Assembly (NCBI RefSeq): GCF_002119525.1 | Contig: NZ_CP017917.1 | Span: 868,001-932,000, forward strand | DNA length: 64,000 bases | Source of the DNA: Vibrio syngnathi | Lineage (GTDB): Bacteria > Pseudomonadota > Gammaproteobacteria > Enterobacterales > Vibrionaceae | Direction of reading: 5' to 3' | Notes under the pieces: model-generated | What the model saw: the letters and a program-made list of their open reading frames with translations, nothing else | Database searches by the model: none | Told to the model about the DNA's origin: nothing | Program-made: the position numbers and the translations under genes | In this document: positions 1 to 64,000 of the stretch, piece after piece | Numbering within the stretch: the first letter of the stretch is position 1 | Layout of the letters: the number at the start of each line of letters is the position of its first letter

Positions 1-884
1 GTCTCAAAACTATGTCCTCTTCGGTTATACCAAGGTTTTGACCAATTTAGAGAAGCCCTTAACCCTAGATCCGTTGAATAGCCGCCACCCACCTGCACGA
101 TGTTTCGCAAACTTGGCTGTGCAACAATCTTTATAGGTACTTCTAAGTTACTCTCTAGTTCTTTGAAATCACCGTGGACAACGACGCTGCGAAACCATTG
201 GGTTTCTGATAAGTCAGATTGGAGTTGGCCTAGCTTTATGGTGTCGAAATAGTCACCTTGGTTGAACGTAGGGATTTTTCCTATACGCAGAGGGTCAACG
301 CCGTCATCAGGGATACTTAATGGCCCAAATTTATAACGTGCACCGCTAGAAAATTTCAGATGTATATTGGCCATGTTTTCACTAGGAATAACCTCCATTT
401 CCGACTCAATAAACTGACCGTCAAAATACCCTTTCCTTTTTGCTAGAGATAAGATCTCTTGCTTTACTCTGTCGTACTCCGGATGTGATAACGAGCAACC
501 TGAAGCCAACTTATTTTTCTCTAGGACATTGATGAAGTCTGAATCTTCACTCGCTTCACCTATTATTTTGATAACAGACTCTTTAATGAGCATGACTGGG
601 CCTGAATCGATCTCAAGTACTAAACTTTCGGGGTCGCTAGCAAGAATATTTAACTGGGAATGGTAGTAACCATAAGGGTTGAGTGCGTCTTGAACTCGTT
701 GAGTGAGCTTAGTTTTCGATAGCTTTGAAGTGGGAACGTCAGCTAAAGGTTTTAAATACAGTTCTACATTCTCGGTGAGAGTTTTATTAAGCCCTTTAAC
801 TTCAAATTCAGCAGCTATCGAAGAGTGCTGGGTAAACAGGAGAAATGAAGCTGCCAGCACTACTTGTTTAATCGAGGTCTTCAC
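1..884 (-). CDS. tamA: TamA family outer-membrane assembly factor (partial, runs off left edge)
   Basis: The minus strand is open from the left edge to about 884 and encodes 294 residues, with no stop inside the window. The N-terminus is a signal peptide (VVLAASFLLFTQHSSIAA). It is followed by POTRA-like sequence, including a typical start of the first POTRA (FEVKGLNKTLTENVELYL). From about residue 257 the sequence turns into an aromatic, Gly-rich barrel start (QVGGGYSTDLGLRASL). This matches TamA, an Omp85-family protein that works with TamB in outer-membrane biogenesis. The start is uncertain: GTG at 884 lacks a clear Shine-Dalgarno, and TTG at 896 is possible. The barrel and any tamB lie to the left of the window. 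Confidence 0.85.
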   Translation of the reverse strand, partial: MKTSIKQVVLAASFLLFTQHSSIAAEFEVKGLNKTLTENVELYLKPLADVPTSKLSKTKLTQRVQDALNPYGYYHSQLNILASDPESLVLEIDSGPVMLIKESVIKIIGEASEDSDFINVLEKNKLASGCSLSHPEYDRVKQEILSLAKRKGYFDGQFIESEMEVIPSENMANIHLKFSSGARYKFGPLSIPDDGVDPLRIGKIPTFNQGDYFDTIKLGQLQSDLSETQWFRSVVVHGDFKELESNLEVPIKIVAQPSLRNIVQVGGGYSTDLGLRASLNWSKPWYNRRGHSFE

Positions 885-1040
885 GCGGTTGCCCAATTGC
901 TTAAAACCCGAATAGGTTATGAGCAAAGCGTAAAATCACTGAATCTCATATGGAGGACGCTACCCTTCAACGAACGTGTCTGGTTATTAAAACAAGAACA
1001 ATCGCTTACCCACGACTTAACTTTCTCGTATTACAGACAC

Positions 1041-1068
1041 AAAAAAAGGCGCAATTAAGAGCGCCTTT
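1041..1068 (-). terminator. Rho-independent terminator of the DEAD-box gene
   Basis: Arms 1045-1052 and 1061-1068 (AAAGGCGC / GCGCCTTT) are followed on the minus strand by a run of seven T. It sits between the DEAD-box stop and the tamA start. Confidence 0.8.
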
Positions 1069-1096
1069 AGAATATCGATCGTTTACTGAATCAATA

Positions 1097-2383
1097 TCAG
1101 TTGTTTCTCAACCACACATCTTGATTAGTTTGTGCTTTTTTCTTTTTCTTTTTACCTGTGCCAGCCGGTGGCGCAACGGGTTTTAATGCAGCAACAAGTT
1201 CAGCCGTAGCTTCTTCATCCACTTCAAAACCTTCAATTTGCTCACGCTCAAGACGGATTTTGTTCTTCTTCTCAATGATTGTGAAGTGATGGTAATCTTC
1301 GTGGTCGATCAAAGATAGCGCTAGACCAACCTCACCCGCACGACCACTTCGGCCAATACGGTGCATGTAGTCTGATGGGCTACGTGGTAGGTCAAAGTTG
1401 ATTACTACTGGTAGCTTTTCGATATCCAGACCACGTGCCGCGATGTCTGTCGCGATAAGAACGTCAATCTCGCCAGATTTGAAATCTTCAAGAATACGAG
1501 TACGTGAACCCTGCCCTTTATCGCCGTGGAATACTTCTGCGATGATACCGCGCTTGTAAAGCTTGTCTGCAAGGTGCTCACAGCTGTTTTTCGCGTTTAC
1601 GAAGATAAGAGCTTGGCGCCATTCGTGCTGTTGAATCAGGTGCGCTAACAATGCTGTCTTACGACCTTTTTCTACTTCGAATACACGCTGAACCAATGTG
1701 CTCGCATTAGCACTTTGAAGTTGAACCTCAATTGGATCATTCAGTAGTTCGTGAGTCAGCGTTTTAACTTGCTCGGGGAAAGTCGCAGAGAACAACAAGG
1801 TTTGTTTTTTGCTTGGCAGAAGTTTCAAGATCGCGTCTAGTTCTTCTGTAAAACCAAGGCTTAACATTCGGTCAGCTTCATCAAGCACTAACGTTTTTAC
1901 TTTATCTAGCTTGATAGCTTTGCTTGAGATTAGATCCAGCAAACGACCCGGTGTTGCCACCAAGATATCAGTGCCGCCACGTAGCGCCTGCATCTGAGTG
2001 TTTACCGATACACCACCAAACACACAAACCGTTTTAATCGCGCCATTGAAATGCACAGCGTAAGATTTAACGCTGTCAGCCACTTGCTTAGCAAGTTCAC
2101 GAGTAGGAACCAAGATAAGGCCAGAAACAAAGTTACCTTTGCCTGAACGACGGTCCAGAGGTGCATCTTCATGAATTTGTTGTAACAGCGGCAGCGCAAA
2201 TGCTGCAGTTTTACCTGAACCCGTATTTGCACCTGCAATTAGGTCGCGTCCTGCTAACACACTTGGAATAACTTGCGCTTGGATAGGCGTTGGCTGTTGG
2301 TATTCAAGCTCGGTAAGACGAGCCATCAAAGGAGAGATTAAGCCAAGATCGGAGAAGTTGGTTGGTGTTGTGGTGTTAGTCAT
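1097..2383 (-). CDS. DEAD-box ATP-dependent RNA helicase
   Basis: This 428-residue protein has the full helicase core: Q motif (QQPTPIQ, about residue 29), Walker A (ANTGSGKT, 52-59), PTRELA, TPGR, DEAD (168-171), SAT (199-201) and motif VI HRIGRSGRAG near residue 340. The short C-terminal tail has a Lys run typical of RNA-binding extensions. It is an RhlE-like cytoplasmic RNA helicase that remodels RNA using ATP. The exact paralogue cannot be fixed from the sequence alone. The gene is single, with its own terminator. A second DEAD-box gene lies at 23322-24593. Confidence 0.93.
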   Translation of the reverse strand: MTNTTTPTNFSDLGLISPLMARLTELEYQQPTPIQAQVIPSVLAGRDLIAGANTGSGKTAAFALPLLQQIHEDAPLDRRSGKGNFVSGLILVPTRELAKQVADSVKSYAVHFNGAIKTVCVFGGVSVNTQMQALRGGTDILVATPGRLLDLISSKAIKLDKVKTLVLDEADRMLSLGFTEELDAILKLLPSKKQTLLFSATFPEQVKTLTHELLNDPIEVQLQSANASTLVQRVFEVEKGRKTALLAHLIQQHEWRQALIFVNAKNSCEHLADKLYKRGIIAEVFHGDKGQGSRTRILEDFKSGEIDVLIATDIAARGLDIEKLPVVINFDLPRSPSDYMHRIGRSGRAGEVGLALSLIDHEDYHHFTIIEKKNKIRLEREQIEGFEVDEEATAELVAALKPVAPPAGTGKKKKKKAQTNQDVWLRNN

Positions 2384-2526
2384 TAATTGCAGGAACTCAA
2401 AGCTAAAATAATAGCACGCTATATTAACGTATTTCAGCAGTATTACGTAACTAAATCGCCCCTTTCTCCCGTGTTTCAGCGATTAAGCCCCTCTAAAACA
2501 CATCCAGATATCAAGTTATCGCAAAT

Positions 2527-3267
2527 TTAGTCAAGCCACCCCGCTACCGTTTGCTCTGGCGTGTACGAGTTGAGCTCTGTTAACCACACGGCTACAGCAT
2601 CTGGCGTGGCGATTAAAGGAGAGAAATCGATATTGAATTGCCAATCAGACTCACCACGTTGATAGCCGTCGTAAACCACGACAAAATCGTGCTTAAGTTT
2701 CTTACCTCTGTTCTCGCCCGCTTTAACGCTGGTGACTTCGTTCATCGCCAACAAGGCAATATGCGCGACATAATCCCCTTTGCCTTCGTAACTCACACTG
2801 AACGTATCGCCTTTATGGTTCACTGTTAATTTGGGATTAGTTTGTTGTTGAAGCGAAGGCAACGTTCTGTCTAGCCAATTAAAGTAACCACGCCACTCTT
2901 TTCCATCGACAACGAAGCCCGGTGTATAAACGCCACTTGTTACCCCATAAGCTTTGTATAAACGCTGCTTCTGACTGAATGCCTTGCTGGCGAACTTGTC
3001 TCCCCAGCCTAAGTAGTCCCAGTAGTCTACGTGATAAGCAAGCGGTATGACCTCGGTCCAAAGTTTTGGATGATCTGCAAAAGTACTAAGGTACGTGTCA
3101 GCAGGCGGACAACTAGAACAACCTTCAGAGGTAAACAGCTCAATAACCTGAGCAGGCTGCCCTTCGTTACTCCAGGTTTGTGCAAGCGACACTGAGGAAT
3201 AGAAGCCGATCGGTAAGGCAAATAAGCAGAGTTTGAACAATGATGTATTGTGTTTGGCGTGTGACAT
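2527..3267 (-). CDS. DUF1223 secreted thioredoxin-like protein
   Basis: The 246-residue product begins with a signal peptide ending near SVSLAQ (residue 30). The mature N-terminus carries VIELFTSEGCSSCPPAD with a CxxC pair at Cys50 and Cys53, the signature of the DUF1223 family, which has a thioredoxin-like fold. Export suggests a periplasmic redox or thiol role, but no substrate is known for this family. Met at 3267 is retained because the signal peptide follows directly. No operon partner is evident: the next minus-strand gene upstream is separated by a terminator. Confidence 0.85.
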   Translation of the reverse strand: MSHAKHNTSLFKLCLFALPIGFYSSVSLAQTWSNEGQPAQVIELFTSEGCSSCPPADTYLSTFADHPKLWTEVIPLAYHVDYWDYLGWGDKFASKAFSQKQRLYKAYGVTSGVYTPGFVVDGKEWRGYFNWLDRTLPSLQQQTNPKLTVNHKGDTFSVSYEGKGDYVAHIALLAMNEVTSVKAGENRGKKLKHDFVVVYDGYQRGESDWQFNIDFSPLIATPDAVAVWLTELNSYTPEQTVAGWLD

Positions 3268-3345
3268 ACCGTGATCCTCATAGAAGCTACTTATCTAAAG
3301 ACCGCGATACTTAACGTTTTATTTCAGATACAACTTCTTTCAGAT

Positions 3346-3380
3346 ACAAAAACGCCAGCTGAGAAGCTGGCGTTTTTAAA
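3346..3380 (-). terminator. Bidirectional terminator
   Basis: Arms GCCAGCT / AGCTGGC with a GAGA loop (about 3353-3370) are flanked by A5 and T5. It serves the small gene at 3418-3606 and could act in both directions. Confidence 0.8.
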
Positions 3381-3417
3381 TTCTGTCTTTCTTCTATTCT
3401 ATGCGTTTACGCTTAGA

Positions 3418-3606
3418 TTAACGGTTGATACCGATATCGCGTTGCATGTGACCAGATAGGTCGCTTGAGTAGTAACTACGTGGAGAGTTGTCTACAAAAA
3501 GAATATCGAAAATGTGTGCAATCAATCCTTTGAAGTTAACCGAGTAGGTCTTCTTATCCATAGAGTTAGGAACAGCGATAGTATTCATTTGCATTGCTTG
3601 AGCCAT
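3418..3606 (-). CDS. Small conserved-type hypothetical protein (62 aa)
   Basis: This 62-residue ORF has a good Shine-Dalgarno (GAGAGG, 5 nt before ATG) and its own terminator just downstream, so it is probably a real gene. It has no signal peptide and no recognisable motif. The middle is mildly hydrophobic (LIAHIFDILFV) and the tail is Ser/Arg rich (SPRSYYSSDLSGHMQRD). I do not recognise a family. It is monocistronic, upstream of but separated by the terminator from the DUF1223 gene. Confidence 0.6.
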   Translation of the reverse strand: MAQAMQMNTIAVPNSMDKKTYSVNFKGLIAHIFDILFVDNSPRSYYSSDLSGHMQRDIGINR

Positions 3607-3919
3607 GATTGCCTCTCTATAAATTTGTTTAAGTGGTTCGTTCTGATGACAAGAATATTAGGTGATTTTTTGCACGTTAAAAAATGACTAAATTTGGATA
3701 TTCAGATTAGTTTTTCTAATAAAACAAGCCATTAACAACGCATGGAAATAGATATTCACAAATGGTGGGTATAAATTCACAATGACGTTAATATCATGCA
3801 TTTAGTACAATTAACCCTCAAACAACGGTGGCTGATGTCACATAAAATTTACATAAATAAATTTTCCACTTCATCAGCCACGTGTTCATTATGGATTTTT
3901 CGATAAGTTATATTTGTTT
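3607..3919. other. Intergenic region with a long inverted repeat
   Basis: There is no gene here. It holds the promoter region of the 62-aa gene and, near 3828-3881, a 10-bp perfect inverted repeat (GTGGCTGATG / CATCAGCCAC). A second internal palindrome (AAATTTA / TAAATTT type) is nested in the loop. No T-run follows on either strand. Confidence 0.6.
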
Positions 3920-4921
3920 TTAATTTACTTGTTCAATAGCTGGCTTCTTCGCATAAATCGACGCTATAACCGCAATCGTCATGGTAGAAATTAGTACAGC
4001 GAGTGACCAATAAGTTGGGATAGCCCACTCACTGTCAACCAGTAGCATTTTTACACCGATGAAGACCATGATGAATGCCAATGCAGGTTTCAAGTAAATG
4101 AACTTATCCATCATGCCCTGAAGAACAAAGTACAATGAACGAAGGCCAAGCAATGCAAATACGTTCGCAGCCAGTACTAAGAATGGCTCTCGCGTAACAG
4201 CGAAAATGGCAGGGATAGAATCCAATGCAAACATCACGTCCATGACTGCAATCGCGCCGATCACCAACATCATTGGAGTGAATGCCCATTTTGCACCCTG
4301 TTTAACCATTAATGCAGGACCTTGGAAATCTTCTGTCACAGGCATCACTTTACGAAGTAACTTCTCAGGTAGCGTATTCACACTCTCCTCTTCGCCCTTA
4401 TCTAGCGCCAGTTTAATACCTGTACCAATTAGGAACGCAGCAAATACATAAAGCACCCAGTGGTATTCAGCCAAGAGCTGAGCACCTAATGCGATCATAA
4501 TTGCACGAAGCACCAATGCACCAATTACGCCCCAAAGAAGCGCACGAGGTCTTAGATGCTCAGGAACTTGGTATTGAGCAAAGATCATCGCGAAAACAAA
4601 CAAGTTGTCTACGCTCAATGATTTTTCTAGCAAGTAACCGGTAATAAATGACACGGTTGCTTTTTGGGCTGTGTATTCACTATTAGGCGCATAGATGTCC
4701 CAAAATAGGTAAATGGAACCAGCAAACAAAAACGCGAGCACAAACCAGAAAACGCTCCAAATTGCCGCTTTCTTGATGGTTACACTACCACCACGAGTCT
4801 GATAAATATCGATAGAGACGAGAATCACAGTCAGCAGAAAAAAGCCCGCATAAGTCGTCATGATTGGCGATGAAAAAAAGGATTCACTATGTGTAGATAA
4901 TAGAGATTGAGTTGAGTTCAT
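3920..4921 (-). CDS. alx: TerC/Alx family membrane protein (probable Mn2+ exporter)
   Basis: The 333-residue product starts at ATG 4921, preceded by a strong Shine-Dalgarno (GGAGGAATA). An open frame continues upstream to 5158, but that stretch is the riboswitch leader and not protein. The protein has multiple membrane helices. It contains the TerC-family signatures EKSLSVDNLFVFAMIF and DVMFALDSIPAIFAVT, whose Asp and Ser/Asn residues lie in the membrane. Family members such as E. coli Alx export manganese. The leader structure supports that role here. It is monocistronic on the minus strand. Confidence 0.9.
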   Translation of the reverse strand: MNSTQSLLSTHSESFFSSPIMTTYAGFFLLTVILVSIDIYQTRGGSVTIKKAAIWSVFWFVLAFLFAGSIYLFWDIYAPNSEYTAQKATVSFITGYLLEKSLSVDNLFVFAMIFAQYQVPEHLRPRALLWGVIGALVLRAIMIALGAQLLAEYHWVLYVFAAFLIGTGIKLALDKGEEESVNTLPEKLLRKVMPVTEDFQGPALMVKQGAKWAFTPMMLVIGAIAVMDVMFALDSIPAIFAVTREPFLVLAANVFALLGLRSLYFVLQGMMDKFIYLKPALAFIMVFIGVKMLLVDSEWAIPTYWSLAVLISTMTIAVIASIYAKKPAIEQVN

Positions 4922-4997
4922 TATTCCTCCGGGCGGAAGAACTGTACTAAGACCTTCCGCAAACAAAACTATCAAGTTCCACGACGGATCTTGATTG

Positions 4998-5125
4998 TGA
5001 TTGCGTTGGTCTCGTTGAAGTGAAATATGGGATTTCACCTTTACATACCGGATAGACTCTTGGCCTAACGAGATGACGATATGTAAACTTGCGCTAACTA
5101 CTCCCCAAACGCGTGGATAATATTC
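4998..5125 (-). promoter_or_regulatory. yybP-ykoY Mn2+-sensing riboswitch candidate upstream of alx
   Basis: On the minus strand the leader contains GGGGAGTAG (5098-5106), the hallmark loop of the yybP-ykoY class, and further on the second conserved loop GAGACC (5008-5013). A P1 stem closes the two: GCGTT (5108-5112) pairs exactly with AACGC (5003-5007). This is the element known upstream of alx in E. coli, where Mn2+ and alkaline pH raise expression. Boundaries are estimated by eye, and inner helices were not folded by computer. Confidence 0.8.
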
Positions 5126-5167
5126 CTCTATCTTTGTTTCGTCTAGAAAAATTTGCACTATAAATGC

Positions 5168-5193
5168 AAAAAAGGAGCAAGTGCTCCTTTCTT
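5168..5193 (-). terminator. Rho-independent terminator
   Basis: Arms AAAGGAGC / GCTCCTTT (5171-5178 and 5183-5190) are followed on the minus strand by six T. It terminates the small gene at 5332-5427. Confidence 0.8.
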
Positions 5194-5286
5194 ATTGATG
5201 CCACTCTGTCAAATAGACACTCGAATTGATTCTAAGAATAAATTCACTAGCCAAACTCGCTATGGCACTGCGTGATCAAGTTATAA

Positions 5287-5337
5287 TTCTGCGTAAATTA
5301 CAATCTTGCGCAAATTACTATCTTGCGTAAATTACAA
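5287..5337. repeat. Three tandem 17-bp repeats at the end of a small ORF
   Basis: Three near-identical 17-bp units lie at 5287-5303, 5304-5320 and 5321-5337 (consensus TCTTGCGTAAATTACAA). The last unit contains the stop codon of the 31-aa ORF on the minus strand. Confidence 0.8.
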
Positions 5338-5427
5338 TCCTGCAGTCGGTATCAAATACACTAACGCAGACCAAACCGATACCCAGCCAACAACCGCTAC
5401 CGCATCTAACCAATCTTTCTTATCCAT
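5332..5427 (-). CDS. Small single-helix membrane protein (31 aa)
   Basis: ATG at 5427 has a clear Shine-Dalgarno (GGAGATAAAC) and opens a 31-residue frame. The product starts MDKKDWLDAVAV and continues as one hydrophobic helix (VVGWVSVWSALVYLI). A terminator follows about 140 bp downstream. A charged amphipathic start plus one membrane helix is typical of bacterial small membrane proteins that modulate a larger partner. No partner is evident from the neighbours, and I do not recognise the family. Confidence 0.55.
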   Translation of the reverse strand: MDKKDWLDAVAVVGWVSVWSALVYLIPTAGL

Positions 5428-5529
5428 GTTTATCTCCACAAGAAGGCGACCTGCAGGAATAAAGCATAAACAATGCCAAATTTATAAATAAACCGCATTA
5501 ATAATATCAGGCACAAGTATTACTGGTGA

Positions 5530-7269
5530 TTATCTAAAGCACTCCATGCAATTTAATAACTCATTGTGTTGAAGCGACTCTGGGTGGTCTTGTAGAAACT
5601 CGATGAAACAATCTGCCATTGAGTCGGTCGTCACCACACCATCACCTATCATATCCAAAACGGCGTTATAGCCCTCTTTTCCTTTCATAGTGTAGGCAGA
5701 CGACGTGCCCCGATAGACTCGGTCACGAGAAACAGCCTGCCATCCCAATGCTTCAGAATGAATTTCTAAATGATGGATTCTATGCCCAAGAGGCGCTTCC
5801 TTGTGGTAACAAAACCTTAGGTTATGCGTATAAGGAAAGCTGCCTGAGCCTGTCCCTACAACGCCATTATCCAATGCGTTATTGATTGCCCCTTCAAGCA
5901 TACCCGCGATCGTTTCACCTTTGACTTCGTACACACCAATGGGTACGGCAAACGGAAGTAGTTTTCCGGCAATATCGGCAACAGAGACATCGCCGCTATT
6001 CAGTGAGTTTCTAACACCGCCGGCGTTGTGAATGGCAAACTCAACCGGATGCCCCTTCTTGTTCATAAGATAGTGAAATGATTGAGCAACCAACGGCGCT
6101 AGTTGGCTTGAGCCTTTTTCGTCTGGGATGCGTATGTGGCGCAGTTTTGTATCTGCATGAGCAATAACTTGTTGCTGAAGCTTGCGAACTCTCGGCTGGT
6201 ATTTATCCGTCAGAATGCTCTGCAGCTCAGGATCTTTTTTACACACTGCAATATTGGGGTGATTGTTCAAAAACTCACACGCCATATCATGGGCGTCGTC
6301 TTGCCCGACTTCACTTAGCTTTGCATCTATAAACAGTCGACGTCCTAACAGCAGCTCATTTTTGCCGTTAAAGTGCGTCACTTTGCCTTGAGAATCGAAC
6401 TCGATTTCGCAGTGCCCTAGGCTCATGGCGTGGAAACCCGCTTGTACTACATAGGTGTCACCGACTTTCACGCCGTAATCATCGTCTTTAACTAAGCCGA
6501 TATCAGAGAAGTCGCCTTGCAAACGGTGGCTATGCCCTCCAACAATGACGCCAATACCTGAAACGTTGGCCGCTAGCTCTAAATCAGCTTCGTAACCAAG
6601 GTGGCTAAGCAACACAATCTTGTTGATGCCAGCCTGATGAATCTGTTCTATCGTAGTTCTTGCGGTTTCTAATGCATTTTCAAACGGAGTATCGAGATCA
6701 GGGTTAGCGATGCCAGCCATTTTGTCGATACTTAAGCCAAATATTGCGACCTTCTCACCATCAAACTCTTTCGTTATAAACGAAGCACTTCGTGTTTCAG
6801 TTAGATAAGGCTTAACAATTTCGTTGTCCGCTAACGTATGAGTTTTATTGATATCCTCATTCGATAGATTCCAGTTACCGGCCAACAGCGGGAATTTGAT
6901 TCTTTTCGCGAAAATCGCAACGGGCTCATTACCCATATCTAGCTCGTGATTGCCAAGCGTCATGGCATCTATATTAAGAGCATTCAACAGATCTGCGTTG
7001 GCTTTTCCTTTGAATAAGGAGAAGTACAAAGTGCCTTGAAAGCAGTCACCAGCATGCAGTAACAGGGTTCCAACCTTCTGACGCTGGGCATCTTGTTCTA
7101 TTTGTTTGAAACGTGTAGAAATTCGAGCAAAGCCACCAGCACTCACATAAGGTTCTATGATGTGGTTGTTCATTTTAAGTGATAGCTGTAATGAGGTTGG
7201 TTCAAAGTATGAGTGGGTGTCGTTGATGTGCGCCAACACTATTTTTGTCGGCTTATTCTTTTTAGTCAT
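5530..7269 (-). CDS. 5'-nucleotidase / metallophosphoesterase family protein without signal peptide
   Basis: The 579-residue protein has an N-terminal metallophosphatase domain with the metal ligands of the UshA family: NDTH near residue 16, GDCFQG, GNHELDMG and GGHSHRL. The C-terminal 5'-nucleotidase domain includes HNAGGVRNSL and a late Tyr-containing substrate region. UshA-type enzymes hydrolyse nucleotides or related phosphoesters. Most are exported, but this one begins MTKKNKPTKIVLAHINDTH with no signal peptide, so a cytoplasmic role is likely. A Shine-Dalgarno (GAGAGAAG) precedes ATG 7269. The substrate is not predictable here. Confidence 0.88.
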   Translation of the reverse strand: MTKKNKPTKIVLAHINDTHSYFEPTSLQLSLKMNNHIIEPYVSAGGFARISTRFKQIEQDAQRQKVGTLLLHAGDCFQGTLYFSLFKGKANADLLNALNIDAMTLGNHELDMGNEPVAIFAKRIKFPLLAGNWNLSNEDINKTHTLADNEIVKPYLTETRSASFITKEFDGEKVAIFGLSIDKMAGIANPDLDTPFENALETARTTIEQIHQAGINKIVLLSHLGYEADLELAANVSGIGVIVGGHSHRLQGDFSDIGLVKDDDYGVKVGDTYVVQAGFHAMSLGHCEIEFDSQGKVTHFNGKNELLLGRRLFIDAKLSEVGQDDAHDMACEFLNNHPNIAVCKKDPELQSILTDKYQPRVRKLQQQVIAHADTKLRHIRIPDEKGSSQLAPLVAQSFHYLMNKKGHPVEFAIHNAGGVRNSLNSGDVSVADIAGKLLPFAVPIGVYEVKGETIAGMLEGAINNALDNGVVGTGSGSFPYTHNLRFCYHKEAPLGHRIHHLEIHSEALGWQAVSRDRVYRGTSSAYTMKGKEGYNAVLDMIGDGVVTTDSMADCFIEFLQDHPESLQHNELLNCMECFR

Positions 7270-7507
7270 ATTTTCTTCTCTCTTTGTCCCTTCATACTAG
7301 GTCGAGAATCATGACAGAATCGTGAATTTTATGAAACTGCACTGCAAAAAAATACTCGAGATAGATCAAAAATCTCGTTTTGCAGCGTATTAATAAACAG
7401 CAGATTTTGTGACAGGTGAGCATACCAGATTGGTATTTTTCGATTATGATTAAAGATATCTGTTAGCTTTCAAACAATTAGCAGAGCCTTCCGTTAGGAG
7501 TAAGTCT

Positions 7508-9310
7508 ATGCAACTAGAAAGAATCGAGATTTCTGGCTTTCGGGGTATTAAGCGCATGTCTCTTGCGTTTGACGAGCTCACCACGCTGATTGGTGAAAAT
7601 ACTTGGGGTAAGTCTTCATTATTGGATGCCCTTTCCGTCGTTCTCCCATCCGACGGTGTCCCTTATCATTTCGAAATGACCGATTTTCATGTTGATTACT
7701 CGGTTTCACATCCACAGTCTCAACATCTTCAAATTGTTCTCGCATTAAAAGCCAACGACAAGAGTGAGTTAAATGCAGGGCGTTATCGCAAACTGAAGCC
7801 GGTGTGGGTTCAAGACGAGTTTGGTGTCTTTCGTATCTATTATCGAATCAGTGCCACGTTAGAGCAGTATGAAACGACCACACACTACGCATTTTTAGGT
7901 TTAGACGGTAATCCGCTTAAACTTCATCACTCCGAAAAACTCGCTCAAGAGTTAATGACCTTGCATCCGGTGATCCGTTTACGGGACGCAAGGCACTTCG
8001 ATCGTCCTTTCAACAGCAATTCACTTAACCACAATGCTCACCTACCGGGTAATGTTCACACTAACACTGTTCATGCTAGTCACGGTCACGCTAATAATGT
8101 GAATGGAAATGGTAATCCAAATAACGGTCATGGGAACGGACAGAGTCAAACAACCAATGGTAATGGCAGCAATGGAAACGGCAGTAACGGCAACGGACGC
8201 CAAGCAAGGATAGAAAAGCGCATCGACAACACCTGCCGTCGTCTTATGGCGATACCTGGGCATGTTAATAAAGGGGAAATGCGCAGTAGCCTTGAGTCGA
8301 TGCAAAGCTTAATAGAACACTACTTCTCATTTAAGAGTGTCTCACGTAAGAATCCGAGAAAACCGCGTGATGGGCTATTGTACTCAGCTGGAGCGAACGA
8401 CAAGAGCATTCATCAATTGGTCGAAGAGACCAAAAACAAACAAACGCGCTTATTATTCATGGGGTTACTTAATGCCTATTTGCAAGCAAAAGGGCCAAAT
8501 GACTTAAGACGATGCGCGCGCCCTCTTTTGATCCTTGAAGATCCAGAGGGCCGACTGCACCCAACGCACCTTGCAAGGGCTTGGAGCTTGATGCAAAAGT
8601 TACCCATGCAAAAAATCCTGACCACCAACAGTGGCGATCTACTTGCTGCTGTGCCACTTCAATCGATTCGTCGTTTGGTGCGTCAGTCGGATAAAACCAT
8701 TGCCAACCAACTCAACATGAACCACTTCAGTAAAGATGAACTTCGTCGAATTGGTTTTCATATTCGTTTCCACCGTTCCGGTGCTCTGTATGCTCGCTGT
8801 TGGTTGTTAGTAGAAGGTGAAACCGAAGTATGGTTGTTTAACGAGTTAGCCAACCAATGTGGGTATAACCTTGCTGCGGAAGGTGTGCAAATTATTGAGT
8901 TCGCTCAATCAGGACTCAAGGCACTGATCAAAGTCGCGCAAGAGTTTGGAATAGATTGGCACGTCGTTACCGATGGCGATGCTGCCGGTAAAAAATATGC
9001 GGCGACTGTGCTCTCTAAACTTGGTAATGATCAAGAACGACATCGCCTCACAGAACTGCCTGATAGAGACATCGAGCACTACTTGTATATGAATGGGTTT
9101 GAGAACTTTTTCAGAGACATGGTTAAGATTCCTTACGATCACCCTATCCCAGCAAAAAAAGTCGTTGCTAAGGTACTCAAGAAACACGCAAAACCCGACC
9201 TGGCTTTGGCGATCGTGTCTCATTGTGAGAATCAAGGACAAGACTGTATTCCATTGTTGTTGAGATGGACTTTAAAACGTGTCATCACCATGGCAAACGG
9301 GAACACCTAG
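7508..9310 (+). CDS. OLD/YbjD-like ATP-dependent endonuclease (ABC ATPase plus TOPRIM)
   Basis: The 600-residue protein begins with an SMC/ABC-type ATPase half: Walker A GENTWGKSS near residues 29-37 and a Walker B-like LLILEDPEGRLHP near residue 345. It ends with a TOPRIM-like half, LVEGETE near residue 438 and VVTDGDAAGK near residue 488. This is the OLD family layout; the length and ends resemble E. coli YbjD (DUF2813). Members act on DNA, some in phage defence, but this copy sits in ordinary chromosome. Residues about 178-235 are an unusual Asn/Gly/His-rich linker encoded by repetitive DNA. A Shine-Dalgarno (TAGGAG) precedes ATG 7508. Confidence 0.87.
   Translation: MQLERIEISGFRGIKRMSLAFDELTTLIGENTWGKSSLLDALSVVLPSDGVPYHFEMTDFHVDYSVSHPQSQHLQIVLALKANDKSELNAGRYRKLKPVWVQDEFGVFRIYYRISATLEQYETTTHYAFLGLDGNPLKLHHSEKLAQELMTLHPVIRLRDARHFDRPFNSNSLNHNAHLPGNVHTNTVHASHGHANNVNGNGNPNNGHGNGQSQTTNGNGSNGNGSNGNGRQARIEKRIDNTCRRLMAIPGHVNKGEMRSSLESMQSLIEHYFSFKSVSRKNPRKPRDGLLYSAGANDKSIHQLVEETKNKQTRLLFMGLLNAYLQAKGPNDLRRCARPLLILEDPEGRLHPTHLARAWSLMQKLPMQKILTTNSGDLLAAVPLQSIRRLVRQSDKTIANQLNMNHFSKDELRRIGFHIRFHRSGALYARCWLLVEGETEVWLFNELANQCGYNLAAEGVQIIEFAQSGLKALIKVAQEFGIDWHVVTDGDAAGKKYAATVLSKLGNDQERHRLTELPDRDIEHYLYMNGFENFFRDMVKIPYDHPIPAKKVVAKVLKKHAKPDLALAIVSHCENQGQDCIPLLLRWTLKRVITMANGNT
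8096..8203 (+). repeat. Repetitive DNA encoding an Asn-Gly-rich linker
   Basis: A GGTAATGG / GGCAACGG-like degenerate tandem repeat inside the OLD-type gene encodes alternating Asn-Gly-Ser residues. It is in frame and joins the ATPase lobes. Confidence 0.75.
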
Positions 9311-9382
9311 CTTGTTACTTATCTGATAGGTGCTATTAGTTCTTCTGCTGATAATTTCTTTAATTAACACAGTAATCAAAAC

Positions 9383-9412
9383 CAAAAAAGGCACACCAAG
9401 TGGTGTGCCTGT
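9383..9412 (-). terminator. Rho-independent terminator
   Basis: Perfect arms AGGCACACC / GGTGTGCCT (9389-9397 and 9402-9410) with loop AAGT. Six T follow on the minus strand, so it terminates the DUF1097 gene. It also lies after the plus-strand OLD-type gene. Confidence 0.85.
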
Positions 9413-9507
9413 ATAAATCGATATACAAATTAATTGGGGGTTATCTTGCAAGAGTTCACAGTGACTAAACTAGGGTCAGGTTAACGAATTAAGGCTAGGT
9501 TAACGAA

Positions 9508-10002
9508 TTAAGCCTTCGCTTGTTTAGTGTGTTGGTCTACCACTTCCGAAGATTGAGTCGATTTCTCGTGAAGCCATAGCCCTGTTGCTTTCATCAAGTA
9601 TCCAAAGACACCACCAAGCAGTAAAGATGGCACGACAAGTTGCCAATCACCGCCTGCAGCAAACGTCGCACAGCAACCAATAAAGGTGCCAGGGATATAA
9701 CCTAACCACGCTTGTTTGGCTTGAATACACATAAAGAAAGCCACAATAGCAGTAATCATATAGCCTAAAATCTCTAACCCTGCGAAGGTTGAGCTTTCGA
9801 TAATCACCATTGCCCAGAATACGCCTGTCATGTTGGTCAATAAGCTGCCTGCTAGTCCTTTAACACCGCCTGTTGGCGAAGCAAAATAACTGGTGCAACC
9901 TAGGAAACCTGCCCATGACAATAAGCCGAAAGAGATAGCAATCCATCCCCAAAGACCAGACAAAATACCTGTTGTTAATGAAATCGCGACTAATGTACTC
10001 AT
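9508..10002 (-). CDS. DUF1097 family inner-membrane protein
   Basis: This 164-residue, highly hydrophobic protein has about five predicted membrane segments, starting at LVAISLTTGILSGLWGWIA and ending with a short charged tail. The Gly-rich pattern (CTSYFASPTGG, TFAAGGDW) resembles the DUF1097 family (E. coli YcdZ type), whose function is unknown. It is a single gene. An imperfect duplication of about 20 bp (AGGTTAACGAATTAAG) overlaps its stop codon region at 9476-9512. Confidence 0.8.
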   Translation of the reverse strand: MSTLVAISLTTGILSGLWGWIAISFGLLSWAGFLGCTSYFASPTGGVKGLAGSLLTNMTGVFWAMVIIESSTFAGLEILGYMITAIVAFFMCIQAKQAWLGYIPGTFIGCCATFAAGGDWQLVVPSLLLGGVFGYLMKATGLWLHEKSTQSSEVVDQHTKQAKA

Positions 10003-10206
10003 ACTATTTCTAAAGCCTAATTACGAAATTCATCGCAACCGGATTTAGCCTCACTTAAAATCAAGTAAGCATATTATGGGAAGAACGCCTTCTTTTGGCC
10101 GATCATGATCACATTAATAATGTATGCGGATGTGCATTTATCACCAGTTGGAGACCGGTATCGCTTATTCAACACAATTGGTTATCAGCGATTTATCTAA
10201 TATCTG

Positions 10207-11112
10207 CTAAAGAACCGACGGCTTGCCTTTCATCATGCGCTTACCTTCTCGCTTAATACACTCAGCAAGTGGGTTTTCTGCCATGTCGGCACGCCAAATA
10301 AACGAAAGCGTACGTTCCATTTCAAGCTCAGGAACATTCAGGGTCACGAGCTGGCCAGATTCAACAAACTGCTCAACATCTAAATAAGGCAAACACGTCA
10401 AATAGGGGCCGTTTGCAACCAAACTTCTTAAAACAGGAACGTGTTCATACTCTCGCCAAACATCAAGATCGCCAATTAAATGATGAATAGAGCTATCAAA
10501 AACTTTGCGAGTACCCGAACCATGTTCACGTAATACCCACTTTGCTTGTTCTAATTGCGCCAAGCTTACTCGTTCACGCTTCGCAAACGGGTGATGAGCC
10601 GATGCAACCACCGTTAAATGGTCCGTACACCACACTTCTTGGTGAACACGGTTGTCGTCACAGCGCCCTTCGATAACACCAAGGTCATATTGATAATCTA
10701 ATACGCCATCAATAACGGCATCGGTACTTTGCACGCCGAGCGAGATTCGCATCTCAGGAAAGTCGTTATCAATAATACTGATGAGGTCTGGAACCAAGTG
10801 TTCCGCCGGGGTTTGGCTCGCACCGAGTTTGAGCTCTCCACTCAATAAATGTTGCTCGTAAAATCCCATCTCAATTTGCTGCGCATCTTGCAGTAAACGC
10901 TTCGCTTTTGGCCTAAGCCACATGCCCCAATGAGTGAGCGCCATTTGCTTGCCCTGCCTTTCAAACAAAGGCCTGCCGAGCATTTTTTCCAACTGTGCAA
11001 GAGACATACTGGTCGCCGACTGAGTCAATGCAAGCCTATCAGCCGCCTGACTTACGCTTCCCGAATCTGCTACCGCGTCAAAGACGGCGAGTTGCTTTAA
11101 TGAATAACGCAA
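10207..11112 (-). CDS. LysR-type transcriptional regulator
   Basis: The 301-residue protein has an N-terminal winged HTH (residues about 1-60, SVSQAADRLALTQSATSMSL) and a C-terminal substrate-binding co-inducer domain (about 90-295). The close spacing of SATS in the recognition helix resembles the YeiE/CbbR branch of the family. It is divergent from the FNT-CBS gene at 11386 with a 273-bp shared promoter region, so it is the natural candidate to control that channel. The effector is unknown. ATG 11112 starts directly with the HTH, as is normal. Confidence 0.9.
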   Translation of the reverse strand: MRYSLKQLAVFDAVADSGSVSQAADRLALTQSATSMSLAQLEKMLGRPLFERQGKQMALTHWGMWLRPKAKRLLQDAQQIEMGFYEQHLLSGELKLGASQTPAEHLVPDLISIIDNDFPEMRISLGVQSTDAVIDGVLDYQYDLGVIEGRCDDNRVHQEVWCTDHLTVVASAHHPFAKRERVSLAQLEQAKWVLREHGSGTRKVFDSSIHHLIGDLDVWREYEHVPVLRSLVANGPYLTCLPYLDVEQFVESGQLVTLNVPELEMERTLSFIWRADMAENPLAECIKREGKRMMKGKPSVL

Positions 11113-11385
11113 AATCTATCCTTAATTCTTTTAATAACTTGTGTCCTGTTGCTCGTTTTTTGTTAAGCCGATGAGCAATCAATTTCATTCTACGCCTAAC
11201 CCAAGCTATATCAATAAATTTGATGTGGTTTCTAAAAATTATCAATTTTACCTCTACCCCTCAACACCCTAATCTGGAATGGCAGGACACAACGAGCCCT
11301 GCAAAACATTACTGATTAACCATTACGGATTAACCAAGTTACTAAGACTAGGAATTACACATGACGGATTGTTCAAGGGGGGGAT

Positions 11386-12837
11386 ATGGCAACCAGCACT
11401 TCTGAAAATCAGCAACTGTTCTCACCAACAGAAATGATGGCGGAAGCCGAGAAGTTTGCATTAAGCAAAGCAAACAAAACCAGCAGCATGACATTGAGTT
11501 TGGCAATCATGGCTGGCGCATTCATCGGGCTTGCTTTTTTATTCTACATCACGGTGACCACAGGTAGCGCTGATGCAGGATGGGGATTAAGTCGTTTAGC
11601 CGGTGGTCTTGCATTCAGCATGGGGTTAATCCTGATTGTGATTTGCGGTGGCGAGCTATTTACCAGCTCGGTGTTATCAAGCATCTCATGGGCTAACAAG
11701 CAAATCACCTTCACCAAGATGCTGTCTATCTGGGGCAAGGTTTATGTAGGCAACTTTATCGGTGCCATGTTCCTACTGGCTTTGGTAAGCGCAGCAGGCT
11801 TGTATCAACTGGATGGCGGGCAATGGGGCTTGAACGCTCTTAACATTGCTCAACACAAGCTACATCACAGCCCTGTTCAAGCGTTTGCTTTGGGTGTGCT
11901 TTGTAACTTGCTGGTGTGTTTAGCGATTTGGTTAACGTTCAGCTCTGCTAACGCCATGACCAAAGCAATGATGACCGTGTTACCCGTTGCGATGTTCGTT
12001 AGCTCAGGCTTTGAACACTGTGTGGCGAATATGTTCATGGTTCCACTAGGCATCACGATTCAAGCATTCGCACCTGAGAGTTTTTGGATGCAAATTGGCG
12101 CAACATCAGCCCAATACGCAGACCTGAACATCATGAAATTTGTCACCGCAAACTTAATACCAGTGACAATCGGCAACATTGTAGGTGGTTCAGTATTGGT
12201 TGGCTTAGCCAATTGGAGTATCTACCGTCGCCCGCAGCTTAAAGCAGCAAAAATTACAGCAATAACTCAAACAACAGAAATTACGTCAGTTAAGGAAATC
12301 ACTATGAACACTACTACAACTATCAAGCAAATCATGAACACTCAACCAATTACACTGAGCGTAGAAATGCCTACTTCAGTCGCAATTGATTCACTTTTAG
12401 ACGCTCAACTTGTTAGCGCTCCTGTTTGCGATGTTGAAGGCCGCTTAGTAGGTATCTTCTCTGTTCACGACGTAATGGTTGACCTTTGGTGCCAAGACTA
12501 CATTCCGACTAAAGGTCAGAAAGTGGTAGACCTAATGAGCCGTGACGTCGTCGCTATCTCTGCTAACGATAAGCTAGTTGATGTTGCTGAATTCCTATGT
12601 ATCGACAAAGAGCAACTGTACCCTACGACAAGCATGGGCTACGCAACTCGCCTGACTTCTCTTTCTTTAGAAGAACGTGCAAAAGCGATGAAAGTAAGCC
12701 AACCACATATGCTTCCAGTGCTAGAAAATGGCGTAATGGTCGGCGTGTTGACTCGCACTGAAGTGATGCAAGCACTACGTCCTATCTACGGTGACCGCTT
12801 AAACGTGGTTCCAAAAGCTGAACTAGAAACGGCTTAA
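11386..12837 (+). CDS. Formate/nitrite (FNT) channel fused to a CBS-domain pair
   Basis: The 483-residue protein begins as an FNT-family channel (residues about 15-285). It carries the typical GGELFTSSV, CNLLVCLA and GFEHCVANM segments around six membrane helices. After a linker (about 286-306) it continues as two CBS domains (about 310-475). FNT channels move formate, nitrite or hydrosulfide; CBS pairs usually sense adenosyl ligands and could gate transport. A strong Shine-Dalgarno (GGGGGG) precedes ATG 11386. There is also an internal Shine-Dalgarno and ATG at 12304 exactly at the domain boundary. Substrate not resolved. Confidence 0.88.
   Translation: MATSTSENQQLFSPTEMMAEAEKFALSKANKTSSMTLSLAIMAGAFIGLAFLFYITVTTGSADAGWGLSRLAGGLAFSMGLILIVICGGELFTSSVLSSISWANKQITFTKMLSIWGKVYVGNFIGAMFLLALVSAAGLYQLDGGQWGLNALNIAQHKLHHSPVQAFALGVLCNLLVCLAIWLTFSSANAMTKAMMTVLPVAMFVSSGFEHCVANMFMVPLGITIQAFAPESFWMQIGATSAQYADLNIMKFVTANLIPVTIGNIVGGSVLVGLANWSIYRRPQLKAAKITAITQTTEITSVKEITMNTTTTIKQIMNTQPITLSVEMPTSVAIDSLLDAQLVSAPVCDVEGRLVGIFSVHDVMVDLWCQDYIPTKGQKVVDLMSRDVVAISANDKLVDVAEFLCIDKEQLYPTTSMGYATRLTSLSLEERAKAMKVSQPHMLPVLENGVMVGVLTRTEVMQALRPIYGDRLNVVPKAELETA
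12291..12306 (+). promoter_or_regulatory. Internal ribosome-binding site and start at the FNT/CBS boundary
   Basis: TAAGGAAATC is followed by ACTATG, giving AAGGA about 7 nt before an in-frame ATG (12304, codon 307). It could yield a free CBS-domain protein of 177 residues. Confidence 0.5.
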
Positions 12838-13153
12838 CTAATCGTAAGTTGAACTATTAGGGATTAGTAGTTCAATTAGATAACTCAGTCATGGCAACGT
12901 TGACTGGCAGAAGTAAATGGTGGCTTAAGACGCTGTAAAAGGTTTGACACAAAACTGACCTAAACGCGTGGCCATTTACCTCAATAAAAAAGGCGCAAAG
13001 TGAACACTTTGCGCCTTTCTCTATTTCTAGCGGTTTTGCTACTTTCCCTATTGCCAACTAGCTAACTGCTGACCTTGTTAGTATCGACCAAACTTTTGAT
13101 GTTTCTAAAAAATGTTGATACCTGTCAGAGAGGTAGAAAACTAGAAAGCTAGA
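12838..13153. other. Intergenic region with bidirectional terminator
   Basis: No convincing gene is present. The only clear element is the hairpin at 12989-13018. The short open frames here lack ribosome-binding sites. Confidence 0.6.
12985..13020. terminator. Bidirectional rho-independent terminator
   Basis: A 14-bp perfect stem (12989-13002 / 13005-13018) with a 2-nt loop is flanked by A and T tracts. It lies between the convergent FNT-CBS and yceI genes. Confidence 0.85.
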
Positions 13154-13723
13154 TTATTTCTTTACACCTTCAACGTGTAGATCCATGTCTACGTAGCTTG
13201 AAGCACCCATTACTGGAATGTTGAAGTCAGCAAGCTCTAGACGAGTTGTACCTACGAAACCAGCACGCTCACCGCCCCATGGGTCTTGACCAGCACCGAT
13301 GAATTCAGCTTCGATAACGATAGGCTTAGTGACGCCGTGAAGTTTAAGGTCGCCCATAACTTCAAGTTTACCTTCGCCTTTATCAACCACTTTTGTGCTG
13401 TTGAAAGTCGCATCAGAGAACTTACCTGCATCGATGAAGTCTCCGCTACGGATGTGCTTGTCACGCTCTGCGTGGTTCGAATCAAGGCTTGTAGTATCAA
13501 CCGTTACGTTGATTTTAGACGCTTCAACATTGCTTTCATCAAATGAGAAATCACCAGAGAACGTGTTAAAACGTCCTTGGATAAAGCTGTAACCTAGGTG
13601 GCTAACTTTGAAGTTAACTGAAGCATGCGCACCTTTTGTATCAATCACGTAATCAGCGGCGTTCGCAGCGAAAGGCATTGCCATAGCAAATGCTAATCCT
13701 GTAGCGATAATTGACTTTTTCAT
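13154..13723 (-). CDS. yceI: YceI family periplasmic lipocalin-like protein
   Basis: The 189-residue product starts at ATG 13723 (Shine-Dalgarno AGGAG). It has a signal peptide (MKKSIIATGLAFAMAMPFA) cleaved after ANA. The mature part is a YceI domain: DTKGAHASVNFKVSHLGYS near its start and FVGTTRLELADFNIP near its end. YceI proteins are periplasmic beta-barrels that bind isoprenoid lipids. The start overlaps the stop of the cytochrome b561 gene as ATGA, so the two are translationally coupled. A YceI and cytochrome b561 pair is a common arrangement and suggests a joint redox or quinone-related role. Confidence 0.93.
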   Translation of the reverse strand: MKKSIIATGLAFAMAMPFAANAADYVIDTKGAHASVNFKVSHLGYSFIQGRFNTFSGDFSFDESNVEASKINVTVDTTSLDSNHAERDKHIRSGDFIDAGKFSDATFNSTKVVDKGEGKLEVMGDLKLHGVTKPIVIEAEFIGAGQDPWGGERAGFVGTTRLELADFNIPVMGASSYVDMDLHVEGVKK

Positions 13724-14259
13724 TTTGAAGCTCCTATCATTTTTCGTAGCGTATCGTCTTTGTCGATAACGTGGTGTTTTATCGCCGCTAAGGCGTGCAC
13801 TGATGCCATAATGATCAGTACCCATGCAGCATAGTAGTGAACCGTTCCTGCGAGATCAGATTGGTTTGCAAATAGTTCACCCATACTTGGTACAGTGAAC
13901 CAATTGAATACCTCGATCCCACGGCCATCTGATGTCGAAATCAAATAACCTGAAATAAATAAAACCGCTAAGTTAATGTACATAAATCCATGAGCGATCT
14001 TCGCCGCTACAACTTCATAGCTTTTACCTTCCACATTAGGTGACGCGGTAACTAGCTTCCAAAGCAAGCGGATAATGGTAACGGCAGCCAAAAGAATGCC
14101 TACCGAACGGTGGTAGTCTGGTGCTGTTTTGTACCACTCACTATAGTAAGAAAGATCAACCATCCATAGGCCTACACCAAATAAGCCAAATACTGCGAGT
14201 GCTGAGATCCAATGCATTGCTCTTGCTAAAGGATTATAATTTTTGACGCTGCTGTTCAT
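13720..14259 (-). CDS. Cytochrome b561 family di-heme membrane protein
   Basis: The 179-residue protein has four membrane helices. Conserved histidines fit heme ligation: RAMHWISAL near residue 16, DYHRSVGIL near 50, AHGFMYINL near 90, and HYYAAW and HALAAIKHH at the C-terminal side. This pattern matches the prokaryotic cytochrome b561 family, which transfers electrons across or at the inner membrane. It is the first gene of a two-gene operon with yceI, overlapping it by ATGA. The electron donor and acceptor are not evident. Confidence 0.9.
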   Translation of the reverse strand: MNSSVKNYNPLARAMHWISALAVFGLFGVGLWMVDLSYYSEWYKTAPDYHRSVGILLAAVTIIRLLWKLVTASPNVEGKSYEVVAAKIAHGFMYINLAVLFISGYLISTSDGRGIEVFNWFTVPSMGELFANQSDLAGTVHYYAAWVLIIMASVHALAAIKHHVIDKDDTLRKMIGASK

Positions 14260-14443
14260 ACATCTCTTCCGAATGTTAACGTGTCGTGTAGTTTTGAAAA
14301 GCGTACCCTACACCAAGTTTGCGTAACATATTATTTACCAAGTTTTACATTAGTCACATCATTTCAAATTAAACGAGTTATTCGAAAATTTTGAACAAGT
14401 TGCTTGATGGGCAAATTTCTTTGTTGAACAATCGCTTGCTGAG

Positions 14444-14689
14444 TTAAATTTCAACGATTTGTTCAATTTCATAGAGCTCGTCTGAGATGTCTAACATTTT
14501 TCGTTCCATAACTTTTTGAGCGTCTTCTATCCCCTTGTTGTAATAGACTGCACCAAACTTTTTACTGATGAAGTCGACTAAGAATTCAGTGTCAAACTGA
14601 CCAAGATCTACATCGAGTTCATCTTGCAGGTACTTTTGTAATGTCTGAGTGAGCTCAGACTTTTGTTTCGAATCTAATTGAATGGTCAT
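14444..14689 (-). CDS. DUF2164 family small protein
   Basis: The 81-residue, acidic, soluble protein starts MTIQLDSKQKSEL at ATG 14689. The frame also opens with TTG at 14701, but that choice has no better ribosome-binding site. The pattern LQKYLQDELDVDLGQFDTEF followed by FISKKFGAVYYNKG and a Glu-rich C-terminal helix matches the DUF2164 family, whose function is unknown. It is monocistronic, between cytochrome b561 and an unknown plus-strand gene. Confidence 0.8.
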   Translation of the reverse strand: MTIQLDSKQKSELTQTLQKYLQDELDVDLGQFDTEFLVDFISKKFGAVYYNKGIEDAQKVMERKMLDISDELYEIEQIVEI

Positions 14690-14974
14690 GAATGTGTCCA
14701 AATAAAGAGTAAGTAGAACAATTGTGATTAGCTGACTAAGATTAGGTTAACTAGCGATAACTTTACTAACTAACCATAAGCCTGCTAACTCACTATTATT
14801 TCTCATAATTTAGATTACAGACCCGTAGAGCGCCAGTGCTATCCATAAAAACGCTCTGCAATGGCTAATTTTGATAGAGGGATCATGAACTGGCACTTTG
14901 GCAATAGGTAATGGCGTCGAAATTACCGTACTATTGCCCATCAATAAGATAGCAACCGCGTATAAGAGGCTTCA

Positions 14975-15610
14975 TTGTTATTAGATCTGGTGATTCAAAG
15001 CGTCAATCAGTTTCAAGACGATTGCTTGAAACTTTGTGAACGTCATTACCCTACCGTACACAATCAAGGGATCAGTGAACATCACATAGGCAAAGCGTTT
15101 GCCAGACGAATGGAGCACACTTTCGTTAGCTTCAATCATGCAAGTAACGTAAGCCCACTAGAAATGCTCTCTTCTGGTGAAACACCACGACACTTTCGAA
15201 TCTCTTCTGAAATTGGTACCGTTTGGATGATTAGCCACCATATGGTGAGCGCAGGAAAAACTTGTCGTAGAAAGTTGATGTTGGACATCCATAACTGGCA
15301 GCAAGAGTACGGATTCGCCATTCAACCCAATGACCTATTGATCATTGTCTCCGACCATTGGATAAGCCGAAGTAAAAACAGTGGTGAACTTTTGCATTGG
15401 TGGATGGGGAAACTCCCAGACCAGATTAGCGACTACAGCTTACAAGGTATCACGCTAAGAGAGAGTAATACTCAATTCGCTGATGATTTAAATCGTGACT
15501 TCAAAATCAGTCCGTGTTTTATCAAATTCGCTCACCCGCTAAAACGCTCTGGAAATCAACAGCTAGTTCGCAAATACTTACAACTTTATGCGGTAATACA
15601 ATGGCAATAA
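14975..15610 (+). CDS. Hypothetical protein (211 aa), Vibrio-type, function unknown
   Basis: The frame opens with TTG at 14975, supported by AAGAGG about 6 nt upstream; no better ATG exists near the start. The protein is soluble with no signal peptide or membrane helix. Features are a His-rich N-terminal half (CERHYPTVHNQGISEHH) and a Trp-rich centre (HWISRSKNSGELLHWWMG). I do not recognise the family and no function is inferred. It is monocistronic, with about 500 bp of AT-rich DNA downstream. Confidence 0.65.
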   Translation: MLLDLVIQSVNQFQDDCLKLCERHYPTVHNQGISEHHIGKAFARRMEHTFVSFNHASNVSPLEMLSSGETPRHFRISSEIGTVWMISHHMVSAGKTCRRKLMLDIHNWQQEYGFAIQPNDLLIIVSDHWISRSKNSGELLHWWMGKLPDQISDYSLQGITLRESNTQFADDLNRDFKISPCFIKFAHPLKRSGNQQLVRKYLQLYAVIQWQ

Positions 15611-16128
15611 AATACAAATAAACTTTTCCATAAAATATAAACCAAATATCCATATCTAAAGTTTATTGTTTTATAAAATACAACCTATGTTTTATATCAT
15701 TTATTATTCGCGCTATTAACTTATATAATTAATAACTTAACCTCCCACTATTATTAATTTTGAGACATTGTTTCCATTTCGGTACAACACCATTGCCTAC
15801 TTATATTATTACTTTGACATTCATCTACAACCTAGGCCTTTATCGCTATTTTTCTCTTGTTCATACCCGTTAAACCTTTTCATTGACTCGTTGGATATAA
15901 AACAGGTTACTCAGCCATTAAATTCACTGAGCTTATGAAAACTAGTCGATAATAACCAATCCTAATGGGTAATGGCATTTATCATGCTGATTTTTAAGAA
16001 AGTTTATTTAATTAAATATTGGGTCTAAAGATGAATTTTTATTATTTGACAATTTGTCAGCACCTGTCAATATTGTGACAGCCGCGACGTATTTTCTCGT
16101 CACTGAATAAACACCTTTTATAGCGATT
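15611..16128. other. AT-rich intergenic region with paired palindromes before the EAL gene
   Basis: No gene was found in this 518-bp AT-rich stretch. Near its right end are two adjacent inverted repeats built from TGTCA half-sites: TGACAATTTGTCA (16047-16059) and CTGTCA-N6-TGACAG (16064-16081). They end about 48 bp before the EAL start and look like regulator operators. Confidence 0.55.
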
Positions 16129-16920
16129 ATGATTTTATCAGACAGAAGTGAATTTATTAGTTGTATATCTGTGGATGCTGATATGCAGTTTATTGCGAAA
16201 TACCAAGACTTAACACTTACAAGTGTCTACCAACCTATATTTGACTCTACGATGGTTCAGATAGGTGTAGAGGCTTTGGTTCGAATTTCAAACACTAACG
16301 GGGATACTGTTCGCCCTGATCACTTCTTCCACTCCGACGAAACCTCATACACCGATAAAATCAACGTAGAAAGGTTGAGTCGCGCTATCCATGTCCGCAA
16401 CTTTGCACAATCAACAGTCCGTCACTTAAATCTGTTTTTAAACGTTCTTCCAAACGTTGGTGAGTTGTTTGCTTCAGAAAAAGTAAAAGACACTCTGTTA
16501 GCTAAACGTCTTCAAGAGCTTAACTTATCGTGCGAACAAATCGTCATGGAGTTGGTCGAGCTTAATGTAGAGAGTGAAGAACGTTTAAAAAACGCGGCCC
16601 ACTCACTTGCGGATAATGGTTTTCAAATCGCTGTTGATGACTTTGGAGCACAAGCGTCAACAGAGCAACGTGTTCGCTATATCACCCCTCATATCATCAA
16701 AATCGATCGCTCTGTGATGTTGGATTTTGAAAACGGTGACACAGGGAAAATGGAATTGGTGCTTAGCCTTGCTAATCAAATTGGTGCTAAGACCGTAATC
16801 GAAGGTATCGAAACCGAACAACAGCTCGCAGCAATGCAAAACTTAGGCTTCGATATGTATCAAGGCTATCACTTAGCGATGCCAAAGCCAATTGCACTGG
16901 ATATCCGCCGAGTAATCTAG
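16129..16920 (+). CDS. EAL-domain c-di-GMP phosphodiesterase
   Basis: The 263-residue protein is essentially a stand-alone EAL domain. The motif EALVR lies at 48-52. The other catalytic positions are visible: Asn in LNVLPN, Glu in VMELVE, DDFG, IKIDRS, EGIET and the final YQGYHLAMP. All metal-binding residues seem present, so it is probably an active c-di-GMP hydrolase. It has no membrane or sensor domain. ATG 16129 lacks a strong Shine-Dalgarno, and an internal Met at residue 19 is possible. The paired palindromes upstream suggest dedicated transcriptional control. Confidence 0.88.
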   Translation: MILSDRSEFISCISVDADMQFIAKYQDLTLTSVYQPIFDSTMVQIGVEALVRISNTNGDTVRPDHFFHSDETSYTDKINVERLSRAIHVRNFAQSTVRHLNLFLNVLPNVGELFASEKVKDTLLAKRLQELNLSCEQIVMELVELNVESEERLKNAAHSLADNGFQIAVDDFGAQASTEQRVRYITPHIIKIDRSVMLDFENGDTGKMELVLSLANQIGAKTVIEGIETEQQLAAMQNLGFDMYQGYHLAMPKPIALDIRRVI

Positions 16921-17030
16921 AACCCCACCCTATTATCCCTGAGTTCGATTTGCCATTGATTGGCGGCTTTTTAAATACTTATCTATTCGTATCCGCTGCC
17001 ACTCCTATGTGTTAGCAAATCACGTCCATA

Positions 17031-17062
17031 AAAAAGCCCAGTCAAAATTGACTGGGCTGGCT
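17031..17062 (-). terminator. Rho-independent terminator of the RND operon
   Basis: An 11-bp perfect stem AGCCCAGTCAA / TTGACTGGGCT (17035-17045 / 17048-17058) is followed by T6 on the minus strand. Confidence 0.85.
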
Positions 17063-17088
17063 TAAAAGAATCTGTTTTATATCAATCC

Positions 17089-20000
17089 CTAATAACCCGC
17101 AGTGGACGGTTTGATTCTATATAGAATAGCGAACATCACTGGCACTACAATTAGCGTCAGTACTGTAGCAAAGCCTAAGCCTGCCATGATGGTAATCGCC
17201 ATCGAGCCGAAAAATGCATCGAATACCAAGGGAATCATGCCCAAGATAGTCGTCAGTGCTGCCATAGAGACCGGTCGTACACGACTTATCGCGCTGTCGA
17301 CAACCGCTAGGTATGGGTCTTTACCTGTTAAGAGTTCAGTGTTGATCTGGTCAAGCAGAACGATACCATTTTTCAAAATCATGCCACTTAGGCTCAATAG
17401 GCCTAAAAATGCTGTGAAACTGAATGGCATATTGGTACCTAGCAGACCAATTGAAACACCAATAATAGAAAGTGGTACCGTAAACCAAATTACAAGTGGC
17501 TTACGAACCGAGTTAAACAGAAGCATGGTGATGATAAACATCAGCAAGTAACCCATTGGCAGTGAACCAAATAGGGATTCTTGCGCATCTTTAGAGCTTT
17601 CGTACTCACCACCCCAGTTAATGTTGTAACCGGCAGGTATATCTAGCGCTTCTACCTTTGGTTTAACACGTGCAAATAAGCTAGCTGGCGTTTCATCACC
17701 CAATACGTCGTGGTCAGCCAATACGGTTAACGTACGTTTTCTATCGCGACGTTGAATCAGTGGTTCAGACCATTGCAGCTCTACGCCATCAATCACTTGC
17801 TCTACAGGAATGTAGGTTTGCAGTGATGGACTCCAGATTTTCACGTTGTTTAGTGATTCAAAATCAAAACGCTCTTCTTCAGGCAGGCGTGCCACGATAG
17901 GTAACATATGGGTACCATCACGCAGTAAGCCGATGTTGTAGCCGCCAAACGCCATTTGTAACGTCTCAGACAAATCCGTCTTTGAAATGCCAAGACGACG
18001 AGCCTTTGATTCATTGAACAGTGGCACTAGCTCTTTAGTGCGTTCACGCCAGTCGTGACGCACATTTCGAGAGCCAGGATCCGCCAACAAAATGTCTTCT
18101 ACCTGAACAGCGATGCTGCGAAGTATTTGCGGATCTGCACCACTAATACGCGCTTCGATTTTTGAAGCTGGCGACGGGCCAAACTCAATCAGTTTAAATT
18201 GGAACGTGGGTTGTTCAAATTTATTGGCCAAGTCCTTGTCTAGCCCATCTAAGACTTTAAACATGGTGTCTCGGTCAGTCGTTCGTACCTGCAGTTGGCT
18301 GTACGCTTCGTAACTTTTCTCTGGTTGATATGTCAACGCAAAACGTTGCATACCCTGCCCAACCGTTGTTGTCACAAACTCCACGTCACCTTGTTGACGA
18401 ATGTAGCTTTCAACTTTTTCTGTCTGCTTGATCGTTTCACGAACATCGGTGCCTTCTGGCATCCACATATCTACGTAAAACATTGGCGTGTTTGATGGTG
18501 GGAAAAACTGTTGCTTCACCATGCCAAAGCCAACAACGGAAACCGCTAATAGCGCGACCATGCTAGCTACTGTAAGCCATCTAAATCGGAGAGCGACTTT
18601 CAGACACGCACCAAATACAACAAACAGAATACCTTTGTATGGATCTTCGTTTTCATCGACCTTGTCTTCTTCTTTAAGCAACATCTCAGCAAGGAATGGT
18701 GTCAGCGTTAGCGCCGTTACCCAACTCAAAAACAGAGAGAAACACAGTACCCAGAACAACGAGCCCATGAACTCACCTGTCGCATCTTTCGACAAACCGA
18801 TAGGCGCAAAGGCCGTGATAGCAATAACGGTCGCACCCAATAGTGGCCATTGTGTTTGCTTCACAATGTCTTTCGCCGCTTGAAGTTTGGTCTTACCTTT
18901 CTTCAAGCCAACCAGAATACCCTCAACGACAACAATTGCGTTATCCACCAGCATACCAAGCGCGATGATCAGAGCACCCAGTGAGATACGGTGCAATTCA
19001 ACTTCGTTGTAGTCCATCAAGATGAAGGTACCAAACACCGTAAGTAGAAGAACCAAACCTATTATTAAGCCACTGCGTAAGCCCATTGCGAACAGCAGTA
19101 CAATGATAACGATGGCTACCGCTTCAACTAGGCTAATCAAGAAATCAGCAACGGACTTGTCCACTTCTTGCGCTTGGTTGTAGAAGTAATTCAATTCTAC
19201 ACCTGCTGGTTTAATGCTTTCTAAACGATCCAGTTCGGCATCTAACGCGTTACCAATTTCGACTACGTTTACGCCTGAAGAGAACGCAATGCCTAGGTTG
19301 ATCGCTGGTTTGCCGTTGTAAGTTAGTACATTGCCCGGTTTCTCTTGGATACCGCGAGTGACCTCTGCGACATCTTTCAAACGAATCAGGTTGCCCGTAT
19401 CGCGACCATGAATGATCAAGTTTTCTAGCTCTTCAACCGTGCTCAAAGTGCCGTTAGGTTTGATTGTTAGGCTTTGGCCATTCAACATTACCTCACCGGC
19501 TGACACCACACTGTTTTGCTGTGCGAGCAGAGACGTAACCGTCGACATGTCTAGGTTTAACGCCGCTAAACGCTCCAGTGACATCTCAACGAATAATTGC
19601 TCTTGTTGGTCGCCTGCAATGCTTACTTTGCCAACACCGTCAACCAGTTCGATTTCACGCGTTAGGTAATCTGCGTACTGCTTTAGCTCGACATAATCGT
19701 AGCCATCACCCGTCAGCATGATCATCACACCAAATACGTCACCAAAATCATCAATGATCTGAACGGAATTCACACCACTTGGCAACGTTGGCTGTAGATC
19801 GTTAATCTTACGGCGCATTTCATCCCAGATTTGTGGTAGCTCGTCTGGACCGTAGTCCATCTTCATGCTAACCATAATTTGAGACATGCCATTCGACGAA
19901 GTTGAGGTGATCTTGTCGATATAAGGCAGCTGTCTTATCTCTTTTTCAAGCGGGTACGTTAGCTCTTCTTCAACTTCCATTGACGTAGCGCCAGGGTAAG

Positions 20001-20148
20001 TTGAAATAATCATTGCATCTTTAATGGTAAAAGCTGGGTCTTCCAAACGGGATAGATTACCAAAAGACGTAACACCACCAGTGGCCAATATGACGAGAAA
20101 CAGCCAGCTGATTACTTTGTTTTTTATTGAATATTCTGCGATGTTCAT
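17089..20148 (-). CDS. RND efflux pump inner-membrane transporter
   Basis: The 1019-residue protein has the RND layout: a first membrane helix (residues about 12-30), two large periplasmic loops, and two blocks of membrane helices (about 330-520 and 860-1010). Characteristic segments include GALIIALGMLVDNAIVVVEG with the membrane Asp of the proton relay, and FLGLLSLSGMILKNGIVLLD. It belongs to the proton-driven multidrug or hydrophobic-compound exporters (AcrB/MexB superfamily). It is the last gene of an operon with two membrane fusion proteins; its ATG overlaps the previous stop. The upstream adaptor is frameshifted, so pump function may be affected. Substrate unknown. Confidence 0.93.
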   Translation of the reverse strand: MNIAEYSIKNKVISWLFLVILATGGVTSFGNLSRLEDPAFTIKDAMIISTYPGATSMEVEEELTYPLEKEIRQLPYIDKITSTSSNGMSQIMVSMKMDYGPDELPQIWDEMRRKINDLQPTLPSGVNSVQIIDDFGDVFGVMIMLTGDGYDYVELKQYADYLTREIELVDGVGKVSIAGDQQEQLFVEMSLERLAALNLDMSTVTSLLAQQNSVVSAGEVMLNGQSLTIKPNGTLSTVEELENLIIHGRDTGNLIRLKDVAEVTRGIQEKPGNVLTYNGKPAINLGIAFSSGVNVVEIGNALDAELDRLESIKPAGVELNYFYNQAQEVDKSVADFLISLVEAVAIVIIVLLFAMGLRSGLIIGLVLLLTVFGTFILMDYNEVELHRISLGALIIALGMLVDNAIVVVEGILVGLKKGKTKLQAAKDIVKQTQWPLLGATVIAITAFAPIGLSKDATGEFMGSLFWVLCFSLFLSWVTALTLTPFLAEMLLKEEDKVDENEDPYKGILFVVFGACLKVALRFRWLTVASMVALLAVSVVGFGMVKQQFFPPSNTPMFYVDMWMPEGTDVRETIKQTEKVESYIRQQGDVEFVTTTVGQGMQRFALTYQPEKSYEAYSQLQVRTTDRDTMFKVLDGLDKDLANKFEQPTFQFKLIEFGPSPASKIEARISGADPQILRSIAVQVEDILLADPGSRNVRHDWRERTKELVPLFNESKARRLGISKTDLSETLQMAFGGYNIGLLRDGTHMLPIVARLPEEERFDFESLNNVKIWSPSLQTYIPVEQVIDGVELQWSEPLIQRRDRKRTLTVLADHDVLGDETPASLFARVKPKVEALDIPAGYNINWGGEYESSKDAQESLFGSLPMGYLLMFIITMLLFNSVRKPLVIWFTVPLSIIGVSIGLLGTNMPFSFTAFLGLLSLSGMILKNGIVLLDQINTELLTGKDPYLAVVDSAISRVRPVSMAALTTILGMIPLVFDAFFGSMAITIMAGLGFATVLTLIVVPVMFAILYRIKPSTAGY

Positions 20149-21199
20149 TCTGCTTTTCCTGACAATCTGATTCCGTCACGGAGTTTTCTTAGATTCGAGT
20201 TTACGAGTCGATCACCTTGCTCAACACCGTGAGCGATTAATGCGCCTTGGCCACTGATCTTGTCGACTTCTACTTCGCTTTTGAATGCTTGTCCGTCTTC
20301 CATTTTCCAAACATAAAACTGATTCGCTTCAGAACCCGCTTCTAAAGTTGTCATTGGTAATTGGTAGCCTTGAACATCGCTCAAGCCGGCTTTCGCCATA
20401 TCCACGTTCACCGTAACGCCGGTGCCCGGCAGGATTTCGTTTTTAGGTTGTTGCATCTGCATCCAAAATTCGTAAGTACGCGATTGCGGGTGCAATTCAC
20501 TGGTGTGCTCCAAATACGTCAGTGGATATTGCCCTGTGTGACCGCCAAAGGTCGCCTCAGGACGATAGCTATTTGAACGCATGTCTGGACTGATCGATGC
20601 CAAGATTGAATCTGATACTTGAATTCGTACATACACCTTATCGTTCTGGTACACGCTCAATAGTGTTTCACCCGGTGTCGTGTTTTCGAAACGTTGCTTG
20701 TCCACGGTAGAAACGGTCCCGGAAAATGGCGCTAAAAGCTCTGTGTAACTTAGCTTGCGTTCTGCAGCTGCCAAATTCGCCGATGCCAGCTTATAGTTAG
20801 CCGTTAGTTGGTCTAACTCTGACTGCGACAACATCTTGCTACCAAACATCTCCGTACCACGGGCCAACTGCTTGCTCGCCAGTTTGAATTGAGAGTTAGC
20901 ATCAGTCAGATCTTGGAGATACGTTGCGTTGTCTAAGGTTGCAAGTAGCTGGCCTTTTTCGACGTTGTCACCGGCTTCTACCAAGACTTGTTGGATTTCG
21001 CCTGCGAGCTTAAATGCCAATGGGGTCAATTCAGCGGCATTACCTGACCGTTAAAACTTCTGAATTGATCAGTCAGCGGCGCGCCAACTTCAAAGGTAGA
21101 AACTAGCAGAGGGGGTTGTTCACGGTGTACGGCTTCACTGTTACAGGCTTGAAGCAATATAGCCGACGCGACAACAATTGATAATTTGGAAAGGTTCAT
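20145..21199 (-). pseudogene. RND periplasmic adaptor (membrane fusion protein), frameshifted
   Basis: A lipoprotein start (ATG 21199, MNLSKLSIVVASAILLQAC, lipobox LLQAC) runs 57 codons to a TGA at 21026. The rest of the adaptor, residues EIQQVLVEAGDNVEKGQLL onward, is in another frame from about 21034 to 20145. Inserting one base near 21035-21037, in the CCGCT stretch, restores a continuous product through MP-AELTPLAFKLAGE. The gene otherwise has a complete HlyD-type lipoyl/barrel-sandwich layout. It overlaps the first adaptor by one base (TAATG) and the pump by four. It is either a real inactivating deletion or a sequencing error. Confidence 0.85.
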
Positions 21200-22287
21200 T
21201 AAATACCGCCCTCACGTAACCAAGCTTTTACTTGCTGTCCATCGGATAACACATCCACACCCGCTTCAACGATAAGGTCGCCAGACGACAATCCATCAAT
21301 AACCTTGCCTTGCTCATCAAGAAGGACTTGTACTTTAGAAATCAATTGAGAATCAGGGTTATAGCGCCATAGCTCACCATGGTCAGCTTCTTTGGTTAAC
21401 CAAGCTGAATCAACAATGCCAATACCGTAGTCAGATTTATGCTTCTGAACTTCAACTTGCGCTGTCATCCCAGAAAGTAAATTGATGCCTTCCGGCTTTT
21501 CGATAGATACAACCGCTTGGTAGCTGTTGGTGTCTTCATCTGGTTGTGTAGAGATTTCTTTAAAGCGAGTCGGGATACGAATGCCGCGGTGACTGTCCAT
21601 CACAACCCACATGTTTGAGCTCGTTAGATCTTGAATAGAACGGTCTTCAAGCTTTGATACAGGGATAGAGAAAGTCACATCCATTTCACTGTGATTCAAA
21701 ATATTCAGTACTGGCTGCTTTTCTGCGATCAATTGATACTGTTTTCCAAACACCATCGATACCACGCCATCGAATGGAGCAACTAAGGTAGTGTAGCCAA
21801 GGTTTGTTTTTGCTTGTTCCAACTCGACTTCAGCGGCAGTAAAGGTGTTCACGGCTTGGTCGTAGTAATCGGTACTGACTAACTTTTTCGCGTACAACTC
21901 AGAAGCTTGTTTGTATTGGCTATTCGCAAGATCAAATTTGGCTTGTGCTGCATCAACCGCAATACGGTAATCCGTCGCGTCTAATACGGCGAGCACCTGA
22001 CCTTTCTTCACTTCTTGTCCCATACGAACATCGAAGGTTTCAATGTCGCCTCCCACCTGAAAAGAAAGCGCAGCACGGTCGGTTGCATCCACTTTTGCGA
22101 TAAAGCTATCAAGCTCGATATCCGTCTGCAAAGGAATCTCAAACAACTTTACAGGCTTGATTACCTGCTCATTTTCCTCTGATTGAACTTTGTTACATCC
22201 AGTTAGGGAGCCTGCCAGCAATAGTGCAGCAATAACTGCGCCCATATGCTTGATTGGTATGGCTTTGATAGACAAATTAGATTGCAT
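21199..22287 (-). CDS. RND efflux periplasmic adaptor lipoprotein (membrane fusion protein)
   Basis: The 362-residue lipoprotein has a signal ending in LLLAGSLTGC and a typical adaptor layout. A barrel-sandwich hybrid (VRMGQEVKKGQVLAVLDATD) is followed by a helical hairpin of repeated Ala-Gln-rich heptads. The second half-lipoyl motif is TLVAPFDGVVSMVFGKQ, and beta-barrel and membrane-proximal domains complete it. It bridges the RND transporter to an outer-membrane channel, which is not encoded here. It is the first gene of the operon, divergent from the TetR gene. Pumps with two adaptors are known, for example the TriABC type, and this operon matches that pattern. Confidence 0.92.
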   Translation of the reverse strand: MQSNLSIKAIPIKHMGAVIAALLLAGSLTGCNKVQSEENEQVIKPVKLFEIPLQTDIELDSFIAKVDATDRAALSFQVGGDIETFDVRMGQEVKKGQVLAVLDATDYRIAVDAAQAKFDLANSQYKQASELYAKKLVSTDYYDQAVNTFTAAEVELEQAKTNLGYTTLVAPFDGVVSMVFGKQYQLIAEKQPVLNILNHSEMDVTFSIPVSKLEDRSIQDLTSSNMWVVMDSHRGIRIPTRFKEISTQPDEDTNSYQAVVSIEKPEGINLLSGMTAQVEVQKHKSDYGIGIVDSAWLTKEADHGELWRYNPDSQLISKVQVLLDEQGKVIDGLSSGDLIVEAGVDVLSDGQQVKAWLREGGI

Positions 22288-22320
22288 GATGCTTCTCCAT
22301 CTAATTATTATGTTTTATTA

Positions 22321-22380
22321 CACAGATGGGCAGTATATTTATTATTAGAGAATTCTCAAGCTTTACTTTCCACCTGTGCA
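22321..22380. promoter_or_regulatory. Divergent promoter region with palindromes (TetR operator candidates)
   Basis: Between the RND operon and tetR lie a 10-bp palindrome GAGAATTCTC (22348-22357) and two larger arms, CACAGATGGG (22321-22330) and CCACCTGTG (22370-22378). Each arm is next to a CAGTAT-N-TTTATT-like word. Confidence 0.45.
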
Positions 22381-22428
22381 GTATTTTTTATTTCAAGGAA
22401 AACAGTGTAGAATGTGGTAATCAGGTAA

Positions 22429-23184
22429 ATGTGTGAAATGAAGATGACTGAAAAGAAACAAGGCAGAAGAAGCGCAAAAGACGCTGAAGAGACGAGATTT
22501 TTGATCATGGGTGTTGCTGCGGATATGTTCTGTGAGCATGGTTATGATAGCGTTTCGCTTCGTAACATCAGTGAGAAAGCAGGTGTATCGCATAGCCTTA
22601 TTCGCCACCACTTTGGCAGCAAAGAAAAAATCTGGCATGCGATAAGCGATTGTTTACACGCCTATTTTCAGTCTTATATTGCTAAGATAGTGGAAGAGTT
22701 ACCAAAAGGCGTCGCACCAAGCATCACCATCTATTTATTTAGTATGCGTCTCTTTAGCAACATGATTCATTCACGCAAACCGATGCAACTTATCACCGAC
22801 TCTGTTCGCCAAAAAGACAACTTGGTTGATTACTTTATCGACAACGTTGGTAATATCGAGAAACAAATCAATATGTTGGCAGATGAATATAATGATGCGA
22901 ACCCAGATAATTTGATCAACATTTATGAGATTAAATGGCAAATGATCATGTATGCACACGGAGCGGTTTGCCTTACTCCTTTCATGGAAAGCACATGGAA
23001 TGAAGGCGACATGCAGTCGACGCCAGAAGAAGCATTGTTAAAACACTGGCAGTTGTTTAACACACAAATGCTCAGCACGTTCAATATCAGTGATGAATGG
23101 GCATTGAATCCAAGCTCGATTGAAGAACTAATCTATGAAGTCCCTTGTGTATGGAAGTGTGAGCAAGGCTCAATTAAACACTGA
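22429..23184 (+). CDS. TetR family transcriptional regulator of the RND operon
   Basis: The 251-residue protein has an N-terminal TetR HTH (residues about 20-70). It includes AADMFCEHGYDSVSLRNISE, GVSHSLIRHHFGSKE and the usual Trp/Phe-containing end of the HTH. The C-terminal ligand domain is all-helical. Divergence from the RND genes with a 141-bp shared region makes it the likely local repressor (inference). The start could be ATG 22429 or the ATG at 22444 (MTEKKQGRR), both close to the same context. A bidirectional terminator follows. Confidence 0.9.
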   Translation: MCEMKMTEKKQGRRSAKDAEETRFLIMGVAADMFCEHGYDSVSLRNISEKAGVSHSLIRHHFGSKEKIWHAISDCLHAYFQSYIAKIVEELPKGVAPSITIYLFSMRLFSNMIHSRKPMQLITDSVRQKDNLVDYFIDNVGNIEKQINMLADEYNDANPDNLINIYEIKWQMIMYAHGAVCLTPFMESTWNEGDMQSTPEEALLKHWQLFNTQMLSTFNISDEWALNPSSIEELIYEVPCVWKCEQGSIKH

Positions 23185-23217
23185 GCACTCTATATTCGAC
23201 ATCGTAATTGCCTTGAT

Positions 23218-23262
23218 ACAAAAATGCCCCATGACTGAATGACAGCAATGGGGCATTTTTAT
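23218..23262. terminator. Bidirectional rho-independent terminator
   Basis: Arms AAAATGCCCCAT / ATGGGGCATTTT (23221-23232 / 23248-23259) lie between the convergent tetR and DEAD-box genes. Confidence 0.85.
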
Positions 23263-23321
23263 ATTGGATTAGATTGATGTCTTCGTGTCAATAACGCGAT
23301 AAGCATCAACCACCAAAAGAA

Positions 23322-24593
23322 TTAGCGACGTGCTTTACCGCGGTTTTGGTGAATTTTAAGCTTTGCTTTCATCTTACGTTTTTCTGATGAACGGCTCTTG
23401 CTGCGACCACCGCGATCGGGTGCTAGATCTTTTTCTAGGCTTGGTTCAAAACCCTCTAGCCACTCTTGAGGCAAGCGCGTATCAAGTAAGCGTTCAATGT
23501 CACCCAATAGGTACGCTTCATCCTGGCTCATCAAAGAAATCGCTAAGCCGCTGTTGCCTGCACGGCCTGTACGTCCAATGCGGTGAACGTAATCTTCAGC
23601 TTTAAATGGCATGTCATAGTTCACAACTTGTTCTAGCTGTTGGATATCAATACCACGAGCGGCCACATCGGTTGCGATCAACGCACGTACTTTGCCTGAT
23701 TTGAAATCATCCAATGCTTTTTGGCGCGCACCCTGGCTCTTATCACCATTGATTGATGCCGCTTTAATGCCATCTAGCTTAAGCTCTTTAACTAGAGCGT
23801 CAGTGCCCTGCTTAGTTTTCGTGAACACCAACACTTGTTGCCAGTTTTTTGAGCCAATCAAATACGCCAATAGTTCACTCTTGCGCGATTTATCAACTGG
23901 ATAAACCATCTGGGTAACGGTGTCAGCAGTACTGTTTTTTGGCGTCACTTGAATTTCGCTTGGTGACTGCATCATTCGATGTGCCAGCGCTTTGATTTTA
24001 TTATCAAACGTTGCAGAGAAAAACAGCGTTTGACGTACTTCGTTCATGCGAGAAAGAATGCGTTTGATGTCAGGCATGAAACCCATGTCTAGCATGCGGT
24101 CTGCTTCATCCAGTACCAGCACTTCAGTGTGGCTCAACATGATGTTCTTGGTAAAAATATGGTCGATAAGACGACCAGGCGTCGCGACAAGAATATCTGC
24201 GCCCCCGCGTAGGTTATCAGTTTGAACCTTCATGCTAACGCCACCATAAGCCACCACGGCTTTAATGTCGGTACCCTTTGCATAGCTGGTTATGTTATCG
24301 AACACCTGTTGCGCTAATTCACGTGTTGGTACCAATACAAGCGCACGAACTAGCTTCGGGTTTGGAATAACGTTGTCTTTTGTCTCGATTAATCTTTGGA
24401 TAATCGGCAAACCAAATGCGGCTGTTTTGCCTGTACCCGTTTGAGCGCCAGCCAGTACATCTTTGCCTTCTAATACCAATGGAATCGCTTGTTCTTGAAC
24501 ACTGGTAGGAGCCGTAAAGTTAAGCTCTGATAGCGTGGCAAGAAGATGCTCAGATAATCCTAGTTGGTTAAAAGATTTTGTAGATTCAGACAT
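23322..24593 (-). CDS. DEAD-box ATP-dependent RNA helicase (RhlE-like)
   Basis: The 423-residue protein has all DEAD-box motifs: Q motif (FTAPTSVQEQ), Walker A AQTGTGKT near residue 53, PTRELA, TPGR, DEAD, SAT and HRIGRTGRAG. A basic C-terminal tail (SRSSEKRKMKAKLK and on) is typical of RhlE-type helicases, which act in ribosome assembly or cold adaptation. It is distinct from the paralogue at 1097-2383, so the window holds two of these enzymes. The gene is single. Confidence 0.93.
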   Translation of the reverse strand: MSESTKSFNQLGLSEHLLATLSELNFTAPTSVQEQAIPLVLEGKDVLAGAQTGTGKTAAFGLPIIQRLIETKDNVIPNPKLVRALVLVPTRELAQQVFDNITSYAKGTDIKAVVAYGGVSMKVQTDNLRGGADILVATPGRLIDHIFTKNIMLSHTEVLVLDEADRMLDMGFMPDIKRILSRMNEVRQTLFFSATFDNKIKALAHRMMQSPSEIQVTPKNSTADTVTQMVYPVDKSRKSELLAYLIGSKNWQQVLVFTKTKQGTDALVKELKLDGIKAASINGDKSQGARQKALDDFKSGKVRALIATDVAARGIDIQQLEQVVNYDMPFKAEDYVHRIGRTGRAGNSGLAISLMSQDEAYLLGDIERLLDTRLPQEWLEGFEPSLEKDLAPDRGGRSKSRSSEKRKMKAKLKIHQNRGKARR

Positions 24594-24650
24594 AGTATGA
24601 TGCTCAAAGATTAAATAGGCGCGGATTGTAGCAAACCTGCATTACGCTGT

Positions 24651-25262
24651 TTACCTTTCCTTTTGATTTTTCTTCATTTGAAGCGCATTAAACTGCTTCG
24701 CTTCTTCTAAAACGCTGGGATACAGCTCATTAAAGTGACACTGCAACGTGTCGTAGTGACGTTCAAGGTCATCGTAACATGCCTCGAGCATAGCGAGCTT
24801 CGGCCTTCTCAAAGCCATTCGCTGTAAAACCACCTCTATGGCGGACATGTTTTGATAGCTCTCTAACCATCTGTGATCAGCCATTTTTTGATGAACCATA
24901 ACGAAATTATCGGGCCAGTGTGGCTCTTGATCTTCAAAAATTTGTTGATGGCTATCGAAACAAAAACCTTCTAAGGTCTGCTGCGAGAACCGAGTCCAAT
25001 GATTGGCTAAGCAGTGATCCCAAAAGACATCGAGTGCGATAGGTGCAAAGCGTCGTGTTTGGTGTAAAAAAAGCGACTTTGCCGAACGAGATACATCATG
25101 ATGATCAGTATAGCTATCAACGAATCGATGAAGCCTAATGCCGTCAGAAAGGGAATCAGAATAGTGTTTATTAGGGTCGCCTTTAACGAAATCACCCAAC
25201 AGATTACCCGCTAAGTTACTTTTACAATGCTTGGCGATGTGAAGGTGTGCGAGAAAGTTCAT
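24651..25262 (-). CDS. acpH: Acyl carrier protein phosphodiesterase
   Basis: The 203-residue protein begins MNFLAHLHIA and includes SNLAGNLLGDFVKGD, IRLHRFVDSYTD and FWDHCLANHW. These are the conserved His/Asp segments of AcpH, an HD-like metal-dependent hydrolase. AcpH removes the 4'-phosphopantetheine group from acyl carrier protein. The length fits the family (about 190-200). It is monocistronic, and the long T-rich region upstream contains its promoter. Confidence 0.9.
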   Translation of the reverse strand: MNFLAHLHIAKHCKSNLAGNLLGDFVKGDPNKHYSDSLSDGIRLHRFVDSYTDHHDVSRSAKSLFLHQTRRFAPIALDVFWDHCLANHWTRFSQQTLEGFCFDSHQQIFEDQEPHWPDNFVMVHQKMADHRWLESYQNMSAIEVVLQRMALRRPKLAMLEACYDDLERHYDTLQCHFNELYPSVLEEAKQFNALQMKKNQKER

Positions 25263-25469
25263 TGAACCTCATTAAAGTATCGAGAACTAAGTAACATGGT
25301 AAACGTACTCGTTTATCTTCGCGAACTTTAATGAGGATAGTTTTGTTATGACGTGTGAGCGAATGAGATTTGCTCAGTTTAAGAATTGTTTAATTTGAGA
25401 ACGTTGAACAACAGAAACTTTTAGTTAAGGTAAAACCTAGTTTAAAACTTAATTAAAGATTTTAAAAAC

Positions 25470-25598
25470 TTAGTTCGAAGACTTGAAAAGCTCTTCTGCT
25501 AATTGTTTAACCGTCTGTTCATAGTCAGATAAATCGATGCCAATTTCCATAGCATCTAACAACTCTAGACTTTCGTCATTATAAGATTGGTCACTCAT
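25470..25598 (-). CDS. Small acidic hypothetical protein (42 aa)
   Basis: ATG 25598 is preceded by a strong Shine-Dalgarno (GAGGGGG). The 42-residue product starts MSDQSYNDESLELLDAMEIG and is acidic and helical, with no signal. The clean ribosome-binding site and amphipathic helix pattern suggest a real small gene, but I do not recognise a family. It is transcribed away from the tyrP-like gene, upstream of acpH in the same direction. Confidence 0.5.
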   Translation of the reverse strand: MSDQSYNDESLELLDAMEIGIDLSDYEQTVKQLAEELFKSSN

Positions 25599-26033
25599 AG
25601 TGCCCCCTCTATTCCTTGATGCGGACATATTGTCCGGTTAACTAGTGCACCATCTTGGACTTATATTATGTCACTTTGATGAACGCACTCTACTCTACCC
25701 ATTCCATATTTATAGCTTGAAGCTACTCGCGATCATTAGCGCTTGTTTACGCTAAAGGGGTATACGCGAACGACATATGTACTGCCACCTTACACCAATT
25801 ACAATAAATTACCCTATAAATTTAGAAGCAAATCACATTGAAACGTTTGCTTAATGATTATTCACCAGTGATGTAAAGATTAATATACAGTGGATATTTT
25901 TTATTACATTAAGCATTGCATTTGGAATTAAACTCAATCAGAATACTTAGAAATCAAGATATTCTTTGGGTTTATTCTCTTAATCTAGAAGAATCACAAC
26001 GAAAACACACTCTAACGTAAAGAATTATATACA
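25599..26033. other. Intergenic region with a TyrR-like box
   Basis: There is no gene in this 435-bp region. It carries the promoter of the tyrP-like gene and one TyrR-box-like sequence at 25872-25889. Confidence 0.5.
25872..25889 (+). promoter_or_regulatory. TyrR box candidate upstream of tyrP-like gene
   Basis: TGTAAA-N6-TATACA matches the TyrR consensus TGTAAA-N6-TTTACA at 11 of 12 positions. It lies about 145 bp before the transporter start. Confidence 0.5.
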
Positions 26034-27257
26034 ATGAATAAATCTAAGGTTTTTGGTAGTACTTTGATCATTGCAGGCACAACCATTGGTGCTGGCATGC
26101 TCGCTCTTCCACTTGCTTCTGCAGGTATTGGCTTTTCAACTTCACTTTTCTTGATGCTGGGTTTATGGGCGTTAATGGCCTTTACGGCTCTGTTAATGGT
26201 AGAGCTTCATCAATTCGCAGAATCTGACGCAACCCTACACACGTTAGCTCACACTATTTTAGGAACAAAAGGAAAGTGGATAGCGAGCTTCGCGGTGATG
26301 TTTCTTTTCTACGCTTTGTGTGCCGCATACATAGCGGGCGGCGGTGCGCAGTTTAACCAACGTATCTCAGATATCGCAGGCATTGAACTCAATGGTCAAA
26401 TCACCACGCTGCTATTTACACTATTAGTTGCAGGTGTTGTGACGATTGGTACACACAGTGTTGATAAAGTTAACCGTGTTTTATTTGGACTTAAACTGAT
26501 TGCGATGGTTTTGGTACTCAGCTTCCTAGCACCAAACATCACCTCTCAATACCTTATGAGCATGCCTCTACAACAAGGTCTGATTGTTGCTGCAATCCCA
26601 GTTGTATTTACCTCTTTTGGTTTTCACGGCAGTATCCCTTCAATTGTTCGATACCTAGATGGTGACGTTCGCTCTTTACGTAAGGTCATGATTATAGGTT
26701 CTGCACTACCATTGGTTATCTATGTTTTCTGGCAGAGTGTTACGTTGGGTGTGGTTAGCCAAGAGCAATTATTATCAGATACTAGCTTGGGCGCACTTCT
26801 AGTTTCACTATCGCAAACCGTTCATCAATCAAACTTAAGCTTGATCGTGGGCGTGTTCGCAGATCTTGCACTGTTGACCTCATTTATTGGCGTGAGCTTG
26901 GGGTTATTTGAATTTATGGGTGACTCTCTGAGTAAGAAACTAGGCAGTGCCAAACGAGCTAAAACAGCCGCAATTACTTTCTTACCGCCATTGGGTTTTG
27001 CTCTGTTCTACCCACAAGGCTTTATCATGGCTTTAGGTTACGCTGCCATTGCACTTTCAGTGCTTGCGATTCTTCTGCCGACAGTGATGGTATACAAGGT
27101 TCGTTACACAAATTTCTCAGTAAAACCTCACGCTACAGAATCAACTTACCAAGTGTTAGGTGGAAGCAAAGCGCTGTTTTTAGCGGGTAGCGTTGGCGTG
27201 TTTATCATTGCAATACAAATCCTTATTTCAGTAGGGTTATTACCGTCATTAGGCTAA
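26034..27257 (+). CDS. tyrP: Aromatic amino acid (tyrosine-type) permease
   Basis: The 407-residue protein has about eleven membrane helices and belongs to the HAAAP family. Signatures include FGSTLIIAGTTIGAGMLALP at the first helix and the central FGFHGSIPSIVRYLDGD. These permeases import tyrosine, tryptophan or phenylalanine with protons. TyrP is favoured by the TyrR-like box upstream and by the neighbouring chemoreceptor, an order I recall from the V. cholerae second chromosome. Substrate specificity is inferred, not proven. Confidence 0.82.
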   Translation: MNKSKVFGSTLIIAGTTIGAGMLALPLASAGIGFSTSLFLMLGLWALMAFTALLMVELHQFAESDATLHTLAHTILGTKGKWIASFAVMFLFYALCAAYIAGGGAQFNQRISDIAGIELNGQITTLLFTLLVAGVVTIGTHSVDKVNRVLFGLKLIAMVLVLSFLAPNITSQYLMSMPLQQGLIVAAIPVVFTSFGFHGSIPSIVRYLDGDVRSLRKVMIIGSALPLVIYVFWQSVTLGVVSQEQLLSDTSLGALLVSLSQTVHQSNLSLIVGVFADLALLTSFIGVSLGLFEFMGDSLSKKLGSAKRAKTAAITFLPPLGFALFYPQGFIMALGYAAIALSVLAILLPTVMVYKVRYTNFSVKPHATESTYQVLGGSKALFLAGSVGVFIIAIQILISVGLLPSLG

Positions 27258-27375
27258 TAAACCCATCGAGAGCAAAAATACTTGATTGATGTCTCATGAA
27301 CGATATATTGCTATCATTAATTTTCATAATAAATCGATCGGAATCACGTTTTTATTGAGGTCGGTTATTTAGAGT

Positions 27376-27405
27376 CCACGGTAAAGGATTTACCGTGGAG
27401 TTTTT
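27376..27405 (+). terminator. Terminator-like hairpin directly in front of the chemoreceptor start
   Basis: A 10-bp perfect stem (27376-27385 / 27389-27398) with loop GGA is followed by AG-TTTTT and then ATG 27406. The GGAG of the ribosome-binding site is at the stem's 3' edge. Confidence 0.7.
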
Positions 27406-28830
27406 ATGAAAGAAGTACAATTTAGAACGATAGACAAACTGTTTATTAAAATGTCGATTAACGACAAGTTTTGGGTCATTTTCTTGATCTTTTTCGCCGC
27501 TGTAGCAAGCCTCGCTGGCTTCAACTACGTCAACAAGGTAGAACAGATTGACGCAAGTGCAAAACAGCAGGTCGAGTTTCAATTGCAAGGCATTTTGTCA
27601 GCATCAGATTCCCCAGCTTCGGTTCGTTCAGTTAGCCAACAAACACGCCTTCAAGAAACCACTATTTCTAACACGGGTTCCGTGACTGCTACGGCACTGG
27701 CACAAGATGGCAACTACTACTCTCTTACCGTTTCAAATATCGATACACAGAATCAAAAGCAGCAAGCACTTTACTCTTTATTACTCAGTTTTTTATGGTG
27801 TGTGCCCTTTGGTCTTTTCTGTTATTGGGTAGCAACTTTCTTAGGTGGCGCACTGTGGGTGCTTTACTCAACCACTCAAAAGATTGGTGACGGTGACTTA
27901 ACGTCTCGCCTTGGTTTCCATCCGGGTCGTGATGAATTTGGCACGATTGGTTGCGCGCTTGACCGTTCGATGGATACACTAAGCGAACTCGTCAATAACG
28001 TAAACCAAAACGCAGCGACACTGAGCGAAACGTCAGCTTCTTTCGAAAAAGAGATGAAGCGCAGTGAAACACAGATTATGAGCCAGAATTCATCTCTAGA
28101 CTCTGTTGCTACGGCAATGGACCAGATGACGGCATCAGCGAATGAAGTATCTAATATTTCTGCACGTTCTACAGAGCAAGCAGAGCAAGATGCTCAACAA
28201 ATCAATGATAGCCACGCTATGGTTCAGCAAGCCATCTCAGAGATCACCACCCTTTCTTCTTTGATTGAACAAACCTCGTCTTCTGTTACAAGCTTGAATG
28301 TAAATACAAGCCAAATCAACGAAGTCATCACCACAATCAACGCAATTTCAGAGCAGACTAACCTACTCGCACTCAATGCCGCGATTGAAGCTGCCCGTGC
28401 AGGTGAACAAGGCCGTGGATTTGCAGTTGTTGCTGATGAAGTGAGAACGCTCGCTAGCAGAACTCAGTCCGCTACGGTTGAGATCCAAACGATGATTGAA
28501 CGCTTACAGCAAGAGAGTCAAAATATTGCTAAGATCACGGTACAAACGGTTGATCAAGCGCAGACCAGTAGCCAACTAATTTCACACATCGGTGATGACG
28601 TAAACTCGATTGCAGATTCCGCACAAGCGCTAATGGACATGAGTCTACAAATAGCAACGTCAGCTGATGAACAAAGCAACGTAGCGAATACCATCGCTGC
28701 TGAGCTTAATGATATACGAGGCCAATCAGACGTAATTAAAGATGTCGCTCAAAACTCTTCAAAGGGCGTGTCTAAACTGACTGAAGCATCGGTTTCTCTA
28801 TCTCAGACTTTGGCAAGATACCGCACTTAG
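27406..28830 (+). CDS. Methyl-accepting chemotaxis protein
   Basis: The 474-residue protein has a short N-terminal membrane helix (residues about 25-45), a compact periplasmic part of about 80 residues, and a second helix (about 125-150). A HAMP domain ([10 protein letters not shown]) follows, and then a long cytoplasmic signalling coiled coil. The hairpin tip [20 protein letters not shown] is the highly conserved CheW/CheA contact. The ligand domain is too small for a double Cache domain, so the ligand is unknown. Start alternatives are ATG 27406, with part of its Shine-Dalgarno in a hairpin, or Met16. A terminator follows at 28966. Confidence 0.92.
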
Positions 28831-28843
28831 CACTTATCACTTA

Positions 28844-28945
28844 GTTATCAGTTATCAGCTATCAGCTATCAGCTACTTGCACTTAATGCTTATTGGTTTA
28901 ATAGCTTAATGGCTTAATGGCTTAATGGCTTAATGGCTTAATGGC
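28844..28945. repeat. Two short tandem repeat tracts after the chemoreceptor
   Basis: A 7-bp repeat (TTATCAG/CTATCAG, about four units, 28844-28876) is followed by an 8-bp repeat TTAATGGC with five exact units (28906-28945) and one degenerate unit before it. They are non-coding. Confidence 0.85.
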
Positions 28946-28965
28946 TCAGAATTGAGAACAAACCC

Positions 28966-28995
28966 AAGAAGGACTCATATAGAGTCCTTTTTTAT
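28966..28995 (+). terminator. Rho-independent terminator of the chemoreceptor gene
   Basis: Arms AAGGACTC / GAGTCCTT (28969-28976 / 28982-28989) are followed by T6 on the plus strand. Confidence 0.85.
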
Positions 28996-29163
28996 TGATG
29001 CTGATTGATAACCACGACAAATCCATACTCATCAATTATTAACATGAAGTAAGTCGCAAAGGAGGGATTAAGAGGAGCCAAAACTGTCCAATAATCGAGC
29101 TTAGGGGTAATCTATTTGAACGGGTCTTATTTTCGCTTACCCTTTTGCTGCAGGTGACACATA

Positions 29164-29379
29164 ATGAATAAAACAGATGCACCATACACCAACGACATCA
29201 CATGCCCTTTATGCCAACATGACGAATATCTACTTTCAGAAAGTGGAGAGAAGTTCACTTGTGCAGCATGTGGCTTCCACACTACACAATTAAGCAAAGT
29301 AGTCAGCCTTCAGTTGGGCTCTACCCCACCAAAGCTCCAGAGTGCGGTATACCACCACTTGAGCAGTGCTTGCCATTAA
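29164..29379 (+). CDS. Small zinc-ribbon protein (71 aa)
   Basis: The 71-residue frame has two CxxC knuckles, CPLC near residue 14 and CAAC near residue 33, a zinc-ribbon layout. A Shine-Dalgarno-like AGGTGA precedes ATG 29164. The C-terminal 19 codons overlap the 3' end of the HAD gene on the opposite strand, so the real end could have drifted. Function is unknown; a structural or nucleic-acid-binding role is common for such proteins, but this is inference. Confidence 0.55.
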   Translation: MNKTDAPYTNDITCPLCQHDEYLLSESGEKFTCAACGFHTTQLSKVVSLQLGSTPPKLQSAVYHHLSSACH

Positions 29380-30049
29380 TCCAAATCGAGATTTCTTCCA
29401 AACTGTAAATATCCTGAGCCGCTAGCTCTGCTATGTCGGCTTCAGTATCATCACTCAATGAACCTTCAAACGTTGGTCGCAATCTAAAAGATTGAATACC
29501 CGCACCAACCCCAGCTTCAATGCCTTTCACCGTGTCATCAACATAAATACATTCGTTTGGTAAAAAGCCCATGTTCATTGCGGTATACATGATCAGATCA
29601 GGCTCTGGCTTCCAGCTATTGGCATCAAAAGCTGAAAATACTTTGCCTTTGAAGTCGTCGAGCATTCCTGTCATTGCCAATGAAGATTCAACTCGAGATT
29701 TAGGCGCATTGGAAGCAATACAAAACTCGATGTCTTGTTGCTTGAGGAATTCAATAAGCTCGATAGCGCCATCCATCGGTTTTAAATGCCGTTGGAACAA
29801 GGCTTCTAATTCAGTGCGGTAAAGCGGCTCGAGTGTATCAATGGAGATAGACAGCCCTAAACGTTCTTGAGTATCCATTAAGATGTCAGCTAGCTTCCCA
29901 CCTTGAAAGTGCACATAGCAGTCATTAACGTTTAACTTAGCGCCAAAGCCAGAAAACACATTCACTAAGGCTTGGCAACACAGCTTCTCGCTATCGATGA
30001 GTGTTCCATCACAATCGAAAATTACACATTTAGTTTGTTCTAACCGCAT
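29321..30049 (-). CDS. HAD-IA family sugar-phosphate phosphatase (YieH-like)
   Basis: The 242-residue protein starts at ATG 30049 (Shine-Dalgarno GAGAG); the longer frame to 30100 is unlikely. HAD motifs are visible: DCDGTLIDSE with the catalytic Asp near residue 12, SNAPKSR, then KPEPDLIMYTAMNMG and VDDTVKGIEAG. The cap and motif order resemble the YieH (6-phosphogluconate phosphatase) and beta-phosphoglucomutase group. The substrate is not certain. The C-terminus extends beyond the usual end and overlaps the zinc-ribbon gene on the other strand. Confidence 0.85.
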   Translation of the reverse strand: MRLEQTKCVIFDCDGTLIDSEKLCCQALVNVFSGFGAKLNVNDCYVHFQGGKLADILMDTQERLGLSISIDTLEPLYRTELEALFQRHLKPMDGAIELIEFLKQQDIEFCIASNAPKSRVESSLAMTGMLDDFKGKVFSAFDANSWKPEPDLIMYTAMNMGFLPNECIYVDDTVKGIEAGVGAGIQSFRLRPTFEGSLSDDTEADIAELAAQDIYSLEEISIWINGKHCSSGGIPHSGALVG

Positions 30050-30257
30050 AGCTCTCTCACTCGCATTGAATTCAAGTTTTATCCTATAGTGTTCTTTCAA
30101 TACGCGGGATGATTAAGGTAACACTTTACCTATCAGCTCTTTTTTCTCTACGCGAAATATGCAGTGGATCACTTTATACCTAGCCATAAGCAACAGCACT
30201 CATTAAATTAATATGCTTTGAGCGACACCAATCACGACTTTATTTACCAATAAACCG

Positions 30258-32066
30258 TTAATTAACGACCAATTCTTCAATAACAATAGGTTTATCCGTT
30301 AATTCAATGCGACATTCAGCGGTGGCGGTGTCTGGATACGCATCACGAATAGCGACAAACTCGGGTAAGTGGCTCAATAGTAATTGAGTAAGCTCAGGAT
30401 CGAACTGACATCCGCATTCTCTCTCAAATAAATCGACAACCATCTCTAATGGCCACGGCTCCTTGTAACACCGTGCACTAAGTAGTGCGTCAAACACATC
30501 GGCAACGGCAGTGATACGAGCAAACAAGTGAATTTCGTCACCCACTTTGCCATTAGGATATCCGGCCCCATCCCAACGTTCATGATGCTCGTTGGCGATA
30601 ATTGCGGCCAGATTGGTAATATCACCGGCTCCACTTTTCAGTAAGTTATAGCCTGCCGTAGTGTGAAGTTTCATCACTTCCCACTCCTGCTCGGTCAATT
30701 TACCTGGTTTATCCAAGATTGATTCAGGAACTGAAATCTTACCCACATCGTGCATCGGGCTAATGATCTCTATCATCTCAACCTCGCGATGACTCAAGCC
30801 ACGATACTTAGCAAGTAACGCAGACAACTTGGCAACACGCTTAACGTGATTACCTGTTTCGCCAGAACGAGTTTCAATCGCCTCTCCGAGGACATGAATC
30901 ATATCCTTCTGAATATTCAGCGTTTGCTTCTGAAGTTTTAAAATTCGTTTGCTCTTTTTGGCTAGCTCTTTCTTTTGGCGCAAAGTGACAAATTGCATCA
31001 AAATAATCAGACTCAAACCTGCAATAACCATCGATAGGCCCAATAACAACTGAAAGTTTTTACGTATGAAAGATGATGGCTCATTAATGAATATAGCGTC
31101 ATCAGGTAGTGCGTTTGCGCTAATCCCATGTCGTTTCATTGCAAGATAGTTAAATACAAATCGTTTGTTGTCACCGGGAATTAAAGGAACAGTAAAACCC
31201 AGAGGAAGATACTTATCCAGCGCATTAACCGCCTGCTCACCCATGCTTTGTGAATGATTTACATAGCCGCCCAATACATCTCCCGAAATATAAAACTGCC
31301 ACAAAGCAAACACGGGAGCAGCACTTGCTTTAGACAATGTATCCGAAATCTCTTGATAAGTATGATACACACCTTGATTCAATTCGGTGTTGTAGTGACT
31401 GAGCAAAACCGCATCATCAGCAGAGATACCTTCTAAAAACTGGCTTGTATGTTCTAACGACAGATCGCGTATTTCGACCAAAGTGATATAGGGAAACTCA
31501 GCCATCACGCGATTCATTTCTTTCTGGATCAATTTAGAAGTGACACTGTAATCATTTACAAAATACAGCTTCTTTAGATTAGGTCTTAATTTAGAAATCA
31601 GCTCAATATTGACGTCTATCTGATCGTTCTCATAAAGCACGGTTGCTCTATCAGATACCGTATACATATCTGTACTGGAATCATTGATACCGGCAGCAAC
31701 GACAGGTGTGGAGCGATCAATCAAATTAGACAGAGATTCTAGGAAGTTGGCTGCGTTGTCGTCAGTCGCGATGACACCATCAAATGTATAGCCTTCATAT
31801 TTGGTGCGTAAGTAACCGGCGAGAGAATCGTAGTACTCTGGGCTATGGATGCGTTTTGAATCCAAATACTCAATTGAGAGTTTAACTTCGGTTTTAGATT
31901 GGCTGAGCGCACCGTCGATCCCTTTTTGGAAATCTGCAGTCCAATGGTAAGAAGGTTCGTATGAGTGAAAAACGAGGATGCGTTTGACATCCCAGTCATT
32001 GGCATAACTGAGAGAAGAATAAGCGCTAAAACACAAGACAGCAATTGAGGACAAAAGCTTGTACAT
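30258..32066 (-). CDS. HD-GYP phosphodiesterase with periplasmic ABC-type binding domain
   Basis: The 602-residue protein has a signal peptide or first helix (to about residue 22) and a periplasmic domain resembling ABC-type solute-binding proteins (about 25-325). A transmembrane helix (LGLSMVIAGLSLIILMQFV) and a cytoplasmic HD-GYP domain follow. Catalytic motifs are intact: ETGNHVKRV, HDVGK, ANEHHERWDGAGYP. HD-GYP enzymes break down c-di-GMP, so this is probably a ligand-sensing phosphodiesterase. The ligand is unknown; the sensory half looks like a purine or peptide-type binding fold. It is in the same direction as, and downstream of, a gene encoding an unknown protein. Confidence 0.9.
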   Translation of the reverse strand: MYKLLSSIAVLCFSAYSSLSYANDWDVKRILVFHSYEPSYHWTADFQKGIDGALSQSKTEVKLSIEYLDSKRIHSPEYYDSLAGYLRTKYEGYTFDGVIATDDNAANFLESLSNLIDRSTPVVAAGINDSSTDMYTVSDRATVLYENDQIDVNIELISKLRPNLKKLYFVNDYSVTSKLIQKEMNRVMAEFPYITLVEIRDLSLEHTSQFLEGISADDAVLLSHYNTELNQGVYHTYQEISDTLSKASAAPVFALWQFYISGDVLGGYVNHSQSMGEQAVNALDKYLPLGFTVPLIPGDNKRFVFNYLAMKRHGISANALPDDAIFINEPSSFIRKNFQLLLGLSMVIAGLSLIILMQFVTLRQKKELAKKSKRILKLQKQTLNIQKDMIHVLGEAIETRSGETGNHVKRVAKLSALLAKYRGLSHREVEMIEIISPMHDVGKISVPESILDKPGKLTEQEWEVMKLHTTAGYNLLKSGAGDITNLAAIIANEHHERWDGAGYPNGKVGDEIHLFARITAVADVFDALLSARCYKEPWPLEMVVDLFERECGCQFDPELTQLLLSHLPEFVAIRDAYPDTATAECRIELTDKPIVIEELVVN

Positions 32067-32126
32067 ACAATACCCTTTATATAAGACGGGGTATTTTACT
32101 TAGATTAACGCTTTCTCAAAGAATCT

Positions 32127-32621
32127 TTAATTCTCGATCCACACTTTATCGTAAGAAGCATGATCTTGTGCCCAAAAATCAAGGATCTGCTTAGCAAAAG
32201 CGTTGATACTTTGACCATTTCCAACCACAACGTCTGAGATTAGCAGAGAATCCTCCGCTTCTGTAACGATAGCGCTCGCTGCTACATCACCATTTTGAGT
32301 CCCTATGTATAAGACATGTTCGTCAGATAACATAATCTGACTCAAAAACTCTAACATGTGCGCCCTTTCGGTTTCATCTTGGTAAGCGCTGGCTTGGTTA
32401 AGTGAAAAAAGTACGGTCAGTTTATGGAAGTCGACTTTATGCAGTTCATCAATTTGGGAAGGTGTTTGATCTTGGGTGAGGAGTTGGTATGTCTTGGACG
32501 GGAGTTTGCTTTGATAAAGCTCTCGGCCTAGCAGGCTCTCTTTTGCGGGGTAGGCAATATCGAGTTGACTAAACAGCCATTGGTTTTTCTTCTGTACAAT
32601 TTCAGGTATTTCGTTATTCAT
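32127..32621 (-). CDS. Hypothetical protein (164 aa), possible GNAT-like fold
   Basis: The 164-residue protein starts at ATG 32621 (MNNEIPEIVQKKN), downstream of an imperfect AGGT site. It is soluble and acidic. The C-terminal half (DEHVLYIGTQNGDVAASAIV, then ISDVVVGNGQS) has the strand-loop-strand pattern of acetyltransferases, but no convincing acetyl-CoA loop is seen, so this is only a suggestion. It lies 17 bp after a small lipoprotein gene and is probably co-transcribed with it, upstream of the HD-GYP gene. Confidence 0.6.
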   Translation of the reverse strand: MNNEIPEIVQKKNQWLFSQLDIAYPAKESLLGRELYQSKLPSKTYQLLTQDQTPSQIDELHKVDFHKLTVLFSLNQASAYQDETERAHMLEFLSQIMLSDEHVLYIGTQNGDVAASAIVTEAEDSLLISDVVVGNGQSINAFAKQILDFWAQDHASYDKVWIEN

Positions 32622-32638
32622 TCTTTTAGTACCTACGG

Positions 32639-32755
32639 TTAGTATCCCCAAATGTCACAGCTATTTGGAAGACATATATTCGACTGAGGTGCCGAGCTAC
32701 AAGCACAGAGCATACAGAGCATGACCAAGGCCAACAAGTACTTTAAATGCTTCAT
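32639..32755 (-). CDS. Small lipoprotein (38 aa)
   Basis: ATG 32755 opens a 38-codon frame with a classic lipoprotein signal: MKHLKYLLALVMLCMLCAC, with lipobox LCAC and a short Cys-rich mature part (SSAPQSNICLPNSCDIWGY). It sits 17 bp upstream of the 164-aa gene, likely in one transcript. The Shine-Dalgarno is modest (TGGA). No family is recognised. Confidence 0.55.
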   Translation of the reverse strand: MKHLKYLLALVMLCMLCACSSAPQSNICLPNSCDIWGY

Positions 32756-32869
32756 ATTTTCCATTATCCAACAACATCCTTTAAGAACTTAACGAAAAGC
32801 TCTACACTCGTATTCAAGCTTTCAATATCCTTATAGTAAACAGAACTCTATAAATAAAAAGGACTTCTT

Positions 32870-33346
32870 ATGAAAAAAGCCTTAATAGCAGCGGGTATCA
32901 TCACAATGTTGGCTGGCTGTTCGGACAACGAGGTTGGCGACGTCTCTCTTGGATTCTTCACAATGAAGGATATCAAAATGTCTTCTTTAGATGATGATAA
33001 AATCGCAGGTGTGACTTGTCATATAGCTTCAATCGAAGCAAACCTTAGCCTTTCCGATCCAAGCGATAGCTCTATCTCTTGTCGTCAAACCGGTGAAATT
33101 ACATCAGAAATGATTGCTAAAATAGACAAAAGCAAATCTGGTGAAGTGGTATTCAAACAATCAAAAAGTATCTTCTTTAAAACAATGAAGGTTCGTCGTA
33201 TCTACGATGCAGAGAATCAATCACTGCTTTACTTGTCATACACCACGAAAGAAACAGAAGGCAGTTTCAAGCATAGCCTTTCAACCGTTCCGCTCTGGGG
33301 TACCGAGGCTTACGTTGATCCAGCAACACTCGTCCCAGCGGAATAG
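32870..33346 (+). CDS. creA: CreA family protein (lipoprotein-type signal)
   Basis: The 158-residue protein has an N-terminal lipoprotein signal (LIAAGIITMLAGC). The mature part contains DVSLGFFTMKDIKMSSLDDD, CHIASIEANLSLSDPSD and the late VPLWGTEAYVDP, all characteristic of the CreA family. CreA has no proven function. A membrane-anchored or periplasmic location is inferred from the signal. It is monocistronic between convergently and divergently placed neighbours. Confidence 0.88.
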   Translation: MKKALIAAGIITMLAGCSDNEVGDVSLGFFTMKDIKMSSLDDDKIAGVTCHIASIEANLSLSDPSDSSISCRQTGEITSEMIAKIDKSKSGEVVFKQSKSIFFKTMKVRRIYDAENQSLLYLSYTTKETEGSFKHSLSTVPLWGTEAYVDPATLVPAE

Positions 33347-33380
33347 GCTCACGTAAATGGCCTCAAGCGAAAAGTAAGAC

Positions 33381-33431
33381 GAGTCACCTGTACATACCTA
33401 ACCAACTGTACAGACATCGTACAGGTGACTC
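33381..33431. repeat. 13-bp perfect inverted repeat upstream of gsk
   Basis: GAGTCACCTGTAC (33381-33393) and GTACAGGTGACTC (33419-33431) are separated by 25 bp that contain another CTGTACAG. No T-run follows, so an operator or leader hairpin is more likely than a terminator. Confidence 0.7.
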
Positions 33432-33507
33432 TAAATGTAATAAAAATGAAAGAATCAGAAACAAAATGTGATATCATGCGGCAAAATTTTTTCACTGTAT
33501 TTTTCAT

Positions 33508-34812
33508 ATGAAGTTTCCTGGACAGCGTAAATCTAAACACTACTTTCCAACTCACGCACGTGATCCGTTGGTCAACCAAATGCAACAAACGCCTAAGCTT
33601 CACCGCGCAACAATTGTCGGTGTTGGTCAAACGATTGTTGATATCGAAGCCCGTGTTGATAACGCGTTCCTTGAAAAATACGAGCTGAGTAAAGGTCACT
33701 CTCTGGTATTGGAAGAGAGTAAAGCAGATGCCCTGTACGAAGAACTAGTTGAGCGTGGTTTGATCACGCATCAATACCCTGGCGATACTATCGGCAACAC
33801 ACTGCACAACTATTCCGTACTAGCGGACAGTAAATCTGTATTGCTTGGCGTTATGTCTAAGAAGATTGAAGTGGGCTCATTTGGTTATCGTTACCTTTGC
33901 CGTACTTCTTCTCGTATGAATCTAAACCACCTTCAAACTGTTGATGGTCCAATTGGTCGCTGCTATACGCTGATTTCTGAAGATGGCGAACGTACGTTTG
34001 CCATCAACGAAGGCCACATGAACCAACTACTTCCTGAAAGTATTCCTGAACAAGTGTTTGAGAAAGCATCAGCATTGGTTGTTTCGTCTTACCTAATGCG
34101 TGGCAAGCCTGAAGATCCGATGCCAAAAGCGGTGCAAAAAGCGATTGAATACGCGAAAGCGCACAATGTGCCAGTTGTACTAACACTTGGTACTAAGTAC
34201 GTGATCGAAGGTAATGCGGAATGGTGGCAAGAATACCTGAAAGAGAACGTAACCATTGTCGCAATGAACGAAGATGAAGGTGAAGCGTTAACGGGTGAAA
34301 AAGATCCTCTACTGGCGGCTAATAAAGCGCTTGAGTGGGTTGACCTCGTTCTATGTACTGCTGGCCCAATTGGCTTATACATGGCAGGTTACACTGACGA
34401 GCCTGCGAAACGCGAAACCACTTTGCCATTGTTACCCGGTAACATTCCTGAGTTCAATAAATATGAATTCAGCCGCGCTATGCGTAAGCAAGACTGTGTA
34501 TCCCCAGTAAAAGTGTACTCTCACATTGGCCCTTACCTAGGCGGCCCGCGCGAGATTAAAAACACTAATGGTGCTGGTGATGGTGCGCTTTCTGCACTAC
34601 TACACGACATGGCAGCAAACAGTTATCATCATGTGAATGTGCCAAATTCAGAAAAGCACGAACACACTTGCCTCACTTACTCGTCTTTGTCTCAAATTTG
34701 TAAGTACGCAAACCGTGTAAGTTACGAAGTATTAACTCAGCACTCTCCTCGCCTTTCTCGTGCATTACCTGAACGCGAAGATAGCTTAGAAGAAACATAC
34801 TGGGATCGTTAA
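33508..34812 (+). CDS. gsk: Inosine-guanosine kinase
   Basis: The 434-residue protein starts MKFPGQRKSKHYFP and has a PfkB-type ribokinase fold. The C-terminal catalytic loop NTNGAGDGALSALL carries the base Asp. An N-terminal segment IVGVGQTIVDIEARVD matches the first substrate loop. Length and ends fit E. coli-type inosine-guanosine kinase, which phosphorylates inosine and guanosine in purine salvage. It is monocistronic, with its own terminator. Confidence 0.93.
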   Translation: MKFPGQRKSKHYFPTHARDPLVNQMQQTPKLHRATIVGVGQTIVDIEARVDNAFLEKYELSKGHSLVLEESKADALYEELVERGLITHQYPGDTIGNTLHNYSVLADSKSVLLGVMSKKIEVGSFGYRYLCRTSSRMNLNHLQTVDGPIGRCYTLISEDGERTFAINEGHMNQLLPESIPEQVFEKASALVVSSYLMRGKPEDPMPKAVQKAIEYAKAHNVPVVLTLGTKYVIEGNAEWWQEYLKENVTIVAMNEDEGEALTGEKDPLLAANKALEWVDLVLCTAGPIGLYMAGYTDEPAKRETTLPLLPGNIPEFNKYEFSRAMRKQDCVSPVKVYSHIGPYLGGPREIKNTNGAGDGALSALLHDMAANSYHHVNVPNSEKHEHTCLTYSSLSQICKYANRVSYEVLTQHSPRLSRALPEREDSLEETYWDR

Positions 34813-34850
34813 TCTTTTTAGGCAATCCCTAAATAAAATTATCTATCCTA

Positions 34851-34882
34851 CGAAGGGCTGCTAGTATGCAGCCCTTTTTCTA
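34851..34882 (+). terminator. Rho-independent terminator of gsk
   Basis: Arms AAGGGCTGC / GCAGCCCTT (34853-34861 / 34868-34876) are followed by T-rich sequence. Confidence 0.85.
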
Positions 34883-35037
34883 TCAAACCCCAGATAACAG
34901 TAATTAAAGGTAATCAAATCGAATAGGTTGCTCGTTTAAGATTTGATCTCGCGCAATGACTCTTTAGATCTGTTATCTTCCAGCACATAATTAATGTGGT
35001 TTGCCTTTACATGGCAAATTTATACAGTACTATCGCC

Positions 35038-35053
35038 ACGCAAACGTTTACGC
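35038..35053 (+). promoter_or_regulatory. PurR box candidate upstream of fhs
   Basis: ACGCAAACGTTTACGC closely matches the PurR consensus ACGCAAACGTTTTCGT. It lies about 34 bp before the fhs start, where repression would be effective. Confidence 0.65.
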
Positions 35054-35086
35054 ACCACCTTTTCGGTTCTGATATAAGGATCAAAT

Positions 35087-36835
35087 ATGCTGTCTGATAT
35101 TGATATTTGTCGCTCTACTCCCCTTAAAAGCATCAGTGAGGTTGCCAAGCAAGCTGGCTTGCAACACAACGAACATCAGCCATTAGGGCAATACAAATCT
35201 AAAGTGTCTCTCACATCACTTGAACGCCTCGCTAGCCAACAAGATGGTAAATTAGTCGTTGTTACGGCTATCACACCTACGCCTCTTGGTGAGGGCAAAA
35301 CCGTCACCACTATCGGATTAGCACAAGGCCTCGCTAAGATTAACCAATCCGCTATGGCCTGTATTCGTCAGCCTTCGATGGGACCGGTATTTGGTGTAAA
35401 AGGTGGTGCAGCAGGCGGCGGCTATTCACAAGTTGCCCCAATGGAACAATTGAACCTACACCTGACTGGCGATATTCATGCCGTTACGGTCGCGCATAAC
35501 CTTGCCTCTGCCGCTATTGATGCTCGTTTATATCATGAGCAGCGAGAAGGGTTAGAAGCCTTTGAGGCTCGCTCAGGCTTAAAAGCTCTGGATATAGACC
35601 CACGCAGAATCGTGTGGCGACGTGTACTTGACCACAATGACCGCGCACTGCGCATGATAACTGTAGGAAAGAACGAAGCAGGCAAAACAATCAACGGCTT
35701 TGAACGTGAAGATGGTTTTGATATCTCGGCCGCTTCTGAGCTAATGGCCATTCTTGCCCTAGCTGACGACCTTCAAGACCTACGCAAGCGTATTGGTCGT
35801 GTCGTACTCGCTTATAACCATCAAGGCTTGCCATTAACCGCAGATGACTTCAACGTTGCGGGCGCTATGACAGTGACAATGAAAGACTCTATTGAGCCAA
35901 CATTGATGCAAACCCTTGAAGGTGTACCGACCCTGATACATGCAGGACCTTTCGCGAATATCGCACACGGTAACTCTTCGATCATTGCCGACAAGATAGC
36001 GTTGAAATTGAGTGACTTTGTCGTGACTGAAGGCGGCTTTGGCTCAGACATGGGTTTTGAGAAGGCGTGTAACATCAAGGTTAAAGCATCGAATAAGAAA
36101 CCAGATTGCGCAGTGATCGTCGCAACATTACGCGGCCTAAAAGCGAATTCAGGCTTATACGATTTAAGACCGGGAACTCCCCTACCAGATTCAATTTTCA
36201 ATGATGATCAAGACGCACTTATTGCTGGCTTTGAGAATCTCAAATGGCACATTAACAACGTTAAGCAATATCAAGTGCCGACCGTTGTTGCGATCAACCG
36301 ATTCCCACAAGATTCAGGTCAAGAGCTCGATGCTTTAAAACAGATGATCACCGATTTCGACCCAAGCGTTAGCGTTGAAGTCAGTGAAGCATTTGGTTTA
36401 GGTGGCGAAGGCGCCACGGTTCTGGCTCATGCCGTGGTAAAAGCATGCCAAAATAACTGTGAATTTAAACCTTTGTACCTCTCTGAACAAAGCCTAGAAG
36501 AGAAACTGATGGCAGTTGCTGAAGTCGGTTATGGCGCGGCAAGTATTTCGCTATCACCACTCGCCAAAAAACAGTTGGCAGAGTTTAGCCAACACGGTTA
36601 TAGCGACCTATCTGTGTGTTTAGCAAAAACGCCACTGTCTATATCCACTGAAGCGCATCTAAAAGGTGCACCTACACAATTTGACGTACCGGTTAGAGAA
36701 CTAAAACTGTGTGCGGGTGCCGGCTTCATCTACGCTTTATGCGGCAATGTAATGACAATGCCAGGCCTACCTGACAAACCGGCTTTTATGCAATTGGACA
36801 TTGACAGCAAAGGGAATATCATTGGCTTAAGTTAA
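35087..36835 (+). CDS. fhs: Formate-tetrahydrofolate ligase
   Basis: The 582-residue enzyme carries the ATP-binding signature [20 protein letters not shown] near residue 65 and the later [16 protein letters not shown]. Both are diagnostic of 10-formyl-THF synthetase. It joins formate to tetrahydrofolate with ATP and feeds 10-formyl-THF to purine synthesis. Length fits the family (about 555-580). The PurR-like box upstream and the glycine cleavage cluster nearby support a one-carbon role. A Shine-Dalgarno (AAGGA) precedes ATG 35087. Confidence 0.95.
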
Positions 36836-37075
36836 TTACGACCAGGCATAGGCTAAAAATCCGCTTTATCTAAAATAGCCTGTCCGTACTATGATCCCAA
36901 TTATATTTACGGACGGGCCTCCTTTCTGATACCTAATTGCTCAACCAACACCCCAAATGCAATAAATTTCATTGAAATCAAAATAATATGCAATCCTTAT
37001 TATAAATTTTGGGTCAAGATCACATTAATAGGCCTATAAAATATATAGTATTGCGCTGATTTTTCGAGGACAGTG

Positions 37076-38980
37076 ATGAATACGAGTATAAAAAAACTGA
37101 TCGGCCAATTTCTATGTACCCTGTTTGTCCTAGGATTAGTCCCTGCTCTCTATATAAACTCTGAATTTGAACGGGTTGAAGCTCAGCACGCGCTGAACAT
37201 CAAACAGTCGAATCAAAACCAAATCGAATACAGCTTTCATCAACTCGCGATTATTGTTGAGCAAATATCAAACGCGGTTCCCTCTATTGCCTCTTCACAG
37301 ACCCTACTCCGTGCAGTTGCTGAACCTTCGATTGCTAACAAACAGGCACTTCAAGATCTCTGGGTAGTATTAGCAAACGGGCAACAATACTACTCTCAAC
37401 TACGTTTCCTAGATCTAGACGCCAACGAAGTCTTCCGCGTCAACTACAAGGACGGTCAAGCAACTGTCGTCGCAGACCGCAAGTTACAGAACAAATCCTC
37501 TAGCGATTACTACAAAGTGCTACAAGAATTATCGATCGGAGAGGTAAGCGCTAAAGGCATTGATCTTGAGGCCGAAAATGGAGAGTTAGTTCGCCCCTTT
37601 GCGCCGACACTTCGCATTATGACGCCTGTGACTGTAGGGGAGCACATTATTGGCTATTTCATTGCTAACCTAAATATGCGCGAAATCTATGAACGCTTAC
37701 AATACCAGATTGGGACATCAACAACTGTTCCTGTCATTCTCAACAAAACCGGACATGTCATCATGGGTCCCGCCCCTGAGGATTCATTTGGGCATGTGAT
37801 TGAATCACGTTCAGACAAGACATATGCAAAACTAGCCCCAGGCCTGTGGCAGAATATTCAGAGCGGCATCTCATCCAGCTATTTTGATGGTAAAAACTGG
37901 TATTTTCACTCTGACATCAGCCCTAAGATTAAGCAGTTTGAAGGACCAATTTATATGGTTCTTCATATTGAAGAACATCAATTTAACACTCAGTTTCAAC
38001 AAGAAAATCACGCCATAGTCGTTCAGATAATCATACTCTCGATATTAATTTCAATGATTTCTGTCGGCTTTGTACTTTGGAACAGTAACCATAAAAAGAA
38101 CAGTATCGAAAGCCAACTCGCCAAAGCAGCAATGAACGGTATGTCTGCCCTAATAATCACAGACAAAAGCAACCGAATCATACAAGTAAACCAAGAGTTC
38201 ACCCGTGTCAGTGGCTACGAGTTAGAAGATGTAAAAGGTAAACAGCCTTCATTGTTTAACGCTGGCCGCTATAATGAAGAGTTCTACATTAAAATGTGGA
38301 GCGTCATTAAAGAGACAGGAATGTGGGAAGGCGAAGTGGTGAACCGACGTAAAGATGGCACCTTAATCACGGAAATTCTTCGCATCCAAACCATCAAAGA
38401 CTCAAAAGGTGTGATTCAATTTTATGTCGCTTCATTTGTTGATATCAGCAAACACAAAGAGCTCGAGAATAAACTGAGAAACCTTAGTGAGAAAGATGCA
38501 CTATCTGGCTGCTGGAATAGACGAAAGTTCGACCTGGAGCTTCGTGACGAGTGTTCTCGCGTTAGTCGCTACCCTAATCGCGAGCAATCTTGCTTAGCCA
38601 TATTGGATATTGACCATTTCAAACGCATTAACGATAGGTTTGGACATGATTATGGCGATAAAGCCATACAAACAGTAGCACAGGTACTGCAACGTGAATG
38701 TCGAGATACCGATTTCGTGGCTCGTATTGGTGGAGAAGAGTTTGGGGTTATCTTGCCTCACACGACACCACAAGAAGCCGACTATGTGCTTAATAGGCTG
38801 AGAATCGCGATCAGTATCGAGTTCGACAACGTCGTTACAATAAGTGGTGGAATAACCAACCTGACAGGTGAACCTGCACTCAATTACAAGTGTGCTGATT
38901 TGGCACTATACGAGGCGAAAGCGGCGGGAAGAAACAGTGTCTGTTTGTTCTTAGACACTGAGATGAGTGAAATTGCATAG
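37076..38980 (+). CDS. Membrane diguanylate cyclase with PAS domain
   Basis: The 634-residue protein starts at ATG 37076, 5 nt after GAGGA; the GTG at 37073 is less well placed. It has an N-terminal helix, a Cache-like periplasmic domain (about 30-305), a second membrane helix (about 312-335), a PAS domain (about 345-460) and a GGDEF domain. The active motif is GGEEF, with an RxxD inhibitory site (RDTD) five residues before it. It should make c-di-GMP in response to an extracellular ligand and be product-inhibited. Confidence 0.92.
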   Translation: MNTSIKKLIGQFLCTLFVLGLVPALYINSEFERVEAQHALNIKQSNQNQIEYSFHQLAIIVEQISNAVPSIASSQTLLRAVAEPSIANKQALQDLWVVLANGQQYYSQLRFLDLDANEVFRVNYKDGQATVVADRKLQNKSSSDYYKVLQELSIGEVSAKGIDLEAENGELVRPFAPTLRIMTPVTVGEHIIGYFIANLNMREIYERLQYQIGTSTTVPVILNKTGHVIMGPAPEDSFGHVIESRSDKTYAKLAPGLWQNIQSGISSSYFDGKNWYFHSDISPKIKQFEGPIYMVLHIEEHQFNTQFQQENHAIVVQIIILSILISMISVGFVLWNSNHKKNSIESQLAKAAMNGMSALIITDKSNRIIQVNQEFTRVSGYELEDVKGKQPSLFNAGRYNEEFYIKMWSVIKETGMWEGEVVNRRKDGTLITEILRIQTIKDSKGVIQFYVASFVDISKHKELENKLRNLSEKDALSGCWNRRKFDLELRDECSRVSRYPNREQSCLAILDIDHFKRINDRFGHDYGDKAIQTVAQVLQRECRDTDFVARIGGEEFGVILPHTTPQEADYVLNRLRIAISIEFDNVVTISGGITNLTGEPALNYKCADLALYEAKAAGRNSVCLFLDTEMSEIA

Positions 38981-39033
38981 CAGAAACCTGAGTCGCACCA
39001 CAGCGCCGTTAACTTCACTCTAGAGTCGTTCAC

Positions 39034-39645
39034 TTAACAAACACTTGGTGCGGGATAGAACTCGAGCTTATTACCTTCTGCAACAAGAATACAATCCATA
39101 TGAGCGGCATGAGCTGCCTGCTTACCAAGGTGAGTATCTTCAAACACAACACACTGCTTTGGCTGCAACCCCATACCAAAACACGCATCTAAGAAAGTAT
39201 CAGGGTTTGGCTTATGATTCTTAACATCTGTTGCTGTCACTAGGATATCGAGCTTACTCAAGATACCTGTTTTATCGAGTAACTGTTCGGCACTTTTACG
39301 TTGACTGCCCGTTCCAACCGCAATCTTCTTTTTGCCTAGATGTTCTACCAAAAGAGAATATGTACAAGGGATAACATCTCCTTTGTCTTCAATAGCCGCA
39401 AACGACGCCATCTTAAACGCAGAAACCGCTTGTGGGTCGAGTGATAAATCGTATTTTCTGTTCACCTCACCCGCAATCTTATAACTCGGCATTCCACCTA
39501 AGCTATGCAGCCAAGAAGCTTCGAAATGGAAACCAAACTCTTCCGCCGTTTGTTGCCATGCTTTTACATGTGCTGGCATTGTATCGATCAACGTACCGTC
39601 CATATCAAAGATTAATCCTTCATATGCCGTTAAATCCATTTTCAT
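39034..39645 (-). CDS. HAD-IA family phosphatase, YqaB/beta-phosphoglucomutase-like
   Basis: The 203-residue protein starts at ATG 39645 (MKMDLTAYEG); the frame extends to a GTG at 39657 that is less likely. Motifs are DMDGTLIDTMPAH with the catalytic Asp near residue 14, GTGSQRKSAEQLL, KNHKPNPDTFLDACFGMG and FEDTHLGKQAA. The arrangement matches the YqaB group (fructose-1-phosphate phosphatase-like). The substrate is not certain. It is divergent from arfB. Confidence 0.85.
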   Translation of the reverse strand: MKMDLTAYEGLIFDMDGTLIDTMPAHVKAWQQTAEEFGFHFEASWLHSLGGMPSYKIAGEVNRKYDLSLDPQAVSAFKMASFAAIEDKGDVIPCTYSLLVEHLGKKKIAVGTGSQRKSAEQLLDKTGILSKLDILVTATDVKNHKPNPDTFLDACFGMGLQPKQCVVFEDTHLGKQAAHAAHMDCILVAEGNKLEFYPAPSVC

Positions 39646-39732
39646 AACGATTACCACTCTTTAAGAAAGTTACTGATACCATAACCAATATTCAGTATCA
39701 TGACCTCATATTACCGTTTAAAATGGATGTTT

Positions 39733-40143
39733 ATGTTACAAATATCTAACTCTGTTTCAATTCAAGACTGGGAACTCCAGCTAACCGCGATCAGAGCTCA
39801 AGGAGCCGGTGGTCAAAACGTCAATAAAGTATCCAGTGCGATACATTTACGTTTTGACATCAAGCATTCCACCCTACCTGATTTCTACAAAGAAAAACTC
39901 CTTGCACATAAAGATGGTCGTATCACTAAAGATGGCGTGATCATCATTAAAGCTCAACAGTATAGAACTCAGGAGCAAAACCGAGACGACGCTTTGGTAC
40001 GTTTGAAAGAGTTGATCTTAGAAGCAACAAAGGTGCAAAAAGTAAGACGTGCAACTAAACCGACACGCGGGTCTCAGAAAAGACGTTTAGAAAGTAAAAA
40101 GCAGAGAAGCACCACCAAACAACTGCGCGGAAGAGTAGACTAA
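39733..40143 (+). CDS. arfB: Alternative ribosome-rescue factor B (peptidyl-tRNA hydrolase)
   Basis: The 136-residue protein starts [10 protein letters not shown], aligned with the usual ArfB start; upstream in-frame ATGs at 39700 and 39727 are less likely. The GGQ motif lies in [20 protein letters not shown], and a basic C-terminal tail ([18 protein letters not shown]) enters the mRNA channel. ArfB releases peptides on ribosomes stalled at mRNA ends. The gene is monocistronic. The strength of the ribosome-binding site is modest. Confidence 0.93.
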
Positions 40144-40304
40144 TTGTTTCATGTCCCCTGTGAGCACGTCACCATGAAACAACTATTCTAGCTCTAACTA
40201 TTTGGGCAATGGACGAGACCTAACACTATCTATTCGTCGGCTATGTGTTCAAATCTACATATTAGAAATACTATTGATTAGAAAGTATCGATTAAAACAA
40301 AACG

Positions 40305-40622
40305 CTACTTGTGTTTTTTGACTGACAAAATCAGTTTGATCAACAGCATTCGCTCTTCACTGGTCAGCAAACGACTGACCGCCCCTACATCTTCTGCGGC
40401 TACTTGAGATGCACCGACAACGTCGAGTACGACATCCAAGTCCGTCACTTTCAGGGTTCTCGTGATCGAACGATACTGAGACATTTTTATATCAGCCTCT
40501 CCCCGTTCAATTCGTTGGTAGGTTTTCAGGCTCATCCCAGCGCTAGCCGCTAACTTTTCTTGAGACCAATTGCCTTGCTTCCTGCGCTCAATCAGCGCTA
40601 TTACTATAGGTTCTTGTGACAT
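40305..40622 (-). CDS. XRE-family HTH regulator (105 aa)
   Basis: The 105-residue protein starts at ATG 40622, behind a strong GGAGGT, and not at the GTG six bases upstream. An XRE HTH spans residues about 8-65 (ALIERRKQGNWSQEKLAA, SLKTYQRIERGEADIKMSQ). The rest is a short helical dimerisation or effector part (SEERMLLIKLILSV). Targets are unknown; neighbours give no clear hint. Confidence 0.85.
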   Translation of the reverse strand: MSQEPIVIALIERRKQGNWSQEKLAASAGMSLKTYQRIERGEADIKMSQYRSITRTLKVTDLDVVLDVVGASQVAAEDVGAVSRLLTSEERMLLIKLILSVKKHK

Positions 40623-40821
40623 AAGCACCTCCAGAATAGACAGTTATGACCTAATTTCAGCAAGAAGCAGACCATATTGACTCAGAACAGTTTACATAAG
40701 CCATTAAAGGCATATTATTCGGCCGATAAAAACGTTACGTTTCATAAACTTTCACACTTACAACAGCGTTAACGCGCAGGCAGATAAGTTTGAATGTTCA
40801 AGAGCTAGGAAATAAGAAAAA

Positions 40822-41160
40822 TTGCAAATTGCGAATAATGATAGCGTGAAATTGGAAATTGCGAATCTCTATAAATTGGCATTTCCTTGCATACAACAAG
40901 CTTTAGAATCAGAAGATACCCGTAATGAAATTGTTGTGGTACAGCATAGATTACTAACTTACAAAGAAGTGCTGTTACACGGAAATATGCTGGAAGATAA
41001 AGAATTAAAACAGGCTTTTTCTGCATTGAACCAAAGCGAGAAAGGTGTTGTTCAAGGTGGTATTCAGAATATAAACGATGCAATAAAGCAAATGGATGAG
41101 ATTATCGAAAGGTATAGCAGGAAGGCGAATATCAATAAGCAGGCTTATAAACAAGTTTGA
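40822..41160 (+). CDS. Hypothetical helical protein (112 aa)
   Basis: This 112-residue helical, soluble frame begins with TTG 40822 in a short tandem-like repeat (AATTGCAAATTGCG and so on), so the true start is unclear. Mid-protein is LESEDTRNEIVVVQHRLLTY; the C-terminus is basic. Nothing diagnostic is visible and I do not recognise a family. A palindromic hairpin follows the stop at 41184-41211. Confidence 0.4.
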   Translation: MQIANNDSVKLEIANLYKLAFPCIQQALESEDTRNEIVVVQHRLLTYKEVLLHGNMLEDKELKQAFSALNQSEKGVVQGGIQNINDAIKQMDEIIERYSRKANINKQAYKQV

Positions 41161-41183
41161 ATCGATAGTACACAGAAATAACT

Positions 41184-41212
41184 AAGTCGACGCTTATTAA
41201 AGCGTCGACTTA
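41184..41212. terminator. Hairpin between convergent genes
   Basis: A 12-bp stem AAGTCGACGCTT / AAGCGTCGACTT (41184-41195 / 41200-41211) lacks a strong T-run. It is probably a bidirectional terminator. Confidence 0.5.
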
Positions 41213-41239
41213 CACAAAAACAAGGTGTGTAACGTAAAG

Positions 41240-42325
41240 CTATTTTCTAAAGCGAGTAAACGTTCTAAAGCCGGCAAATAACATCAACATACCAAGCATG
41301 CCAAATGATGCACCACCGCCACTGCTACCAGAGCTTGTAACGGGCTTCTTCTTCAAGCCGGAGTATGCCGACCTCTTAGCGTGAGTTGAAACAAACTTAG
41401 CGGTTTCTGTACCCGCGATCACGCTATCAATCCAATCTTTATAATCGTATATTTCAGTAAATACGGACGTTACAACAGAATTACCGCCACAGGTTGCAGG
41501 ACCAAAGCTAGTAATACCGACTTGTCGATAATCTGAACCATCTTTCCAGTAAACAGGACCACCAGAATCACCTTGGCAGGTACTTCCATATAAACTAGTG
41601 AAAATGTTGAAATCACCAGTGAAACAAATTTGTTTACCAGTTAGAGGAGGATTTGGGTTGTCCTTACCTGTAAATGCGTTCTTGCACGTTGTGTTATCTA
41701 CGTAAGCCAGAGTTACTCTCTGTAATAAGGTGGTTCCGTCAAAGCCTGTACGTGTATTACCATGACCAACGGCCACAAAATCACTCGCCGCATTACGATA
41801 AGTTTCATTTAATGGATGCTTCACAACATCGTTGATCGAATCAACATTGAGTGCACTTTCTAGCTTGAGAATAGCAACATCATTGCGTAAAAAGTCGCTG
41901 ATTTCATCCGAGTAATCACTAGGGTAATAAACCTCAGAAACACGCGCTTTCTGGATATTACCCTTAGGGAATTGAGAGGTATCTTCTATCTGAGGAACAA
42001 CAACAGTAAACAACTGTCCTTCCTCATCACCATAGATACAGTGCGCAGCAGTCAAAACATGGCTTGGGTCAAGAATCGTTGCACCACAATATGAGCCCGT
42101 TGAGTAAACCCCATCGTAATCAATACGATCGATAAACAAGCTTGCCATTGATGGGAAATCAGTGACTGAAGCGTTGCTACCGTTAACGATATAAGGTGAA
42201 ACACCGACATTTGGAGTACTTTCGACCGAGTTTTCCGTCGCCATAACACTTGATGTGTAAATCAATGGAGCTAAAAGCCCTAAAACGGCTTTACGAACCG
42301 GACTCATTGTATGGTTAACATTCAT
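41240..42325 (-). CDS. Secreted trypsin-like serine protease with GlyGly-CTERM
   Basis: The 361-residue protease starts at ATG 42325 (Shine-Dalgarno AAGGAG). It has a signal peptide (to about residue 29) and a chymotrypsin-fold domain starting IVNGSNASV. The triad is His in LTAAHC, Asp in NDVAILKL and Ser in GDSGGP. Its C-terminus is a Ser/Gly-rich GlyGly-CTERM (SSGSSGGGASFGMLGM), one hydrophobic helix and Arg/Lys. That tag is processed by rhombosortase, and such Vibrio proteases (Ves type) leave by the type II secretion system. The specific substrate is unknown. Confidence 0.92.
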   Translation of the reverse strand: MNVNHTMSPVRKAVLGLLAPLIYTSSVMATENSVESTPNVGVSPYIVNGSNASVTDFPSMASLFIDRIDYDGVYSTGSYCGATILDPSHVLTAAHCIYGDEEGQLFTVVVPQIEDTSQFPKGNIQKARVSEVYYPSDYSDEISDFLRNDVAILKLESALNVDSINDVVKHPLNETYRNAASDFVAVGHGNTRTGFDGTTLLQRVTLAYVDNTTCKNAFTGKDNPNPPLTGKQICFTGDFNIFTSLYGSTCQGDSGGPVYWKDGSDYRQVGITSFGPATCGGNSVVTSVFTEIYDYKDWIDSVIAGTETAKFVSTHAKRSAYSGLKKKPVTSSGSSGGGASFGMLGMLMLFAGFRTFTRFRK

Positions 42326-42503
42326 AGACAACTCCTTGTAACCCCTACTACTTATTTACAAAAATGATGAGTCGACACCATAACACGTCACAACTGTGAT
42401 TATAGTAAGTATTTGTAGCGATATTGCCACATCTCTCATTTTATAAACGAATTTTCAGTAGCCGCTGTTCGTTGCAATACTAAAGATAATACGGTCGCAG
42501 AAA

Positions 42504-42560
42504 CAAAAAAGCCTACCGTTGAACTTCTCTACACAGAGAAGCAAACAATAGGCTTTCATT
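42504..42560 (-). terminator. Rho-independent terminator of gcvT
   Basis: A two-step stem (AAAGCCTA / TAGGCTTT outer, CTTCTCT / AGAGAAG inner) spans 42508-42556 and is followed by T6 on the minus strand. Confidence 0.8.
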
Positions 42561-42587
42561 TCGCTTAATGGTTTCTCTTAAAAGAGA

Positions 42588-43721
42588 TTAACCGCGGTAG
42601 TAACGTTGAGGTACGAATGGCATTTTTTCTACTGTCATTGGTAGTTTCTTGCCACGAACTTCAGCGAATACTTCAGTGCCAATAGCCGCTAGATCAGTGC
42701 GAACGTAAGCCATTGATACAGGCTTGCCTGCGTTAGGGCCCGCCGTGCCGCTTGTTACTACGCCAACCTTGTTACCTTCAGCGTCAAACAATTCAGCGCC
42801 TTCACGTACTGGTGCTTTAGTTTGGCCAACAAGACCAACACGCTTGCGTTGAACGTCTTTAGTCGCGATTTGCTCAAGGATGATGTCTGCGCCTGGGAAA
42901 CCGCCAGCACGCTCACCGTCAGTACGACGCACTTTTTGAATACCCCATAGAAGGCTAGCTTCTACTGGCGTTGTTGTTGTATCTAGATCGTGACCGTACA
43001 AACATAAACCACACTCAAGACGCAGTGAATCACGTGCACCAAGGCCAATCCACTCTACTTCAGCTTCTGAAGTTAGCTTACGCGCTAGTGCTTCAGCATG
43101 ATCATTCGGTACAGAGATTTCGTAGCCATCTTCGCCTGTGTAACCACTGCGGCTTACGATACATTCCACACCATCGATATCCACTTTTTGAACATCCATG
43201 AACAGCATGTCTGCAACGCTAGGTTGGAAACGAGCCAGTACTTCAGACGCTTTAGGGCCTTGAAGTGCTAGTAGAGCACGGTCATCAATCACTTCCATTT
43301 CTACGTCTGCAGGAAGGTGAGCCGTTAGGTGGTCGATATCTTGTGTCTTACAAGCTGCGTTCACAACTACAAATAGGTGATCGCCAAGATTTGCAACCAT
43401 CAGGTCATCCATGATGCCGCCCTGCTCGTTAGTAAAAAACGCGTAACGCTGCTTACCAGAAGGAAGGTCAATAATATCTACGGGAACCAAAGATTCTAAG
43501 ACAGCAGCTGCATTTGCACCATGTAGACGAAGTTGCCCCATGTGAGAAACATCAAAAAGACCGGCAGCGTCACGAGTGTGTAAGTGCTCTTTCTTTACAC
43601 CTAGTGGGTACTGAACTGGCATATCGTAGCCAGCGAAAGGAACCATTTTCGCACCCTCTTCAACGTGAAGCGCATGCAGTGGTGTTTTTAGTAGGTCTTG
43701 ATTAGCGTGTTCTTGAGTCAT
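42588..43721 (-). CDS. gcvT: Glycine cleavage system T protein (aminomethyltransferase)
   Basis: The 377-residue protein starts at ATG 43721, behind GGAGAATAAA; the 11 extra upstream codons are not needed. The N-terminal part has GAKMVPFAGYDMPVQYPLG and LFDVSHMGQLRL, the folate-binding fold of GcvT. The middle GYTGEDGYEISVP and C-terminal barrel follow. It transfers the aminomethyl carbon to tetrahydrofolate within the glycine cleavage complex with GcvH and GcvP, encoded on the other strand at 46599-49963. The regulator gene lies between them. Confidence 0.96.
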   Translation of the reverse strand: MTQEHANQDLLKTPLHALHVEEGAKMVPFAGYDMPVQYPLGVKKEHLHTRDAAGLFDVSHMGQLRLHGANAAAVLESLVPVDIIDLPSGKQRYAFFTNEQGGIMDDLMVANLGDHLFVVVNAACKTQDIDHLTAHLPADVEMEVIDDRALLALQGPKASEVLARFQPSVADMLFMDVQKVDIDGVECIVSRSGYTGEDGYEISVPNDHAEALARKLTSEAEVEWIGLGARDSLRLECGLCLYGHDLDTTTTPVEASLLWGIQKVRRTDGERAGGFPGADIILEQIATKDVQRKRVGLVGQTKAPVREGAELFDAEGNKVGVVTSGTAGPNAGKPVSMAYVRTDLAAIGTEVFAEVRGKKLPMTVEKMPFVPQRYYRG

Positions 43722-44062
43722 TTTATTCTCCATGAAGCGTTGCAGGCTGTCCAAAATCGAGTCTGCCGCTTATATCTCTATTTAGAGTCACCTCTAACGA
43801 TACGGGTTAACGTTAGAAACAGTAGATAGTAAAAAGTGATATCTTTTATATAGGCTTATATTGTTAGCGTTATAAATATGAATGGCTGTACAAATCCCAT
43901 ACAACTCACTTTCTAAGAATTCACTTCAGTAAACTTCAATCAACATGAGTAAACCGTGTTCACTATAATAAACAAGGCTGAGTCAGTTTTACACCCTTAA
44001 CAATAGTCAAACAGCTCAAAATGTGACATTTAACAATTTAAAAACAATTGTTCGATACATAC
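43722..44062. other. gcvT upstream region (no clear glycine riboswitch)
   Basis: The leader between gcvT and the terminator of the regulator gene holds an inverted repeat TCTAACG / CGTTAGA (43793-43799 and 43811-43817), possibly an operator or leader stem. The GGAGAG and ACCGAAGG-type conserved glycine-aptamer words were not found. Confidence 0.5.
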
Positions 44063-44100
44063 AAAAACGCGATATTGATGATTTTCACATCAATATCGCG
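44063..44100 (-). terminator. Rho-independent terminator after the XRE-cupin gene
   Basis: A 13-bp perfect stem CGCGATATTGATG / CATCAATATCGCG (44068-44080 / 44088-44100) is followed by T5 on the minus strand. Confidence 0.85.
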
Positions 44101-44124
44101 TCTATTGGCTAACGTTCGAAACAA

Positions 44125-44140
44125 AAGCAAACGTTTGCAT
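44125..44140 (+). promoter_or_regulatory. PurR box candidate near gcvT
   Basis: AAGCAAACGTTTGCAT (core palindrome GCAAACGTTTGC, 44127-44138) matches the PurR consensus. It lies between the regulator's stop codon and its terminator, about 400 bp from gcvT. Confidence 0.6.
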
Positions 44141-44190
44141 TCACTATAAGAAATTCAAAGTTTGTTAGCTTATTTTGCAATAACCTACAG

Positions 44191-44814
44191 TTATTTTGCA
44201 GTCACCCACAGAATGAGTGCATCTTCAGCACTCGTTGAAATCAGCATGTGGCCCATATTCGCATCGTAATACATGCTATCGCCTTCACTCATTGGCACAG
44301 GCTCGTAGAATTCTGAGTAGAACATCACATCACCAGATATGATCATTAAGAACTCTTCACCATCGTGGCGCACCCAATCGTTATACTCTTCAAAAGTACG
44401 AGCTCTCACTCGACTCTTAAACGGCATCATCTTCTTATTAGAGAGCTCTGTGGCAAGCAATTCGTGTTCATAAGTTGGTGTTGGGTGTGGTTTACCTTGG
44501 CCTGCCTTGGTTAAATCACGACGTCCTGTGGCGACTTTTTTTCTCGGTGGTTCAAAGAGTTGCGGCATATCTATCTGCAACCCCATAGCCAATTTCTGCA
44601 TTGCTTGAAAGGTCGGTGAGATCTGTTCGTTCTCGATTTTACTGAGCGTAGAACGTGCTAAGCCTGTGCGCTGGCTTGCCTCTTCTAGCGTGATCCCAAG
44701 CTTACTGCGAATGTCTTTAATACGCTGGCCAAGCCTAAGAGGTTCGATATTCTGGTCTAACGTTTCCTTCGCCAACGTTAGAGATGGGTACTCATCATAA
44801 ATGTCTTCTGACAT
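44191..44814 (-). CDS. XRE-family regulator with cupin domain
   Basis: The 207-residue protein has an XRE HTH (residues about 28-80, KLGITLEEASQRTGLARSTL and SKIENEQISPTF) and a C-terminal cupin (about 135-205, HDGEEFLMIISGDVMFYSE). HTH-cupin regulators bind small metabolites or metal through the cupin. Its place between gcvT and glyA, on the gcvT strand, makes it the probable regulator of the glycine/serine genes (inference). A 14-bp palindrome lies at 44936-44949 in the divergent promoter. Confidence 0.9.
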   Translation of the reverse strand: MSEDIYDEYPSLTLAKETLDQNIEPLRLGQRIKDIRSKLGITLEEASQRTGLARSTLSKIENEQISPTFQAMQKLAMGLQIDMPQLFEPPRKKVATGRRDLTKAGQGKPHPTPTYEHELLATELSNKKMMPFKSRVRARTFEEYNDWVRHDGEEFLMIISGDVMFYSEFYEPVPMSEGDSMYYDANMGHMLISTSAEDALILWVTAK

Positions 44815-44935
44815 AGGTCCCTCATTAATTTTTTACTTCCTGTCTATTAATTTCATTCTTGCATAAAGCGCTTTGTTGATTAAAGAGCGCACAGAGAAAT
44901 AAAGCGTGCTCCCCGTAGCAAAACAAGAAAATCTG

Positions 44936-44949
44936 TTTCCTATTGGAAA
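44936..44949. promoter_or_regulatory. Palindrome in the regulator/glyA divergent promoter
   Basis: TTTCC-TATT-GGAAA is an inverted repeat between the XRE-cupin gene and glyA, a candidate operator of that regulator. Confidence 0.5.
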
Positions 44950-45167
44950 TTTTTGTTGAAAATTGATTTTAACGGAGCTATGTTATCGACTTGTTAGATG
45001 AAGAGATGCTACTTCGGCTTGCCGCAAATGATAGATTTAACATTTGTAAGAGCTGTTTTTTACCCGAATTTTTGGGAACCAATTCGTGCTGCATTGACCC
45101 TACAACGATCGCTTAGACGCTGTAAGAGTATATTTAATACGCAATCAACGTATATCTGTACCTATAT

Positions 45168-45184
45168 AGCGCAAACGATACCGA
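45168..45184 (+). promoter_or_regulatory. Partial PurR-like box before glyA
   Basis: GCGCAAACGATACCGA shares 11 of 16 bases with the PurR consensus. It ends about 70 bp before the glyA start. Confidence 0.35.
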
Positions 45185-45254
45185 TGCAGAAATCAACGTA
45201 AGACCTAATGGACTATAAAAACAATCACCATTAGCTTAATGAAAGGTCTCGACA

Positions 45255-46547
45255 ATGAACGCTTACCAAAACCACAGCTTAGACAGTTTTTTCTCTACGA
45301 ACCTATCTGGTACTGACGACGCCGTATTTGCTGGAATCCAAGCAGAGAACACTCGTCAAAACGAACAAATCGAACTTATTGCTTCTGAGAACATCGTTTC
45401 TAAAGCAGTAATGCAAGCTCAAGGCACTTGCCTAACCAACAAATACGCAGAAGGCTACCCAGGCCGTCGCTACTACGGTGGTTGTGAGCACGTAGATACA
45501 GTAGAAGCTATCGCGATTGAACGTGCTAAACAGCTGTTCAAATGTGAATACGTAAACGTGCAGCCTCACTCTGGCGCTCAAGCAAACGGTGCAGTAAAAC
45601 TTGCCCTACTTCAACCTGGCGACACAATCCTTGGTATGTCTTTAGATGCTGGTGGTCACCTTACACACGGTGCACGTCCTGCAATGTCGGGCAAGTGGTT
45701 CAACGCCGTTCAATATGGCGTAGACCGCGACACACTTGAAATCGATTACGAAGCAGTTCGCGCTTTAGCTGTCGAAAGCCAACCTAAAATGATTATTGCA
45801 GGTGGTAGTGCTATCCCACGCGTTATTGATTTCGCTAAATTCCGCGAAATTGCTGACGAAGTTGGCGCTATCCTAATGGTCGATATGGCACACATCGCGG
45901 GTCTTATCGCGACAGGTGCTCACCCTAGCCCACTACCACACGCACACGTTGTTACCACAACGACGCACAAAACACTTCGTGGCCCACGCGGCGGTATGAT
46001 TCTTACGAACCACGAAGACATCAACAAAAAGATCAACTCTGCAGTGTTCCCTGGCCTACAAGGCGGCCCACTAATGCACGTTATCGCGGCTAAAGCAGTG
46101 GCGTTTGGTGAAGCTCTTGGCCCTGAATTTATTACTTATATTGATTCAGTGATCGACAACGCAAAAGTTCTCGCTGAAGTGTTGCAAACTCGCGGTTGTG
46201 ACATTGTGACTGGCGGTACAGACACACATCTAATGCTAGTTGACCTTCGCCCTAAAGGCTTGAAAGGTAACGTAACTGAAGAAGCATTAGAGCGTGCAGG
46301 GATCACATGTAACAAAAATGGCATACCATTCGATACAGAGAAGCCTATGATTACTTCTGGTATTCGTTTAGGTACGCCAGCTGGGACCACTCGTGGTTTT
46401 GGCACTGAAGAATTCAAACTTATCGGTGAATGGATCGGCGATGTACTTGATGGCTTAGTTGAAAGCCCTGAAGGCAATGCTGAAGTTGAGCAACGTGTTC
46501 GCAAGCAAGTTAAAGAGCTTTGCAAGCGCTTCCCTCTTTACCGTTAA
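45255..46547 (+). CDS. glyA: Serine hydroxymethyltransferase
   Basis: The 430-residue PLP enzyme has [19 protein letters not shown] near residue 70, [13 protein letters not shown], and the PLP lysine in [14 protein letters not shown] near residue 240. It interconverts serine and glycine with tetrahydrofolate. Placement upstream of gcvH-gcvP couples serine, glycine and one-carbon flow. It may be a second glyA copy, as is usual for this cluster in Vibrio (from memory). A Shine-Dalgarno-like AAAGGT precedes ATG 45255. Confidence 0.95.
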
Positions 46548-46598
46548 ACCGTTTTTAAGATTTAAATTAAAACCTCATAAATTTTTGGAGAATAAGCA

Positions 46599-46979
46599 AT
46601 GGACAATACACTAAAGTTTGCAGACAGCCACGAGTGGGTAAAAGACAACGGTGACGGTACTGTAACTATCGGTATTTCTGAGCACGCTCAAGAGCTACTA
46701 GGTGACGTTGTGTTTGTTGACCTGCCTGACACTGGAGACGAAATTGAAGCTGGCGAAAGCTTCTCTCTCGTTGAGTCAGTGAAAGCAGCTTCTGATATCT
46801 ACGCACCAATCTCTGGCGAAATCGTAGAAATCAACGAAGAATTAGAAGATAGCCCAGAGTTAATTAACGAAGAATCTTATGAAGGTGGTTGGATAGTTAA
46901 AGTGAAGATGTCTGATGCGTCTGAACTAAACAACCTTAAAGATGCGGAAGAATACCTAAGCTCTGTAGAAGAAGACTAA
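46599..46979 (+). CDS. gcvH: Glycine cleavage system H protein
   Basis: The 126-residue protein starts [14 protein letters not shown] and carries the lipoylated Lys in [19 protein letters not shown] near residue 64. It shuttles the aminomethyl group between GcvP and GcvT on its lipoyl arm. The length fits the family. It lies 51 bp after glyA and 89 bp before gcvP, in one apparent operon. A Shine-Dalgarno (TTGGAGAAT) precedes ATG 46599. Confidence 0.96.
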
Positions 46980-47068
46980 TAGGTAACCTCATTACGATAA
47001 AGCTGCTCTTGTGAGCAGCTTAATTTTAGGGGCTAGCTCACGGCTCCAGAGAGAAAGTAGAACATATC

Positions 47069-49963
47069 ATGACTGAATTACTTCAAAGCCAATTACTGAA
47101 AGACTTGGGTACGCAAAACGAGTTTGTTGCTCGTCATAACGGCCCTAATAAAGCAGACCAGCAAAAAATGCTTGAAGCGATCAACGCGACTAGCTTAGAC
47201 GCACTGATCGACGAAACGGTTCCTGCACAAATCCGTCTTGAAAAACCAATGACACTTGCTGCGCCACTGAGCGAAATGGACATGCTGACCTCTCTTAAAG
47301 AGATCGCTAATCTAAACCAAGTGAAACGTACTTTCATTGGCCAAGGCTACTACAACACATTCACTCCAAACGTTATTCTACGTAACGTTTTAGAGAACCC
47401 AGGCTGGTACACAGCTTACACACCATACCAACCAGAGATTTCTCAAGGTCGTCTTGAAGCTCTACTCAATTACCAACAAATGGTAATGGACCTTACAGGT
47501 ATGGAAATCGCGAACGCGTCCCTTCTTGATGAAGCGACAGCGGCTGGCGAAGCAATGACACTGTGTAAGCGCGCTGGCAAAAGCAAGAGCAAAGTATTCT
47601 TCGTTGCTGACGATGTTCACCCTCAAACACTAGAAGTTGTTAAAACTCGTGCTGAGTACATCGGCTTTGAAGTCATGGTTGGCGCTCTTGAAACACTTCC
47701 AGAGCAAGATGTATTTGGTGCGTTACTTCAATACCCAGGTACAACAGGCGAAGTTCGTGACCTAACAGACATCATTGCGAAAGCTCAAGCTAACAAGACT
47801 CTTGTAACCGTTGCAACTGACCTACTTGCTTCTGCACTACTTAAGCCTGTTGGCGAAATGGGCGCAGACGTAGCAATTGGTTCAGCGCAACGTTTCGGCG
47901 TTCCTATGGGATACGGCGGTCCACACGCTGCATTCATGGCAACACGTGAAAAGCATAAGCGTACAATGCCAGGTCGTGTAATCGGTGTTTCTATCGATAC
48001 TCACGGTAACCAAGCGCTACGTATGGCAATGCAAACTCGTGAGCAACACATCCGCCGCGAGAAAGCGACATCGAACATCTGTACAGCTCAAGCACTTCTT
48101 GCAAACATGGCGTCTTTCTACGCGGTTTACCACGGTGCAGAAGGCCTACGTACTATTGCGCGTCGTACACACCACATGACAGCTATCCTAGCGGCTGGCC
48201 TGACTAAATCAGGTTACGAGCTAACAAACAACAGCTTCTTCGATACCATCACCATCAACTCTGAAGAGAAGACCGATGCACTGTACGCGAAAGCGCAAGC
48301 AGCAGACATCAACCTTCGCTTACTTCAAGATAAAGAAGGTAATGGCAAAATCGGTATCAGCTTAGATGAAACAACAACGATCGACGACGTGAACGCATTG
48401 TTCGCTATCTTCGACGTGAAAGAAGACGTTCAAGCACTATCTTCTGACATTGCATCAAACGAATTTGCAGCAATTCCAGAAAACTGCCGTCGTGAATCTG
48501 AATTCCTAACTCACCCAGTATTCAACACGCACCACAGCGAAACGCAAATGATGCGTTACCTAAAACAGCTTGAGAACAAAGACTTCTCACTAACGCACGG
48601 CATGATCCCACTGGGCAGCTGTACGATGAAGCTGAACGCGGCTGCTGAGATGATTCCTGTAACATGGCCTGAGTTTGGTTCAATTCACCCATTCGCACCT
48701 CTAGAGCAAGCGGCTGGCTACACAGCGCTAGCGAAAGATCTTAAAGAGAAGCTATGTGAAATCACCGGTTACGACGATTTCTCACTACAGCCTAACTCTG
48801 GTGCATCTGGTGAATACGCGGGTCTAATCGCTATTCAACGCTACCACGCAAGCCGCGGTGAAGCTCACCGTAACGTTTGTTTGATTCCAAGCTCTGCGCA
48901 CGGTACTAACCCTGCAACAGCATCAATGGTTTCAATGAAGGTGGTGGTTGTTAAGTGTGATGAAGATGGCAACATCGACATGACCGACTTAGCAGCGAAA
49001 ATCGAGAAGCACAAAGACAACCTATCAAGCATCATGATCACTTACCCTTCTACGCACGGCGTATACGAAGAGCAAGTGAAAGAAGTGTGTGAACAAGTAC
49101 ACGCAGCTGGCGGTCAGGTTTACCTAGACGGCGCGAACATGAACGCTCAAGTTGGTCTAACTTCACCTGGTTTTATCGGTTCAGACGTATCTCACTTGAA
49201 CCTACACAAAACATTCTGTATTCCACACGGTGGTGGCGGTCCGGGTATGGGTCCTATCGGTGTTAAATCGCACCTAGCACAATTCCTACCAGGTCACATC
49301 GAAAACGGTGTACAAGGCTCTGACTACGCGGTATCAGCAGCAGATTTAGGTAGTGCTTCAATCCTACCTATCTCTTGGGCTTACATTGCGATGATGGGCG
49401 AACCTGGCCTAACAGACGCAACGAAAGTAGCGATTCTGAACGCGAACTACGTGATGGAGAAACTACGTCCTCACTACCCTGTTCTTTACCGTGGCACTAA
49501 CGGCCGCGTAGCGCACGAATGTATTATCGATATTCGTCCGCTTAAAGAAGACACAGGCATCAGCGAAGAAGATATTGCTAAACGTCTAATGGACTTCGGT
49601 TTCCACGCGCCTACTATGTCTTTCCCAGTAGCTGGCACACTAATGGTAGAGCCAACTGAATCTGAAGACTTAGAAGAGCTTGACCGTTTCTGTGAAGCAA
49701 TGATAGCAATCCGTCATGAAATGGCAGCTGTGAAGGCCGGTGAATGGCCACTAGACAACAACCCTCTAGTGAACGCACCACACACACAAGTTGACCTTTC
49801 AGGCGCAGAATGGGATCGCCCTTACTCTCGCGAACTGGCTTGCTTCCCATCGAAAGCAACCAAGAACTCGAAGTACTGGCCAACAGTTAACCGTGTAGAC
49901 AACGTATACGGCGACCGTAACCTAATCTGTTCTTGCCCAAGCATCGATAACTACGAAGATTAA
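47069..49963 (+). CDS. gcvP: Glycine dehydrogenase (decarboxylating), P protein
   Basis: The 964-residue homodimeric-type P protein contains an N-terminal catalytic-like half ([32 protein letters not shown]) and the C-terminal PLP lysine in [16 protein letters not shown]. It decarboxylates glycine and passes the aminomethyl group to GcvH. It is the last gene of the glyA-gcvH-gcvP unit, and a strong terminator follows. Codon use is that of a well-expressed core gene. Confidence 0.96.
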
Positions 49964-49983
49964 TTTTTGTAGATTTAAGATAA

Positions 49984-50014
49984 ACAAAAGCGAACCAAAC
50001 GGTTCGCTTTTTTG
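49984..50014 (+). terminator. Rho-independent terminator of gcvP
   Basis: Arms AAAAGCGAACC / GGTTCGCTTTT (49986-49996 / 50001-50011) are followed by T-rich sequence. Confidence 0.9.
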
Positions 50015-50107
50015 TTGTCTGAAATCTGAGTTCGACAAAAGCATTGACCTTACCGTGAGGGAAAGGTTTAAGGTGAAATGAATCCAATGAAGAATGAGGA
50101 AACAATT

Positions 50108-50215
50108 ATGGGATGTTGCAACAAAGCGCCAAAAGGTGGAGCCCCTATTGGCTTACTTTTAAAGGTCACGCTTGGGATTGGTCTTTTTGTTTTACTGCTG
50201 GCATTGTGGCAATAG
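50108..50215 (+). CDS. Small membrane protein (35 aa)
   Basis: ATG 50108 has a good Shine-Dalgarno (GAGGAAA). The 35-residue product is MGCCNKAPKGGAPIG followed by one membrane helix (LLLKVTLGIGLFVLLLALW). An upstream in-frame ATG (50078, behind AAGGTGAA) would give 45 residues. It lies between the gcvP terminator and the start of the cassette region. The Cys pair before a helix hints at metal or thiol chemistry, but no family is recognised. Confidence 0.55.
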   Translation: MGCCNKAPKGGAPIGLLLKVTLGIGLFVLLLALWQ

Positions 50216-50245
50216 AAAACTTATGGGGCTTTAGCTTTAAAGCTA

Positions 50246-50313
50246 AAAAGTGATGGCTTATAAAACAGGAATAGCGCCCAAATAGCCATTGACGCCATAG
50301 TCGTTTGTTATGA
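50246..50313 (-). other. Degenerate attC-like site after the zinc-ribbon cassette gene
   Basis: The core word GTTATGA (plus strand 50307-50313) contains the stop codon of the zinc-ribbon gene. That gene's upstream side begins with TTATGA, as expected for a cassette. The left half is poorly conserved. Confidence 0.4.
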
Positions 50314-50601
50314 CTCAGTTTCGTCGATGTACTCAATCTGGTTATTCACAGAAATGGCTAAAACTATTGCAAAAACAATCGCGATTGAGATTCTAAGAAA
50401 AGCCGATGGGATAATAGATTGTGTAGAAATGACAAACGGACCAGCGAAACCACCAGAAACAGCTCCTAGATAAGTTCGCCTCCGACTCCATTTCATCAGC
50501 GAACCACATTCAATACAACGATACTTAGTCCAATGAGAACTAAAGAAAAACCAGCTACATGCCACATTTTTCCGACACTTGGGACATTGTCTAGACTTCA
50601 T
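50308..50601 (-). CDS. Zinc-ribbon membrane protein (cassette gene)
   Basis: The 97-residue protein has two CxxC pairs, CPKC near residue 6 and CIEC near residue 29, forming a zinc ribbon. Two membrane helices follow (YLGAVSGGFAGPFVI and ISIAIVFAIVLAIS). Its stop codon lies inside an attC-like core site, a mark of an integron cassette. The function is unknown; similar small ribbon-plus-helix proteins are frequent in cassette arrays. ATG 50601 was chosen because it starts just before the ribbon. Confidence 0.6.
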   Translation of the reverse strand: MKSRQCPKCRKNVACSWFFFSSHWTKYRCIECGSLMKWSRRRTYLGAVSGGFAGPFVISTQSIIPSAFLRISIAIVFAIVLAISVNNQIEYIDETES

Positions 50602-50795
50602 AATTGCCTCATAAAATTAAACTAAGCCGATATAAAACAACCTGATTAGAGAAACATCAAATTTTCTAGCTAGAGTTTCGAGCGAGTTCATGAGTTATAA
50701 AACCTTACTAAGTGGCTAATAACGCACACTCACCCTAAAGCCACGCACTTTAGACACAAAACCCAATTGGAACTTAAAATGCCAAGCCTTATCAG

Positions 50796-50933
50796 TTCAC
50801 CTTGATAAAAATTTCAAGGCGATATGCCCTTCCTATCCAATCGTACAATTTACTTAATAAAGTGGTTTCGGGCTTGTTCAACACTCGGGATTTAGTGTTG
50901 GCTACGCAACACCTTAATCCTTATCTTTTAGGT
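50796..50933. repeat. Long repeat, copy 1 (with attC)
   Basis: This 138-bp segment matches 57222-57359 base for base over most of its length. It consists of a 58-bp attC (50876-50933) plus 80 bp to its left. The sides diverge sharply outside. Confidence 0.8.
50876..50933 (-). other. attC site (58 bp)
   Basis: The plus strand reads GTTCAAC, then a stem-forming core with GTGTTG / CAACAC and GGATT / AATCC arms, and ends TTTAGGT (one change from a GTTRRRY core). The spacing is identical to the sites at 57302 and 57916. Confidence 0.65.
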
Positions 50934-50947
50934 GAATTACACGAAGA

Positions 50948-51496
50948 TTACAAATAATCGCCTGCTTTTTCATAAGCTTCAAGTTCAATAGGCGACTCAG
51001 CGTAGCCAAAGACTTTTAGTTGTAACAAGTATTTCTTTGTAAATGCTTCAAGGCCCATATCCTCTACTTGCTTTACATGGATCAGCTCATGAGACATTAA
51101 TAATTTGTCACCTTTTGATCTATTGACTATCCAAATACCGTAGCCAAATGTTGTACCAGTAATGTAAGGAGAGTCTAGCCCTAAGCGTTGCATCTGAAAT
51201 AACAATGATTCATTTTCAGGCAAAGGAATTGAATCGGCATAATGCACGCGAATTTTTTCAGGGTGTTTGATGCCAATCTTGTGCGCTATTTCAATATATT
51301 GAGGTAGTAAAGGGACACCTTGGGTTAGAGCTATTTCTTCATTTTTTCTTACATACTTAAAAGAAAGTGGAAAATACGCTTCTAACTGCTCTAATAAATA
51401 ACTAGGAGGATTTTCATATACTTCATTTTTGTCTTCGCAACCTAAAATTGAAATAGCCAAGAGCAACAGTGCGATAATTTTTAGTGTTCTTTTCAT
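50948..51496 (-). CDS. Putative metallopeptidase lipoprotein (cassette gene)
   Basis: The 182-residue protein starts at ATG 51496 (Shine-Dalgarno AAGGAG); the frame upstream to 51547 is not used. It has a lipoprotein signal ending in LAISILGC. The C-terminal part has a zinc-protease-like HELIH motif, followed by VKQVEDMG and a conserved acidic segment ESPIELEAYE as third-ligand candidate. It should be anchored outside the cytoplasm. Substrate unknown. An attC lies on each side, so it is a cassette gene. Confidence 0.65.
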   Translation of the reverse strand: MKRTLKIIALLLLAISILGCEDKNEVYENPPSYLLEQLEAYFPLSFKYVRKNEEIALTQGVPLLPQYIEIAHKIGIKHPEKIRVHYADSIPLPENESLLFQMQRLGLDSPYITGTTFGYGIWIVNRSKGDKLLMSHELIHVKQVEDMGLEAFTKKYLLQLKVFGYAESPIELEAYEKAGDYL

Positions 51497-51526
51497 TTGC
51501 TGTGAACTCCTTTTCACCTCACGCCA

Positions 51527-51602
51527 GCATAACACGTTTGCTACCATGCAGATTAAATCTAAATTTACGACTTAATATGGCAAATCAAATCAAACGTTAG
51601 CA
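51527..51602 (-). other. attC-like site (76 bp)
   Basis: GCATAAC (51527-51533) and GTTAGCA (51596-51602) flank arms CACGTTTG / CAAACG and a TAAATTTA-centred palindrome. It lies between two cassette genes. Confidence 0.55.
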
Positions 51603-51620
51603 GCCTGCTTGAACAATTTA

Positions 51621-52118
51621 TTATGCCTGTTCTAACCCTTTCAGGGAGCTTGGTACTATTATTTTATGAAATGGCGTAACGAAGAACATATAGATCTTAC
51701 CAAACATATTGTTCACATGAACCACGGTATTTGCGTGAACAATTGCGGTTTCTCCTTCAGGCTCAACAAGAAAAGAAACTCGAACATCAAGGTGTTTATC
51801 ACAGTCTTCTAATACAACTTCATTCTCAGTTGAACTGACCAGCGTAAAAATACCAACTCGTTCACCTACTACATATTCTGAACCTAATTTCTCTCGGGAT
51901 ACATCTTGTAGACCACCCAAGTTTTTTAAACCGAGTTTAGATACAACCCAGTTTCTCATAGACATCAGAAATGCAATCCAACTCGGTGTCTGAGCGGCTA
52001 TTTCAAGAAACACTTCAATAGCAGTTTGATTATCGTATTTTATTTTTTTCGAAAAACTATCACAGAAATATGAATTTTTGGAATATTCGCTCAATATTGA
52101 TTTCTTGGGTATAGACAT
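51621..52118 (-). CDS. DUF2867 family protein (cassette gene)
   Basis: The 165-residue protein starts at ATG 52118 (Shine-Dalgarno AAGGAG, MSIPKKSILSEY); the longer frame to 52157 is not used. Segments such as NLGGLQDVSREKLGSEYVVG, TIVHVNNMFGKIYMFFVTPF-like text and the final VPSSLKGLEQA match the DUF2867 family, of unknown function. It is soluble. Upstream on the same strand is an attC-like hairpin and a (GGCTTT)9 tract, so expression may depend on repeat length. Confidence 0.7.
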   Translation of the reverse strand: MSIPKKSILSEYSKNSYFCDSFSKKIKYDNQTAIEVFLEIAAQTPSWIAFLMSMRNWVVSKLGLKNLGGLQDVSREKLGSEYVVGERVGIFTLVSSTENEVVLEDCDKHLDVRVSFLVEPEGETAIVHANTVVHVNNMFGKIYMFFVTPFHKIIVPSSLKGLEQA

Positions 52119-52151
52119 AAACTCTCCTTCAAAAGGCATAGACATAATGAC

Positions 52152-52191
52152 CCCCACGAAAGGTACTAGCCTTCAATATCGTGGGTTAGCT
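52152..52191 (-). other. attC-like hairpin next to the hexamer tract
   Basis: Arms CCCACGA / TCGTGGG (52153-52159 / 52179-52185), inner arms AAGG / CCTT, and a GTTAGCT core word. It is shorter than the other attC sites, so the identity is tentative. Confidence 0.35.
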
Positions 52192-52192
52192 T

Positions 52193-52246
52193 AAAGCCAA
52201 AGCCAAAGCCAAAGCCAAAGCCAAAGCCAAAGCCAAAGCCAAAGCC
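52193..52246. repeat. (AAAGCC)9 hexanucleotide tract
   Basis: Nine exact tandem copies of AAAGCC (GGCTTT on the minus strand) lie about 75-130 bp upstream of the DUF2867 gene start. Such tracts change length by slippage. Confidence 0.95.
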
Positions 52247-52365
52247 AGAATTAGTATGTCAAACGACTAAATTTGGAGGCTAGCGCGAATAACGATAGCA
52301 TAATTTTCATTGACTTAGATACGCATGAGTCCTTCATACAAGTCGTTACATTGAAAGAGCATAGA

Positions 52366-52452
52366 GGCGAACAACGTGAACACCTTAAACACACAACTAA
52401 ACCAAGCTGAAAATTCCGAGTGTAGCAAATAGTGTTGATGCGATTGTTAACT
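52366..52452 (-). other. attC-like site after the Fic cassette
   Basis: GGCGAAC (52366-52372) and GTTAACT (52446-52452) bound an 87-bp imperfect palindrome. The Fic stop codon lies inside GTTAAC. The cassette's own left edge reads GTTAACCGC, the near complement of GCAGTTAAC here. Confidence 0.5.
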
Positions 52453-53049
52453 GCGCTTTTCAGCTTTAGTTACACAAACAGAAAACAGCTCTTTCATCGG
52501 CACATAATTACAATGATAACCATGGATATTTGCGGCTACCCACTGCTCAGAAGTAATACCAGCAAAATTAATATTGTAACCACAGTTGATTGCAATATGC
52601 TCAAACAACAAACGCTGAGCACGACCATTACCTTCTCGAAATGGATGTAGAACGTTAATGTCGCAATAATACTCAGCTAATTTAGTTAGAAATTCATCGT
52701 ATGGTAGATCCACTAAATACTTATCTTTTTCTAACATTGAAAACAGATTATTCGCTTCTTTTTCAATCCTAACTACATTACAGAAACGTGTATTTCCCTT
52801 TGAAATATCAATCGTTCTTAGTTCGCCTGCCCATTCAAATAGATCGGAGAACAAATTTTGATGAATTGAACGCAGGTAGCTGAAATCGTAAGGAGGTAAT
52901 TGAAACTCCACATACATTGCAGCTAACGTTGTTAAATCACGTTCAGCAGCCTCTAATACTGCTTCATTTCTGATATTGAGCTTATTAACAAGAACTGTAC
53001 TATTTTCGTAAGTATAAGGATCTTGTGTTGTGCCATATTTATCAGCCAT
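52447..53049 (-). CDS. Fic family AMP-transferase toxin (cassette gene)
   Basis: The 200-residue protein carries the Fic motif HPFREGNGRAQR near residue 135, with the catalytic His and the phosphate-binding GNGR. No inhibitory (S/T)xxxE(G/N) helix is seen in Fic itself, so it needs a separate antitoxin, which the preceding gene provides. Class I Fic toxins AMPylate host proteins such as type II topoisomerases; the target here is not known. The start overlaps the antitoxin end by 8 bp, so the pair is translationally coupled. The stop codon is inside an attC core. Confidence 0.85.
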   Translation of the reverse strand: MADKYGTTQDPYTYENSTVLVNKLNIRNEAVLEAAERDLTTLAAMYVEFQLPPYDFSYLRSIHQNLFSDLFEWAGELRTIDISKGNTRFCNVVRIEKEANNLFSMLEKDKYLVDLPYDEFLTKLAEYYCDINVLHPFREGNGRAQRLLFEHIAINCGYNINFAGITSEQWVAANIHGYHCNYVPMKELFSVCVTKAEKRS

Positions 53050-53497
53050 TGAGCGCCTCTAACGAATTTACGTTTGAGTATTTGTTTAACAAAATTTGAC
53101 GTTGTTGCTCTCTATCGAGTGATAAATCGAAATCACTAGCAACATCATGTCCCTCTAAACGCATACTTTCTTTAAAGTTATCCATTTTAACTTGTTCGAA
53201 ATAGGCATGTTTTTCTTCGTAAGAAGAAAGTATTGAATTACTTGGCATAACTAAATCAATCTCATTAAGTTGAGATTGAATCGTTATTCCTGACTCAAAG
53301 ACACCCCAGCTGTTAATAGAAAAACGAAAGGTTCGACCTTGGCGCTCTCTTTGAATATTTAAGCCTAAATTTTCAACTAATGAGTTAACTACGGATTGTA
53401 CTTTACGTTCAGAAATCCCAGTTGCAGCCACGATAGCTTGAGTATTTGGAGATTCCAATCGTGTCATTGCAGCTAAAACTAATAATTCGTACTTCAT
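53042..53497 (-). CDS. Fic antitoxin with N-terminal winged-helix-like domain
   Basis: The 151-residue protein starts at ATG 53497 (Shine-Dalgarno GAGGT, MKYELLVLAAMTRLESPNT). Residues about 1-70 look like a winged HTH (TQAIVAATGISERKVQSVVN, ERQGRTFRFSINSWG). The C-terminal 50 residues contain NFKESMRLEGHDV, which matches the class I Fic antitoxin inhibitory motif SxxxEG as in YhfG/VbhA. It should block the toxin's ATP site, and the HTH would allow autoregulation. The arrangement is unusual because known antitoxins of this class are typically about 55-60 residues. Confidence 0.75.
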   Translation of the reverse strand: MKYELLVLAAMTRLESPNTQAIVAATGISERKVQSVVNSLVENLGLNIQRERQGRTFRFSINSWGVFESGITIQSQLNEIDLVMPSNSILSSYEEKHAYFEQVKMDNFKESMRLEGHDVASDFDLSLDREQQRQILLNKYSNVNSLEALNG

Positions 53498-53599
53498 GCT
53501 TACCTCGCACATTTATGCGGAAATAATATTAGTCTACTACTCAAAGGGAATCATTACCATATTTGAAAACTAAATTAATAAAGAAGCGGTTAACGAATG

Positions 53600-53613
53600 A
53601 CATGGATTCCCCC
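53600..53613 (+). repeat. Left inverted repeat of the IS110-family element
   Basis: ACATGGATTCCCCC, the exact reverse complement of the right repeat at 54941-54954. Confidence 0.9.
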
Positions 53614-53663
53614 TACCGAGGACCTGCCACACTTATGTGGTACTTAAATGCACCGGAGGCACC

Positions 53664-54689
53664 ATGTCTGATTATTCTTATTTCTGCGGTATCGACCTAG
53701 CTAAAAACCACTTTAGCCTTCATGCCGTAGACCAAAATGGTAAAGTCTTACTTCATAAGTCAGTAACCCGCTCTAAACTACTGACTGCAATAGTAAATAT
53801 GCCACTCATGCGTATAGGCGTTGAAGCGTGTGGTGGTGCACATTATTGGGCAAGAACACTCAATAAACTGGGTCACGACACTCGCATTATGGCTGTTAAA
53901 TACGTAATTCCTTATCGAACTAAGGGAAAAAACGACCTTAATGATGCAGTCGCTATCTGCGAAGCTGTTCAGCGGCCATCAACTCGCTTTGTTCCTGTTA
54001 AGTCCCCCGAGCAACAAGCCATCTTATCGGTACATAGAATGAGAGAGCATTGGGTTCGTGAACGCACCGCGCTTATGAATCGCATGCGCGCCCTACTTTC
54101 TGAGTTCGGGTTGATCATTCCCGTTGGTCGCTCTTCATTGATGAAACAGGTTCCCTTAATGCTCGAAGATGCAGAAAATGAACTGCCACATCTCGCTAGA
54201 ACGGTGATTGCCGATGCTTATCACCACCTTGGTGAATTGAATCAACGTATCGCCGATACTGAACAAGTCTTTGATTCTTTTGCTAAGGTCAGCACTAATG
54301 TTCAACGAGTGATGAAGGTTCGAGGCATTGGTCCTCAAACCGCTACTGCGATACTCGCTTCGATAGGTAATGGCTCTCAATTTGATAAAAGCCGTGATTT
54401 CTCTGCTTGGCTAGGCTTAGTACCAAAACAATATTCGACGGGAGGAAAGCCTCGCTTAGGTCGGATAACCAAACACGGCGACAAATACTTACGAACACTA
54501 TTAGTTCACGGCGCAAGGACCGTGATTGCCAACCTTGGCGACAAGCAAGATAAGCTAAGTCAATGGTGTCGAGGCGTTCTAGAACGAAGAGGAATGAACC
54601 GAGCAATAGTGGCACTGGCCGCGAAGAACGCACGAATTATATGGTCACTTTTACACAATCAAACAGAATATAAAAACTATGCTGCTTAA
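53664..54689 (+). CDS. IS110-family transposase (DEDD recombinase)
   Basis: The 341-residue protein starts at ATG 53664 (Shine-Dalgarno GGAGG); the ORF to 53637 is longer but unlikely. The N-terminal DEDD RuvC-like domain has CGIDLAKNHFSLHAVD with the first Asp, RIGVEACGGAHYW with the Glu, and GKNDLNDAVAI with the paired Asp. The C-terminal IS116/IS110 domain has VRGIGPQTATAILASIG, GLVPKQYSTGGK and the catalytic-Ser region. It moves the element with an RNA guide and is intact. Confidence 0.92.
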   Translation: MSDYSYFCGIDLAKNHFSLHAVDQNGKVLLHKSVTRSKLLTAIVNMPLMRIGVEACGGAHYWARTLNKLGHDTRIMAVKYVIPYRTKGKNDLNDAVAICEAVQRPSTRFVPVKSPEQQAILSVHRMREHWVRERTALMNRMRALLSEFGLIIPVGRSSLMKQVPLMLEDAENELPHLARTVIADAYHHLGELNQRIADTEQVFDSFAKVSTNVQRVMKVRGIGPQTATAILASIGNGSQFDKSRDFSAWLGLVPKQYSTGGKPRLGRITKHGDKYLRTLLVHGARTVIANLGDKQDKLSQWCRGVLERRGMNRAIVALAAKNARIIWSLLHNQTEYKNYAA

Positions 54690-54940
54690 GTAAAAACCTA
54701 AGCAACATAAAGAGTTAAACCCACCGGGTCATTGCAGACGCTAATGATGGAGATAGGTTAAGACCACTTGCGGAGAGCCTGTTAATGCGGCGGACACACT
54801 AGATGTCATCTAACGAATAAGGCACCGCAGTCGCGCAAAGTCATCAGGGCCACGACGTATGCGAATCGTCGATAAGTAGGCCGAATGTAGAGCGGCAGTC
54901 CAAAACCCATCAACATAAGTTTAGCGGATGTTTGACAACC
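54690..54940 (+). ncRNA. Predicted seekRNA/bridge RNA region of the IS110-family element
   Basis: In the IS1111 group the guide RNA is encoded at the 3' non-coding end. Here that region contains TAACGAAT (54811-54818), identical to the left flank at 53591-53598. It also contains AGGGCCAC (54846-54853), the reverse complement of GTGGCCCT at the right junction (54953-54960). The two matches are 27 nt apart. RNA ends and folding were not computed. Confidence 0.7.
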
Positions 54941-54954
54941 GGGGGAATCCATGT
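54941..54954 (-). repeat. Right inverted repeat of the IS110-family element
   Basis: GGGGGAATCCATGT, the reverse complement of the left repeat. Confidence 0.9.
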
Positions 54955-54956
54955 GG

Positions 54957-55075
54957 CCCTTGTTAAGGTGTGAGCAACGCAATACCTAAGCCGACGCATA
55001 CCGCCTTAATCACTAAAACCAACGTATAGTAAAAATGCCATGCGTTGCGAATCACTCTTAAACAGTTTGTTGAAC
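54957..55075 (-). other. Long Vibrio-type attC (right part, interrupted by the IS)
   Basis: Read on the minus strand this begins GTTCAAC (55069-55075 on plus is GTTGAAC) and continues AAACTGTTTAAGAGTGATTC with arms GCAACGC / GCGTTGC and TTAAG / CTTAA. Translation gives NAWHFYYTLVLVIKAVCVGL, the DUF3265 signature that is really translated attC. The distal end, with GTTAACC, lies on the other side of the IS at 53588-53598. Confidence 0.8.
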
Positions 55076-55161
55076 GAAGCCGCTGCGCGGCAGATTAAAA
55101 CGAGTGCAAGCCATACTCTTGTAACACCATCACCCTGATGGTCATTCACAGGAGTAACCCC

Positions 55162-56049
55162 ATGAAACCCGATGACTTAAAACGCTACAACACCCTTTAT
55201 GAACAACACCTTACCAACCTAAAGCTGCAAGGTAAACGACCTGCGACGATCGATGCCTATTCTCGTGCGGTTCGTCGGATCACCGCTCATTTCGATCGCG
55301 TACCTGACACGTTAACCACTGCCGATCTCAAACAGTTCTTCGCGTCTCTTATTCAAACCCATTCGTGGAGCACCATTAAACTCGATCGTAATGGCTTGCA
55401 GTTTTTCTATCGCTACACGCTCGATAAACAGTGGGAGTGGCTCAATATCGTCAAGCCGCCACAAGTAAAACGACTGCCCGACATACTGACACCACAGCAA
55501 GTCAGCTCTCTGATTACTTACACTCGACAGGCACGTTATCAGGTGTTTTTTCTTACTCTGTACAGCATGGGATTACGACTCAGTGAGGGATTAAATCTTA
55601 CGGTTCATGATATCGACAGCCAAACAATGCGCGTTCACATACGGGAAGGAAAAGGCGGAAAAGACCGAATGGTGCCGCTTCCTCTGCGAACGCTTAAGGC
55701 ACTCCGCACACACTGGCTCAGCCATAAACACCCTCGATTACTGTTTCCCGGGCTTAGAAAAGGTGACGACGCACCGATGGACAGAGGCGGTATTCAAAAA
55801 ACAATGAAGCTTGTACTCAAAGAATGCGGAATCCAAAAACACGCCAGCCCCCACTCACTTAGACATTGCTTTGCAACGCACTTACTTGAGCGAGGGCTTG
55901 ACCTGCGTTCACTGCAAACGCTACTGGGTCACGCAAGCCTTAACACCACTGCTCGTTACACTCGAATGACCCAAATAAAGCAGCGCGATGCCGTAATGGC
56001 CATCAACCAATTAACGGATGCTCTAGACTTAACAGGGAGCATGAAATGA
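55162..56049 (+). CDS. Tyrosine recombinase of IS91-type module A
   Basis: The 295-residue protein starts at ATG 55162 (Shine-Dalgarno AGGAG); the earlier ATG 55138 is less likely. An N-terminal SAM-like core-binding domain (residues about 8-95) precedes the catalytic domain with Arg in MGLRLSEG, Lys in GKGGKDR, HSLRHCFATH, LLGHASL and Tyr in TTARYTR. All catalytic residues are present. It lacks the integron-integrase insertion, so it is not IntI. Its stop overlaps the transposase start as ATGA. Confidence 0.9.
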   Translation: MKPDDLKRYNTLYEQHLTNLKLQGKRPATIDAYSRAVRRITAHFDRVPDTLTTADLKQFFASLIQTHSWSTIKLDRNGLQFFYRYTLDKQWEWLNIVKPPQVKRLPDILTPQQVSSLITYTRQARYQVFFLTLYSMGLRLSEGLNLTVHDIDSQTMRVHIREGKGGKDRMVPLPLRTLKALRTHWLSHKHPRLLFPGLRKGDDAPMDRGGIQKTMKLVLKECGIQKHASPHSLRHCFATHLLERGLDLRSLQTLLGHASLNTTARYTRMTQIKQRDAVMAINQLTDALDLTGSMK

Positions 56050-57098
56050 GTACGTTCATTGAGCTGCTTCGCCAACATCACCGTGCGCTTAAGCGTCACT
56101 ATCATGCTCAGATGAATGGCGATATGCATCGGGCCATTGGGGCGATGCTCCGTTGCAAGACCGAGCAACAAGGTCGCTCACAATGGTTCTGCAGTCACTG
56201 TCATCACGACGACCGATTACCGCTTTCTTGTGGTCACCGACACTGCCCTCAATGCCAACAACGCACCACTTCTGACTGGCTACAACGTCAACAGCAAAAG
56301 CGGTTACCTGTTCACTATTTCATGGTGACCTTCACTTTGCCGTATCAACTAAGAGTCTTAGCAAGACATCAACCTAGAGCGACATATAACGGTATGTTTA
56401 AGGTGGCATCGGGGGTTTTAAAGGACTTTGCGAAAAGACAGATGCAAGGTGAACTTGGGTTTACCGCCGTGCTGCATACCCACAGCCGACAACGAAACTT
56501 GCATCCACACCTGCATATTATTGTGACGGCAGGCCAATACGACCCATCAAGACAAACGTGGCACAAAGGCAACAAGCATTACCTTTTTAACGCGTTTGCT
56601 TTGGCCAAAGTCTGGCGAGCAAGAATGCTAGAGGCGATTAATCAACATCCTACGTTGTGGCTGCCGAGTGGCATTCCCAAACAATGGGTGGTCGATTGTA
56701 GGCAGGTTGGTTACGGTCAGTCAGCACTGAGCTATTTGTCGCGCTACCTCTATCGCGGCGTGTTGCCTGATGAAGACATCATCCATATCACCGATGATAC
56801 CGTCACCTTCCGCTATAAAGAGAGCCAAGCCAAAGCATGGCGAACGCGCACCTTGCCCATCCTTAAGTTCTTATTGCTCATTTTGCAGCACGTGCTCCCC
56901 AAAGGGTTACAACGAGTTCGGGATTACGGATTTTTACGTGGTCAGGCACACGCCTTAAGAGCCCGCATTCAACTGCTGTTATTGAACTTGGTCTATAGGA
57001 TGCCGCCACTCACCGCCCCGATAAGGAGCAAAGCGACACGGGTATGCCCTTGCTGTGAGCATGAGATGGCGTGCGTTGGAGTGAGCCGACCCATGTAG
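56046..57098 (+). CDS. IS91-family transposase of module A
   Basis: The 350-residue protein has an N-terminal zinc finger (CSHCHHDDRLPLSCGHRHCP), a HUH motif (LHPHLHIIVTAG near residue 155) and a C-terminal Tyr pair region (SYLSRYLYRG). It belongs to the rolling-circle IS91 group. It appears complete, ending in CEHEMACVGVS. The overlap with the recombinase mirrors module B, so recombinase-transposase coupling is conserved between two diverged modules. Confidence 0.9.
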   Translation: MSTFIELLRQHHRALKRHYHAQMNGDMHRAIGAMLRCKTEQQGRSQWFCSHCHHDDRLPLSCGHRHCPQCQQRTTSDWLQRQQQKRLPVHYFMVTFTLPYQLRVLARHQPRATYNGMFKVASGVLKDFAKRQMQGELGFTAVLHTHSRQRNLHPHLHIIVTAGQYDPSRQTWHKGNKHYLFNAFALAKVWRARMLEAINQHPTLWLPSGIPKQWVVDCRQVGYGQSALSYLSRYLYRGVLPDEDIIHITDDTVTFRYKESQAKAWRTRTLPILKFLLLILQHVLPKGLQRVRDYGFLRGQAHALRARIQLLLLNLVYRMPPLTAPIRSKATRVCPCCEHEMACVGVSRPM

Positions 57099-57221
57099 CC
57101 GAAAGGCATTTGATAATAAGGAGAATGGCATCAACGAAAACAGAGGAGATGTGACGACGAAAGAAAGAGAAAATAGCTAACTGGTTGATAAGATTGCTAT
57201 CGCAACCTTATCTTGACCTCG

Positions 57222-57359
57222 CTCGCCTTGAGAAAAGCCTCAAAGCGATGTGCCCTTCAAATACAATCGTACAATTTACTTAATAAAGTGGCTTCGGGCT
57301 TGTTCAACACTTGGGATTTAGTGTTGTCTGCGCAACACCTTAATCCTTATTCGTTATAA
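57222..57359. repeat. Long repeat, copy 2 (with attC)
   Basis: Second copy of the 138-bp segment seen at 50796-50933. Its attC part is 57302-57359. Confidence 0.8.
57302..57359 (-). other. attC site (58 bp) of the 179-aa cassette
   Basis: GTTCAAC at the left and GTTATAA at the right (plus strand) flank a stem with GTGTTG / CAACAC and GGATT / AATCC arms. On the minus strand the cassette's attC begins GGCTTATAAC, the exact complement of the cassette start GTTATAAGCC at its other end. Confidence 0.75.
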
Positions 57360-57361
57360 GC

Positions 57362-57901
57362 CTATTCACCAAGCCATTCAGGTTCAGGATCACCCGATAT
57401 CCACCCCCAGTCTTTCAACGTTTCTATAAACCTACCTCGATTATATTGGTCGTACGACGCGGGGTTTAGACCAGAACTGTAGTAACCAACCAATTTTTCT
57501 GATTCAAATACAGATTCATCGTCATCTTTTCGTGAAGTAACTAGAGTGCCATTTTGACAACCGAATTGAGGTAGCAAACCTGTCACTTCGTATTCTCGGT
57601 CATCCGTCCCTAGAAATTTGAATGGTGATATAAATTCAATTCCAAGATCTTTAGATGCATCGAGCCATGCTTGTTGAGGGCGATTAAATAACGATTTTAG
57701 ACGCTCAGCGTTTTCATTGTCAGATACATCTATGGCTTGAAGGATGCTGAAATCAACAAAACCATCTTCATCAAATGAAACGATCCAACGCTCGGAAAAT
57801 GCATTAACTTCTACATCTATACAACTCGACCATTCAATATAGTTGACTTGAAATGGAAACTTCTCTTTCGTCATTTGTTCAAGGAAATCAAATAATTTCA
57901 T
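57362..57901 (-). CDS. Hypothetical acidic protein (179 aa), cassette gene
   Basis: This 179-residue acidic soluble protein is preceded by AGAGGAT before ATG 57901. It has many aromatic and acidic residues (WSSCIDVEVNAFSERW, WLDASKDLGIEF, ETLKDWGWISGDPEPEW). The composition resembles small immunity or SMI1-like proteins, but no motif confirms it. It is bounded on both sides by attC sites, so it is a complete cassette. No other function is inferred. Confidence 0.6.
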   Translation of the reverse strand: MKLFDFLEQMTKEKFPFQVNYIEWSSCIDVEVNAFSERWIVSFDEDGFVDFSILQAIDVSDNENAERLKSLFNRPQQAWLDASKDLGIEFISPFKFLGTDDREYEVTGLLPQFGCQNGTLVTSRKDDDESVFESEKLVGYYSSGLNPASYDQYNRGRFIETLKDWGWISGDPEPEWLGE

Positions 57902-57915
57902 ATATCCTCTGAGGC

Positions 57916-57973
57916 TTATAACACTTAAGTATTTATCCGTTGTCGTAGCACAATGGATAAATACCTGTTGGAC
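57916..57973 (-). other. attC site (58 bp) upstream of the 179-aa cassette
   Basis: TTATAAC (57916-57922) to GTTGGAC (57967-57973) flank a strong palindrome: GTATTTATCC / GGATAAATAC with inner TTGT / ACAA arms. GTTGGAC is a perfect GTTRRRY core. Spacing is identical to the other two short sites. Confidence 0.75.
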
Positions 57974-58185
57974 TTGGCCGCTTCTATCTATGGAATTTGC
58001 TTTTTAGGACTGACTTACGTTCCACTATTATCATTAAGACCGGTACCCCGTCAGCCGTCCATTTTCCACTTCTAGCCACCAATTTATCTATTGCGACTAT
58101 ACCCGTTGCATAATCTTTTTAAAAGCGAACAATGCCCCTCTCTCGCCATAACACAACGATAATTTTATTCATTACAATCAGACAA

Positions 58186-59277
58186 CTAGGTCAGTCGGTG
58201 CTCTGAAACGACTATCCTAGGTCTAATATTGATGCACACGAGTACCATGCTGTTGCTATGGCAGTTCGGACAACAAGGTTTCTCTTTCAGCACTTCCGAT
58301 TTCTCTGCGGGTCGCTTTCGTAAGCTTTGCCTAATTTCCGCTATCGCTTTTACCCGCACAGCATTAGCTAGAAAGCCATAGTAGCGTATTCGCATTAGCC
58401 CTTTAGGCAACACATGTAAAAGTAAGCGTCGAAGTAACTCGCCCGCATTACAACACATTCTTTGCGTCCCATTGGTTCGGTAGTCTTTGTAACTCATCGT
58501 GATACGGCCATCCACGTTATAACTTAATTGGTTGGGATTTAACCCGATACGATTGCAATACCGAGATAGATAACTCACTACCGCTGTAGGCTCGTGGAGT
58601 ACAGGTTTACTGTACACAACCCATCTCTTACTAGCGGCTTCCTCTAATAAATTACTGTGCGTTGCTATTAACTCGCTTACTCGACATAACATCTCTTTCT
58701 TAAAGCGAACGGATAAGGCTTTAACCGGGAGCAGGTAACTCTCTTTTCTTGTCGGTTGCCATTGCCGATCTTTTGTAAGCACCCCACTCGGTAGTAGGCA
58801 ATGAATATGAGTATGTTGACTCAGATTTCTTCCCCAAGTATGAAGAACCATTAATGCTCCAAGTTGACCGACAAGGTGATGCCGCTCATTAGCAAACGCG
58901 CATAATGTTGCCCACACTGAATGAAACAAGCATTGATAAACCACCTTAGGATGCGCTTTAACCAGAGCATTGAACTCGTGAGGTAAGGTAAAAACCATAT
59001 GATGGTAGGCCACAGGTAAAATATCTTGGCTTCGCTTTGTTAGCCATTGCTGTCTCATCTGCTCTTGGCAATTGGGGCAATGACGATCTCGACAAGAACA
59101 GTACCAACGAGTTTCATGGCCACATTGCTGACAACGCCAGTCGTAACTGCCCATACGCTCCGTTCGGCAGTCTCTTAAATGGTTAAGCACTTGCCACTGT
59201 CTCGGTGTGACTTTGCTTTTATCAAGCTCTTCTAAGCCTTGTGTTAATACGGCTTGGTAAGGAGATAATGCGTTCAT
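58186..59277 (-). CDS. IS91-family transposase of module B
   Basis: The 363-residue protein starts at ATG 59277 (Shine-Dalgarno GGAGGAG). It has an N-terminal zinc finger (CQQCGHETRWYCSCRDRHCP), a HUH-type motif (LSQHTHIHCLLPSG near residue 155) and a SYLSRYCNRIGLN Tyr region. Its stop-to-start overlap with the recombinase is ATGA. It is diverged from module A's transposase, so the two modules are separate acquisitions. Confidence 0.9.
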   Translation of the reverse strand: MNALSPYQAVLTQGLEELDKSKVTPRQWQVLNHLRDCRTERMGSYDWRCQQCGHETRWYCSCRDRHCPNCQEQMRQQWLTKRSQDILPVAYHHMVFTLPHEFNALVKAHPKVVYQCLFHSVWATLCAFANERHHLVGQLGALMVLHTWGRNLSQHTHIHCLLPSGVLTKDRQWQPTRKESYLLPVKALSVRFKKEMLCRVSELIATHSNLLEEAASKRWVVYSKPVLHEPTAVVSYLSRYCNRIGLNPNQLSYNVDGRITMSYKDYRTNGTQRMCCNAGELLRRLLLHVLPKGLMRIRYYGFLANAVRVKAIAEIRQSLRKRPAEKSEVLKEKPCCPNCHSNSMVLVCINIRPRIVVSEHRLT

Positions 59278-60131
59278 TCGCTCTCCTCCCATAGTTGAGC
59301 AACTAAGTCGAACTTACTTCCGTCCGAGCTTTCGTTGTGATGACCTATCCAATGGGTGTACCTCAATGTCGTTTTGATATTCGAATGTCCGAGGTAACGC
59401 TGCAGAACATTCAAAGGCATGCCCGATTCGAGCTGATGAGTCGCATAAGCGTGCCTCAAGGCGTGTATTCCTCCTAATTTTCTGACGTTTGCCTCAACTT
59501 TTGCTGCTTTGAAGCACTTCTGCAAAGAGCTAATACCCAATGGCTTTTCGGGCTCTAGGCTGGGAAACAGCACTACGGTTGGGTGATAATGACGCCAGTA
59601 ATTTCGAAGATGATTCAGTTGGCTATCACCCAGTGGAACAAAGCGATCTTTTTTACCTTTACCACAATGAATGTGCAGTCGTTTCGCCGTACCATCGATG
59701 TCTTTCACGTACAAGCCGACGACCTCACTGACACGTAGGCCACACCCGTAACACATTTCAAGTGCGGTCTGATATTTAAGACTTCGACAATGACTAATGA
59801 TACTTCTTACTTCCTCGCGATTAAGCAGCTCCGGTATTTTACTGGCACGTTTAATCGGGGGAACCAGTCGCTCTTCAAATTCCCTATTCAAAACGGCACG
59901 ATAAAAGAACAAGATGGCATTCAACGCTTGAGCACAAGTACTGCTACTTAAGTTCCGCTCTTTAATGAGCGTGCGCAAATACGCACTAATCTGTTGATCG
60001 GTAAGTAAATCGGGAGATAGATCGTAAGTAGTAGATAGATCTTTAACCCAACGTAAATAGCTAGCATGGGTTTTCGGAGAAAAACGGCGAACCGCCATTT
60101 CATCGATAAGTTGTTGTCTTAATGGGCTCAT
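59274..60131 (-). CDS. Tyrosine recombinase of IS91-type module B
   Basis: The 285-residue protein has the full catalytic set: Arg in CGLRVSEVVG, Lys in CGKGKKDR, HALRHAYATHQ, LGHSNIKTT and Tyr in TLRYTH. The N-terminal domain (residues about 5-90) is of the Xer/integrase type. It is shorter than IntI and lacks its extra patch. A 9-bp inverted repeat (ATGATGTAT / ATACATCAT, 60130-60138 / 60153-60161) covers its start codon and could hide it in the mRNA. Confidence 0.9.
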   Translation of the reverse strand: MSPLRQQLIDEMAVRRFSPKTHASYLRWVKDLSTTYDLSPDLLTDQQISAYLRTLIKERNLSSSTCAQALNAILFFYRAVLNREFEERLVPPIKRASKIPELLNREEVRSIISHCRSLKYQTALEMCYGCGLRVSEVVGLYVKDIDGTAKRLHIHCGKGKKDRFVPLGDSQLNHLRNYWRHYHPTVVLFPSLEPEKPLGISSLQKCFKAAKVEANVRKLGGIHALRHAYATHQLESGMPLNVLQRYLGHSNIKTTLRYTHWIGHHNESSDGSKFDLVAQLWEESE

Positions 60132-60212
60132 GATGTATTCCTTAATCTATGGATACATCATAAGTTTGGTCTATCGGATAAGTGAGAGGAAAGTCCTCCG
60201 CGAAGCGGCTTA

Positions 60213-60268
60213 GTTCAACAGTTCTTAGACAGAAAAATTCTGCATTTAAATATAGAATTTTTCTATCT
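60213..60268. other. attC-like stem-loop at the right edge of the cassette region
   Basis: GTTCAAC (60213-60219) is followed by a 15-bp stem with one mismatch, AGACAGAAAAATTCT (60227-60241) and AGAATTTTTCTATCT (60254-60268), loop of 12. The far core site is not clear. Confidence 0.5.
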
Positions 60269-60368
60269 AGTTTCTTATGCCATCAATTGTACTAGATTTA
60301 GTTCATCCATAACAGTGACTTATGATGTGCGCATTGAAACTCAACAAGCAAATATAGAAACTTTCTAT
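60252..60368. repeat. Two similar palindromes upstream of the MATE gene
   Basis: ATAGAATTTTTCTAT (60252-60266) and ATAGAAACTTTCTAT (60354-60368) each continue with CTAGT. They are about 100 bp apart. Confidence 0.55.
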
Positions 60369-60477
60369 CTAGTATGATTCACATTAAAATCATCAGGTTA
60401 TGTACATAGAAACAGTATCCAACACCATACAAACCTGGCGTTCTTCCAGAGCAAATTAGCCCCTGTAAATCCAATGC

Positions 60478-60506
60478 TTGACCCTATACGGTAAGGTGTT
60501 TATATT
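60478..60506 (+). promoter_or_regulatory. Sigma-70-like promoter of the MATE gene with a dyad
   Basis: TTGACC (60478-60483), 17-bp spacer and TATATT (60501-60506). An imperfect dyad (ACC to GGT, 60481-60497) overlaps the spacer, as in MerR-type promoters. Confidence 0.55.
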
Positions 60507-60592
60507 GTCGCCCGCCCAACGGGGCACATCCTAAAATACACACCGGCCATCCTGTCATCATTCGTGTATTTATATTGGTGTTGTGAACTTCC

Positions 60593-61975
60593 ATGCTAAC
60601 GAAACTTCGTCCTTTTACTCGTGAATCGGGTGCGCTTATGCATCTTTCGGTTCCAATCATTTTGACTCAAATAGCGACCCAAGCGATGGGATTTGTCGAT
60701 ACGACAATGGCTGGCCAAGTAAGCCCTGCCGATCTTGCAGCTATTGCACTCGGCACCAGCCTTTGGATTCCTGTGTTACTGCTACTGCGTGGCGTTATTA
60801 TGGCGTTAACGCCTGTTGTTGCTTACCACCGCGGCGCCCGTGACTTCCAAAGTATCTCTGTTGAATTCTTCCAGATGGTTTGGTTGGCATTAATAGCGAG
60901 TGTGCTACTTATCGCTTACTTAGTAAGTGCGAAACCGATCTTAGAATGGATTGGGGTTGCCGCTGAGATCATTCCAATTGGTAGCGACTATGCGTTTGCC
61001 CTAGCCTTCGGTGTGCCGGGTATTGCCCTGTTCTACACCTTGAATGGCTTTTGTGAGGGTATGAACAACACCAAAGTGCCGATGATCATTTCGGTAATTG
61101 GTTTGCTGATTAATATTCCAGTCAACTACGTGCTTATTTACGGTAAGTTTGGCTTCCCTGAAATGGGCGCTGTGGGTTGTGGCTGGGCGACAAGCTTAGT
61201 GTATTGGCTAATGTCGGGAATGCTGTACTCCTACATTAAAGGTCATCACCACTACAAGACCATCATCAACTTTTCAGATGCAAAGCCAAAAGCAAAAGAG
61301 ATGCTTCACCTTCTAAGATTAGGTTTACCTATTGGGATGAACATCGCGGTGTGCGGCAGTATCTTTGCGGTTATCGCGTTGATGATTGGTCGTATTGGTG
61401 CAGAGAACGTGGCAGCCGCGCAAATTGCACTTAACATTTCTAGCCTGACTTACGTGATCCCGATGAGTATTTCGTTTGGTATTACGATTCGTGTTGGTCA
61501 CGCTTTGGGTGAGAAAGACGAACTAGGTGCAATTGAACGCAGTAAAGTCGGTATCTTAGTCGCAGCGTTAATTTCATTGCTTTCGGTTGCGATGTTCCTG
61601 CTGTTCCCAGAGTGGATCATTAGGCTTTACACCACCGACCCAGCAATAAGCGCGACAGCAGCAGTATTGTTGACCTTTACAGCTATGTACCAATTCAGCG
61701 ATGCATTGCAAACATCGGCTAACGGCGCATTACGTGGTTATAAAGATACTAAGATCCCGATGATGTTAGCCATTGCTTCATACTGGGGCTTGGCACTACC
61801 ACTCGGCATGGTGCTCGGACTAACGGACCACATTGTTCCTCCGATGGGCGAAGAAGGCTTTTGGATTGGTATTCTTACGGGCTTAAGTATCTCTGCTACG
61901 CTGATGTTAATTCGCTTGCGATACGTGATTAAGAAGCGCGATTTACTTCCTTCAGTTAAAGCAGCAATTAGCTAA
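60593..61975 (+). CDS. MATE family multidrug efflux transporter (NorM-like)
   Basis: The 460-residue protein has twelve membrane helices. MATE features include the early Pro-containing helix (MHLSVPIILTQIATQAMGFV) and DTTMAGQVSPADLAAIALG in helix 2. MATE pumps expel cationic drugs with Na+ or H+; NorM was first described in Vibrio. Which paralogue this is cannot be decided by eye. It stands alone next to the cassette region, with a clear promoter. No strong Shine-Dalgarno is seen. Confidence 0.9.
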   Translation: MLTKLRPFTRESGALMHLSVPIILTQIATQAMGFVDTTMAGQVSPADLAAIALGTSLWIPVLLLLRGVIMALTPVVAYHRGARDFQSISVEFFQMVWLALIASVLLIAYLVSAKPILEWIGVAAEIIPIGSDYAFALAFGVPGIALFYTLNGFCEGMNNTKVPMIISVIGLLINIPVNYVLIYGKFGFPEMGAVGCGWATSLVYWLMSGMLYSYIKGHHHYKTIINFSDAKPKAKEMLHLLRLGLPIGMNIAVCGSIFAVIALMIGRIGAENVAAAQIALNISSLTYVIPMSISFGITIRVGHALGEKDELGAIERSKVGILVAALISLLSVAMFLLFPEWIIRLYTTDPAISATAAVLLTFTAMYQFSDALQTSANGALRGYKDTKIPMMLAIASYWGLALPLGMVLGLTDHIVPPMGEEGFWIGILTGLSISATLMLIRLRYVIKKRDLLPSVKAAIS

Positions 61976-62014
61976 TATTGCTCTAGTAAGTTAATACCGC
62001 AGCGGAAAGTAAAT

Positions 62015-62058
62015 ACAAAAAAGCGCGTTACTACCACTAGGCAATAACGCGCTTTTTC
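62015..62058. terminator. Bidirectional rho-independent terminator
   Basis: Arms AAAAGCGCGTTA / TAACGCGCTTTT (62019-62030 / 62045-62056) lie between the convergent MATE and LysE-family genes. Confidence 0.85.
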
Positions 62059-62077
62059 AATTCAAATTGAACTGCAT

Positions 62078-62704
62078 TTATCTGTTTATTGCCAAATATG
62101 ATCCAGCCGCAATCATTATTCCACCAGCACTTTGATTTAGTCTTTTATGTGCGCGTGGCGTTTTAAGTAAACTTGCCATTCTGCCCGCCCCCATTGCAAT
62201 TAGCATTAAACCGGACATCAGAGCAACAGCCGCTAAAACGGAAACCAAGATGATATCTTGTGAGCGTAAAACCGTCAGGTCAATGAAAGTCGGCAAGAAC
62301 GAAATATAAAATAGAATCACTTTAGGGTTTGATGCTGAAATCAAAAAGCCTTGTGCGAAACTTGCGAGTTCTGATTTCTGACTTTGTTTTGCAGCGAGTT
62401 CCGCGGAGCCTTGTACTTCAGGCAGGCTCTTAAACATCTTGTAGCCCAAGTAAATCAGATAAGCGGCACCAACGTAACGAATCATCTCAAAAGCAAACGA
62501 CCAGTTCTCAGCAATCGTCGCTAGGCCAAAACAGGCAAGCGCAAGATAAATAAGATCACTGCAAATCATACCTAGCGAAAGAGTGATGCACTTTCGCCAT
62601 CCATGAACCATACCACGAGCTAAAATCGCAAATACGCCAGGTCCTGGAGTAATACCAAATATAAACATGGCAATAAAGAATGTAACTGCGCCTTCTAGTG
62701 ACAT
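62078..62704 (-). CDS. LysE family amino-acid exporter
   Basis: The 208-residue protein starts at ATG 62704 (Shine-Dalgarno GAGGG); 7 upstream codons are not needed. It has about six membrane helices. The N-terminal FGITPGPGVFAILARGMVHG with its Pro-Gly-Pro matches the LysE/RhtB translocator family. It probably exports an amino acid or related metabolite; the substrate is unknown. Confidence 0.88.
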   Translation of the reverse strand: MSLEGAVTFFIAMFIFGITPGPGVFAILARGMVHGWRKCITLSLGMICSDLIYLALACFGLATIAENWSFAFEMIRYVGAAYLIYLGYKMFKSLPEVQGSAELAAKQSQKSELASFAQGFLISASNPKVILFYISFLPTFIDLTVLRSQDIILVSVLAAVALMSGLMLIAMGAGRMASLLKTPRAHKRLNQSAGGIMIAAGSYLAINR

Positions 62705-62926
62705 CTGCCGTCCCTCAAATATCATTCAACATTATAATTTTCGAACGTATCATGGAGCCCCGATTCGGGTAAAGAACGTTTTTGTCTAAGAGCGTGTTTG
62801 ACTAACAGCGTTTTAACTAAAAACGATTCACACAACTCATGTTTTGAATAAGTGTCACACGTAATTTCCCCACAACACCTTCGCCTAGTTCTAGCTTTAA
62901 GCCCAACGTCTTTTTCGTTAAGACAT

Positions 62927-62956
62927 AAAAAAGGCGAACCGCTTGGCTCGCCTTTG
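62927..62956 (-). terminator. Rho-independent terminator of the carbonic anhydrase-like gene
   Basis: Imperfect stem AAGGCGAACC / GGCTCGCCTT (62931-62940 / 62945-62954), with T6 on the minus strand. Confidence 0.7.
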
Positions 62957-62987
62957 AAAATATTGACTACCAATCAACGCAACAAGA

Positions 62988-63848
62988 TTAGTTCGATATT
63001 GGTGACAACAACTCAGGGTTTACGACTATGTTTCTCACACCGTGGGCGTGATCTTCGTTGAAGTCATTACCTTTACACCAGCTGCCAACCGTAGCGATAT
63101 TCACTTTCGCAACTTGTGGACGAACGCTCCATGTTACTTGGAAAGGTGAACCTTGCTCATTGTAACCAGGACCCGTTGTAGAACCTGCGTATTGAATCGC
63201 TGAACCGGTATTTTGAGGAATGTTTGGGGCTTGGTGTAATTCGTTCACTTTTGAATGTTTAGCGAGCGCTTCGAAATCGAGTGCTTTGTCGTCATTCACT
63301 AACACGTAAACTTGGGTTTCTACACGCAGTTGCGGGTTGGTAATTGCATCGTTAAAACAAGCGCCCAGTGTTTCACCCGGTTCAACTTGTGCTGTCGAGT
63401 ACACATAATGCACTTCGATGGTGTCACCTGAATGCAAAGAGCCATGATCGCTCGGACAAACCTCGCCCTCAAATGGTTTCAGCTCAGCAGCACTCAACTT
63501 ACCAGTGTACTTAAAACCACTTTGGAAACCCTTTCCATCACCGTTACCAACGTATTGGGTAAACTCGCCACCTTTGTGCTCAGCGTTTTTATGGAAGTGA
63601 ATATTACATAAATTCATGGCTGTTGAATCTGGGGCATCCGAAAACAGTCTGGTATTTGTTCCTTTCAATGAACCCAAATCTCGTGGGGCTTGCGGGCCAA
63701 AACCTTGCCCTTGGGTATTTTCAGAAAGCTTCGCTCTTTGTTTTGCGATAACACCATCTGAGACAGCTTCATGGATTACGTCAGATGCATTTGCTTGAGC
63801 AGATAACATCACCATCGCGACGCTTAAAAACACACTCTTGTTGTTCAT
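62988..63848 (-). CDS. Secreted delta-class carbonic anhydrase-like protein
   Basis: The 286-residue protein has a signal peptide (SVFLSVAMVMLSAQANA). A core with NLCNIHFHKNAEHKGGEF follows, with three His as likely zinc ligands, together with HSGDTIEVHYVYS and CFNDAITNPQLRVE. This matches the CA_like/delta-class carbonic anhydrase family (from memory of the family's His/Cys pattern). It should interconvert CO2 and bicarbonate in the periplasm. A terminator follows the stop. No partner gene is adjacent. Confidence 0.75.
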   Translation of the reverse strand: MNNKSVFLSVAMVMLSAQANASDVIHEAVSDGVIAKQRAKLSENTQGQGFGPQAPRDLGSLKGTNTRLFSDAPDSTAMNLCNIHFHKNAEHKGGEFTQYVGNGDGKGFQSGFKYTGKLSAAELKPFEGEVCPSDHGSLHSGDTIEVHYVYSTAQVEPGETLGACFNDAITNPQLRVETQVYVLVNDDKALDFEALAKHSKVNELHQAPNIPQNTGSAIQYAGSTTGPGYNEQGSPFQVTWSVRPQVAKVNIATVGSWCKGNDFNEDHAHGVRNIVVNPELLSPISN

Positions 63849-64000
63849 ATTTCTTCCCTAGAATATTGATAATAAAACCTAAACACCGGATGTAGCGGCA
63901 AATATATTACTATGCTCACAAGTGAGTATAAGAGTTGTCTTTGTAAGATTAGATTTCATTGCTTACTTTGGGATGAGTATTAGAACCCTCGATGTATAGA

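Follow-up and report, generated by a model that had tools for sequence, protein, structure and literature searches.

An IS1111-Type Insertion Sequence of Vibrionaceae at Integron attC Sites, with a Predicted Guide RNA That Covaries with Its Flanks

The window, by which we mean the whole 64,000-nt stretch of Vibrio syngnathi DNA that was analyzed, contains a real and complete insertion sequence (IS) of the IS1111 type, a Vibrio member of the known kind of attC-targeting IS1111 elements that bear a seekRNA/bridge RNA. The explanation that we favor, and consider very probably correct, is that the element belongs to a Vibrionaceae clade targeting integron attC sites and that the RNA of its noncoding region (NCR) carries both target guides in one loop, together with probable donor-reading segments. 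A preliminary description of the same DNA had drawn attention to two 8-mers of the NCR that repeat the insertion flanks; the observation was confirmed in part, and its interpretation was partly supported.

The anatomy, the boundaries and the insertion site of the element were established by sequence comparison, with the following features.

53595..54955, + strand: IS1111-type insertion sequence of 1361 bp, its ends set against uninterrupted attC sites reading TAACGCC.
53664..54689, + strand: DEDD transposase of 341 aa (Pfam, NCBIfam, motif in the translation).
53602..53613, + strand: left subterminal inverted repeat ATGGATTCCCCC (14 bp including the neighboring AC), 100% complementary to the right repeat.
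54941..54952, + strand: right subterminal inverted repeat GGGGGAATCCAT, which pairs with the left one.
53591..53594, + strand: TAAC, the left target flank, that is, the crossover end of attC (comparison with uninterrupted sites).
54956..55075, + strand: remaining part of the interrupted attC, i.e., the right flank, up to GTTGAAC (similarity to uninterrupted attC-like sites).

The transposase matched both Pfam DEDD_Tnp_IS110 (PF01548) and Transposase_20 (PF02371), as well as NCBIfam NF033542 (IS110 family RNA-guided transposase; 340.5 bits against a cut-off of 140), and its translation contains the motif GLVPKQYSTG, of the GL-P----S(t)G pattern. As in IS1111 elements generally, a long NCR (about 250 nt, 54690-54940) lies downstream of the transposase gene and before the right repeat, and the inverted repeats, perfect over 14 bp (53600-53613 and 54941-54954), are subterminal, leaving a 7-bp left extension (GAATGAC) and a 3-bp right extension (GTG in the window copy). 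The assignment to IS110/IS1111 in the preliminary description is thus upheld, as IS1111 type, by transposase families, repeats and NCR position; the limits given there, 53591..54960, exceeded the element by 4-5 bp at either end.

The loci compared comprised 71 from genome records, the best-match loci from 227 congeneric genomes (a match was present in 103) and 40 stretches around insertions. Near-full-length places of relatives, with those of two sister transposases added, numbered 180, repeated views of a single copy included; a candidate inverted repeat was present in 171 of these places and absent from 9. Once 10 of the 171 had been dropped for unclear boundaries or short flanks, de-duplication yielded 105 elements with distinct sites, all related by descent: 61 in clade A (the clade of the window element), 21 in clade B, 11 in clade C and 12 others. 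Without exception, the left extension and the right flank of these 105 elements start with the same base.

In uninterrupted attC sites of the same arrays TAAC and GCC adjoin, meaning that the IS inserts without added bases, and interrupted sites read TAAC/GAATGAC-ATGGATTCC ... GGAATCCAT-GTA/GCCNNNTTAAG (slashes mark the IS ends). This comparison indicates that the IS carries the 7-bp and 3-bp extensions of IS1111 and sits at TAAC^GCC. In the usual attC direction, the insertion point is GGC^GTTA, at the crossover end of attC and one base away from G^TTA, which we take to be the integron crossover; a target adjoining the attC crossover is what the preliminary description had predicted.

TAAC was present in 122 of 134 left ends (de-duplicated by flank, truncated copies included). 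The pattern used for right ends also matched reversed left ends, whose removal reduced the set from 210 to 95; among these 95, likewise de-duplicated by flank, the first three flanking bases were G, C and C in 90, 89 and 87 cases, respectively, and 75 (4 of them from clade B) fitted GCCNNN[TC]TAA, corresponding to a single position in a single orientation. The elements therefore show the fixed position and orientation at one attC end that mark IS1111-attC elements. Natural uninterrupted targets are exemplified by TAACGCCGCATTAA, TAACGCCCTGTTAA and TAACGCCCAATTAA. A set of 113 empty sites, taken from the arrays around insertions, had been located through the TAACGCC pattern itself and cannot serve to test that motif; 81 uninterrupted attC-like rows found by the attC arm can. 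Immediately ahead of the arm, TAACGCCNNN occurred in 38/81 rows (51/81 within one mismatch), and TAACGCC was exact in 38/81.

The window's right flank (54956-55085) was similar to 66 of the 113 uninterrupted attC-like sites, the best match being 91% over 114 nt, and the attC hairpin fold of the interrupted site was only modestly better than that of shuffled sequences (z = -1.67; 15 of 200). No empty allele of the exact locus was found among the relatives' genomes searched. The Fic/YhfG cassette was present in four of them (G129, G193, G178 and G156), none with a clean empty attC adjoining: next to it stood a degraded left end of the same IS type in G193 and other DNA in the remaining three. 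Insertion at the crossover end would be expected to block that attC and so to fix cassettes in place.

The NCR contains the following segments, which are assigned from predicted structure and comparison.

54690..54940, + strand: NCR coding for the predicted seekRNA/bridge RNA (structure and covariation).
54769..54829, + strand: target-binding hairpin, with stems TGCGG/CCGCA, GCCT/AGGC and GACA/TGTC around one internal loop (fold; the inner two stems are in the covariation count).
54782..54791, + strand: right-flank target guide TTAATGCGGC, complementary to the target GCCGCATTAA (class comparison, permutation test).
54810..54815, + strand: left-flank target guide CTAACG, followed by AAT at 54816-54818 (class comparison).
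54846..54853, + strand: AGGGCCAC, previously described as the right guide, part of a structural helix between GGCC 54848-54851 and GGCC 54879-54882 (helix covariation).

The structure was evaluated on an alignment of 31 NCRs (27 distinct) whose ranges were set by hand. The covariation count excludes the outer stems, because that of clade B is shifted by one base in the alignment. Over the whole NCR structure, 98.8% of the cells were paired and the covariation score exceeded that of all 500 shuffles; the number of pairs with changes on both sides was equalled in 8 of 500 shuffles, while further pair types, 9 against a shuffle mean of 13.4, fell below every shuffle, which counts against covariation. 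The covariation and the consensus fold point to a conserved secondary structure with the guides in loops, as in seekRNA/bridge RNA; the preliminary description had attributed this architecture to the 3' NCR, and the predicted structure agrees. An Rfam scan of the 64-kb window returned nothing at gathering scores.

In the clade A fold, TTAATGCGGC and CTAACG form the two strands of one internal loop. For 97 of the 105 elements, 12 guide classes could be defined. In these, a stretch of the NCR directly following a CCTG-like motif pairs with the right flank typical of the class, and a match to the left flank comes about 24-29 nt past this stretch. Among the 8 elements outside all classes, two were clade A relatives with altered letters, and in six (L205, L068, L220, L244, L245 and L248) no convincing right guide was seen.

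A class-based permutation used guide places that were partly derived from the flanks, so the test to rely on is an unanchored scan of the whole NCR over 21 NCR-cluster representatives. There, shuffled assignments reached the observed agreement between right guide and flank in 0 of 100,000 permutations at L = 8, 9 and 10, and that between left guide and flank in 0, 3 and 28 of 100,000 at L = 5, 6 and 7, respectively. Guides and flanks thus covary across relatives within a conserved predicted structure, and on these comparisons the right guide is TTAATGCGGC, on the strand opposite the left guide in the same loop, and not AGGGCCAC. In the scanned NCR, the best pairing of the right flank landed on the loop guide in 55 of the 61 clade A elements; the six exceptions, with their best pairing elsewhere, were L164, L163, L123, L041, L179 and the window copy, whose right flank GCCCTTGTTAAG pairs poorly with its own guide. 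For the clade, then, the NCR matches both target strands, with the segment for the top strand lying 5', as in seekRNA/bridge RNA; in the window copy the right flank has probably drifted.

The left guide proposed earlier, TAACGAAT, is found both at 53591-53598 and at 54811-54818, and a guide does sit in the latter segment. The 8-mer is composite, however: TAAC is target, and GAAT is the start of the left extension GAATGAC. The preliminary description had expected TAACGAAT in uninterrupted homologous sites. It preceded the attC arm in 0 of the 81 uninterrupted rows, because GAAT is IS sequence; used literally as a refuting condition, that expectation would have misfired. We also considered GAAT as a general reader of the IS left end and rejected it, since clusters D and G have the left extension TAAT and the guide TGAT, and two Grimontia elements (L048 and L058) have TAACGCC in the loop. 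In these Grimontia elements the left-guide strand consists of TAACGCC and an extra stretch, matching the uninterrupted target beyond the IS end.

The other 8-mer, AGGGCCAC at 54846-54853, is indeed the reverse complement of GTGGCCCT at 54953-54960, and the two NCR 8-mers lie 27 nt apart, as had been reported. GTGGCCCT is composite too, being made of GTG from the element's own right extension and GCCCT from the target. When the NCR was resampled 20,000 times under a Markov-1 model, chance recurrence of a junction 8-mer was seen in 6.2% of cases for the left side, 5.1% for the right and 0.33% for both, so that each match by itself, with a 5-6% chance of recurrence, is weak. The model in which TAACGAAT and AGGGCCAC act as left and right guides spelling out the flanks nonetheless draws on more than the existence of the 8-mers: the best ungapped pairing of the window's right flank lands on TCATCAGGGC, and CAGGGC matches GCCCTG, which is enriched among used sites (22/75, 4 of the 75 being clade B, vs 10/113 empty sites; Fisher 6e-4). 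We regard it as very improbable all the same. Its AGGGCC falls within the covarying helix GGCC/GGCC, which becomes GGTC/GACC and GGTG/CACC in relatives, with changes on both sides at two of the four pairs (12/27 and 9/27 rows; pair types UA/CG and CG/GC/AU). The segment is nearly invariant in clade A (TCATCAGGGCCA in 45/61, TCATCAGGGTCA in 13/61) although the sites vary, while over 21 clusters it is the loop strand that tracks the right flank. The GCCCTG enrichment does not favor AGGGCCAC either, as clade B elements are inserted at GCCCTG too (n = 5) and at the place in question carry CAAGG in four cases and CAGGG in one. Moreover, the exact 8-nt match hinges on G at 54955, i.e., on a GTG end, whereas the last base of the right extension is A in 88/95 right ends and G in 4/95; it is also A in the syntenic copy of genome G212, which reads GTAGCCCT. 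We conclude that AGGGCCAC is not the right guide.

A different objection is that attC might be recognized by a protein or through DNA structure, namely the folded attC, the matches in the loop being by-products. attC sites form hairpins, and most clade A copies do occupy attC-like sites (right flank starting with GCC in 57/61, left flank ending with TAAC in 57/61), as such recognition would predict. But 12 guide classes show joint changes of loop strand and flank, several of them at flanks that are not attC-like by eye, and different guides favor different attC subtypes, which is why we give this possibility hardly any weight and retain recognition by the two loop guides.

The preference of guides for attC subtypes emerged from elements with right flanks starting with GCC, which include 55 of the 59 TTAATGCGGC elements. 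GC-type sites were used by 29/55 elements with TTAATGCGGC vs 0/12 with TTAATTGGG (Fisher 7e-4), and CAA sites by 0/55 vs 6/12 (Fisher 9e-6), CAA accounting for 2/71 of the clade A right ends taken alone; CTG sites were used by both guide groups (14/55 and 5/12, respectively). At the three variable bases, a fit to the guide with a score of at least 2 was found in 41/75 used sites vs 38/113 empty ones (p = 0.003); by Mann-Whitney the difference gave 0.002, or 0.03 against 61 stricter empty sites. The perfect fit, GCA, was not enriched (14/75 used vs 18/113 empty, p = 0.38). GCCCTG, the seat of many clade members, has one mismatch and two wobbles to the guide. Enrichment of CTG but not of GCA implies loose pairing at these three positions.

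Other clade B guides go with right flanks TTTATAG, GAGCACA, AAGCTAA and TTGCTAA, the left guide being unchanged. Clade C (L075 type, n = 11) mostly occupies a different position within that attC, TTAAGG^TGTGAGC. In three clade B elements (L200, L202 and L251), guide and right flank are both of the TTTATA type (GCTTTATAGACGG in L200 and L202, GCTTTATATACGG in L251), and beyond this the L200/L202 flank forms a short inverted repeat with a T run in its middle and is not attC-like. Two loci (L175 and L233) have nested insertions: the right flank of the clade A element is itself interrupted by an L075-type IS1111, which occupies the other target position of that attC. We put forward, tentatively and with divided minds, that the left guide is anchored to the crossover-end TAAC while the right guide evolves, that clades share out the attC subtypes of integron arrays through changes in the latter strand alone, with a third clade at another attC position, and that a single RNA may hold four addresses, a pair for the target and a pair for the donor ends, each evolving separately.

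As for the donor, three segments of the NCR are relevant.

54840..54844, + strand: GTCAT, a candidate donor guide that complements ATGAC in the left extension (conserved position, permutation).
54885..54891, + strand: candidate donor guide ATGTAGA, matching the usual circle junction AT-GTA/GA (AT-GTG/GA in this copy) (permutation).
54932..54937, + strand: TTGACA, the -35 box of a predicted junction promoter; where the end is the usual GTA, TAGAAT would follow at a distance of 16 bp (read off the sequence).

In relatives with ATGAT, ATGAA or ATGAG in the left extension, the NCR reads ATCAT, TTCAT or CTCAT, respectively. Placement of GTCAT rests on its conserved position, because the clade A NCR contains a longer match, GTCATT, elsewhere. 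On the junction side, elements with ATA/TG have ATATATG, and L248 (ATA/CGA) has ATATACGA. Over the 21 NCR-cluster representatives, permutations gave 3, 0, 0 and 8 of 100,000 in four query windows for the junction, vs 10,070 and 4,303 in two others; for the left extension, in a 110-nt part of the NCR, they gave 0 and 7 of 100,000, vs 12,252 for the shortest query window. The donor segments thus track the ends of their element in six of the nine query windows and fail to do so in three, and a role of GTCAT and ATGTAGA as donor-reading segments, as these matches suggest, is likely, albeit not settled. With the usual GTA end, the predicted circle junction would read TTGACA-N16-TAGAAT (TGGAAT in the window copy), and 86/105 elements have a TTGACA-like box, with at most one mismatch, within the terminal 30 nt of their parsed NCR.

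Taken together, the most likely mechanism is that the 3' NCR would be transcribed into an RNA that binds the transposase. In this RNA, the right guide TTAATGCGGC would pair with the top strand of the target, at GCCGCATTAA and its variants to the right of the cut, and the left guide CTAACG would pair with the bottom strand on the other side; the two pairings would direct insertion to TAAC^GCC, one base from the integron crossover; GTCAT and ATGTAGA, which match the IS ends, would probably select the donor, i.e., the junction of a presumed circle.

Whether or not the family works in this way, the window copy might be an old, perhaps inactive insertion with a drifted right junction, a reading that is compatible with our preferred one for the family and that we deem rather unlikely. 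The GTG end weakens both the -10 element of the predicted junction promoter (TGGAAT vs TAGAAT) and the match to the donor guide, and the window's right flank has one extra T. Most of the 12 kb around the IS is collinear in genome G212 (97.4% in a 2693-bp stretch spanning the IS), where the syntenic copy (L095) reads GTA/GCCCTG, so GTG and the extra T are most simply explained as later changes and the insertion is probably older than the split. Against inactivity, the 341-aa ORF is intact, the subterminal inverted repeat is perfect, and guides and helices are like those of relatives.

A Fic-domain gene and a YhfG-like partner occupy a cassette-like position at 52300-53512 of the window. At 55138-57098 and 58186-60131 there are two units, each with a tyrosine recombinase gene and an IS91-family transposase gene (Pfam; for the first unit also NCBIfam), the first of which begins beside the interrupted attC. 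In the element's own two-contig genome, one integron integrase scored above the family cut-off, on the other contig (C1). The same genome has eight further left ends of this IS with at most two mismatches (C2 421-428 kb, L009; L010, L011 and L013), several of them cut near IS position 300, where they pass into a shared tail and then an attC-like end. The span from TAACGAAT to an end of the ATTCGTTA type (at most two mismatches) was 573-599 bp in 3/8 and 365-387 bp in 2/8, with no such end in 3/8. Other members of the genus, too, have left-end pieces of similar length in their genomes, and these short pieces are possibly nonautonomous derivatives. The attC-like end TAACGAATAAGGATTAAGGTGTT is frequent in the own genome (15 places with at most three mismatches, vs 0 for a reversed-pattern control), for example at 57334-57356 and 50908-50930 of the window; it has 12 letters (TAACGAATAAGG) in common with the left-guide strand of the IS, yet right flanks beginning with GAATAAGG numbered 0/95.

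IS1111 elements inserted in attC, namely ISKpn4, ISPst6, ISPa25 and ISPa21, were reportedly treated by Post and Hall in 2009 and by Tetu and Holmes in 2008. The window element is like them in its IS1111 type and in its insertion at one attC end, and differs in forming part of a Vibrionaceae clade; among the best 30 of at least 5000 matching records, the closest IS-named match was ISShdy1, at 52%. Titles and abstract openings of the matches listed for the literature on IS1111, attC, seekRNA, bridge RNA and Vibrio superintegrons, mostly without subscription papers, contained no description of this Vibrio clade. PMC11187229 describes a seekRNA in ISKpn4 and in ISPst6 and predicts one in ISPa25, and PMC11616780 places ISPa21 in integron cassettes. 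A Shewanella study reports no IS interrupting attC in its set (PMC9229058).

In the IS1111 seekRNA, as far as the consulted sections of Siddiquee et al. 2024 (PMC11187229) go, the top-strand match lies 5' of the bottom-strand match and the two overlap in the target, an order identical to the one found here; relative to that work, the present data add natural covariation over 105 sites and two candidate donor segments. With the IS110/IS1111 bridge RNA (Durrant et al. 2024, PMC11208160) the predicted RNA shares a target loop with left and right guides and, probably, donor-binding nucleotides. That paper places the donor nucleotides in a multi-loop in many IS1111 elements and relies on inspection of three members per group to predict the guides for target and donor, whereas our donor segments were permutation-tested over 21 NCR-cluster representatives, with mixed results across query windows. 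The position of the right guide is corrected, target bases are told apart from IS end bases, and donor-reading segments in an IS1111-type RNA receive statistical, though mixed, support. Irrespective of the donor side, about 100 sites with their guides, in which sister elements favor different attC subtypes, amount to a natural experiment in guide reprogramming. That IS1111 elements target attC with a seekRNA/bridge RNA was already known; what is added here is a Vibrio member and a natural retargeting data set.
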